From NCBI GenBank assembly GCA_026387435.1, contig JAPLLS010000036.1:1-34098 (forward strand): 34,098 nucleotides of DNA, read 5' to 3'. Made by a program: the position numbers and the translations under genes. Source of the DNA: Candidatus Omnitrophota bacterium (GTDB lineage Bacteria > Omnitrophota > Gorgyraeia > Gygaellales > Profunditerraquicolaceae). Under the pieces are notes generated by a model that was not told where the DNA came from, made no database searches, and saw only the letters and a list, made by a program, of their open reading frames with translations. Of this stretch, positions 1-34,098 are shown piece after piece (the first letter of the stretch is position 1; each line of letters opens with the position of its first letter).

Positions 1-1
1 C

Positions 2-151
2 GCTCGAGCCGTGCAGGGGCTTAATCAGGGTGGGATTAAAGCTTATCGGGCTATTCCGGGAACAGTGGCAGATATCGTCAGTCAATTTACAAAAGGCGGT
101 CTTGAAGAAATAACGGTAAACAACGCCTGCGCGCAGCACGGTTGCCATTAA
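2..151 (+). CDS. NifX/NifB-type iron-molybdenum cluster-binding protein, C-terminal fragment
   Basis: An open frame enters from the left edge and stops at TAA 149-151, giving the last 49 residues of a protein. The segment contains GGIKAYRAIPGT, then GGLEE and a terminal NNACAQHGCH. This is the ending of the dinitrogenase iron-molybdenum cofactor family (NifX/NafY/NifB C-terminal fold, also the small MTH1175-like proteins), which bind Fe-S or Fe-Mo clusters. No nif genes are visible, so the stand-alone small family is more likely than a nitrogenase role. The cysteine/histidine-rich tail is a plausible ligand site. The next gene starts 15 nt downstream on the same strand and encodes a DsrE protein, suggesting a shared operon. 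The N-terminus lies outside the window. Confidence 0.8.
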   Translation, partial: ARAVQGLNQGGIKAYRAIPGTVADIVSQFTKGGLEEITVNNACAQHGCH

Positions 152-165
152 GCTGGGGGTGTTAT

Positions 166-486
166 ATGAAGATCGGAGTGATTATTTCAAGCAACGACGC
201 AGAGACTTGCTGGAATGCGTTTCGCTACGCCAACTTTGCGCTTGGTCAGAAGGACGAGGTCAAGGTGTTTTTGGCTGGCAAGGGTGTGGAGTATCAGAGC
301 ATAAGCACCGATAAATTTAATACCGTTAAGCAGGCGGAGAAGTTTTTGCATGCTGGCGGCAAGATCCTTGCTTGCGGGACATGCATCAAGTCTAGGAATC
401 AGGAAGGTAACGAAATGTGCCCAATCAACACGATGAAGGATATGTACGAGATTGTTAAGGAAAGCGATAAGGTCGTTACATTCTGA
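166..486 (+). CDS. DsrE/DsrF-family small sulfur-relay-like protein
   Basis: A 106-residue protein with the DsrE/DsrF/TusD-type flavodoxin-like fold pattern: the opening strand MKIGVIISSND, a middle KVFLAGKGV strand, then GGKILACGTC. Cysteines sit at about residues 15, 70, 73 and 85. C70 is at the position where family members carry the cysteine that receives persulfide sulfur. I chose ATG 166 over the in-frame ATG at 142 because GGGGGT lies just upstream and the family begins with this strand. The downstream end is not followed by a clear terminator. It probably forms an operon with the preceding NifX-like gene. Such pairs occur in anaerobes; the substrate is unknown. Confidence 0.8.
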   Translation: MKIGVIISSNDAETCWNAFRYANFALGQKDEVKVFLAGKGVEYQSISTDKFNTVKQAEKFLHAGGKILACGTCIKSRNQEGNEMCPINTMKDMYEIVKESDKVVTF

Positions 487-490
487 GAAA

Positions 491-572
491 TGTCCGGTGT
501 TTCGAACTAGACAAATCTTAACATTATGAATTCAAAAGAGTTAAGCGATTCTGAGACAAAAATGACCGGACA
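491..572. repeat. Nested inverted repeat, possible mobile-element remnant
   Basis: TGTCCGGT (491-498) is the exact reverse complement of ACCGGACA (565-572). Inside these arms CTTAAC (517-522) pairs with GTTAAG (540-545) around a central GAATTC. A CGGACAAA unit recurs just right of the outer arm. The 82-bp unit has no coding capacity. TGTCCGG-type termini occur on some DDE-transposase elements, so a MITE or solo remnant is possible. It could instead be a weak terminator for the DsrE gene. Confidence 0.4.
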
Positions 573-621
573 AAACGGACAAATTACACGAGGAAAAACC
601 TCTCGGAGAGTCTGATTTTCA

Positions 622-649
622 TTGATAATCCCTATATTTGGGCTATAAT
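622..649 (+). promoter_or_regulatory. Sigma70-type promoter of the candidate small RNA
   Basis: TTGATA (622-627), a 16-nt spacer and a perfect TATAAT (644-649). The predicted start is near 656. No ORF with a plausible start follows before the strong terminator at 743-775, so the transcript is probably non-coding. Confidence 0.6.
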
Positions 650-655
650 AAAAAC

Positions 656-775
656 CTGTATTTAGAGAGAGGTTCCCTTGCGTGACACAACACTGGGACC
701 CCAATTACTGTAACTTATTGTAGCGCAGTGAATTACAACTAGTCCCCGACGGAGATGATCTGTCGGGGATTTTTT
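656..775 (+). ncRNA. Candidate small non-coding RNA of about 120 nt
   Basis: This stretch is bracketed by a near-consensus promoter (622-649) and an intrinsic terminator (743-775), with no supportable ORF between them. Predicted folds: GGUUCCC near 671-677 can pair with GGGACC near 694-699 with one bulged U. Further on, UGUAA and UUACA flank UAUUG and CAGUG to give a two-part stem (5 bp, 2x2 internal loop, 5 bp) capped by UAGCG. The terminator forms the third hairpin. I do not recognise a known family; it lacks the size of tmRNA or RNase P RNA. Expression is inferred from the signals only. Confidence 0.45.
743..775 (+). terminator. Rho-independent terminator
   Basis: TCCCCGAC (743-750) pairs perfectly with GTCGGGGA (762-769), and the hairpin is followed by a run of six T. 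It ends the candidate small RNA and insulates the toxin-antitoxin operon. Confidence 0.85.
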
Positions 776-842
776 ATCTATCGATGTCCCTAGGAGTTGG
801 GGGGTAGAATCGATTTTTATGAACCAATAGAATAACAGGTAT

Positions 843-886
843 GTTGGAAATTCCAACTTGACGTATTTTCATATATATGCTATGCT
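843..886 (+). promoter_or_regulatory. Toxin-antitoxin promoter with palindromic operator
   Basis: A perfect 15-bp palindrome, GTTGGAA-A-TTCCAAC (843-857), abuts the -35 box TTGACG (858-863). After a 17-nt spacer comes TATGCT (881-886), preceded by TGC, an extended -10. GGAGG (892-896) and the antitoxin ATG (906) follow. Palindromes beside the promoter are the usual binding site for AbrB/MazE-type antitoxins, so autoregulation is inferred. Confidence 0.65.
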
Positions 887-905
887 TTGTATGGAGGTAA
901 GAGAT

Positions 906-1169
906 ATGACTATCACAAAATTGAAGGCGAAGAATCAGGTTACAATACCAAGCAGTATTATGAAGAGGCTGCGTTTAAAACCCAATGAACTCTTTGCGGT
1001 GGAGATTGAGGGAAATTTTATCAAGTTTATTCCTGTTAAAGTAGAGCCAAAATACACTGCGGAGGAACTCAAGGCTATTGATACGATTGTTGAGAAAGAA
1101 AAGGGTTCTGGAAAGGTTCTGAAAGCCGGTAAAGATTTTTCGCAATATCTTAAAAAGACTGTTGCATAA
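906..1169 (+). CDS. AbrB/MazE (SpoVT-AbrB) family antitoxin
   Basis: An 87-residue protein beginning MTITKLKAKNQVTIP, the swapped-hairpin SpoVT-AbrB DNA-binding motif (residues about 1-45, with NQVTIPSSI then LRLKPNE). A charged C-terminal tail (about 50-87) is the likely toxin-wrapping segment. ATG 906 is preferred over an in-frame alternative upstream because GGAGG lies 9 nt before it and the AbrB fold starts exactly here. The stop TAA overlaps the toxin ATG by one base (TAATG), indicating translational coupling. The palindrome at 843-857 is the probable autoregulatory operator. Neutralisation of the downstream RelE/ParE protein follows from gene order and family. Confidence 0.88.
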   Translation: MTITKLKAKNQVTIPSSIMKRLRLKPNELFAVEIEGNFIKFIPVKVEPKYTAEELKAIDTIVEKEKGSGKVLKAGKDFSQYLKKTVA

Positions 1170-1450
1170 TGAAAAGTATTGTAATATTGCCTTCTTTCGA
1201 GAAGTCTCTTAAGAAGCTCTCTGCATTGGAAAGGAAACAGACTGTCGAGAGTCTGGAGGCTTTTAATTCAATGCTTATTACTGGTCATTGCCCTGTGGGT
1301 CTCGGATTTAAGAAGATCAATCACGATAAGTACGAACTAAGAGCTACTATTCGTATTCGGGTTGTTATAAAATCTGATGGAGATACTTATTATTTGGTTT
1401 TAGTCGGTAACCACGATGAAGTAAGACGATATCTGAGAGAATACCGGTAG
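1169..1450 (+). CDS. RelE/ParE-superfamily toxin
   Basis: A 93-residue basic protein with the compact RelE/ParE layout: N-terminal helices (PSFEKSLKKLSALERKQTVESLEAF), a central GFKKINHDKYELRA strand, then IRIRVVIKSDG and the C-terminal YLVLVGNHDEVRRYLREYR. The ELR...IRIRV strand pattern and a histidine near the end (GNHDEV) fit RelE-like ribonucleases, but ParE-like gyrase poisons share the fold, so the target is not settled. It overlaps the antitoxin gene by one base and is followed by a strong terminator (1493-1526), so the pair is a closed two-gene operon. No truncation is apparent. Confidence 0.85.
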   Translation: MKSIVILPSFEKSLKKLSALERKQTVESLEAFNSMLITGHCPVGLGFKKINHDKYELRATIRIRVVIKSDGDTYYLVLVGNHDEVRRYLREYR

Positions 1451-1492
1451 TGTCCGCAGCGTATGATTTGTATCGAGAATTAGCAGATCTTT

Positions 1493-1526
1493 AGCCCTGA
1501 TTACTTAACGTGATCAGGGCTTTTTT
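1493..1526 (+). terminator. Rho-independent terminator of the toxin-antitoxin operon
   Basis: AGCCCTGAT (1493-1501) pairs with ATCAGGGCT (1513-1521), followed by six T. It lies 42 nt after the toxin stop codon. Confidence 0.85.
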
Positions 1527-1564
1527 ATCTGGAGAGAAAGTCAACAAAAAGATGAAATAGGTCA

Positions 1565-1593
1565 TTTACAAAAAGTATATATTGAAATAAAAT
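1565..1593 (+). promoter_or_regulatory. Possible promoter upstream of the HTH gene
   Basis: TTTACA (1565-1570), a 17-nt spacer and TAAAAT (1588-1593). The surrounding DNA is AT-rich, so chance matches are likely and confidence is modest. Confidence 0.35.
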
Positions 1594-1656
1594 CTATTAA
1601 GTAATATCAAAGTGCATTAATACTATCGAACAATCCCCGCTTATAGGGTTTTAGCA

Positions 1657-1965
1657 ATGAATAAAATTCTCATTACAAAAGAAGTCGCTATACTATTAAG
1701 GGTGAGTGAGGGGTTTGTCCGAAAATTGATCCGCGATAAGAAATTAATAGCTTACCAAGAAGGCAGTCGCGGCGGGTATAGGATTTTGGAGCGGGATGTA
1801 AATAAATACATTAAGCTAAATCGGAACCGCTACGTTAGGGTATATGGCAGCTTCAAACCTGGAGCCGGTCGCTCAAATTCCCTTGGCCATGCTCTGCGGT
1901 ACGCTTTCCGGAGGGATCCAGTTTACCAAAGCCAGCGCGCGATTAGCTATCAATGCCTCTCCTGA
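1657..1965 (+). CDS. Excisionase/MerR-like helix-turn-helix ORF, C-terminus probably out of frame
   Basis: The first ~57 residues form a winged-HTH of the excisionase (Xis/HTH_17) type: ITKEVAILLRVSEGFVRKLIRDKKL, then GGYRILERDVNKYIK. The remaining ~45 residues look unnatural and are encoded by the same DNA that, in another frame, encodes a conserved DUF4126 C-terminus (1844-2167). The simplest reading is a recombination or deletion joint near 1820-1845 that fused the 5' part of an HTH gene to the 3' part of a DUF4126 gene. The HTH part could still be expressed with an aberrant tail. The ribosome-binding site is weak. Excisionase-like HTH proteins are common in mobile elements, consistent with the patchy surroundings. 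Confidence 0.6.
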   Translation: MNKILITKEVAILLRVSEGFVRKLIRDKKLIAYQEGSRGGYRILERDVNKYIKLNRNRYVRVYGSFKPGAGRSNSLGHALRYAFRRDPVYQSQRAISYQCLS

Positions 1966-2167
1966 GCCGGTCAGTAACGCCGTTGTCAGTACGACGGAAG
2001 ATGGCTTGTCCATGTTTGTTCTTTATATGATTATCAGACATCTGGTCATTGCCACTATCGTTATCGTAGTGTTGATAGCTTTGACGGTCTGGTTGTTGAT
2101 AAAGTTGTTTAAATTCGCCAAGAAGGTGATTGTTTTTCTTTTTCGCAGGAAAAGCGGCGAGTCTTGA
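1844..2167 (+). pseudogene. DUF4126 membrane protein, 5'-truncated
   Basis: This frame encodes the C-terminal half of the DUF4126 family: a glycine-rich segment, then KASARLAINASPEPVSN and a TEDG motif, followed by a long hydrophobic segment (about residues 60-93) and a basic tail RRKSGES. Full-length members carry additional N-terminal membrane segments that are absent here. In this frame the first upstream stop is at 1817-1819, and the ATG at 1844 has no ribosome-binding site. The upstream DNA belongs to the HTH ORF in another frame, so this is best read as a gene remnant. A short functional product cannot be excluded, because the remaining frame is intact to its TGA stop. Confidence 0.6.
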
Positions 2168-2209
2168 GGTTCTTCGCATGGATGAGCAACTAACACAAAG
2201 GAGGTAGGT

Positions 2210-2542
2210 ATGTCTTTTGTACAGGAATTCAAGGAGTTCGCGGTCAAAGGCAATGCGGTTGATATGGCAGTAGGCATAGTCATCGGCGCTTCGTTCGGCA
2301 CGATAGTCACATCTATGGTAAATGATATTATTATGCCCCCTATAGGGTTATTACTCGGCGGCGTGGATTTTAAGAATCTCAAGATAATTCTTAAAGCAGC
2401 TACGCAGGATGTGCCCCCTTTGCCTGCTGTTACTCTCAATTACGGGCAGTTTATCAACACCATGATCAATTTCATAATTGTCGCTTTTTCGATCTTTATT
2501 GTGGTGAAAGGTCTCAACACGCTGAAAAAAGGCAAGGCATAA
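2210..2542 (+). CDS. mscL: Large-conductance mechanosensitive channel MscL
   Basis: A 110-residue inner-membrane channel protein that opens under membrane tension to release solutes in hypo-osmotic shock. It has the N-terminal amphipathic helix [13 protein letters not shown], then TM1 with the family signature [16 protein letters not shown], a periplasmic loop ([15 protein letters not shown]) and TM2 (residues about 81-100). Usual family length is about 130-150 residues. Here the protein ends soon after TM2 (LNTLKKGKA), so the cytoplasmic C-terminal helical bundle is missing. A strong site AAAGGAGG precedes ATG 2210. A decayed YqaE/Pmp3 gene follows 22 nt after the stop. Identification is secure. 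Confidence 0.96.
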
Positions 2543-2564
2543 CTTTTTAAAAAAGGAGACGCCT

Positions 2565-2729
2565 ACGAAGATTGTAAAAATAATTTTTGCAATCGTGCTT
2601 CCGCCGGTTGCGGCATTTATGCAGGTTAGCGTTATGAACCATTTCTAGATTAATATTGTTTTGACACTCTTGGGTTTTGTCCCGGGATTGATCCATGTGC
2701 TCTGGTTAGTTCTGACAGATAAAAAATAA
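2565..2729 (+). pseudogene. YqaE/Pmp3-family small membrane protein, broken (ACG at start, internal TAG)
   Basis: Translating from ACG 2565 gives KIVKIIFAIVLPPVAAF, then NHF, a TAG (2646-2648), then INIVLTLLGFVPGLIHVLWLVLTDKK and TAA. This is the whole 54-residue YqaE/Pmp3 (UPF0057) layout: two transmembrane helices, with PP in the first and GxxPGxxHxxW in the second. Members usually have a tryptophan where the TAG stands (TGG to TAG), and the expected ATG is ACG. A good site, AAAAAAGGAG, still sits at the right distance. Both lesions are single-base changes, so this is a recently decayed gene. Initiation at ACG with amber readthrough is possible but unsupported. Confidence 0.75.
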
Positions 2730-2731
2730 AA

Positions 2732-2855
2732 ACCATTCGGTAAGGTTCCTTTATAGTTTCTCCGGGGAACTTGAGTGGTAACCATTAAATTATCCCGCCT
2801 CTGTGTGGGGGAGAGGTTATAGCCATGATCACTTAATGTGCTCATGGCTATTTTT
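2732..2855 (+). ncRNA. Structured terminated RNA (candidate sRNA or 3' UTR)
   Basis: The non-coding stretch folds into three consecutive elements. ACCATTC (2732-2738) pairs with GAGTGGT (2773-2779), stacked on AAG/CTT and TTCC/GGAA (2742-2749 with 2766-2772, one bulged G). CCTCT then pairs with AGAGG (about 2798-2802 with 2811-2815). Last is the terminator at 2819-2855. I see no convincing promoter directly upstream, so it may be processed from the mscL transcript. No family recognised. Confidence 0.35.
2819..2855 (+). terminator. Rho-independent terminator
   Basis: ATAGCCATGA (2819-2828) is perfectly complementary to TCATGGCTAT (2842-2851). The loop holds a further CAC/GTG pairing, and five T follow. 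Confidence 0.85.
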
Positions 2856-2872
2856 CTAATCCCCGAATTTTC

Positions 2873-2901
2873 TTGCTAACCCTCATATTTAGTTTTATAA
2901 T
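2873..2901 (+). promoter_or_regulatory. Promoter of the small membrane protein at 2949
   Basis: TTGCTA (2873-2878), a 17-nt spacer and a perfect TATAAT (2896-2901). Predicted transcription start near 2908, giving a leader of about 40 nt. Confidence 0.55.
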
Positions 2902-2948
2902 ACATCGTTGCGAAAAGCGCAAAGTTTCACCAATAACGAGTCTCAAAG

Positions 2949-3233
2949 ATGGAAAAACATAATTCTGTAAGTTTTATTTTAGTTTGCATAATAGCGGTTT
3001 CCGTTATTCTTTTTTGCAAAGCTGTTTACGAAGATGAGGATTCTCTATTTGAAACCCTATGCAATACGAACGATTTATCGCTCTATACGGAGTTTTTTGC
3101 CGGCATCTTGTTATGCTCCGGAATTTTATATGCGTATCGGACTAGCTCGCTTTCTCCGCAATCGGTTATAGAGGATTTAGCCAGACATGAAAAATCCCCT
3201 CCAGGTAATTCCTCGATTTTAGGAACAGTCTAA
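2949..3233 (+). CDS. Hypothetical small membrane protein
   Basis: A 94-residue protein that I do not recognise. It has two hydrophobic segments (about residues 7-26, SFILVCIIAVSVILFCKAV, and 47-64, EFFAGILLCSGILYAYR) separated by an acidic stretch EDEDSLFETL, and a polar tail. A promoter lies at 2873-2901, but the ribosome-binding site before ATG 2949 is poor, so the start is uncertain. The gene is flanked by a terminator upstream and a secreted-protein gene 50 nt downstream on the same strand. Function cannot be assigned. Confidence 0.55.
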   Translation: MEKHNSVSFILVCIIAVSVILFCKAVYEDEDSLFETLCNTNDLSLYTEFFAGILLCSGILYAYRTSSLSPQSVIEDLARHEKSPPGNSSILGTV

Positions 3234-3283
3234 ATCCGGCATTTAATATTTCTTAAAAACTTATTCCAAAAAAGGATGCTAAA

Positions 3284-3676
3284 ATGAGAAAAATAGTCAG
3301 TATTTTAGTTATATTGTTTTTAATCAGCGGGATAACCGCAATGAGTTTTGCTCAAACTACGAATACAACAAGCGTGACGAAAAGCGAGGTTAAGGCTGAG
3401 GTCAAGCCTGAGGTGAAGGCTGAAGTCAAGGCAGAGGTCAAAACCGAGGTTATCAAGGGGAAAATCATCTCTATTAATACGGCCAAGAACGAAATAGTGG
3501 TAAAAATAAGTAAAACGGATACAGAAAAAAAGATAATAGTTGAACCGGCAGTCATATCGACTTTGAAAGTAAAGCAAGAAGTGAGTATTACCCTTAAAGC
3601 CGGAAGCAACGTCGCTGAAAAAGTAAAAGTTATTCCTTCTGCAACAGCAGCGACCAAGAAGTCCTACAAGAAGTAA
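3284..3676 (+). CDS. Secreted protein with KxEV repeats
   Basis: A 130-residue protein with a clear Sec signal peptide (MRKIVSILVILFLISG..., cleavage likely after SFA, residue 23). After a Thr/Ser-rich spacer, residues about 33-56 repeat a four-residue unit of the KAEV/KPEV/KTEV type, encoded by an imperfect 12-bp DNA repeat. The remainder (about 58-118) is a beta-rich domain (KGKIISINTAKNEIVVKI) of the sort seen in small periplasmic DUF5666/OB-like proteins, then a basic tail KKSYKK. A good site, AAAAAAGGA, precedes the ATG. A terminator follows at 3711-3745, so this is probably the end of a short operon or a single gene. Function unknown. Confidence 0.7.
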   Translation: MRKIVSILVILFLISGITAMSFAQTTNTTSVTKSEVKAEVKPEVKAEVKAEVKTEVIKGKIISINTAKNEIVVKISKTDTEKKIIVEPAVISTLKVKQEVSITLKAGSNVAEKVKVIPSATAATKKSYKK

Positions 3677-3710
3677 GCTCTCGAGTAGAAGGGCATCGAA
3701 GTTTTTATGG

Positions 3711-3745
3711 AAGGCGGGCACAAATGTGCCCGCCTTTCTTGTTTT
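3711..3745 (+). terminator. Rho-independent terminator
   Basis: GGCGGGCACA (3713-3722) pairs perfectly with TGTGCCCGCC (3725-3734). Flanking AA/TT extend the stem, and a T-rich tract follows. It is nearly symmetric and could act in both directions. Confidence 0.8.
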
Positions 3746-3852
3746 GCCAAATCTCGTTCCATTATTCAATTAGCATGATATAATGATTAATATCAAAACA
3801 GAAGCGCGAATAAAATAATCGGAATCAGCCGTAAAATGAGAATAGGTTATCC

Positions 3853-5070
3853 GTGGTTGAAAGAATGACAAGAAAATTGTTTTATCTGTTAATAACGCTT
3901 ATTATTCTAACCGGATGCGCGAGGATGCGCCATGCTGTGCCGGCAGATCTGGTAAGCAGGGCTCAGGTTCTGGGCGCTCCTGACGTTCGGGCTTTTAGCG
4001 ACCAACCCAGCGATATTTTCATCAATGACTTCATAAAATTACTGGAACAGGAGGAATCCGGAGGATTTTCTTTTCTTGATTTTAAAACAGAGAAAAATTA
4101 CTCCGCGCTGGCGATTTCCGGCGGGGCGGCAAAAGGCGCTTACGGTGCGGGTTTGCTTTGCGGCTGGTCAAAAGCAGGGACCCGGCCGGAGTTCCAGATC
4201 GTTACCGGGATAAGCACCGGAGCGGTAATCGGAACTTATGCTTTTTTAGGGAGCAAGTATGACGACGAATTGAAGGAATTCTATACTAAATATTCGACCA
4301 AAGATGTCTGGAAGAATAAGGGGTTATTGTCGGTCCTGCTGGGGGATTCTTTTACCAATAACAGCCCTTTGCGCAGGCTTCTGGCCCGGTATTTCGATAA
4401 AGAGTTGCTTAAAGAAGTTGCCGCCGAATACCGGAAAGGCCGCAGGTTCTATGTGGGGACTACCGATTTGGACGCTCAACGCCTGGTTATCTGGGATATG
4501 GGCAAGATCGCAAATATGGCAGACGATAACGCGTTAGAGCTGTTCCGCAAGATCATTCTGGCCTCCGCGACTATTCCCGCGGCTTTTGCTCCGGTATATT
4601 TTGATGTCAAGGTCGACGATAAGATTTATGATGAAATGCACGTTGACGGGGGAACGGTCAAGCAGGTATTTTTTCTTTATGACGTTTTGCAAGGCATTGA
4701 TAAGGCGGTCACTCAAAAGGGCATGGATACTTCCCGGATAAAATACAGTATTTTTGTGATCAGGAACGGCTTTACGCATCCTGTCTGGAAAGAAACCCCG
4801 GATACGCTTTTTTCTATCGCCGAACGGGCCATTGACACCATGACTAACGCCCAGAGTATCGGTGACCTTTATCAATTGTATACTTTTACAAGATTAGGCA
4901 AAGGGGATTTTAATCTTGCTTACATCCCGGCAACATTTAAGTCTAAATCAAAAGAGTTTTTTGATCCGGTAGAAATGCGCGAGCTTTTTGCTCTGGGATT
5001 TCAAGAGGCTTCCCAGGGTTATCAATGGAAAAAATCTCCTCCGGGGCTGGAAATAGACGAAAGGAATTGA
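3853..5070 (+). CDS. Patatin-like phospholipase, lipoprotein
   Basis: A 405-residue patatin-family serine lipase or acyl hydrolase with a Ser-Asp dyad. The oxyanion loop SGGAAKGAYGAG is at about residues 89-100, the nucleophile elbow GISTG at 119-123 (Ser121), and the catalytic Asp in DGG at 265-267. An N-terminal lipobox LTGC (Cys22) predicts membrane anchoring by lipidation, so it probably acts on envelope lipids. Start: GTG 3853 (AGG 7 nt upstream) or ATG 3865, four codons later; both keep the signal peptide. The stop overlaps the start of the P-type ATPase (TGATG), implying translational coupling, although a functional link between the two is not obvious. Substrate unknown. Confidence 0.9.
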   Translation: MVERMTRKLFYLLITLIILTGCARMRHAVPADLVSRAQVLGAPDVRAFSDQPSDIFINDFIKLLEQEESGGFSFLDFKTEKNYSALAISGGAAKGAYGAGLLCGWSKAGTRPEFQIVTGISTGAVIGTYAFLGSKYDDELKEFYTKYSTKDVWKNKGLLSVLLGDSFTNNSPLRRLLARYFDKELLKEVAAEYRKGRRFYVGTTDLDAQRLVIWDMGKIANMADDNALELFRKIILASATIPAAFAPVYFDVKVDDKIYDEMHVDGGTVKQVFFLYDVLQGIDKAVTQKGMDTSRIKYSIFVIRNGFTHPVWKETPDTLFSIAERAIDTMTNAQSIGDLYQLYTFTRLGKGDFNLAYIPATFKSKSKEFFDPVEMRELFALGFQEASQGYQWKKSPPGLEIDERN

Positions 5071-7634
5071 TGATGTTTGCAGGTAAAGAGATCGAAGAGA
5101 TAAAAGGTCTTTCCGGCCAAGAAGTCAAGGAAAGGTTGCAGCGGGACGGTTATAATGAGCTGCCTTCTCAGAAGAAGCGTAATGTTTTTCTGATATTTTT
5201 TAGCGTGGTTAAAGAGCCGATGTTGTTGTTGTTGATCGGCTGCGGGTCGATTTATTTCTTTTTAGGCGAGCCTAAAGATGGTCTTATGCTGCTTTCGTTT
5301 GTTTTGGTGGTGGTGGGGATTACGTTTTACCAGGAGCGCAAGACGGAACGCACTTTGGAGGCCTTGCGCGACCTTTCCAGCCCTCGGGCTCTGGTTATCC
5401 GCGACTCAAAACAAATTAGGATCGCCGGCCGGGAGGTAGTCAAGGATGACATTATAATTCTAAGAGAAGGTGACCGCGTTCCGGCGGACGCAGTGATTTT
5501 GTCCTGCTCCAATTTATCGGTCGATGAGTCTTTGTTGACCGGTGAATCGATTCATGTCCGAAAATCTGAATCGGACGGACGGCGGCCGGCCCAACGCCCC
5601 GGCGGAGACGACCTGCCTTTTGTTTTTTCCGGGACTTTGGTGGTGCAGGGCCGGGGAATAGCCAAAGTAACATCCATCGGGATCCATACCGAAATGGGCA
5701 AGATCGGTAAAGCCTTGCAGAGTATCCGCGAAGAAGATACTTTGCTGCAGAAAGAAACCAACAAGATCGTTAAGAATTTCTCCCTGGCCGGAATAACTCT
5801 TTGCCTGCTGGTAATATTGATTTACGGATTGACCAGAGGTAACTGGATCCAAGGGATCCTTTCCGGGCTGACTTTGAGCATGGCTATGCTTCCGGAAGAA
5901 TTTCCGGTCGTCCTGATCATTTTCCTTACTTTAGGAGCCTGGCGTATTTCCAAGAGTCAAGTGCTGACCCGGCGCACTCCGGCTATAGAAACCCTGGGAG
6001 CGGCCACGGTATTGTGCACGGATAAAACCGGGACTTTAACTCTTAACGCCATGCATTTGACCACTCTTTGCGTCAAAGGCGATTATTATGACGTGGACAC
6101 CAACAAATCCAGATTTTTGCCGGAGACAGTGCACGATCTGATCGAATACGGGATCCTGGCCAGCCAGAAAGACCCCTTTGACCCCATCGAGAAAGAAGTG
6201 AAGCGTCTAGGTGAATTCTATTTATCCGATTCCGAGCATATCCATAATAACTGGAGGCTGGTCCGGGAGTACACGCTTTCCAAGCAGCTTTTGGCTTTAT
6301 CGCATGTCTGGGAGTCTCCGGATAAGCTGAATTTTATTATTGCCGCTAAAGGTTCTCCTGAAGCTATAGGAGATCTTTGTCATCTTAATCATGCCCAGCA
6401 TGATCAATTGATCAAATGTATAGAGGAAATGTCCGGCCGGGGATTGCGTGTCCTGGGGGTAGCCAGGGCTTCTTTTAAAAAGACCGACCTTCCGGATGCC
6501 CAGCATGATTTTGCATTCGAATTTGTGGGCCTTTTAGGGTTTATCGACCCGATCCGGCCGACTGTCCCTTCGGCGATCAAAGAGGCGCAAGAGGCGGGAA
6601 TGAGGGTGATCATGATCACCGGTGATTATCCGGGTACCGCCAAGCATATCGCCCGGGAAATCGGTTTGAATAATCCCGACTACTGCATTACCGGAGCGGA
6701 GTTGGAAAAGATGGACCATTTACAGCTTAGGGAGAGGATCAAAACAGTCAGCGTTTTTGCCAGGGTTGTCCCCGAACAGAAGCTGGCTATCGTTAACGCC
6801 TTAAAGGCTAACGGCGGGGTTGTGGCCATGACCGGGGACGGGGTTAACGACGCTCCGGCTTTAAAGTCCGCCAATATCGGCATTGCCATGGGAGAGCGGG
6901 GGACTGACGTGGCCCGCGAAGCTTCGGCTCTGGTATTGCTGAATGATGATTTTTCCTCGATCGTTCACGCGGTAAAGCTGGGGCGGAGGATCTTTGATAA
7001 TTTAAAGAAAGCTATAGCTTATATTTTCGCTATCCATGTGCCGATCGCGGGAATGTCGTTCTTGCCGGTTTTATTCAATATGCCCATTGCGCTTTTGCCG
7101 GCGCATATAGCTTTCCTGGAATTGATCATCGACCCGGCATGTTCAACGGTATTCGAGGCCTGCCCTGAAGAGAAAAATATCATGAAAAGGCCGCCGCGCA
7201 ATCTGCGGGAGTCGCTGTTCAACAAAAAAGCTTTTCTTTTCAGCCTGCTCCAGGGGTTAAGCATCCTGGCAGTGGTGTTCGCGGTTTTTGTCCTGGCGTT
7301 ACGTTTTAATAAAGGCGAACTTGAAGCCAGAACTCTGGCATTCGCGACGCTGGTTTTCGCTAATATCATGGTGATCATGACTAATCTTTCCTGGTCCAGG
7401 AACCTTGCTGGGATCATCAAGGCCAAGAATACGGCGTTGGTGGGAGTTGTGAGCGCGGCTTTAGTCGCCCTGGGTCTGGTTATTTACGTTCCTGCCCTGC
7501 GTAGTCTCTTCCACTTTGAGATCCTTTCCGCCGAAGATGTTTTGATCACTTTTGTCAGCGGAATTGCCAGTTTAGGCTGGTTCGAAGCAGTTAAGGCCTT
7601 AAACCGAAAATTCGCTTTTTTGCCTTCCGTGTAA
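5070..7634 (+). CDS. Cation-translocating P-type ATPase (P2-like)
   Basis: An 854-residue inner-membrane ion pump. Order: N-terminal cation-ATPase domain (about 5-35, KGLSGQEVKERLQRDGYNELP), first membrane pair, actuator domain with TGES (157-160), the TM4 motif PEEFP (275-279), phosphorylation site DKTGTLT (Asp318), nucleotide-binding KGSPE (about 428), TGD (517-519), hinge TGDGVNDAP (588-596) and C-terminal membrane segments. It resembles Ca2+/P2-type pumps, but the usual TM4 PEGLP is PEEFP, so the ion is uncertain. ATG 5070 is chosen because it overlaps the patatin stop (TGATG) and has AAAGGA upstream; an ATG at 5025 would start well inside the patatin gene. All catalytic motifs are intact. 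Confidence 0.93.
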   Translation: MMFAGKEIEEIKGLSGQEVKERLQRDGYNELPSQKKRNVFLIFFSVVKEPMLLLLIGCGSIYFFLGEPKDGLMLLSFVLVVVGITFYQERKTERTLEALRDLSSPRALVIRDSKQIRIAGREVVKDDIIILREGDRVPADAVILSCSNLSVDESLLTGESIHVRKSESDGRRPAQRPGGDDLPFVFSGTLVVQGRGIAKVTSIGIHTEMGKIGKALQSIREEDTLLQKETNKIVKNFSLAGITLCLLVILIYGLTRGNWIQGILSGLTLSMAMLPEEFPVVLIIFLTLGAWRISKSQVLTRRTPAIETLGAATVLCTDKTGTLTLNAMHLTTLCVKGDYYDVDTNKSRFLPETVHDLIEYGILASQKDPFDPIEKEVKRLGEFYLSDSEHIHNNWRLVREYTLSKQLLALSHVWESPDKLNFIIAAKGSPEAIGDLCHLNHAQHDQLIKCIEEMSGRGLRVLGVARASFKKTDLPDAQHDFAFEFVGLLGFIDPIRPTVPSAIKEAQEAGMRVIMITGDYPGTAKHIAREIGLNNPDYCITGAELEKMDHLQLRERIKTVSVFARVVPEQKLAIVNALKANGGVVAMTGDGVNDAPALKSANIGIAMGERGTDVAREASALVLLNDDFSSIVHAVKLGRRIFDNLKKAIAYIFAIHVPIAGMSFLPVLFNMPIALLPAHIAFLELIIDPACSTVFEACPEEKNIMKRPPRNLRESLFNKKAFLFSLLQGLSILAVVFAVFVLALRFNKGELEARTLAFATLVFANIMVIMTNLSWSRNLAGIIKAKNTALVGVVSAALVALGLVIYVPALRSLFHFEILSAEDVLITFVSGIASLGWFEAVKALNRKFAFLPSV

Positions 7635-7685
7635 TTGACTGCAGCGTAAAGAGTTATGGTCCAGATAAATTGAATAAAAATAGCG

Positions 7686-7713
7686 TTGACAAATTTAAGG
7701 TTTATGGTATACT
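7686..7713 (+). promoter_or_regulatory. Promoter of cold-shock gene 1
   Basis: Perfect TTGACA (7686-7691), a 16-nt spacer and TATACT (7708-7713), preceded by TGG, an extended -10. The same architecture recurs at 30279-30306 and 33657-33684. Confidence 0.85.
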
Positions 7714-7720
7714 TTTTTCC

Positions 7721-7786
7721 GTAGTAAATAAAGATTAGAAGTCTGAAAGCCGGAAGGGTTTGGATGTCTAACCTTTTCGGTTTTTT
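7721..7786 (+). ncRNA. Cold-shock leader element, copy 1 (attenuator-like)
   Basis: The 5' end of the csp mRNA. GATTAGAAGTC (7733-7743) begins exactly 19 nt after the -10. A hairpin follows: 7750-7760 pairs with 7770-7780 over 11 bp including two G-U pairs, then six T, a classical terminator shape. The 5' segment can alternatively pair with GGATGTCTAACC (7762-7773), 9 of 11 positions, which would break the terminator 3' arm or form a pseudoknot with the loop. Copies 2 and 3 (30314, 33692) keep both pairings with different bases. Termination control is inferred. Confidence 0.7.
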
Positions 7787-7796
7787 CATTTAGTCG

Positions 7797-7846
7797 TTTA
7801 CCCCGTTGGGGAGGTAAAGCTGATGGAGATTTCTAACGGGGTTTAC
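7797..7846 (+). promoter_or_regulatory. Second switch-like structure in the csp 1 leader
   Basis: Two mutually exclusive hairpins share CCCC at 7801-7804. In hairpin A, TTTACCCC (7797-7804) pairs with GGGG and GGTAAA (7810-7818, one bulge). In hairpin B, ACCCCGTT (7800-7807) pairs perfectly with AACGGGGT (7835-7842), ending about 20 nt before the ribosome-binding site. Temperature-dependent exchange is plausible but inferred. Copies 2 and 3 lack this part. Confidence 0.45.
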
Positions 7847-7874
7847 TATGATTAGCAAAGAGGAGGAAGTACAG

Positions 7875-8075
7875 ATGGCAAGAGGCAAAGTAAAGTGGTT
7901 TTCCAACCAAAAGGGTTATGGTTTTATCACTCCTGAGAACGGAAATGACGTATTCGTTCATCACAGCGCGATCCAGGGTGAGGGGTATAAATCCTTGAAC
8001 GAGGGACAAGAAGTAGAGTTCGAGATCGAAAAAGGTCCTAAAGGCGAACAGGCTACCAACGTAGTCAAGTTATAA
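7875..8075 (+). CDS. Cold-shock protein (CspA family), copy 1
   Basis: A 66-residue single-domain cold-shock protein: an RNA/ssDNA-binding beta-barrel acting as a cytoplasmic RNA chaperone. RNP1 is KGYGFIT and RNP2 is DVFVHHS. Length matches the family exactly when ATG 7875 is used; AGAGGAGG lies about 7 nt upstream. An in-frame ATG at 7848 would add nine residues carrying the Shine-Dalgarno region and is rejected. The protein is nearly identical to that encoded at 30428-30628. Its mRNA has a 150-nt structured leader with an attenuator-like element and a second hairpin switch, and a strong terminator follows at 8089. Cold induction is inferred from family and leader. Confidence 0.95.
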
Positions 8076-8088
8076 CTTTAAATAAACT

Positions 8089-8123
8089 GGCCCGGCTCCG
8101 TATGGATGCCGGGCCTTTTTTTT
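8089..8123 (+). terminator. Rho-independent terminator of csp 1
   Basis: GGCCCGGC (8089-8096) pairs perfectly with GCCGGGCC (8108-8115), followed by eight T. The csp gene is therefore monocistronic. Confidence 0.9.
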
Positions 8124-8182
8124 CTTTTCCAGAGCCGTCGGTTCTCTTTTACAAAATCTCGCAAATTTTCCCGCAATAGTAG

Positions 8183-8188
8183 TATAAT
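8183..8188 (+). promoter_or_regulatory. -10 box directly before the deacetylase gene
   Basis: A perfect TATAAT ends 10 nt before the ATG at 8199. No good -35 is found at normal spacing, and no Shine-Dalgarno sequence fits between. If used, the mRNA would be almost leaderless. Confidence 0.35.
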
Positions 8189-8198
8189 ATATTCCATT

Positions 8199-8942
8199 AT
8201 GAAACTATTTACCAAAAAGATAATCTTTTTTTCCTCTTTTGTCCTGGTTGGGCTGTCAATATTCTTTGTCTGGATTTGCTTATTTTTTGACGAAGTGCTT
8301 TTTGTCAGGAAGAGCACTATTTATCACGTTGATACTCCGCTTAAGATGGTAGCTTTGACTTTTGATGACGGTCCGTCACCGGAATGGACGCCTAAAATAC
8401 TGGCAGTGCTTAAGGAAAATAAGGTTAAAGCCACATTTTTTATGCTCGGCAGACATGTTAAAGCTTATCCTCAGATAGCCAGGATGGTAGTTGCTCAGGG
8501 AAGCGAAGTCGGGAATCATACATATAACCACATGGTAATTTTTAATTCCAGCACCGTCAAACTGGAAAAGGAGATCAAGGATACCGAGAAAGCCATAAAA
8601 GAGGCAACCGGGTTGACCCCGGTTTTGATGCGGCCTCCCAAGGGCTGGGTGACCGATAAGGATAAAAAACTGATAAATAAGCTCGGTTATGAGACTATTC
8701 TCTGGAGCTTGAATTCCAAAGATTGGGTAACTTTTGATGATAAATATATTGTTAAGTTCATAATGGCCCGGGTCAAGCCGGGTGACATTATTTTATTCCA
8801 CGACAGCGGAGGATTCTTCGGCACCGAAGGTGGGAACAGGGACGAGACCGTAAGAGCTGTGAGCATGTTAGTGGAAAAATTAAAAGCGAGAGGTTTCGTG
8901 CTTACTACGGTCAGCGAGTTGTTAGCCTCCCGAAACCCATGA
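8199..8942 (+). CDS. Polysaccharide deacetylase (CE4/NodB domain), membrane-anchored
   Basis: A 247-residue protein with one N-terminal membrane anchor (about 8-30) and an extracytoplasmic NodB domain. The CE4 motifs are all present: TFDDGP (54-59; catalytic base and metal Asp), NHTYNH (metal His107 and His111), RPPKGW (145-150), D175-W176 and LFHD (199-202; catalytic His201). It should remove N- or O-acetyl groups from an envelope polysaccharide or peptidoglycan. ATG 8199 is chosen because the earlier in-frame ATG (8106) lies inside the csp terminator. No ribosome-binding site is visible. The stop overlaps the next gene's start (ATGA), a glycosyltransferase, so the two probably modify the same glycan or lipid. 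Confidence 0.92.
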   Translation: MKLFTKKIIFFSSFVLVGLSIFFVWICLFFDEVLFVRKSTIYHVDTPLKMVALTFDDGPSPEWTPKILAVLKENKVKATFFMLGRHVKAYPQIARMVVAQGSEVGNHTYNHMVIFNSSTVKLEKEIKDTEKAIKEATGLTPVLMRPPKGWVTDKDKKLINKLGYETILWSLNSKDWVTFDDKYIVKFIMARVKPGDIILFHDSGGFFGTEGGNRDETVRAVSMLVEKLKARGFVLTTVSELLASRNP

Positions 8943-10588
8943 AGAAGATTGCCAAGTGGGAAAAACATGTTTTTATCCTGATCCTCCTTTCGGTTTTATT
9001 CTTTATTATAGGAAACACCGGCTTAAGCCTGACTAATCCTGATGAAGTTTTTTATATGGATTCGGCCAAGGAAATGGTGAAACATAATTCCTGGCTTACC
9101 CCTTACATCTTCGGCCAGCCGCAGTTTGAGAAACCGATATTCACCTACTGGCTGATCCGGATGGGATTTTTGATGTTTGGGATCACCGCTTTTGCCGGAA
9201 GGATATTTCCGGCTATCTTCGCGCTCTTAGGAGTAATTTCCCTTTATATCCTCGGCCTTGCCGGGTTTGGCGAGAGAAAAAAGGCTTTTTATTCGGCTTT
9301 GATCCTGGGCTCCAGCGTTTTGTATCTGGGGTTAGCCCGCACGGTATTCACGGACCTCATCTTCTCAATGTTTATTCTTTTTGCTTTGACCGCTTTCTAC
9401 TGGGGGTATGCTAAAAGCAAAAAGAACTTAGGTGTCACGTTATTTTTCGTATTTTCCGCTCTTGCGGTCCTGACCAAAGGGCCTTTGGGAATATTGATCC
9501 CGGGGCTGGTGGCCTTGATGTTTTTGATCTGGCGTAAGGAACTGAAATTTATTTTCTGCCCGGCAGCGTTCTGGGGGCTGGTTTTTTTCGCAGTTATTGC
9601 CGTTCCCTGGTACGCTTATATGCTTAAGAACTACGGAAATGGTTTTATCAGGGAATTCTGGGTTAATGACCATTTGCGCCGCGTCTTTGTGGCCGAACAC
9701 CCGCACAATGACCGCTGGTATTTCTATCCGTTTTCCATGCTGGGCTGCATGTTTCCCTGGACTTTCTACGTGGCCGCCGGTTTATGGTCGATTTTCAAAC
9801 GGTTGAAAAAGAAGCTTTCTGCATTTTCGGTTTTTCTGGTTTGCTGGCTGGGGGTGGTTTTCGCGATCTTCCAGCCCGCGCATTCCAAGCTGGTAAGTTA
9901 TATTTTTCCTTTATTCCCGGCATTAGCTTTAATTGCCGGAGACTTTTTTGTAGAGAAAGTTTTAAGTCGTAAAACCGGCTTTGGCCGGGTTCTAGGTTGG
10001 GTAACGGCTTTGATTTTGTTGATAATCCCGGTCGCTGTGAGGGCGGCCGCGGCCAAATACCCGTTATATTTCTCTTCCGGGCGGGTGGTTCAGATCTTGG
10101 CGTTCTTAGGCTGGGTGATTTCCTTCGGAGCCTTGGTTTTTGTCTTTTTAAGAAAGCCTAAGCCGGCTTTTTTTATTCAGGCGGCTTTATTGCCGGCAAT
10201 CCTAATAGCCATACCTTTAACCAACATTGATCCTTATGTCTCATCCCGGAAAGTCTCGGAATACCTTTCTCAACAGCCGATAAATCAAAGTGTTATTTTG
10301 TGCTCTAAAGCTTTTGTCCGGGGAGTCCATTTTTATACCGGATCCCGGGCCGCGGTATTCGATTCCGGAAGCGACAATTTTTTCAGCCCGCATCCTATTC
10401 CGTTTATAAACACCGATAAGAAGCTCCGGGTTTTTTTGGCTTCTCAGCCAATAACTTACTGCGTTTTGAAGAAGTCAGCTTTGGATGATTTGCAGCGTTT
10501 GGCCGGCGATAATTATCAGATCGATGTGCTTTTGTTGGTGGGCAACGAATATGTTTTAAAAGTAGAGGAGCGAGTTTTAAGAAAGTAG
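8939..10588 (+). CDS. GT39/ArnT-like membrane glycosyltransferase
   Basis: A 549-residue polytopic membrane protein of the dolichyl/undecaprenyl-phosphate mannosyltransferase (PMT_2/ArnT) clan. The first periplasmic loop contains TNPDEVFYMDSAKEM, with the Asp-Glu pair typical of the catalytic loop, followed by QPQFEKPIFTYWL, a KPP/KPI-like segment seen in ArnT relatives. About ten to twelve hydrophobic segments follow, then a soluble C-terminal periplasmic part (about 440-549). It would transfer a sugar from a polyprenyl-phosphate donor to lipid or protein. It is translationally coupled to the deacetylase by ATGA. Its stop lies 2 nt from the end of a convergent gene. The exact donor and acceptor cannot be read. 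Confidence 0.87.
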   Translation: MKKIAKWEKHVFILILLSVLFFIIGNTGLSLTNPDEVFYMDSAKEMVKHNSWLTPYIFGQPQFEKPIFTYWLIRMGFLMFGITAFAGRIFPAIFALLGVISLYILGLAGFGERKKAFYSALILGSSVLYLGLARTVFTDLIFSMFILFALTAFYWGYAKSKKNLGVTLFFVFSALAVLTKGPLGILIPGLVALMFLIWRKELKFIFCPAAFWGLVFFAVIAVPWYAYMLKNYGNGFIREFWVNDHLRRVFVAEHPHNDRWYFYPFSMLGCMFPWTFYVAAGLWSIFKRLKKKLSAFSVFLVCWLGVVFAIFQPAHSKLVSYIFPLFPALALIAGDFFVEKVLSRKTGFGRVLGWVTALILLIIPVAVRAAAAKYPLYFSSGRVVQILAFLGWVISFGALVFVFLRKPKPAFFIQAALLPAILIAIPLTNIDPYVSSRKVSEYLSQQPINQSVILCSKAFVRGVHFYTGSRAAVFDSGSDNFFSPHPIPFINTDKKLRVFLASQPITYCVLKKSALDDLQRLAGDNYQIDVLLLVGNEYVLKVEERVLRK

Positions 10589-10590
10589 AT

Positions 10591-11712
10591 TTAAGTGAAT
10601 TCAGAGGGCCTGGCGAATAAATAGCCTTGCCCGAACTGGACGCCTAAGGAAACCAGGGTATCAAATTCCTTTTCGGTTTCTATCCCTTCAGCGATAAGGG
10701 TGGCATTGGTGCGCTGTGCAAGTTCGCAGATGACTTTCATCAAGCTTTGTTTTACCAGGTCGGAGTTTATATCCCTGACCAGGCTCATGTCAGCTTTGAT
10801 AAAGTTGGGTTTAAGTTCCACGATCGCCCTTAAACTGGAATATCCTTCCCCCAGGTCGTCGATAACGATCATTACTCCCATAGGTTTAAGATTATTCAGA
10901 TTTTTCGCCAGTTTCTCGAAATTTGTGACGAAAGTTCTTTCAGTGATCTCCAGGCATATCTGGGAAGCGGGGACGGTCGTCCCTTTGAGAAACTCCAGTT
11001 TTTGCAGGTAATCGCTGCTGACAACATTGGGGTCTATATTTAGGAAAAGAAGTTTCTGCTTGATATAGCTATTAGCTCTTTTTACCGCCAGGTCCAGACA
11101 GAGCGTATCCAACTGATAAGACATATTTGCTTCGGTGGCTAAAGCGAAAAGATTAAGCGGATTCTCGAAAAACGTCCCCTTAGGACCGCGGGCTAGGGCC
11201 TCGTAGCCGATAGGCTGGCGGCTGGCCAGAGTGACGATCGGCTGGAAGACGGTGCGGATATTTTTTTCTTCAATGATCTTGGCCAATTGCATGATCTTTT
11301 CGTTTTTTTCGCTTTCCGAAAGGTTGCCTAAAATAACCGTTGTCCTTTTAAGTATAGATTTGATCCTGGCCAGAAGCTCTTCAATAGGAGCACCTTTGTT
11401 GATAAAATCCAAAGCCCCCAGATTAAAAGCCTGGACTTTATCCAGGATACCGGTTTCGCAGGTCAAAATGACGACCGGGATATTCATGGTGTCGGTGTTT
11501 TCTTTAAGACATCTGCAGACTTCATGGCCGGTCATCCGCGGCATCTTCAGATCCAGCAGGATCAAGTCTGGGTTTTTCTTGGCTTTTTCCAAACCTTCTT
11601 CAGGTGAGTTCGCGGTGGTAATACCGTAGCCGGCGTTTTCCAGGATAAAGCGGAACATTTCCAGGAAATCCGGTTCGTCATCCACTATCAGGATCTGTTT
11701 TTTAGTTTCCAT
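10591..11712 (-). CDS. Response regulator with EAL (c-di-GMP phosphodiesterase) output
   Basis: A 373-residue cytoplasmic protein. An N-terminal receiver domain (about 5-120) has the acidic pair D11-D12, phosphoacceptor Asp54 and conserved Lys106. The C-terminal EAL domain (about 150-373) keeps the catalytic set: E171-A-L, N225 (NIDP), E255 (LEITER), D285-D286 (IDDLGEGYSS), K306 and E342 (AEGIET), so hydrolysis of c-di-GMP to pGpG is expected. The loop reads DDLGEGYSS where DDFGTGYSS is usual. It is the only clear minus-strand gene and has its own promoter (11748-11775). Its partner kinase is unknown; the orphan soluble kinase at 13069 is a candidate. Confidence 0.94.
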   Translation of the reverse strand: METKKQILIVDDEPDFLEMFRFILENAGYGITTANSPEEGLEKAKKNPDLILLDLKMPRMTGHEVCRCLKENTDTMNIPVVILTCETGILDKVQAFNLGALDFINKGAPIEELLARIKSILKRTTVILGNLSESEKNEKIMQLAKIIEEKNIRTVFQPIVTLASRQPIGYEALARGPKGTFFENPLNLFALATEANMSYQLDTLCLDLAVKRANSYIKQKLLFLNIDPNVVSSDYLQKLEFLKGTTVPASQICLEITERTFVTNFEKLAKNLNNLKPMGVMIVIDDLGEGYSSLRAIVELKPNFIKADMSLVRDINSDLVKQSLMKVICELAQRTNATLIAEGIETEKEFDTLVSLGVQFGQGYLFARPSEFT

Positions 11713-11747
11713 ATTTTTGGCCCCATTAAAATTTTTTAATTATAATT

Positions 11748-11775
11748 AGTATACTAGAAAAATATAATAATTCAA
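11748..11775 (-). promoter_or_regulatory. Promoter of the response regulator-EAL gene
   Basis: On the minus strand: TTGAAT (11775-11770), a 16-nt spacer and TATACT (11753-11748). The predicted leader is about 30 nt. The 16-nt spacer and TATACT match the cold-shock promoters in this window. Confidence 0.6.
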
Positions 11776-11807
11776 CAAAAGATTTGAATTCTGTCCTTTA
11801 TTTTTGG

Positions 11808-11816
11808 TGGTATAAT
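11808..11816 (+). promoter_or_regulatory. Extended -10 before the Rieske cassette
   Basis: TGG followed by a perfect TATAAT (11811-11816). There is no good -35. Transcription would start near 11823, i.e. at the second ATG (11824), giving a leaderless mRNA; use of ATG 11818 would need an upstream promoter. Confidence 0.4.
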
Positions 11817-11817
11817 T

Positions 11818-12138
11818 ATGTCCATGGCCGAGTCTGGCTGGATAGCTGCGATTGAAGAGAACAAATTACAGGAAAACAGCGTCAAGCTGGTTTCCCCTAA
11901 GGGTATCGGCGTGCTCATAATTCGCAAAACCGGCAACGATATCTACGCGGTTTCCAATAAATGCGCGCATATGGCCTGTCCTTTGCGCGGCGGTGCTCTT
12001 GACGGCTATATTCTTAAATGCCCTTGCCACGACTGGCGTTTCGATATCCGCACCGGCGAACTGCTGGAAGCCAAGGAGATCAAGATCAAGGTCTACAAGT
12101 GGAAGATCATAGACGGAAATATCTATGTAAAATTGTAA
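11818..12138 (+). CDS. Rieske [2Fe-2S] ferredoxin-like protein 1
   Basis: A 106-residue small Rieske protein. The cluster ligands are CAH (C49, H51) and CPCH (C68, H71), the standard C-x-H...C-x2-H set, within NKCAHMACPLRGGALDG and HDWRFDIRTGE. There is no signal peptide or membrane segment, so it is a soluble electron carrier of the kind usually serving oxygenases or reductases. Starts at ATG 11818 or 11824 are both possible; GGTGG upstream could serve the first, while a TATAAT just before favours a leaderless second. It heads a tight four-gene cluster with glutaredoxin, ferredoxin-thioredoxin reductase and a second Rieske protein, so it probably feeds electrons into thiol chemistry. That role is inference. 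Confidence 0.92.
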   Translation: MSMAESGWIAAIEENKLQENSVKLVSPKGIGVLIIRKTGNDIYAVSNKCAHMACPLRGGALDGYILKCPCHDWRFDIRTGELLEAKEIKIKVYKWKIIDGNIYVKL

Positions 12139-12147
12139 GGAGGCCAG

Positions 12148-12396
12148 ATGAAAAACGTAAAACTTTATACTTTAAGTACCTGTCCCTGGTGTTTGAAAAC
12201 CAAGAAATACTTTAAAGAGCAGAAGATCCCGGTGGAATGCGTGGATTACGATCTGGCGCCCCCTAAAGAGCAGGGAAAAATCCTGGCTGAGATGTCGCGT
12301 TTTGGCGCAGGGAATTCTTTTCCTTTTGTGATTATCGGAAACGAAGTGGTAGAGGGTTTTGATCCGGAAAGATTTTCCGAACTTTTAGGTATATAG
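12148..12396 (+). CDS. Glutaredoxin-like/NrdH-type protein
   Basis: An 82-residue thioredoxin-fold protein. The active site is CPWC (C12-C15) right after the first strand (VKLYTLST), the cis-proline is in SFPFVII (P59), and it ends with the glutaredoxin-like GFDPERFSELLG helix. A CPWC site is more thioredoxin/NrdH-like than classical CPYC glutaredoxin, which suits reduction by a protein reductase rather than glutathione. A good site, AAGGAGG, precedes the ATG, which lies 9 nt after the first Rieske gene. The next gene, a ferredoxin-thioredoxin reductase catalytic chain, starts 2 nt after its stop and is the obvious candidate reductant. Confidence 0.93.
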   Translation: MKNVKLYTLSTCPWCLKTKKYFKEQKIPVECVDYDLAPPKEQGKILAEMSRFGAGNSFPFVIIGNEVVEGFDPERFSELLGI

Positions 12397-12398
12397 TA

Positions 12399-12755
12399 AT
12401 GCGCATTGAGTCCCGTAAACAAGCTTTAAGATTTTTCTTCCAGAAAGTAGTAGGCCCTCTTGGCTATAAATTCAGCCCGGATGAGGAGTTGGTGGAATTT
12501 TGTTTAGAGCAGGAAGTAAAACTTGAGCAAAAGCATGGGATCCCTTATTGCCCCTGCAAAGCTATCACCGGAGACCGGGAAAAGAATATGTTGATCGTTT
12601 GCCCTTGCATACCTTTTCACCGCGAACATTTTGATGCCATGAAACGCTGCTGGTGCGGATTGTTCGTGCATAAAGAAGTAATTGATCCTGATTCCCTTAA
12701 GCAGATCCCGGAAAGCCAGGTCCGGAAAGGACGAGATGTTCCAAGAGGCATTTAA
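12399..12755 (+). CDS. Ferredoxin-thioredoxin reductase, catalytic (beta) chain
   Basis: A 118-residue FTR catalytic subunit. The signature cysteines are CPC (C51-C53), CPC (C68-C70) in CPCIPFHREHFDAMKRC, and CWC (C84-C86). In this family four of these cysteines hold a [4Fe-4S] cluster and two form the redox-active disulfide that reduces thioredoxin-like partners. No variable (alpha) subunit is seen, as in many non-photosynthetic bacteria and archaea. It sits between a glutaredoxin-like gene and a second Rieske gene and overlaps the latter by 20 nt, implying a stable electron chain from a low-potential or Rieske carrier through FTR to the CPWC protein. The start ATG follows the previous stop by 2 nt. 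Confidence 0.93.
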   Translation: MRIESRKQALRFFFQKVVGPLGYKFSPDEELVEFCLEQEVKLEQKHGIPYCPCKAITGDREKNMLIVCPCIPFHREHFDAMKRCWCGLFVHKEVIDPDSLKQIPESQVRKGRDVPRGI

Positions 12756-13041
12756 ATTATCGGATATCGCTGGCGGGGGAATGAAAGCCGCGAAAATAGA
12801 TGGCCGGGAAATCGCTGTCTGTAATTATGACGGCAAATTCTACGCCATTGACAACCGCTGCAGCCATATGAATGGCTCTCTGGAAACAGGCACTCTCGAC
12901 GGCTATATCCTGACCTGCCCTTTGCATTATGCCCAGTTTGATATTACTACCGGGGAAGTTTTAAGCGGACCGGAGAAGACCTTCAATCTCAAGACCTACC
13001 CAGTCCAAGTCGAAAGAGACTCAATCAAAATCGATGTTTAG
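12736..13041 (+). CDS. Rieske [2Fe-2S] ferredoxin-like protein 2
   Basis: A 101-residue small Rieske protein with ligands in CSHMNGSLETGTLDG (C42, H44) and CPLHYAQFD (C61, H64). ATG 12736 is chosen because GGAAAGGA lies just before it and the fold starts with FKLSDIAGGGMKAAKIDG; the start lies inside the 3' end of the FTR gene, a 20-nt overlap. It differs clearly from the first Rieske protein (CPLH instead of CPCH), so it is not a recent duplicate. Together with the first it brackets the glutaredoxin-FTR pair. It ends the cassette; the kinase gene begins about 28 nt later and may be co-transcribed. Confidence 0.91.
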   Translation: MFQEAFKLSDIAGGGMKAAKIDGREIAVCNYDGKFYAIDNRCSHMNGSLETGTLDGYILTCPLHYAQFDITTGEVLSGPEKTFNLKTYPVQVERDSIKIDV

Positions 13042-13068
13042 CGTGATTACTTGTGGAAAAATCAATTT

Positions 13069-14358
13069 ATGGCCATAAAGGGAACTAATTCTAAAAGTAA
13101 ACAGAAAATCATCCCTGCGGAAGCTTTATTGTATTCCCAGGAGTATGATTTTGTGATCAACTCTCTGCCTTTACCGGTTTTTATCTATAGCCCGCAAGGA
13201 GTGTTAATCAAGGCTAATCTTTTTGCAATCAAGAAGTTGGGTTTTAATCCTGAGAATTTAAATCTGAAAGACGTGGTCGTTAAGTTGAATGCTCATCTGG
13301 CCAGCGGGAGAAAGATCACTCTGAAAAATCTTCCTTCGGCCCAGGCTTTCAAGGGAAAGGTCGTGCAAGACAGGCAGTTGGTTTTAAGAGACGTTGAAGG
13401 TAATGAACACGTGGTGTTTGTCTCGGCGTCTCCCGTTCGCAGCCAGGGCAAGGTCATTTGTATTATGGTGGTCTGGCACGATGTTACCGAACGGGTAGCC
13501 GCGGAAGATGCCCTGAAAAATACTAATCTGCGGATCGAAGTTGAAGTTCAAAAACAGACCCGGGAACTTATCAAAAGCAACCAGAGCATGCTTGCTGAGA
13601 TCAAGAAGCGAATTGCCGCCCAGAATAAACTGGAAAAGTCTTACAGGCTTCTGGAGATCGGCAGGCTTGCCGCTACAGTGGCGCATGAACTGCGTAATCC
13701 CCTGGGCGCTATCCGCGTCGCGGCCTACAATATAAAGATCAAAGTCAACAGCCCCCGGATCGAGTCTAACCTGGCCAATATCGAGACTAAGATCATCGAA
13801 TCCGAGCAGATCATCTCCAATCTGCTTTCCTACGCCCGGATCAAGATCCCCAGGTTCGAGCCGGTAAAAATCTCCCAGCTGTTAAACGAATGCATTGATT
13901 CCGCGCTGGAGCGGTTCAGGAAAAGAAAAATGATCTTAAACAGGAATATCCTGGGAATAAAAGACGAAGTGATCTGGGCGGATCCCCTGCAGTTAAAGGA
14001 AGTTTTTCATAATATCCTGGATAACGCTTTTGACGCCTGCGTGGACAAAGAAGGACAGATCGGCGTCCTGGCAGCCAAAACCGCTTTGGGGCAGATCATG
14101 ATAACTTTTAAGGATAACGGGGAAGGGATCAGTGATGAGCTGGCTAAGAAGATCTTTGAGCCGTTTTTCACCACTAAATCCAAGGGAACAGGGCTGGGAC
14201 TGTCGATCTGCAAGCAGATAATCGATCTGCACGACGGCGAGATCTTGGTGAAAAGCAAGCCCGGGCAAGGGACAAGCGTAGAGATCGTTCTGCCCATAAG
14301 AGCCGCCAGTTTATCAAAAGCCCGTTCGGAGAAGGCAATACCTGCGCAAAATTCCTGA
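13069..14358 (+). CDS. Soluble PAS-domain sensor histidine kinase
   Basis: A 429-residue cytoplasmic kinase with no membrane segment. It has a PAS domain (about 25-140, ending in the WHDVTERVAAEDAL motif), a coiled-coil linker (about 145-190), and a HisKA domain with the phosphoacceptor in ATVAHELRNPLGA (His206). The HATPase domain carries N319 (NILDNAFDA), the G1 box DNGEG (349-353), the F box FEPFFTTK and G2 GTGLGL (373-378). The start is ATG 13069 or an in-frame TTG at 13051; ribosome-binding sites are weak for both. It follows the redox cassette, so redox or oxygen sensing through PAS is tempting but not shown. No response regulator is adjacent; the receiver-EAL protein upstream is the nearest. 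Confidence 0.92.
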   Translation: MAIKGTNSKSKQKIIPAEALLYSQEYDFVINSLPLPVFIYSPQGVLIKANLFAIKKLGFNPENLNLKDVVVKLNAHLASGRKITLKNLPSAQAFKGKVVQDRQLVLRDVEGNEHVVFVSASPVRSQGKVICIMVVWHDVTERVAAEDALKNTNLRIEVEVQKQTRELIKSNQSMLAEIKKRIAAQNKLEKSYRLLEIGRLAATVAHELRNPLGAIRVAAYNIKIKVNSPRIESNLANIETKIIESEQIISNLLSYARIKIPRFEPVKISQLLNECIDSALERFRKRKMILNRNILGIKDEVIWADPLQLKEVFHNILDNAFDACVDKEGQIGVLAAKTALGQIMITFKDNGEGISDELAKKIFEPFFTTKSKGTGLGLSICKQIIDLHDGEILVKSKPGQGTSVEIVLPIRAASLSKARSEKAIPAQNS

Positions 14359-14384
14359 TAACGCCTAATTTTAATGACCATCAG

Positions 14385-15335
14385 ATGAAACATTTCAGCC
14401 GCATATTGGCCATTGTTAGTATAAGCATTTTTGTCCTGGCATTATCAGTAAATCCGCTTATTCTGTTTGTAGCCCGCGAGCAACTTAAGGCCCGCCTGCC
14501 CGGCAGCAATGCGGCGATCTCTGGATGTCAGTTCAACTTTTTTCATAGGATTATTTTTAACGGTATCCAGGTCAGTAAAGTGCCTGTTTACGACTTACAA
14601 ATAAAATCCCTGACAATCGGTTTTAGCCCGGCATCAATGCTTAAAGCATTTCGCGGCGATATTATGGGGGCGATCGAATCTTGTGAGATTATCGTAGATT
14701 ATCTGGAGTTAAATAAAACCCGGCTGGCCGGCGGATATTTAAAAGTGTCCCGGACAAACGATAATGGAGAGATCAGCTGTTCTGAGTTTACGTATGAAAA
14801 GTTAAAAGTTTTGGGTATTAAGGGTAAAACCAGACTGAAAGACGATTATCTGTATTTTGATTCTTTATCGGGACAGCTTTTAGGCGGGATATTCCAAGGT
14901 GATAGTCTTATCAAGCTTGACTCAAACCTGGGGTATCAGTTGAGAGTGGATTTTACCAACCTCGATCTGGATACTTTCATGAAAGATTTTGCTTTAGATG
15001 AAAAAGCCGAGGTCAGTGGTAAAGTGAACGGCTTCCTGGAATTGCAGGGAGATAATCAGGGGTTAGAAGTTCTGGAGGGGAATTTAGGCTCCGGTAAAGA
15101 GGGAGGGGTATTGACCATCAAAGACACCCAATTTCTCCAGAATATGGCTCGCTCCTCCGGCCAGGCTTTAGATTTAGTAGTGGAAAGTTTTAAAAATTAC
15201 CGTTATAATACCAATAAAACCACTTTATCGCTTGAAGACAATAACATTGTTTTTCTGGTAAACTTAGACGGCAGCGCAGGCAAACGCAGTTTGAATATTA
15301 CTTTACACAATTTTAATCCCGGGAGGATAAAATGA
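14385..15335 (+). CDS. YdbH-like AsmA-superfamily envelope protein (short)
   Basis: A 316-residue protein with one N-terminal membrane anchor (about 7-28) and a beta-rich periplasmic part. The C-terminal third (GGVLTIKDTQFLQNMA..., a run around VVESFKNYRYNT, then a final FLVNLDGSAGKRSLNITLHNFNPG strand) resembles the end of YdbH, one of the AsmA-like proteins that move phospholipid between the two membranes. It is far shorter than E. coli YdbH (about 880 residues), so only the distal part of the lipid groove is represented. The assignment is strengthened by the next gene, overlapping by ATGA, which encodes YnbE- and YdbL-like sequences, the known YdbH partners. Confidence 0.72.
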   Translation: MKHFSRILAIVSISIFVLALSVNPLILFVAREQLKARLPGSNAAISGCQFNFFHRIIFNGIQVSKVPVYDLQIKSLTIGFSPASMLKAFRGDIMGAIESCEIIVDYLELNKTRLAGGYLKVSRTNDNGEISCSEFTYEKLKVLGIKGKTRLKDDYLYFDSLSGQLLGGIFQGDSLIKLDSNLGYQLRVDFTNLDLDTFMKDFALDEKAEVSGKVNGFLELQGDNQGLEVLEGNLGSGKEGGVLTIKDTQFLQNMARSSGQALDLVVESFKNYRYNTNKTTLSLEDNNIVFLVNLDGSAGKRSLNITLHNFNPGRIK

Positions 15336-15901
15336 AGAAAATCCTGTTGCTGATGATGATCGCGGCGGCCATCGGTTTTGGCTGCGCGCGGGTAAATGTC
15401 GGAGGATCCAAAGAGCCGATCAAAGTTGATATTGCCATGCGCCTGGATATTTATCAGCATGTGCAGAAGGATATTGATTCTATAGAAAACATCGTTGCCG
15501 GAGATAAAGCTAAAACCGGAAAGAAGCCGGGAGATCAGAGCTGGCTTAATTTTGCGGTGGCTGAGGTTTATGCCCAGGAGGGGTTGAGCCCGGACGTGGA
15601 ACAAGCGGCTTTGCGGCGCAAAGACCGCCGCTCGTCTTTAGATTCCTGGGAAGCACAAGGCGTAGTCGGAGAAAATAAATTGGGCCTAGTGGAAATCAAA
15701 AATTCTAAACAAGTTGATAGTGCGGTTAGGGATTTGGTCCAGGTGGAAAACGCCGATCGGATGCTTATTTACCGTTCTTTGGCCCAGAAATACGGCGAAT
15801 CTTTGGAGCAGATAGAGAAGGTTTACGCGGAAAAGCTTGCTGCTCAAGCTCCTTCCGGAACGCCGGTCGAGTCTTTAAATGGAGAGTGGAAAGTAAAATA
15901 A
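15332..15901 (+). CDS. YnbE-YdbL fusion: outer-membrane lipoprotein plus DUF1318 domain
   Basis: A 189-residue lipoprotein. A signal peptide ends at Cys18 (GFGC). Residues 19-50 (NVGGSKEPIKVDIAMRLDIY) match the YnbE pattern of KEPI followed by an alternating strand. Residues about 90-189 resemble YdbL/DUF1318: a basic RRKDRRSSL helix, WEAQGVVGE, then ALVQ-like helices, YGESLEQIEKVYAEKLA and a C-terminal LNGEWKVK. In E. coli these are separate proteins encoded beside ydbH: YnbE is a lipoprotein that bridges YdbH to the outer membrane, and YdbL is a periplasmic regulator of it. Here they appear to be one polypeptide, translationally coupled to a YdbH-like protein. There is no frameshift or internal start evidence to split it. 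Confidence 0.72.
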   Translation: MKKILLLMMIAAAIGFGCARVNVGGSKEPIKVDIAMRLDIYQHVQKDIDSIENIVAGDKAKTGKKPGDQSWLNFAVAEVYAQEGLSPDVEQAALRRKDRRSSLDSWEAQGVVGENKLGLVEIKNSKQVDSAVRDLVQVENADRMLIYRSLAQKYGESLEQIEKVYAEKLAAQAPSGTPVESLNGEWKVK

Positions 15902-15950
15902 GGAAGGGAATATTAGGATAATCTAAGATGTTTGGTTTATTTCGGGTTTT

Positions 15951-15963
15951 TCCTCCGGGAGGA
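15951..15963 (+). promoter_or_regulatory. Small hairpin covering the ribosome-binding site of the AsmA gene
   Basis: TCCTC (15951-15955) can pair with GAGGA (15959-15963) across a 3-nt loop. This hides GGAGG 5 nt before ATG 15969. Only 5 bp, so it would be weak; possible translational damping. Confidence 0.25.
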
Positions 15964-15968
15964 GTGGA

Positions 15969-17798
15969 ATGAAAATATTTAAAATAGTGTTTATTTCATT
16001 TTTAGGGTTGATCGTTTTAACTGTGATCGCCACGGTGATATTTATTAAGACTTTTGACGTTAACCGCTACAAACCGCAGATTACTAGCGAAGCGGCTAAA
16101 GCAATGTCGCGTGGGGTTGATTTTAGAAAAGCTGATCTGGGAATTTCTTTAACTCAAGGGATAAGCTTAAAGATCAGCGATCTTTCCATCGCCGAAGACC
16201 CGGAGTTCGGTAAAGGTAATTTCTTTTCGGTTAAGGAAATTTCCGTCGGCGTGGACGCGTTTGGATATATCTTTCGGAAAAGAGTCGAAATTTCGAGTAT
16301 TATCATTAATTCTCCTCAAATAACTATCATCCGTAAGAAAGACGGCAGTATTAATGTCCAGACGATCGCCAAGCCCGCTCAAGCCGGCAAGCAGCTGCTT
16401 AAGTCGTCTCCGGCAGCCGCAGCTGTGGCTATACCGGCGATCATGATCTCTACGATCAAGGCTTTTAAAGGTACTGTTAATTATATCGATTATTCTTTTG
16501 ATCCGCCAGTCCGCCTGGAAGTCAAGGAGCTGAATTCTACGGTGAGTAAAGTTTCTTTGACCCAAGTTTTTCCTTTTACAGTCTCAGCCGCAGTTTTAAG
16601 CGATAAGGAAAACGTCTCTATTGAAGGCAAAGTGAGTTTTGATCTTAAGACTAATCAAATGACTATTTTTGAACTTAAAGGGGTATCGGAGCTCGCGGAA
16701 ATCCTGATGGCCAAGGTCCCGGCTGCGTTTCCTATGGCTAAAGGCGCGGTTTTGCCGAATAGCCTTAAAGGCAGCCTTAATTTTAATCTGGATAAAGTTA
16801 TTGCCGGTCCCGAGGGCTTAAAAACTTTGGCGGGGGAGAGTATTTTAACTAATGGCAGCCTGCAATTCAAGGAATTAGTTTCTCCGGTCCTAAACATTGA
16901 AGCGAAGGCGAAAATAACGGAGAAGAATATTGTGCTAGAGACTGCCTCCGCCAAAATTAACGAAGGCTTAATTACTGCTTCCGGCAGCCTGGAAGATTAT
17001 CCGGCTTCACAGCAATATAGTGCCGGCGTTGAAATTAAAGATCTAAAATTACAGGATATGGTATCTCAGGATAATTCTCCGGTAAAAGTCGAAGGGGTTG
17101 TTTCAGGTAAAGCCAAGGTTAAGGGCTCGGGATTTACCCCGGAAGCTTTGAAAACGGCTTTATCAGGCAGCGCCGATATTTCGATAGTCCAAGCCAAGTT
17201 TAAAGACATGAATGTCCTGCGTACAGTTTTAGATAAGATCTCTTTGATCCCCGGATTATCTCAAAGAATTGAAGCTGGTTTGCCGGACAAATATCAAAAA
17301 AAGCTTATTGCCAAGGATACGGCTTTATCGGATATTAAATTGCCGGTGGTTATCGAGAACGGCCGGCTGGTTATTACTGATTTGTCAGTAGGCGCCGATG
17401 AATTTATTTTTAAAGGAAGCGGCCAGGCGGGAATAAGCGGCAGCTATTCTTTAGAAGGGCTATTATTGATCCCATCAGATCTTTCCGCGGCCATGGTCTC
17501 TCAGGTTTCCGAATTGCAGTATCTTTTAAACGAAGAAAAACAGATTTTGATCCCGCTGAAAATCTCCGGAAAAGCCGGCGAAATGAAGTTTAATGTGGAT
17601 GGCCAGTATATCGCCCAGAAACTGGTGCAGAATCAGCTCAAGCAGCAGATCTTTAAGGCCCTGGAAAAATCCGGGGGTTCTCAAGGTTCCGCCACCGGGA
17701 CTTCCGAAGAGCAAAGTTCTGCAGGACAGCAAGGCTCGGATAAATCCTCAACCGAAGAAGCGGTAGGCAGCCTTTTACGGGGAATATTCAAGAAATAA
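15969..17798 (+). CDS. AsmA-family protein
   Basis: A 609-residue envelope protein with an N-terminal anchor (about 4-27) and the AsmA N-domain (FDVNRYKPQITSEAAKAMSRGVDF, then LSLT/GISLKISDLSI and VKEISVGVDAF). A long beta-rich body follows, and then the AsmA C-domain (about 440-560, with VIENGRLVITDLSVGADEFIFKGSG). A Ser/Gln-rich low-complexity stretch (about 570-595) precedes the tail LLRGIFKK. AsmA-type proteins form hydrophobic grooves thought to carry phospholipids to the outer membrane. It lies after the YdbH-like and YnbE-YdbL-like genes, 67 nt downstream. GGAGG precedes the ATG and may be partly masked by a hairpin. Confidence 0.9.
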   Translation: MKIFKIVFISFLGLIVLTVIATVIFIKTFDVNRYKPQITSEAAKAMSRGVDFRKADLGISLTQGISLKISDLSIAEDPEFGKGNFFSVKEISVGVDAFGYIFRKRVEISSIIINSPQITIIRKKDGSINVQTIAKPAQAGKQLLKSSPAAAAVAIPAIMISTIKAFKGTVNYIDYSFDPPVRLEVKELNSTVSKVSLTQVFPFTVSAAVLSDKENVSIEGKVSFDLKTNQMTIFELKGVSELAEILMAKVPAAFPMAKGAVLPNSLKGSLNFNLDKVIAGPEGLKTLAGESILTNGSLQFKELVSPVLNIEAKAKITEKNIVLETASAKINEGLITASGSLEDYPASQQYSAGVEIKDLKLQDMVSQDNSPVKVEGVVSGKAKVKGSGFTPEALKTALSGSADISIVQAKFKDMNVLRTVLDKISLIPGLSQRIEAGLPDKYQKKLIAKDTALSDIKLPVVIENGRLVITDLSVGADEFIFKGSGQAGISGSYSLEGLLLIPSDLSAAMVSQVSELQYLLNEEKQILIPLKISGKAGEMKFNVDGQYIAQKLVQNQLKQQIFKALEKSGGSQGSATGTSEEQSSAGQQGSDKSSTEEAVGSLLRGIFKK

Positions 17799-17834
17799 AT
17801 AGCGCATTTGCCGGATAAGTGCAGATTAAATAGT

Positions 17835-17862
17835 TTGACTTTTATCTGGTATCTTATAAAAT
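17835..17862 (+). promoter_or_regulatory. Promoter of the Cys4 protein gene
   Basis: TTGACT (17835-17840), a 16-nt spacer and TAAAAT (17857-17862). Predicted start near 17870, about 37 nt before the ATG. Confidence 0.5.
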
Positions 17863-17906
17863 GAATCTAAGCTCTTTTTATATCTAACTTAAAAAACGGA
17901 GGGGCA

Positions 17907-18182
17907 ATGCTTGAGCAGACATTTAAAACAGGCATGAATACCAACAAAGTTATCGGCGGCATAACTGGAGGTTTTTTTACTTTTTATTGCGAAAAGTGCG
18001 GCGGCCGGGCCAAGGTTAAATATCTCGGCCAGGAACTGATGGTTCCCAAATTCGAGTCTTTCTGCAAATGCGGAGAGATCCACCAATTCAAGGCGATCAT
18101 CACGGAAATCCCGAATAATAAAACTGAAGATCCCAAAGCAGCGAAACCCAAGCCAGTTCAGCCTAACCAGCCTGCCGTCTAG
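17907..18182 (+). CDS. Hypothetical Cys4 (zinc-ribbon-like) small protein
   Basis: A 91-residue protein that I do not recognise by name. It contains CEKC (C28, C31) and CKC (C53, C55), separated by about 20 residues with a strand (RAKVKYLGQEL), a pattern compatible with a zinc ribbon. The N-terminal part has a short hydrophobic GGITGGFFTFY; the C-terminus is a Lys/Pro-rich tail (AAKPKPVQPNQPAV). A strong site, CGGAGGGG, precedes the ATG. It has its own promoter and stands between AsmA and DUF748 genes on the same strand. Metal binding is inferred from the cysteines only. Confidence 0.65.
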   Translation: MLEQTFKTGMNTNKVIGGITGGFFTFYCEKCGGRAKVKYLGQELMVPKFESFCKCGEIHQFKAIITEIPNNKTEDPKAAKPKPVQPNQPAV

Positions 18183-18222
18183 AAATCCGAATCCAGGAAT
18201 AAAAATAAAAGGGGGTAAGACC

Positions 18223-19935
18223 ATTTGGCCATTACTGAGAAAGATCGGGATTATCTTCTTTAGAGTTATTTTAGGAATCGGCGTTTTCTATTTATTCCTC
18301 GCTTTTATTGTTATTCCTGTCACCGCGCCCTGGATAGTTAGTTCCCAGGCCAGCAAGCTTATTAATCATCCTGTGTCCGTTCGTTCAGTCTGGTTTAACC
18401 CGTTTTTGCTCAAAGTCAGCGTAAACGGATTGCAGATCATGGACGCGGACAAGAAACTCATGGTAGGTTTTGATAAATTCTGGCTGGACGCCAGTTTCTT
18501 AAGTCTGTTTAAGAAAGTTTATCAGGTTGAATCCATTGGTATTAACGGGTTTACGGTCAATGTTGCGCTTCTGCCGGGAAACAAAATAAACCTTCTGGAG
18601 CTGATCCCCAAAGATCTTCAGCCAGCCGCAAAACCGGATGGGGGTCAATCGAGCGCAGAAAAGTCCAAAGTTTCTAAAGTCGAGGCTGGCGGCCAGAAAG
18701 CTGCGGTTGCAGCGCCTTCGTCTCAACCAATTCCTGGAATAATCGTAAATTCGATCAGTTTAAAGCAAGGCAAAGTTTCGTTGGTTGATCGGACTGTAAC
18801 TCCGAATTTCTCAACTACCTTAAGCGCTATCGATATCAACGTGACCAACTTTTCCACTGATCCCCGCAGTCAAACCAAGGTGGTTATGCAGGCTAAACTG
18901 GATGAGAAAGGGTCAATTTCAGCGGAGGCTATGCTTAAACCGTTCCTGCAGCCCATGGAACTGGAAACTACGTTCTCTCTCAATGATTATGCCTTGAAAG
19001 TCCTGACTCCTTATGTCGGCAAATACACCGGCCGCGGGGTTAAAGAGGGAAAACTTGATTTGAAAATGGATTACCGGATCTCCGGCAACAAGATCAACGC
19101 CCGGCATAAGCTGCTGGTGCAGCATTTTGATTTCGGGCAAAAAGTTGAAAGTAAAGACGCTTTGCCTTTACCGTTCGGATTGGCAGTGGCGCTTCTCGAG
19201 GATCCCCAGGGGCGGATCGATATCTCTTTGCCGGTCAAGGGTGACATGAGCCAGCCGGAATTCCAGTATTTCCATCTTCTCGGCCGGGTGGTCAAAAACT
19301 TTTTTCTTAAACTGGTGACTTCGCCGTTTATGTCGCTGGTTTCGATGATGGGCTCTGAATCCGGAACGGAAGAATTAGGTTACGTGTCTTTTGAGCCCGG
19401 GAAGGCCGAATTAAGCGAACCGGTTAAAGAAAAATTAAAGGCTATTCTTAATGTTTTAAAACAGCGTCCGAAACTTTCAATCGAAATCAACGGTACTTAT
19501 GATCCCGATGCCGATTGGAAGACGATCAAAACCGAGGCTTATGAAAATGAATTCAAGGCCAAAAGAAAAGAATCAGCCTGGACCGATTTTCGTTTGATCG
19601 AAGACATGTATAAGATCCATTTTGGTTTACACGCTTATTGGAGATTCGCCAGGGATTATCAAGCTAAAGGCCATACCGAGGATGAATTTAAAACCGAGAT
19701 GAGGCGCCAAATTATCGAGGGGGGACAGCCGGACAGAGCGGCTCTTGAACAACTCGCCCAGGCCCGGGCTAAATCAGTCTATGATTTTATAATTGCCGCC
19801 GGTTTTGAAAAAGAGCGTTTAAGTATCGGCCCGAGCCGTCAGACCCAGAGCAGTGTCGGGGCGGTTCCGCTGGAGTTTACTTTGACCGTTTTCGGCGAGT
19901 CCAAGGAGCCTGAAGCTAAACCAGTCAGCCCTTAA
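18223..19935 (+). CDS. DUF748 (AsmA-related) envelope protein, probable AUU start
   Basis: A 570-residue protein. The reading frame continues upstream of the first conventional start (GTG 18373) and encodes exactly what the family needs: a membrane anchor (IIFFRVILGIGVFYLFLAF) followed by SSQASKLINHPVSVRSVWFNPF, the DUF748 N-terminal signature. GGGGG (18211-18215) lies 7 nt before ATT 18223, so initiation at AUU is the best reading. Starting at 18373 would delete the anchor. The body contains DUF748 strands, a spacer rich in Lys/Ser/Gly (about 145-165) and the C-terminal FEPGKAELSEPVKEKLKAILNVL, an OmpA-like-looking segment common in this family. Likely part of envelope lipid or surface assembly. 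Confidence 0.82.
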   Translation: MWPLLRKIGIIFFRVILGIGVFYLFLAFIVIPVTAPWIVSSQASKLINHPVSVRSVWFNPFLLKVSVNGLQIMDADKKLMVGFDKFWLDASFLSLFKKVYQVESIGINGFTVNVALLPGNKINLLELIPKDLQPAAKPDGGQSSAEKSKVSKVEAGGQKAAVAAPSSQPIPGIIVNSISLKQGKVSLVDRTVTPNFSTTLSAIDINVTNFSTDPRSQTKVVMQAKLDEKGSISAEAMLKPFLQPMELETTFSLNDYALKVLTPYVGKYTGRGVKEGKLDLKMDYRISGNKINARHKLLVQHFDFGQKVESKDALPLPFGLAVALLEDPQGRIDISLPVKGDMSQPEFQYFHLLGRVVKNFFLKLVTSPFMSLVSMMGSESGTEELGYVSFEPGKAELSEPVKEKLKAILNVLKQRPKLSIEINGTYDPDADWKTIKTEAYENEFKAKRKESAWTDFRLIEDMYKIHFGLHAYWRFARDYQAKGHTEDEFKTEMRRQIIEGGQPDRAALEQLAQARAKSVYDFIIAAGFEKERLSIGPSRQTQSSVGAVPLEFTLTVFGESKEPEAKPVSP

Positions 19936-19962
19936 ACTAAAAGGAGGATTACCGCGGCAGAT

Positions 19963-20490
19963 ATGTTCCAGGAAAAATGGATGAAGGGTGTGGCCGTGGC
20001 CACAACCTGTCTGGCGGTCATGACCGCGATAGCCGCGTCCCGCGGCACAGCTTGTTCTTCTAAAACTCAGCTTTTGACCTCGATTGAAGGGAGCAAATGG
20101 GCATATTATCAGGCAAAAAGCATAAAACAGAATCTGTCTGAAAGTCAAAAGAATGCTTTTGAAGTCGAAATGCTCGGTGCTGTTAATCTTGAGCAAAAAA
20201 CCGCGTACGAAAATAAGCTGCAAACGGTTACTGGGGATATTAGCCGCTATGACAAAGAAAAGAACGCGATAAAGAATGATGCCGAAGCAGTCGGAATAGA
20301 GAATGGGCTTTTGAATACCAAGGGTTCCCGTTTTTCCGGGGCAGTAGTATTTTTCCAGATAGGTATTATGCTTTCCTCAGTGGCTGCTCTTCTCAAAAGA
20401 AAAAGCATGTGGATCGCCGGTTGTGTTTTTAGAGCCATAGCTACGGTGCTCTTAATTAACGGCCTGATGCTTAAGCCGTTGTTATTCTAA
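19963..20490 (+). CDS. DUF4337 membrane protein
   Basis: A 175-residue protein matching the DUF4337 layout: a first membrane helix (about 7-27), then the conserved SKWAYYQAKSIKQ motif, a long coiled-coil segment with EKKNAIKNDAEAV-type helices, then FQIGIMLSSVAALLKRKSMW and a final membrane helix (about 148-168). The function of the family is not known. AAGGAGG precedes the gene by about 16 nt; ATG 19963 is the first usable start. It follows the DUF748 gene by 27 nt and is closed by a terminator at 20524-20572, so it ends the envelope operon. Confidence 0.85.
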   Translation: MFQEKWMKGVAVATTCLAVMTAIAASRGTACSSKTQLLTSIEGSKWAYYQAKSIKQNLSESQKNAFEVEMLGAVNLEQKTAYENKLQTVTGDISRYDKEKNAIKNDAEAVGIENGLLNTKGSRFSGAVVFFQIGIMLSSVAALLKRKSMWIAGCVFRAIATVLLINGLMLKPLLF

Positions 20491-20523
20491 TTTGCTAAAT
20501 ATTAAAAATCGGGCACAAAATCG

Positions 20524-20572
20524 GGGGTCAGGATTATTTCTTACTAAAATAATTCTGGCCCCAATTTTTTTA
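20524..20572 (+). terminator. Terminator-like palindrome after DUF4337
   Basis: GGGGTCAG (20524-20531) pairs with CTGGCCCC (20555-20562) with one U-G pair. ATTATT/AATAAT extends the stem, and a run of seven T follows. GGGGTCAG...CTGxCCCC palindromes are also seen next to REP-type Y1 transposase genes, so it might be a mobile palindrome co-opted as terminator. Confidence 0.7.
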
Positions 20573-20640
20573 AATGGTTAGTAATTGGTTTATAAAGAGT
20601 TATGATATAAAAATATGATTGAATAAATATCAATATCGTC

Positions 20641-20669
20641 TTGAAAAGCGGGGAAATTTGTGGTATAGT
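20641..20669 (+). promoter_or_regulatory. Promoter of the secreted-protein operon
   Basis: TTGAAA (20641-20646), a 17-nt spacer and TATAGT (20664-20669), preceded by TGG, an extended -10. Transcription would begin just before the ribosome-binding site of the gene at 20690. Confidence 0.6.
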
Positions 20670-20689
20670 CTAATAAAGGAGTTGCAAAA

Positions 20690-21253
20690 ATGACTATTAC
20701 CCAAATATTGCTTATAAAAAATATTTTTCCGGCAGTCTTAATGCGCAGAATTTTACTTTTAATTATTTTGATCTTTTTTATTTTCTACGCAGAGATTCCT
20801 GTTTGGGCCCAGAATGTAGTTATACAGGTTTATGATCCGCAAGGCCTGGTATTAAAATCAAACGGTCTGTTGCCAATGAATTTTCCCGGACTGGAAAAGG
20901 ATCTTAGCCAGCCGATTCAAAAAGAGCTGGAAGATTATTCTGTTTTTTTGCTTTATCGGTTAGGTCCGGTTTTAACTACACCCGGCCAGGTTGAAACCCG
21001 AGAATCGGCAAATGCGGATTCTAATCGAGAAGTATTCAAGCTGTTTTATAATAAACCCAGGGTTGATGAAAAAGCGGTCCTGCGCCAGGAATGGGCGGAG
21101 GCATTCGGATTTGATGTCTGGTCGCCATATTATAAATACAAAGAGATCGAGAAGTTAGTTAAGAAAAAATTAAGCGTCCAAATTTTCAAGCTTAAAGGTG
21201 AACCTCGTTTGGAAAAAGGTGAGATCTTCTATGTTTTCGCAGCTGCTTTTTAA
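20690..21253 (+). CDS. Hypothetical exported protein
   Basis: A 187-residue protein of unknown family. The signal sequence has a long n-region; the hydrophobic core is RILLLIILIFFIFY (about 20-33) and cleavage is likely after VWA (residue 40). The mature part has NVVIQVYDPQGLVLKSNG, an acidic middle (about 60-120) and a C-terminal IFKLKGEPRLEKGEIFYVF segment. ATG 20690 has AAAGGAG upstream, while ATG 20741 would give a more ordinary signal peptide, so either start is possible. It is followed 28 nt later by a large PKD-repeat protein with a similar promoter context, so the two may be co-expressed and act together outside the cytoplasm. Confidence 0.65.
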   Translation: MTITQILLIKNIFPAVLMRRILLLIILIFFIFYAEIPVWAQNVVIQVYDPQGLVLKSNGLLPMNFPGLEKDLSQPIQKELEDYSVFLLYRLGPVLTTPGQVETRESANADSNREVFKLFYNKPRVDEKAVLRQEWAEAFGFDVWSPYYKYKEIEKLVKKKLSVQIFKLKGEPRLEKGEIFYVFAAAF

Positions 21254-21281
21254 TCGATATTATCAATATTAAGGAGGGGGA

Positions 21282-23861
21282 ATGAAAAGGTTATTTTATT
21301 TTTGGGCTATAGTTTTTATGATCGGGTTCATTTTTGATCCGGGTTTTGCTTACGAACTTCCGAACAATGATCCCCAGGCCCAGTATTTCGGTATTTTTGG
21401 GCTCCAAGGCAGCCGCTTCGACGGTAGTGATAAGGCAAATCCCGACCAGGTCATTTATTTTGATGTTCCGGAGAACCAGGCATCCGGATTCATTATCGAT
21501 GTTTTTGATCCTGATACAGGCGGTAAGCTGGATCAGAAAGATCCCGGAAAAGAAAATTGGGAGACGATCTTCCAGTTCGCTGTCTACGGGAAAGAAGATG
21601 GTTTATTAGCTAAAAAAAGCTTCAGCGATTCTGTGGAGTATGACCGGGCTTATTACCGGTTCGGGCCTTATCCAAAGGAAATGGGTAGCAAGATCAAGGG
21701 ATTTTACCGGTTTAAACTGGTGGTCAGTCCAATCGAGACTTTAATATTAAAAGGTGATGATCTGAATTTGTTCAGAGTCCGGGTTTATCCGGAAGATGTT
21801 AAGGCTTTTTCGGAAAAGATCTCTTTGCGGCTTCCTGCTCATAAAAATGAAGAAATGTATTTTTATCCTGAAATACCCGCCGGGGAAAGCGAAATCATCG
21901 TCGAGAATTATGACCTGGATCCTGAGGGCGGTTCAGTAAGATTGTATGATCCGTTGACTCAAAAAGATTACCAGATCGATAATTCCGGATCCGGGGTTTG
22001 GGCACAGACAACAGTTCATGTCAGTCCTTCTGACCAGCCCCGTTGTCTGGAGTATATTATTACCAAGAAAACACAGCAATACGGCAATGCTTCCATCCGG
22101 GTCAAAGACCGTAAAGGCCATGCGTTGCCGATTTATTACTCGCAAAAGCCGCACAAAGCTCTACCCGCAGCGGCTGTTGTCAGCATTCCCATAAAAACCA
22201 AGGAAGTTAAAATTGTTTTAGTCAAAAAGTCATCCAATGTCGAGCAAAAAAGCCCGGTTATTGCCCCGCCAATGAAGACGACAAGTATGCAATGTAACAA
22301 ATTCATCTTTGACGGAACAGGTTCCTATGACCCCAACAACGAGAAGTTGTCTTTTTTCTGGGACTTCGGAGATTCGGCTACAAGCGTTGAGCCGGTGGTC
22401 ACTCACGTTTTCGAAAAAGGAGGCCAATATACGGTTACACTCACTGTAAAAGACAGCTCCGGGCTTAAATGCGATAGCTCCAGCAAAACTCAGGTCGTAA
22501 ACGTGAATATACCGCCTGTGGCGGAATTTATTGCTCCTGAAACAGCCTGTGTTAACCAGGAAATTGTCTTTGATGCCAGTTCTACTACTGATGATACTCC
22601 GGAAAACCTGACCTATTTTTGGGATTTCGCAGATGGCACTACGGGTGAAGGTAAACTAATCACTAAAAAATTCACTAAGGGCGGTATGTATAGTGTGAAC
22701 TTGACAGTCAATGACAATGCTAATACTGCCCGCAGCAAAGTTTCCCTAAACAAGCCGATCTTGGTTAATACTCCGCCAATTGCCCGGGCCGGAGGCGATA
22801 TCCGGATGTGCGTTCTTTTGAATAAGGATTATGAGGTGGTTTTTGACGGTGGTAAATCAATTGACGCCGACGGGGATACCTTGAGTTATTCCTGGGATTT
22901 TGGAGACGGAGAAAGTGGAACGGGCAAGAAAGTAACTCATGTGTATAAGACCGGGGGATCGTATATCGCTAAACTAACTGTTAATGACGGGCGCAGCTCG
23001 GTCTGTTCAACCAGCGAAGAGACGATCAGCGTCGTCTTGAATAAACAGCCCGTGGCCGTAGCCGGAGCGGACCAGTCAGCTTGTCCCGGCCAAGAAGTTA
23101 TTTTTGACGGAACCGGTTCGAGCGATGCCGATAAAGACGCGCTTACCTACACCTGGGACTTTGGTGACGGCGCGACCTCAGAGGGGGAGCAGGCCCGGCA
23201 TAATTTCGAAAAACCCGGTAAATACCGCGTAGTCCTTTCAATCGATGACGGAAGACAGACTTTGTGTTCTTCCGCGAAGAGCGGCCTGAACGTGTTTGTC
23301 AACACTCCGCCTAAAGCGGCGCTGGAAAAAGTCGCTGCGGTATGCGTAGGTAGTAATGTCAAGTTTGACGCTTCCCGGACCAGCGGGGTGGGCATAGATA
23401 GTTACAAATATACCTGGGATTTCGGGGATGGCACAGTCATCGAAGGCGGTAAGAAAGCCGCCCATGAATACAAAAAGGGAGGTAAATTCACGGTAAAAGT
23501 CATCGTGGACGATAAACGTAATACTCCCTGTTCCGCTGATTCGGCCAGTATCGAAGTTACGGTGAATACTCCGCCAAAAGCAGTAGGCCGGGCTGATTTC
23601 GCCTGCTGTATTGATACGGATTCTGTCTTTGACGGAACAGCTTCATCTGATGCCGACGGCGACAGCCTGACTTATCAGTGGGAGTTTGGAGACGGAGGGA
23701 CTGCCCAGAGCGTAAAAGCGGCACACCGGTATAATAAAGGCGGGGTCTATACTGTTACCTTGAAAGTAGACGATAATTCCCAAACAGCGTGCAGCAGCTC
23801 GCAAACGTCATTCAAGGTGCGGATCAACGAACAGCCGGTTCCGGTGATCAAAGTAAAGTAA
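21282..23861 (+). CDS. Secreted protein with six tandem PKD domains
   Basis: An 859-residue exported protein. The signal peptide ends around GFA (residue 23). Residues 24-320 are a beta-rich region that I do not recognise (FDVPENQASGFIIDVFDPDTGG). From about 335 to the end lie six PKD (immunoglobulin-like) repeats with the motif WDFGDG at roughly residues 359 (WDFGDS), 447 (WDFADG), 537, 625, 711 and 800 (WEFGDG), spaced about 88 residues. Each repeat carries a cysteine near its start and another near its end (CS/CD), except the second repeat, which lacks the latter. No C-terminal anchor or sorting domain is seen. PKD arrays usually mediate protein or glycan contacts at the surface. AAGGAGGGGG precedes the ATG. 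Confidence 0.93.
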   Translation: MKRLFYFWAIVFMIGFIFDPGFAYELPNNDPQAQYFGIFGLQGSRFDGSDKANPDQVIYFDVPENQASGFIIDVFDPDTGGKLDQKDPGKENWETIFQFAVYGKEDGLLAKKSFSDSVEYDRAYYRFGPYPKEMGSKIKGFYRFKLVVSPIETLILKGDDLNLFRVRVYPEDVKAFSEKISLRLPAHKNEEMYFYPEIPAGESEIIVENYDLDPEGGSVRLYDPLTQKDYQIDNSGSGVWAQTTVHVSPSDQPRCLEYIITKKTQQYGNASIRVKDRKGHALPIYYSQKPHKALPAAAVVSIPIKTKEVKIVLVKKSSNVEQKSPVIAPPMKTTSMQCNKFIFDGTGSYDPNNEKLSFFWDFGDSATSVEPVVTHVFEKGGQYTVTLTVKDSSGLKCDSSSKTQVVNVNIPPVAEFIAPETACVNQEIVFDASSTTDDTPENLTYFWDFADGTTGEGKLITKKFTKGGMYSVNLTVNDNANTARSKVSLNKPILVNTPPIARAGGDIRMCVLLNKDYEVVFDGGKSIDADGDTLSYSWDFGDGESGTGKKVTHVYKTGGSYIAKLTVNDGRSSVCSTSEETISVVLNKQPVAVAGADQSACPGQEVIFDGTGSSDADKDALTYTWDFGDGATSEGEQARHNFEKPGKYRVVLSIDDGRQTLCSSAKSGLNVFVNTPPKAALEKVAAVCVGSNVKFDASRTSGVGIDSYKYTWDFGDGTVIEGGKKAAHEYKKGGKFTVKVIVDDKRNTPCSADSASIEVTVNTPPKAVGRADFACCIDTDSVFDGTASSDADGDSLTYQWEFGDGGTAQSVKAAHRYNKGGVYTVTLKVDDNSQTACSSSQTSFKVRINEQPVPVIKVK

Positions 23862-23876
23862 GGCTAGCATATTAAT

Positions 23877-23915
23877 AAAAACCCCAAGCACAATTTTGGC
23901 TTGGGGTTTTTATTT
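23877..23915 (+). terminator. Bidirectional-looking Rho-independent terminator
   Basis: ACCCCAAGC (23881-23889) pairs perfectly with GCTTGGGGT (23899-23907). Flanking A4 and T4 extend the stem. The T-tract overlaps the -35/-10 region used by the PilZ gene. Confidence 0.88.
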
Positions 23916-23929
23916 TAAAGCGGTATAAT
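23901..23929 (+). promoter_or_regulatory. Promoter of PilZ gene 1, overlapping the terminator
   Basis: Perfect TATAAT (23924-23929) with TTGGGG (23901-23906) at a 17-nt spacing. The -35 lies inside the 3' arm of the preceding terminator. Confidence 0.45.
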
Positions 23930-23981
23930 AAAGTAATAATTGCAAGTTTTCATATATGGTTTTGAATAGGAGGCAGCCAAG

Positions 23982-24323
23982 ATGGAAAAAGAACGAAGAT
24001 TCTTTGTCCGTTTCTCAATGTCAGGTATAGTAGTTTTGCAGCTTGATCCGAAAAAACCAGATATGATTAATTGCGAGCTCAATGACCTGAGTTTTGATGG
24101 TATCGGGATGAATTCTCCCCAGCAATTGATCCCGGGAACCAGGGTTAAATTCCTTATCGTCAATAGACAACTTAATGTCAATATCGGAGGCATGGCCAGG
24201 GTGGTATACTGTAATCCGATAAAATACAACGGCAGGGATTATTTTCGGGTCGGACTGGAATTTATTCAAGTCGACCACGAGCAGGTCAAAGCCATTCTAA
24301 AAAATATCCAGCAAATATCCTAA
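23982..24323 (+). CDS. PilZ-domain c-di-GMP receptor 1
   Basis: A 113-residue single-domain PilZ protein. The c-di-GMP motif RxxxR is R6-FFV-R10, and the second motif DxSxxG is D35-LS-FD-G40 (NDLSFDGIG). It ends with the FRVGLEFIQVDHEQVKAIL helix. Both binding motifs are intact, so ligand binding is expected. GGAGG lies 9 nt before ATG. It resembles the PilZ protein at 29910 (shared FRxGxEFIxVDxxQV ending), so these are paralogues with separate promoters. The receiver-EAL protein at 10591 is the only visible enzyme of c-di-GMP turnover here. Confidence 0.9.
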   Translation: MEKERRFFVRFSMSGIVVLQLDPKKPDMINCELNDLSFDGIGMNSPQQLIPGTRVKFLIVNRQLNVNIGGMARVVYCNPIKYNGRDYFRVGLEFIQVDHEQVKAILKNIQQIS

Positions 24324-24391
24324 TGAAGACGGTATAGTTTTATGCGCCTGCCTTTCCCAGGAATACGATCCGCAAGGACAGCAAAGTCATT

Positions 24392-24613
24392 ATGGTCGGC
24401 CAGGGGCCGGGTGTCCGGCAGGAAGCTGAGCTATTTTGCGCTCATCCGGCTGCTGTTCCGGTATTTTTTAAAAAAGCGGCTGACCTTTGGGAGTACATCG
24501 GTAATTTCAAGGTTTCGCGCTGGACAGAAGACCCGGAAGAGATCTCTGGGTTTGAAGAATCCTCCGGCCGGACAAACCTGGCCAGGGTAATATTCTTAAA
24601 TGAGTGTAAGTGA
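24392..24613 (+). CDS. Hypothetical protein, possibly 5'-truncated
   Basis: The frame encodes a 73-residue soluble sequence (VGQGPGVRQEAELF, then AAVPVFFKKAADLWEYIGNFKVSRWTEDPEEI, ending NLARVIFLNECK) with natural composition and G/C-rich third positions; the competing frame at 24342-24590 is Arg/Ser-rich and unnatural. The open frame runs upstream to a stop at 24335-24337 without another ATG, and coding character seems to begin near 24362, so an N-terminal part may have been lost. AAGGA lies about 13 nt before ATG 24392, a little far. It ends 15 nt before the phosphoketolase start. I do not recognise the family. Confidence 0.5.
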   Translation: MVGQGPGVRQEAELFCAHPAAVPVFFKKAADLWEYIGNFKVSRWTEDPEEISGFEESSGRTNLARVIFLNECK

Positions 24614-24628
24614 TCAAGGAGGATGAGT

Positions 24629-26998
24629 ATGAAAACCAAGAATAATGGGCTGGGATCCATTGAGCTGCGCAAAATCGACGCTTATTGGAGAGCCGCGAAT
24701 TATTTATCGGTCGGCCAGATCTATCTTCTGGATAATCCGCTGCTTAAAAAACCGCTGAAAAAAGAACACATTAAGCCCCGTTTACTCGGCCACTGGGGGA
24801 CTACTCCCGGGCTTAATTTTATCTATGTCCATCTTAACCGGCTGATCAAGAAATTCGGTTTGAATATGATCTATATCATCGGCCCTGGTCACGGAGGGCC
24901 GGCTCTGGCCGCAAATTCTTATCTTGAGGGAACTTATTCCGAGATGCATTCCGAGATCACTCAGGATGAGCCGGGGATGAAAAAACTATTTAAACAATTC
25001 TCTTTTCCCGGAGGGATACCCAGCCATGTGGCTCCGGAAATCCCCGGTTCCATTCATGAAGGGGGAGAGCTTGGTTACTCGCTGGCCCACGCTTTTGGCG
25101 CGGCCTTCGATAATCCGGATTTGATCGTGACTTGTATTGTCGGGGACGGCGAATCCGAAACCGGAGCCCTGGCGACCAGCTGGCATTCAAATAAGTTCCT
25201 TAATCCGGTTACCGACGGCGTGGTTTTGCCGATCCTTCATCTAAACGGCTATAAGATCGCTAATCCCACGGTTCTGGCAAGGTTACCCAGAAAAGAGCTG
25301 GAGGCTTTGTTTATCGGGTTCGGTTATAAGCCGTATTTTGTCCAGGGGGATAAGCCGCAGCTTATGCATAAGCTCATGGCTCGAACCCTGGATAAGATTA
25401 TTTCTGAGATAAGAAACATCAAAGATAAGGCTAAAAAAGAAAAAGAGCCGCGTAGGCCGCTTTGGCCGATGATCATTTTGATCACTCCCAAGGGCTGGAC
25501 CGGGCCTAAAGAGGTCGACGGTAAAAAGACCGAGGGCTCCTGGCGGTCGCATCAAGTCCCGCTTTCCGAGCTGTTCGAAAAACCCGCGCATATTAAGATT
25601 TTGGAAAGATGGCTGAAAAGTTATAAGCCTCAGGAGTTATTCGATTCCTCAGGCCGTTTTATTAAAGAACTTGCCGATCTTGCCCCTAAAGGGACTTCAC
25701 GGATGGGCGCTAATCCGCACGCTAACGGCGGGATCCTGCTTAAAGATTTGATCCTTCCGGATTTTCGCGACTATGCGCTTAAAGTTACCCAGCCCGGGAA
25801 AATCAGCGCGGAACAGACCCGGATACTCGGGCAGTTCCTCAGGGATGTCATGAAAGCGAACCTTAAGACGAAAAACTTCCGGGTATTCAGCCCGGATGAG
25901 AATAATTCTAACCGGCTGGACGCGATCTTGGAAGTTACCGGCCGGGCCTGGATGGCCGAGCGGTTCAAAAATGACGATCACCTTGCTGCCGACGGCCGGG
26001 TTATGGAGATCTTAAGCGAACATCTTTGCCAGGGCTGGCTGGAGGGGTACCTTTTGACCGGAAGGCACGGATTTTTCTCCTGTTACGAAGCTTTTATCCA
26101 CGTTGTCGATTCGATGTTCAACCAGCACGCCAAGTGGTTGAAGACGACCAGGCATATCCCCTGGCGCAAACCTATTGCTTCGCTTAATTATCTTTTAACC
26201 TCGCATGTCTGGCGCCAGGACCATAACGGTTTTTCTCACCAGGACCCTGGGTTTATCGACCATGTAATAAACAAAAAATCGGAGATTATCCGGGTATATC
26301 TGCCTCCGGATACCAACACACTTCTGTCGGTTGCCGATCATTGTTTGAAAAGCAGGAATTACGTCAATGTCATTGTCGCCGGCAAGCATCCCGGTTTGCA
26401 ATACCTGGATATGAATTCCGCGATCAAACATTGCACCAGCGGGGTGGGCATCTGGGAGTGGGCCAGCAATGATAAGGGCCGCGAGCCGGATGTAGTCATG
26501 GCATGCTGCGGAGATGTCCCGACTCTTGAGACTTTGGCGGCAGTGGATATTCTGCGCCAGAATCTTCCCAAACTTAGGATCCGGGTGATAAACATTGTTG
26601 ATCTAATGGCTTTGCAGCAGCCGGCCGAGCATCCGCACGGCCTGACAGACAGTGACTTTGACGCCATGTTCACCGTGAATAAGCCGGTAATTTTCGCTTT
26701 TCACGGATACCCCTGGCTGATCCACCGCTTGACCTACCGCAGGAAGAACCATGATAACTTCCACGTGCGGGGGTATATTGAAGAAGGAACTACCACCACC
26801 CCGTTCGATATGACGGTTTTAAACCGTCTGGACCGGTTCCATCTGGTCAGTGACGTGATCGACCGGGTCCCGGGGATCGGGCCTTGCGCCGGGTATGTCA
26901 AGCAAATGATCCGCGACAAACTCCTGGAGCACCGCAGTTATATCTGTCAGGTCGGTGACGATATGCCGGAGATCAAGAATTGGAAGTGGCCGTATTAA
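24629..26998 (+). CDS. xfp: Phosphoketolase (xylulose-5-P/fructose-6-P)
   Basis: A 789-residue thiamine-diphosphate enzyme that splits xylulose-5-phosphate (and often fructose-6-phosphate) with phosphate to acetyl-phosphate plus glyceraldehyde-3-phosphate (or erythrose-4-phosphate). Conserved segments: [14 protein letters not shown] (about 52-65), [21 protein letters not shown], the ThDP-binding [14 protein letters not shown], GAxPHANGG and the C-terminal HGxPW...[15 protein letters not shown]. Length fits the family. ATG 24629 is chosen because AAGGAGG sits 6 nt upstream; ATG 24623 directly abuts it. No acetate kinase is adjacent, so the fate of acetyl-phosphate is not shown. glgC lies 1.5 kb downstream, consistent with a central sugar metabolism region. 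Confidence 0.96.
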
Positions 26999-27010
26999 AT
27001 TTTTTTTGCG

Positions 27011-27039
27011 TTGAGACAAAGAAGATTTAAAGGTATAAT
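27011..27039 (+). promoter_or_regulatory. Promoter of the GIDE-LemA operon
   Basis: TTGAGA (27011-27016), a 17-nt spacer and TATAAT (27034-27039). It lies 13 nt after the phosphoketolase stop. Confidence 0.6.
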
Positions 27040-27076
27040 GTGAACTGCGAAAAGGAAAAACATTTAGACTTAAGCT

Positions 27077-27901
27077 ATGGATGATTTTAGGCTGATTTTT
27101 TGGCTTCTTTTTTTGATAGGATTTGGAGTATGGTTGTTTTTTCAGGGGTTTACCAAATTCCGCCGCCACCGGTTGATCGCCAACACTCCCACTTCGACAG
27201 TGCGGGGAATGGCTATGGGGCTGGTGGAACTTATGGGCAAGGTCAGAAAACCTGATAGTTTAATTAGCCCAATAGCGAAAACCCAATGCGCTCTATATAA
27301 ATATACTGTCGAGCGTTATGAAAGCCACGGAAAATCCAGCAGTTGGGTGAATGTGGCCGGCGGCAACAGCTACTCTGAGCCTTTCTTCCTGGACGACGGA
27401 ACGAGTGTTGTCCCGGTGTATCCTCAAGGAGCGGAAATAGTGTTTATTTCCCCCCACTATCAATTTGAGAACGGGGTATTTACCAGCCTGAACGCTGATT
27501 TGCTTAAATTTTTAGAGGAAAAAAGTATCAAGACTAGGACGCTTTTTGGCTGGTACAAATTCCGTTTCCGGGAATGGTGTTTATTTGAAAACCAGGATGT
27601 GTATGTGCTGGGAAACGCGCAAAAGGTTCCTGCGGCGCTGGAAAGGTGGAACTGGGGCGAAAGAAATCCGTCTTTTTTTCAGGAGTGGGACAAGGTCAGG
27701 TACAAAGACGCGGACCCCGCGGATGACGTGATCATTTCCAAAGGAGAAAACGAATGTTTTATTATCTCCGAAGAAAAGCAGGAAGATCTTGATTCCGAAA
27801 TGAATGAGCGCGGATTCTGGATGATCGTCGGAGGCGCGCTGCTGGCTGTCCTGGCGCTGGGGTTTCTTTTGTTTAGGACAGGGATTATCAAGTCGTTATA
27901 A
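27077..27901 (+). CDS. GIDE-domain membrane protein
   Basis: A 274-residue protein with an N-terminal membrane helix (about 6-25), a cytoplasmic or periplasmic beta-rich domain and a C-terminal helix (about 250-268). The segment TPTSTVRGMAMGLVELMGKV, then SPIAKTQCALYKYTVE, and the WCLFENQDVYVLGNA strand match the GIDE domain shared with the mitochondrial E3 ligase MUL1; the RING part is absent, as usual in bacteria. The adjacent downstream gene encodes LemA, the standard bacterial partner of GIDE proteins. Biochemical role is unknown; a membrane-stress scaffold is a common suggestion. The ribosome-binding site is weak. Confidence 0.83.
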   Translation: MDDFRLIFWLLFLIGFGVWLFFQGFTKFRRHRLIANTPTSTVRGMAMGLVELMGKVRKPDSLISPIAKTQCALYKYTVERYESHGKSSSWVNVAGGNSYSEPFFLDDGTSVVPVYPQGAEIVFISPHYQFENGVFTSLNADLLKFLEEKSIKTRTLFGWYKFRFREWCLFENQDVYVLGNAQKVPAALERWNWGERNPSFFQEWDKVRYKDADPADDVIISKGENECFIISEEKQEDLDSEMNERGFWMIVGGALLAVLALGFLLFRTGIIKSL

Positions 27902-27916
27902 CTCTAAGGAGGGGGC

Positions 27917-28489
27917 ATGATCGCATTAGTGGTGATTGGCTTGTTTTTATTCTTGGTAGTGGGGTTAATACTATATTTTGTCGCCATTTATAACGGATTG
28001 GTCCGGATTTCCCAGAATGTCGATAAATCCTGGGCAAATATAGATGTTTTGTTAAAACAGCGCCATGACGAGATCCCCAAATTGATCAAGGTCTGCGAAG
28101 GCTACATGAAATACGAGCGTGAGACTCTGGAAAAGATCACCGCCGCGCGAACCGCGTGTATGCAGGCCAAGGATGTCGGAGAATCTTCCCGGGCAGAGGC
28201 CCAGTTGGGGGGATTATTAAAGACCCTTTTTGCGGTGGCCGAGAATTATCCCGACCTGAAAGCTAACCAGAATTTCCTTCAACTTCAGAACCGCATTAGT
28301 TATCTGGAATCCCAGATCGCCGACCGCCGGGAATTCTACAATGATTCGGTGAATACTTATAATATCAGGATAAGGCAGATCCCGGATATGTTCGTGGCCG
28401 GAATGCTTAATTTCCTTCCGCGGGAATTATTCAAGATCTCCGAGGAAGACAGAAAAGACGTGGAAGTTAATTTTGATCTTCCCAAGTAA
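27917..28489 (+). CDS. lemA: LemA-family protein
   Basis: A 190-residue protein with an N-terminal membrane helix (about 3-25), then the LemA core: YNGLVRISQNVDKSWANIDVLLKQRHDEIPKL, a coiled-coil middle, FAVAENYPDLKANQNFLQLQNRI, then the ESQIADRREFYNDSVNTYNIRI signature. The C-terminal end EVNFDLPK is slightly variable. Most of the protein is a helical bundle outside the membrane. It follows the GIDE gene by 15 nt with AAGGAGG before the ATG, so the two form an operon. Function is not settled in any organism. Confidence 0.93.
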   Translation: MIALVVIGLFLFLVVGLILYFVAIYNGLVRISQNVDKSWANIDVLLKQRHDEIPKLIKVCEGYMKYERETLEKITAARTACMQAKDVGESSRAEAQLGGLLKTLFAVAENYPDLKANQNFLQLQNRISYLESQIADRREFYNDSVNTYNIRIRQIPDMFVAGMLNFLPRELFKISEEDRKDVEVNFDLPK

Positions 28490-28499
28490 GGGCTAAAAG

Positions 28500-29744
28500 A
28501 TGAAAGAAGTTTTGAGTATAATCTTGGGCGGGGGCAGGGGAACCAGGCTGTACCCTTTGACCAAATACCGGGCTAAACCCGCGGTGCCGTTGGCCGGAAA
28601 ATACCGGCTGATCGATATTCCGATCAGCAATTGCATCAATTCCGGCTTCCAGAAGATATTTATTTTGACCCAGTTCCAATCCGGGTCTTTGAACCGCCAC
28701 ATTTTCCGCGCCTATAAGCTTGATGCTTTCTCCGGAGGTTTTGTTGAGATCATTGCCGCGGAGCAGTCCGTCCAGCAGAGCGATTGGTTCCAGGGCTCGG
28801 CCGACGCGGTGAGAAAGTGCCTGCAGCACTTCAATGTCCCGAAAGTGAAATACATCCTGGTGCTCTCCGGAGATCAGCTCTACCGGATGAATTTCAACGA
28901 GCTCTTAAGGTTCCATATTAAAAAGAAATCCGAAGTGACAATAGCTTGTAACGGAGTTAGCGCCGAAGAAGCCCCGGAACTGGGGATCATGGGGACTAAC
29001 GGCGACTTCCGGATCCGAAAATTCGTGGAGAAACCCAAAGACAAAAAAGATTATAAGGACCTGGCCATCCAGATAAACGGCAAGGACAGTTACCTGGCTT
29101 CGATGGGCATATACCTTTTTAACAAAGAAGTGCTGACCGATCTGGTGGCGAATAATTCCCAGAACGATTTCGGAAGGGAAATAATCCCTGCCGCTGTCGA
29201 AACGCGGCGGACCCACGCTTTTGTCTATAACGGGTATTGGAAAGATATCGGTTCGATAAAATCGTTTTACGAAGAAAACCTGGCATTCGCCGATCCTGAG
29301 CCGCCGCTTAACCTTTACGACGAGAACTGGCCTTTTTTTACCCGGCCCCGGTTTTTGCCGCTTTCGAAATTTTTAGACAGCCATATCCGTAATTCCTCTA
29401 TCGCCGAGGGAGCGGTGATCACCAACGCCAAGATTTCTCACTCGGTGATCGGCCTGCGCAGCATTATCGGGCCGGATACGATTATTGAGGATTCGATCGT
29501 CATGGGTAACGACTATTACGAGGATATCAGCACTTATAAGCAAAAAAAGAAGGTTCGTCTGGAGATCGGAAAGCGCTGTTATATTAAACGGGCCATCATT
29601 GATAAAAATGTCCGGATGGGCAGCGGGGTAAAGCTGGTGAATAAGAAAAACCTTCAGGAGTTTGAGAATGATTACTGCGTGATCCGCAATGGGATCATCA
29701 TTGTGCCTAAGAACACGGTTATTCCTTCAGGTTTTGTAATTTAA
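28500..29744 (+). CDS. glgC: Glucose-1-phosphate adenylyltransferase
   Basis: A 414-residue ADP-glucose pyrophosphorylase, the first committed step of glycogen synthesis (ATP + glucose-1-P to ADP-glucose + PPi). The nucleotide site GGGRGTRLYPLT lies near the N-terminus (about 10-21), then KPAVPLAGKYRLIDIPISNC, the QSGSLNRH and GSADAVRKC motifs, LSGDQLYRM, EKPKDKKD, and the left-handed beta-helix tail (about 300-414, with IxxxxI repeats and KRAIIDKNVRMGSGV). Length and motif order are those of plant/bacterial GlgC. It starts 10 nt after lemA and may be read through from its promoter. No glgA or glgB is in the window. Confidence 0.95.
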   Translation: MKEVLSIILGGGRGTRLYPLTKYRAKPAVPLAGKYRLIDIPISNCINSGFQKIFILTQFQSGSLNRHIFRAYKLDAFSGGFVEIIAAEQSVQQSDWFQGSADAVRKCLQHFNVPKVKYILVLSGDQLYRMNFNELLRFHIKKKSEVTIACNGVSAEEAPELGIMGTNGDFRIRKFVEKPKDKKDYKDLAIQINGKDSYLASMGIYLFNKEVLTDLVANNSQNDFGREIIPAAVETRRTHAFVYNGYWKDIGSIKSFYEENLAFADPEPPLNLYDENWPFFTRPRFLPLSKFLDSHIRNSSIAEGAVITNAKISHSVIGLRSIIGPDTIIEDSIVMGNDYYEDISTYKQKKKVRLEIGKRCYIKRAIIDKNVRMGSGVKLVNKKNLQEFENDYCVIRNGIIIVPKNTVIPSGFVI

Positions 29745-29755
29745 AGGTGTTTATT

Positions 29756-29878
29756 TTGAGAAGAAAAATGTTGTTGCTGTTTATGTTCATCCCGCTGATT
29801 TTCAGTTCGGGCTGTGCCGTGATCCAGACCGCGGTCGCGGTGGCAGCGGCTTATGGGCTTTCTAAGGCGACAAAATAG
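29756..29878 (+). CDS. Small lipoprotein, 40 residues, TTG start
   Basis: A tiny gene: TTG 29756, then RRKMLLLFMFIPLIFSSGC, AVIQTAVAVAAAYG, LSKATK and TAG. It has a basic n-region, a hydrophobic core and lipobox SSGC (Cys20), so the mature lipopeptide has only about 21 residues, mostly small and hydrophobic. AAAGGTG lies 6 nt before TTG; an ATG four codons later would lack a good site. It sits between glgC and a PilZ gene. Function unknown; similar small lipoproteins are common in Gram-negative envelopes. Confidence 0.65.
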   Translation: MRRKMLLLFMFIPLIFSSGCAVIQTAVAVAAAYGLSKATK

Positions 29879-29909
29879 CTAAACCTAGAAATAAAAGAGA
29901 AGAAAATTT

Positions 29910-30275
29910 ATGATAGAGCACCGATTGTTCACTAGATACAGGGTAGAAGGAGAGGTTTTGCTTCAATGCGCCGGCCCAAAGCCTGAGACTATCCGCGCGG
30001 AATTGGTGGATATGAGTTTCCGGGGCTTCGGAGTATATTCTCCTAAAGCCATCGATGCTAACACTACGGTCAGGTTTTATATTTCCGGGAAATATTTTGA
30101 GAAGCATTTGCGGGGGGAAGGCAAGATCATGTACAGCCAGTCTTACCGGCGTAAGGAAACCGATGTTTTCCGGATGGGAGTGGAATTTATCTCAGTCGAC
30201 AGCGACCAGGTCAGGGATGGGCTTGACAGGCTCCGCAAAGAGCATGGCGGCGAAGTGGGGGAACAGGAAAAATAA
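29910..30275 (+). CDS. PilZ-domain c-di-GMP receptor 2
   Basis: A 121-residue single-domain PilZ protein: RxxxR is R5-LFT-R9 and DxSxxG is D34-MS-FR-G39. The C-terminal helix VFRMGVEFISVDSDQVRDGL parallels the PilZ protein at 23982. An acidic tail (HGGEVGEQEK) follows. The ribosome-binding site AGAGAAG is fair. Because the csp 2 promoter starts 3 nt after its stop, the two units are packed tightly. Expected to bind c-di-GMP; the output partner is unknown. Confidence 0.9.
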   Translation: MIEHRLFTRYRVEGEVLLQCAGPKPETIRAELVDMSFRGFGVYSPKAIDANTTVRFYISGKYFEKHLRGEGKIMYSQSYRRKETDVFRMGVEFISVDSDQVRDGLDRLRKEHGGEVGEQEK

Positions 30276-30278
30276 TAG

Positions 30279-30306
30279 TTGACAAACAAAAGAATAATGC
30301 TATACT
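30279..30306 (+). promoter_or_regulatory. Promoter of cold-shock operon 2
   Basis: TTGACA (30279-30284), a 16-nt spacer and TATACT (30301-30306), preceded by TGC. Identical in design to the promoters at 7686 and 33657. Confidence 0.85.
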
Positions 30307-30313
30307 TTCTTTT

Positions 30314-30383
30314 GTAGTGAATAAAGATTAGAAGTCAGTGGCCGAGAGGTGCGGATGTCTAGCCTTTCGGTTCTTTTGTTTTC
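30314..30383 (+). ncRNA. Cold-shock leader element, copy 2 (attenuator-like)
   Basis: GATTAGAAGTC (30326-30336) starts 19 nt after the -10. The hairpin pairs CCGAGAGG (30342-30349) with CCTTTCGG (30363-30370), including one G-U pair, and a T-rich tract follows. The loop and 3' arm contain GGATGTCTAGCC, complementary to the 5' segment at 9 of 11 positions including U-G pairs. Compared with copy 1 the stem bases differ but pairing is kept. The rest of the leader (30384-30427) is short and lacks the second switch of copy 1. Confidence 0.7.
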
Positions 30384-30427
30384 TGTCATTATTTACTATA
30401 ATAATTGAGAAAAGGAGGTAGTAAATA

Positions 30428-30628
30428 ATGGCAAAAGGTAAAGTAAAGTGGTTCTCTAACGAGAAAGGTTACGGCTTCATCACTCCCGAGTCTGGAAATG
30501 ACGTATTCGTTCATCACAGCGTGATTCAGGGTGAGGGCTACAAAACTCTCAATGAGGGACAGGAAGTTGAATTCGAAATCACCCAGGGTCCCAAAGGCGA
30601 GCAAGCTACTAAAGTCGTGAAGTTGTAA
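30428..30628 (+). CDS. Cold-shock protein (CspA family), copy 2
   Basis: A 66-residue cold-shock protein with RNP1 KGYGFIT and RNP2 DVFVHHS. It differs from the copy at 7875 at only about nine positions (for instance K3 for R3, E12 for Q12, V32 for A32), and the DNA is also similar, so this is a duplication that kept promoter and leader. AAAGGAGG lies about 9 nt before the ATG. A terminator at 30642-30677 follows, but a third csp-like gene and a radical-SAM gene lie directly after it, so read-through may couple them. Confidence 0.95.
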
Positions 30629-30641
30629 TTTCGAAAAAAGC

Positions 30642-30677
30642 GTGGCCCAGCATCGGAATGTTGGGCCACTTTTTTTT
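30642..30677 (+). terminator. Terminator after csp 2
   Basis: GTGGCCCAGCA (30642-30652) pairs with TGTTGGGCCAC (30659-30669), one G-U pair, followed by eight T. The next Shine-Dalgarno starts only about 9 nt later, so partial read-through is probably how the downstream genes are expressed. Confidence 0.88.
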
Positions 30678-30698
30678 CACTGTTCAAGGAGGAGACAA

Positions 30699-30908
30699 GT
30701 GCATACAGGAAAGATCAAGAAATTGGTAAAAGAACGTGGATTCGGATTTATCAGTGACACTGACGGAAGAGAATTGTTTTTTCACTCGTCAGGTTTAGTA
30801 GGAACAACGTTTGAATCGCTGCGCGGAGATGAGGAAGTTACCTTCGAAGTTGAGTCAAGCGAAAAAGGGCCCCGTGCGACCCAAATCAGCGTTAAAAGTG
30901 CAGCTTAA
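30699..30908 (+). CDS. Divergent cold-shock-domain protein
   Basis: A 69-residue single cold-shock domain: TGKIKKLVKERGFGFISD (RNP1 GFGFIS), then GRELFFHSSGL (RNP2 ELFFHSS), and a C-terminal GPRATQISVK. It is much less similar to the other two copies than they are to each other. GTG 30699 is chosen because AAGGAGGAGA sits about 6 nt before it and the domain starts immediately; the longer in-frame ORF from 30642 would begin inside the terminator. Its TAA is directly followed by the TTG start of the radical-SAM gene. Probably an RNA-binding chaperone. Confidence 0.9.
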   Translation: MHTGKIKKLVKERGFGFISDTDGRELFFHSSGLVGTTFESLRGDEEVTFEVESSEKGPRATQISVKSAA

Positions 30909-32201
30909 TTGAAAATAGTTTTAATCGAGCCAGCTTCAACAGAAGCAAACGTTTACAGCAAACTCCGCATGCCCCTTTTAGGTCCGGTCTATCTGGGGAC
31001 GATCCTGAAAAACAGAGGGCATGACGTTCGCATATTCATCGAAGACATCTCGCATCCAGATTATGAAACCCTGGATGCGGATGTCGTCGGTATTTCCATC
31101 CTTACCTCAACCGCCAAGCGCGGATACACCATAGCCGGTAAATTTCCCAAAGAAAAAGTGATCATCGGAGGCGTGCACGCCAGTTTATTGCCCGAGGAGG
31201 CTCTTGCTTTCTGCCGCCAAGTGGTAGTAGGTGAAGCTGAAGAGGTCATTTGTGATATAGTAGAAGGTAAGATCACGGATAAGATCGTCCAGGGTATACC
31301 TGTCCAGGATCTGGACAAGCTGCCTTACCCGGATTTTTCCCTGATCCAGGGGTATAAAGTGGCCCGGAGTATGATGCCGGTTTCCACCTCCCGAGGCTGC
31401 CCGTTCGACTGCACTTTCTGCTCGGTGACCAAAGTGTTCGGCCGTAAGTACCGCTTTAGAGGTGCCTCAAACGTAGTTGGGGAGTTGAAAAACCGTAAAG
31501 CCGCGCATTTTTTCTTCTGCGACGATAATTTCACCGCTTATCCCAGCCGCACCCGGAATCTGCTCAAGTTGATGATGGAAGAGAAAATCCGTTCCTGGAG
31601 CTGCCAGGTGCGCTGCGACGTGGCCAAAGACGAAAATCTGCTCGGCTTAATGGCTAAAGCCGGCTGCGCAGTGGCTTGCGTTGGTTTTGAGTCGGTCAAC
31701 GAGAAGACTTTGGCGGCTTATGAGAAAAAACAGAGCCTGCAGGATATTATCAGCGCTATCAAGAATTTTCATAAGAAAAAGATTAAAGTCCACGGTATGT
31801 TCGTTTTAGGCGGAGACGATGATAATGTCAAGACCGTTTGGGATACTTTGAGATTTGCGATCAAACAGAAGATCGATACTATACAAATGTCCATTCTTAC
31901 TCCTTTTCCGGGAACTAAAGTTCATGAGAATCTTAATAAAGAAAAGCGGATCTTCAGCCGCGACTGGAGCCTTTACGACGGCCAGCACGTTGTTTTTCAT
32001 CCTAAATTATTGTCTTCCCGGCAGCTTCAGGTCAATATCATCAAAGCTTATTGCCGGTATTATTCTTTGTATCACTCGTTTATGCTCATGGCACAGATGT
32101 CTTTCCGTAACGCTATGTTCAGGTTAATGGGGTATAAGATCATCCGCGATTGGAAAGCGCGTAACCGGTTAATGAAATGGCTGGTGCCGGTTAAAGTTTG
32201 A
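30909..32201 (+). CDS. B12-binding-domain radical SAM protein
   Basis: A 430-residue enzyme. N-terminal B12-binding-like fold (about 1-130: KIVLIEPAS, LGPVYLGTILKNRGHDVRIF, DVVGISILTSTAKRGYTIA, VIIGGVHASLLPEEAL, VVGEAEEV), then a radical-SAM core with CPFDCTFC (C164, C168, C171) binding the [4Fe-4S] cluster, followed by FFFCDDNFTAYPSR and VGFESVNEKTL. The usual DxHxxG cobalamin-ligand motif is not obvious. This is the broad family of methylating or lipid- and hopanoid-modifying radical SAM enzymes; the substrate cannot be read. TTG 30909 directly follows the csp stop, giving an overlapping arrangement that should couple translation. Without it the first strand would be lost. Confidence 0.9.
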   Translation: MKIVLIEPASTEANVYSKLRMPLLGPVYLGTILKNRGHDVRIFIEDISHPDYETLDADVVGISILTSTAKRGYTIAGKFPKEKVIIGGVHASLLPEEALAFCRQVVVGEAEEVICDIVEGKITDKIVQGIPVQDLDKLPYPDFSLIQGYKVARSMMPVSTSRGCPFDCTFCSVTKVFGRKYRFRGASNVVGELKNRKAAHFFFCDDNFTAYPSRTRNLLKLMMEEKIRSWSCQVRCDVAKDENLLGLMAKAGCAVACVGFESVNEKTLAAYEKKQSLQDIISAIKNFHKKKIKVHGMFVLGGDDDNVKTVWDTLRFAIKQKIDTIQMSILTPFPGTKVHENLNKEKRIFSRDWSLYDGQHVVFHPKLLSSRQLQVNIIKAYCRYYSLYHSFMLMAQMSFRNAMFRLMGYKIIRDWKARNRLMKWLVPVKV

Positions 32202-32233
32202 GATTGAAACTAATTAGATTAAGTAGTACAATT

Positions 32234-32269
32234 AAGGCAACTCTGGCTGGAACCGGAAGTTGCCTTTTT
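32234..32269 (+). terminator. Terminator of the csp 2/radical-SAM operon
   Basis: AAGGCAACT (32234-32242) pairs perfectly with AGTTGCCTT (32258-32266), followed by further T. It lies inside the extended reading frame of the next gene, which argues against a start upstream of it. Confidence 0.85.
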
Positions 32270-32287
32270 AATTTCAAGGAGAATAAT

Positions 32288-32770
32288 ATTCTGCCTAAAC
32301 CCGATCCCAAATTCATGCTCCTGGCCATCGCCGAAGCCCGGAAAAACCTCATCAGCGGCGAAGGCGGCCCGTTCGGCGCCTGTGTGGTTAAAGACAACAA
32401 GGTGATAGCAATGGCCCGCAATACGGTGCTGTCCAGCAATGACGCCACCTGTCACGCGGAAGTTAATGCCATCCGCAAGGCTTCTCTTAAATTAAAAGAT
32501 TACTATTTATCCGGATGTGTTATTTATTCTACTACCGAGCCCTGCCCGATGTGTTTTGGCGCGATCCACTGGGCTAAGATCGATGCGGTTTATTTTGGGA
32601 CAGCTATTAATGACGTCAAGGAACTGGGATTTGACGAATTAAGACTTTCCTGCAAGAAAATTAAATCTGCCGGGAAAAGCCCGGTTAAAGTGGTTTCCGG
32701 CTTCTTAAGAAAAGAGTGTTTCAAGCTTTTAAAAGACTGGAATAAATTGGAAAATAAACAAGTATATTAA
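32288..32770 (+). CDS. Nucleoside/guanine deaminase (CDA family), probable AUU or CUG start
   Basis: A 160-residue zinc deaminase. The catalytic motif is HAE (56-58) with the zinc cysteines in PCPMC (C86, C89), and the family's GGPFGACVVKDNKVIA is near the N-terminus. Guanine deaminase (GuaD) and related nucleobase deaminases match best; tRNA adenosine deaminase usually has different flanks. The open frame extends back to a TTG at 32198, but that would run through the terminator. AAGGAG lies 6 nt before ATT 32288 and 9 nt before CTG 32291, giving LPKPDPKFMLLAIAEA, the usual start; ATG 32315 would cut the first helix. So a non-AUG start is likely. Confidence 0.85.
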   Translation: MLPKPDPKFMLLAIAEARKNLISGEGGPFGACVVKDNKVIAMARNTVLSSNDATCHAEVNAIRKASLKLKDYYLSGCVIYSTTEPCPMCFGAIHWAKIDAVYFGTAINDVKELGFDELRLSCKKIKSAGKSPVKVVSGFLRKECFKLLKDWNKLENKQVY

Positions 32771-32785
32771 CCTGGGGTTGATGCT

Positions 32786-33633
32786 ATGTGGATTTTTCGG
32801 ACCAGGATGCTTATGCTTTTTTACCGAGAATTGGCTCAGTTGGTTAGTTCCGGGGTAACCATCATTGAGGCTATCGATATTATCTCCAGACAGGGAGGTT
32901 ATTCACAGTTCAATAAGGTATTGGCTAAGATCAGTCAGGATTTGAAGACGGGTAGCTCTTTAGGCGAAGCTTTTTTACGTTACCCGGAGATATTTCCGCC
33001 TTTGCACGCCAATATGATCAAATACAGTGAAACTTCCGGCAGGCTTGCTCAGGGTATTAGCAGTCTTGCCGATTATCTGGAAAAAGAATACGCCATGCAG
33101 CAGGCTCTGATCGTAGGACTGGCTTATCCAATATTCCTTTTACACGCAGCGATGTTTTTATTGCCCGTCGTCAATGCCTTTGGTTGTAATTCCGGGGGGT
33201 ATTTACGGGGGTTTTTAAGTATTTTTGTCCCGGTCTATGGCCTGGTGTTCCTGGTTTGTCTGGCTTTGAGAATGGGCAAGAACGAAGGATTTAAAACTGG
33301 AATGGACAGGTTAATAACGCGGTTAAAGACTCGCTTTTAGCGGGGTTGCCTCTTTTGCAAGAAGGCCAGGGTTTGAGCCAGGCTTTTATCCGGGCCCGGG
33401 TTTTTCCGGCCAGTATGCTCGGTTTGATCGGCTCCGCGGAAAAAAGCGGAAGCATTGTCCAGACTTTAAACACCATTGCCAGCTATTCTGAGAAAGAAAA
33501 CGAGACTTCCATAGCGGTTCTGACCAGGATCATCCCGGTTTTGGTTTATTTGTTGATTGCCGGTTTTATCGGCCTGCGGGTTGTTTCTTTTTACCTGGGA
33601 TATTTTAACCAGATTTTTACTGGCTCCGGGTAG
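32786..33633 (+). pseudogene. GspF/PilC (type II secretion/pilus platform) gene, frameshifted
   Basis: The first frame (32786-33340) encodes 184 residues: a T2SSF repeat (LFYRELAQLVSSGVTIIEAID, then LKTGSSLGEAFLRYPEIFPPLHANMIKYSETSGRL), two membrane helices and LRMGKNEGFKTGMDRLITRL, ending at TAG. A second frame, open through 33343-33633, continues with NAVKDSLLAG, LPLLQEGQGLSQAFIRARVFPASMLGLIGSAEKSG and a last membrane helix. The two frames overlap near 33313-33340, and about 50-60 residues at the start of the second repeat are missing, so a deletion plus frameshift broke the gene. No other pilus genes are nearby. The 5' end also lacks the usual leader. Confidence 0.72.
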
Positions 33634-33656
33634 GTAAATAAATTAACATTTTCTTG

Positions 33657-33684
33657 TTGACAAAACTAAAATGCATGATATACT
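33657..33684 (+). promoter_or_regulatory. Promoter of the DEAD-box helicase gene
   Basis: TTGACA (33657-33662), a 16-nt spacer and TATACT (33679-33684), preceded by TGA. Same design as the two csp promoters. Confidence 0.85.
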
Positions 33685-33691
33685 AACTTTA

Positions 33692-33768
33692 CATAGTTGT
33701 AAAGATTAGAAGTCTACGGCCGTAAAGGAGAGCATACGATTACTAACCTTTACGGATTTTTTATTTTT
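33692..33768 (+). ncRNA. Cold-shock leader element, copy 3 (attenuator-like)
   Basis: GATTAGAAGTC (33704-33714) starts 19 nt after the -10. CCGTAAAGG (33720-33728) pairs perfectly with CCTTTACGG (33747-33755); the loop is longer (18 nt) and a T-rich tract follows. GATTACTAACC (33738-33748) is complementary to the 5' segment at 9 of 11 positions, with a different mismatch from copies 1 and 2. The fourth stem pair is U-A here but A-U in copy 2 and G-U in copy 1, which is true covariation. The Shine-Dalgarno of the helicase follows directly. Confidence 0.7.
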
Positions 33769-33776
33769 GGAGGAAT

Positions 33777-34098
33777 ATGTTTAGTACCGAACACACGCAA
33801 AAAGCTTCATTGCAGCCGCAAAAAGCTGTATCGCAGCCAGTCAAGAGCTTTGACGGTTTAGGAATTGCGCCTAAGATCCTGGAACTTCTTGACCGCATCA
33901 AATTTAAGGTCCCCACGCCTATTCAACTAAAAGCCATTCCTATCGCCATAGAGGGCAAGGATTTAGTCGGGATCGCCCAGACCGGGACCGGCAAGACCCA
34001 TTCTTTCGCTGTTCCGATGATCCAGCTTTTGGCCCAGAAAAAAGGGACAGGCCTGGTGCTTGCTCCGACCAGAGAGCTGGCTATCCAGATCGACGAAG
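33777..34098 (+). CDS. DEAD-box RNA helicase (RhlE-like), N-terminal part
   Basis: The first 107 residues of an ATP-dependent RNA helicase, cut by the window end. A Gln/Lys-rich leader (about 1-22) precedes SFDGLGIAPKILELLDRIKFKVPTPIQ (Q motif), motif I AQTGTGKT and motif Ia PTRELAIQI. GGAGGAAT lies before ATG 33777. In many bacteria such helicases unwind structured RNA in the cold and are induced together with Csp proteins; here it shares promoter and leader with the two csp genes, which supports that role. The subfamily cannot be decided from this part. Confidence 0.94.
   Translation, partial: MFSTEHTQKASLQPQKAVSQPVKSFDGLGIAPKILELLDRIKFKVPTPIQLKAIPIAIEGKDLVGIAQTGTGKTHSFAVPMIQLLAQKKGTGLVLAPTRELAIQIDE

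Follow-up and report, generated by a model that had tools for sequence, protein, structure and literature searches.

A YnbE-YdbL fusion lipoprotein encoded beside a short YdbH-like protein in Omnitrophota, with a conserved signal-peptidase-I-type site between its halves

Proteins proposed to transport phospholipids to the outer membrane include YdbH-type bridges, and the role of YdbL is known only in outline. In E. coli, YdbL is said to limit the stacking of YnbE. YdbH, YnbE and YdbL are reportedly encoded there by a ydbH-ynbE-ydbL operon (Kumar, Davis and Ruiz, PNAS 2024, as cited in PMC12977461). It has been reported that E. coli YdbH and YnbE interact (PMC12977461, PMC11784454), that the translation of ydbH and ynbE is coupled by termination-reinitiation (PMC10666635), and that YdbH, TamB and YhdP are mutually redundant (PMC8593681).

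A related locus was analyzed in a contig of 34,098 nt from the genome of an uncultured Omnitrophota bacterium (the window), where a YdbH-like gene (ORF1) is followed by a gene that joins a YnbE-like lipoprotein segment to a YdbL domain (ORF2). This locus is a real and conserved variant of the known YdbH-YnbE-YdbL module, and its fusion is not unique to the present genome. ORF1 and ORF2 probably represent the Omnitrophota version of the inter-membrane phospholipid bridge of E. coli, with ynbE and ydbL in one gene. No description of a YnbE-YdbL fusion was found in the literature searched, outside of which most subscription papers lay.

Several features are shared with the E. coli system, including the three protein families, the gene order, a lipoprotein as the product of the second gene, the YdbL fold (PDB 28oj), and the 4-nt overlap of ydbH and ynbE (in L205 of E. 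coli, ynbE begins at 5688, before ydbH stops at 5691). On the other hand, ynbE and ydbL are fused here, YdbH has 316 instead of 879 aa, and an internal signal-peptidase-like site is present. The three-gene loci of sister Omnitrophota (e.g., L016, L020, L036) resemble the window in their short YdbH (approximately 340 aa), adjacent gene order and DUF1318, but have separate ynbE and ydbL genes, a full signal peptide on YdbL, a YnbE of the VDIxGL type, and a YdbH without the GxR-H end. The fusions of Verrucomicrobiota (Spartobacteria, Chthoniobacterales and Verrucomicrobium; loci L095-L099, L101-L103, L105-L106, L108-L109, L113, L119 and L124) also carry a lipobox, a YnbE half of the KVDIAMRLDVYQH type and DUF1318 in one chain, 3' of a YdbH with a G..G.R-H end. 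They differ in the length of YdbH (661-939 aa) and in a linker that lacks the A-x-A site described below.

The YdbH-like protein and the fusion lipoprotein

The two open reading frames and their overlap lie where the initial annotation had placed them, and the following features were assigned:

14385..15335, + strand: ORF1, YdbH-like inner-membrane-anchored beta-groove protein, 316 aa (ORF; PF11739 above cut-off; AF2 model)
14388..14495, + strand: N-terminal membrane helix of ORF1, aa 2-37 (AF2/DSSP)
14934..15275, + strand: ORF1 segment aligned with positions 740-851 of the 893 in the Pfam YdbH-like profile, its C-terminal part
15279..15305, + strand: last beta-strand of ORF1, aa 299-307, inside the end motif GSAGKRSLNITLHNF (AF2 strand)
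15332..15335, + strand: ATGA, 4-nt overlap of ORF1 stop and ORF2 start, the arrangement of translational coupling known from ydbH-ynbE of E. coli
15332..15901, + strand: ORF2, YnbE-YdbL fusion lipoprotein precursor, 189 aa (ORF; single copy in the genome)
15332..15385, + strand: lipoprotein signal peptide with lipobox IGFGC, Cys18 and Ala at +2 (sequence; Cys in 82/82 complete relatives)
15383..15502, + strand: YnbE-like segment, aa 18-57, CARVNVGGSKEPIKVDIAMRLDIYQHVQKDIDSIENIVAG (hhalign above shuffled controls)
15503..15565, + strand: variable low-confidence linker, aa 58-78, with the weak hydrophobic run SWLNFAV (site rates; pLDDT)
15566..15580, + strand: V-Y-A followed by Q-E, aa 79-83, signal-peptidase-I-type site with a putative cut after Ala81
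15626..15898, + strand: DUF1318/YdbL domain, aa 99-189 (PF07027; PDB 28oj)

The proposed YdbH-like identity of ORF1 was borne out by PF11739, which matches aa 184-297 (E 5.1e-8; 32.7 bits against a curated cut-off of 26.3) and has no other match in this genome. The AF2 model of ORF1, built from a 40-sequence alignment (pLDDT 90.9, pTM 0.81), has one long helix at aa 2-37 and then approximately 16 longer strands, i.e., an N-terminal membrane anchor with a long beta-groove of the AsmA/RBG type. The last strand (aa 299-307), directly followed by a low-confidence tail, is the proposed edge for strand addition by YnbE. Of 40 YdbH-like proteins from Omnitrophota, no more than 23 match PF11739 at E 0.01 and 19 match AsmA, which marks these proteins as divergent members. 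A Foldseek search of ORF1 against the PDB returned nothing at E <= 0.001, and a PDB sequence search returned TamB alone (E 0.012).

ORF1 had been described as unusually short, which is true in comparison with the 879 aa of E. coli YdbH. Within Omnitrophota it is not, since the median YdbH length is 372 aa beside fusions and 340 aa beside separate genes; a peculiarity of the present locus was thus rejected in favor of a phylum-wide short length. On its own, ORF1 does not seem long enough to bridge a periplasm as wide as that of E. coli. With Omnitrophota YdbHs less than half as long as that of E. coli, how a short groove reaches the outer membrane becomes testable, for example by way of several stacked YnbE strands.

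The C-terminal half of ORF2 (aa 99-189) matches PF07027 (DUF1318/YdbL) with an E of 8.8e-19. It also agrees with E. coli YdbL, whose crystal structure (28oj) is named a probable chaperone-like protein in the PDB, both by profile (E 3.6e-14) and by fold (TM-score 0.89 by target length, rmsd 1.3). For the N-terminal half, PF13617 (YnbE) found no match in ORF2 by HMMER, either by hmmscan or by a profile search of genomes, so the profile comparison suggested earlier succeeded with HMMER for YdbL only; hhalign was positive for YnbE. A profile of the mature N-half from 84 fusions scored 53.5 against separate Omnitrophota YnbE and 27.7 against E. coli YnbE, the maxima of 100 column shuffles per comparison being 14.2 and 15.3, and the score against Desulfobacterota YnbE was weak (17.7 vs 15.2). 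None of the 82 fusions that are complete at the N-end lacks the lipobox Cys, and their +2 residue is mostly Ala; ORF2 is, as expected of a YnbE, a lipoprotein with a non-Asp +2 residue directly 3' of YdbH. Taken together, the PF11739 and PF07027 matches, the hhalign scores above shuffles and the lipobox Cys indicate that the identities first given to all parts of ORF1 and ORF2 are right.

In the AF2 model of ORF2 (68 sequences; pLDDT 86.5, pTM 0.73), confidence exceeds 95 in the DUF1318 domain and is near 90 in a helix at aa 32-56, with low block means (55-69) around aa 21-40 and 61-80, the latter at 55-60. Residues 32-56 belong to the YnbE segment and are predicted as helix rather than strand in ORF2 alone, a point against their docking as a strand; the docked form of YnbE may be missed by a prediction for an isolated chain.

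Distribution and origin of the fusions

DUF1318 was found in 134 of 384 Omnitrophota genomes, in two layouts. Sister families have three separate genes, encoding a short YdbH, a YnbE lipoprotein that is likewise short (CTVKAVGDPNRPITINAH...) and a YdbL of approximately 135 aa with a normal signal peptide, and other families, including that of the window, have the YnbE-YdbL fusion. The survey of fusions that had been proposed yielded 84 distinct proteins in Omnitrophota, most of them with YdbH immediately 5' and often with the 4-nt overlap, as well as 15 in Verrucomicrobiota and three in Chlamydiota. The presence of 84 homologous fusions in independent MAGs excludes chance and an assembly or frameshift artefact. 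Loci of Desulfobacterota and similar groups have three genes and a YdbH of approximately 800 aa. A search of the three Chlamydiota genomes with the Omnitrophota YdbH profile, which may be too distant for them, brought up no YdbH.

A DUF1318-domain tree with rough support, built from 163 rows and 109 columns, calls for four changes of the fused state in Omnitrophota, at least three of which are forced by well-supported branches. The Verrucomicrobiota fusions form a clade of their own. Since the fusions L044/L131/L167 and L171 are nested within the three-gene group, the YnbE-YdbL fusion probably arose more than once in Omnitrophota. Such repeated natural joining argues that both proteins act as a unit, and the fusion offers a ready-made construct for studying the chaperone-client control of YnbE.

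A number of variant loci were also observed. In two genomes of family f4 (L012/L090 and L013/L092), a radical-SAM gene lies between YdbH and the fusion. L198 (G336:C51; 278 aa) continues into a thioredoxin-like segment (FSMYCPYCQEEAPEV) and is apparently a three-part protein, with an open frame of 365 aa. In L184 (G129:C1 410388-412666), the lipobox Cys and the YnbE strand have decayed, and an A-W-A site and the DUF1318 domain are kept. The 164-aa fusion L093/L253 (G230:C1) ends early (RVYAERLQR, then stop), without the last 25 or so residues of DUF1318. L136 and L155, possibly paralogues, carry DUF1318 behind a short leader that includes a Cys (SCREHGRRLHKT and ACREHEIRLHKT, respectively) and have no YnbE segment. 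L123 of Zixiibacteriota is a lipoprotein with a different N-half (CSIKPPEVTITGEKTALE) before DUF1318, possibly another kind of fusion, and starts 10 nt after the gene for a 1091-aa membrane-anchored protein.

The join between the two halves

The linker of all 84 Omnitrophota fusions contains an A/V/I-x-A site, with Q, E, A or D as the usual next residue. Based on counts taken from the alignment rather than by pattern search, position -3 is A in 74, V in nine and I in one; position -2 is Y in 73, H in four, W and F in three each, and L in one; position -1 is A in all 84; and position +1 is Q in 52, E in 13, A in nine, D in seven, S in two and I in one. On the tree of fusions, site -1 ranks in the 2nd percentile of rates, within the slowest class, and site -3 in the 16th, and most of the preceding linker (aa 58-78) belongs to the fastest class; among relatives, the linker varies from 13 to 24 aa. 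It is concluded from these patterns that a functional constraint acts on the join site, which may be a cut site or a docking element. The conserved join site of the Omnitrophota fusions is the new element here.

The initial annotation had placed the two halves in one chain. This is true for the gene; given the conserved signal-peptidase-I-type site between the halves, the mature product may be two proteins. The ORF2 precursor could remain whole as a tethered client and chaperone, or cleavage after Ala81 could separate YdbL from a YnbE lipoprotein; the two outcomes are considered about equally likely. The frozen join site makes the question of fusion or polyprotein directly testable.

Cleavage after Ala81 is plausible. 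It would be made by signal peptidase I, or by a protease with the same -3/-1 rule, and would yield a short outer-membrane YnbE lipoprotein and a free periplasmic YdbL, so that the fusion would fix their stoichiometry and the timing of export instead of tethering them. Consistent with such a polyprotein, the residues typical of a signal peptidase I site are found at -1 and -3 with a freer -2, and their slow rates stand amid a fast linker. The motif lies at the position of the signal-peptide cut of separate YdbLs, and it is kept in the separately originated fusions (L044, L131, L167; L171) as well as in those of Chlamydiota, which have a clearer internal signal-like stretch (SMLAKTVLIVQNLGVSTAYAAK). 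AF2 places no secondary structure on the motif. Signal-peptide ends sampled from approximately 400 kb of the same genome resemble the join (e.g., AVA followed by QE, VFA by QQ and ACA by QD), and a signal peptidase I gene is present in the genome. Moreover, none of the 15 Verrucomicrobiota fusions has such an A-x-A site in the linker, which implies that the fold can do without it.

Against cleavage, the join lacks an h-region of signal-peptide strength. The best 8-residue hydropathy before the site has a median of 1.33 in the fusions vs 3.03 in the signal peptides of separate YdbLs; it is 1.15 in the window and below 1.0 in 22 of the 84 fusions, which indicates that a canonical membrane-inserted signal peptide is absent in many of them. 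A product of a bacterial gene fusion that is split at an internal signal-peptide site is known from the cytochrome b/c1 precursor FbcH of Bradyrhizobium, a protein unrelated to ORF2 that has a full hydrophobic signal. A polyprotein that releases YnbE and its dedicated chaperone YdbL, reached by more than one fusion event in Omnitrophota, is a serious but tentative reading, held at somewhat less than even chances; if it is true, ORF2 would represent a rare case of a bacterial polyprotein cut internally at a signal-peptidase-type site.

Alternatively, and with the same slightly less than even probability, the chain may stay uncut, so that YdbL would travel to the outer membrane joined to YnbE and, within the same molecule, guard it against stacking, while AYAQE would serve in structure or docking. 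Given that the Verrucomicrobiota fusions consist of the same two halves with a linker that lacks the site, such a tether seems workable. The weak hydrophobic stretch before the site is also in keeping with a permanent tether, as is the confident AF2 helix at aa 32-56, which may pack against the YdbL domain. However, a tether leaves unexplained why just -3 (A/V/I) and -1 (A) are frozen in a fast-evolving, low-confidence linker.

It is unlikely that AYAQE is a functionless remnant of the YdbL signal peptide. Its position at the old cut site and the decay of the hydrophobic stretch would suit a remnant, but a remnant would be expected to drift like the surrounding linker, and -1, in the lowest class of rates, evolves as slowly as residues of the DUF1318 core throughout a deep sample of fusions.

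Pairing of YdbH with YnbE

The type of the YnbE segment and the end of the adjacent YdbH were found to occur together. YnbE halves with the YQH signature adjoin YdbHs that end in G..G[KES]R-strand-H[DN] in 58 of 70 Omnitrophota loci by a strict pattern, and most of the remaining 12 have the same end as judged by eye; in Verrucomicrobiota, this pairing was seen in 10 of 10. Non-YQH YnbEs adjoin YdbHs without the G..G[KES]R-strand-H end in 37 of 39 separate Omnitrophota loci, the two exceptions having apparently unrelated histidines. In the three cases where YdbH is readable next to a separately originated fusion, a non-YQH YnbE is combined with a YdbH that lacks the GxR-H end. E. coli YdbH has a stretch, GKSGTVNLNYHH, comparable to the GxR-H end. 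That the two types track the pairing and not the fusion supports a contact between the C-terminal end of YdbH and the YnbE segment; the clade structure restricts how many of these cases are independent. The initial annotation had taken the fused proteins for working partners, a view that gains support from the fusion itself, from the shared overlap and from this co-segregation.

Based on these data, the following mechanism may be proposed for ORF1 and ORF2 as a YdbH-YnbE-YdbL bridge. By its family match and modelled fold, ORF1 is an inner-membrane-anchored beta-groove, and it would transfer lipid. ORF2 would be exported as a lipoprotein on the basis of its lipobox, presumably to the outer membrane, as suggested by Ala at +2 and by E. 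coli YnbE. At the outer membrane, judging by the co-segregating types, the YnbE segment most likely extends ORF1 by adding to its last strand. The YdbL half, made one-to-one with its client, would prevent YnbE from stacking on itself until docking, as in the role proposed for YdbL in E. coli.

That ORF1 is instead a generic AsmA-like protein beside an unrelated DUF1318 lipoprotein, as the AsmA matches in nearly half of the homologues and the failure of PF13617 in HMMER might suggest, is very improbable and was rejected on the PF11739 score above cut-off, the conserved gene order and overlap, the YnbE profile match and the co-segregation of end types.

Further genes of interest were noted in the window. 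Two AsmA-superfamily genes lie downstream of ORF2, at 15969-17798 (AsmA) and 18373-19935 (DUF748 with an OmpA-like part). A conserved operon of the fusion with such genes was considered and rejected, as neither adjoins the fusion in 50 Omnitrophota loci. In addition, positions 3853-5070 encode a lipoprotein with a patatin-like look (GISTGA motif), possibly a lipase, and positions 21282-23861 encode a secreted protein with several PKD-like repeats (FDGTGSSDADKDALTYTWDFGDG).
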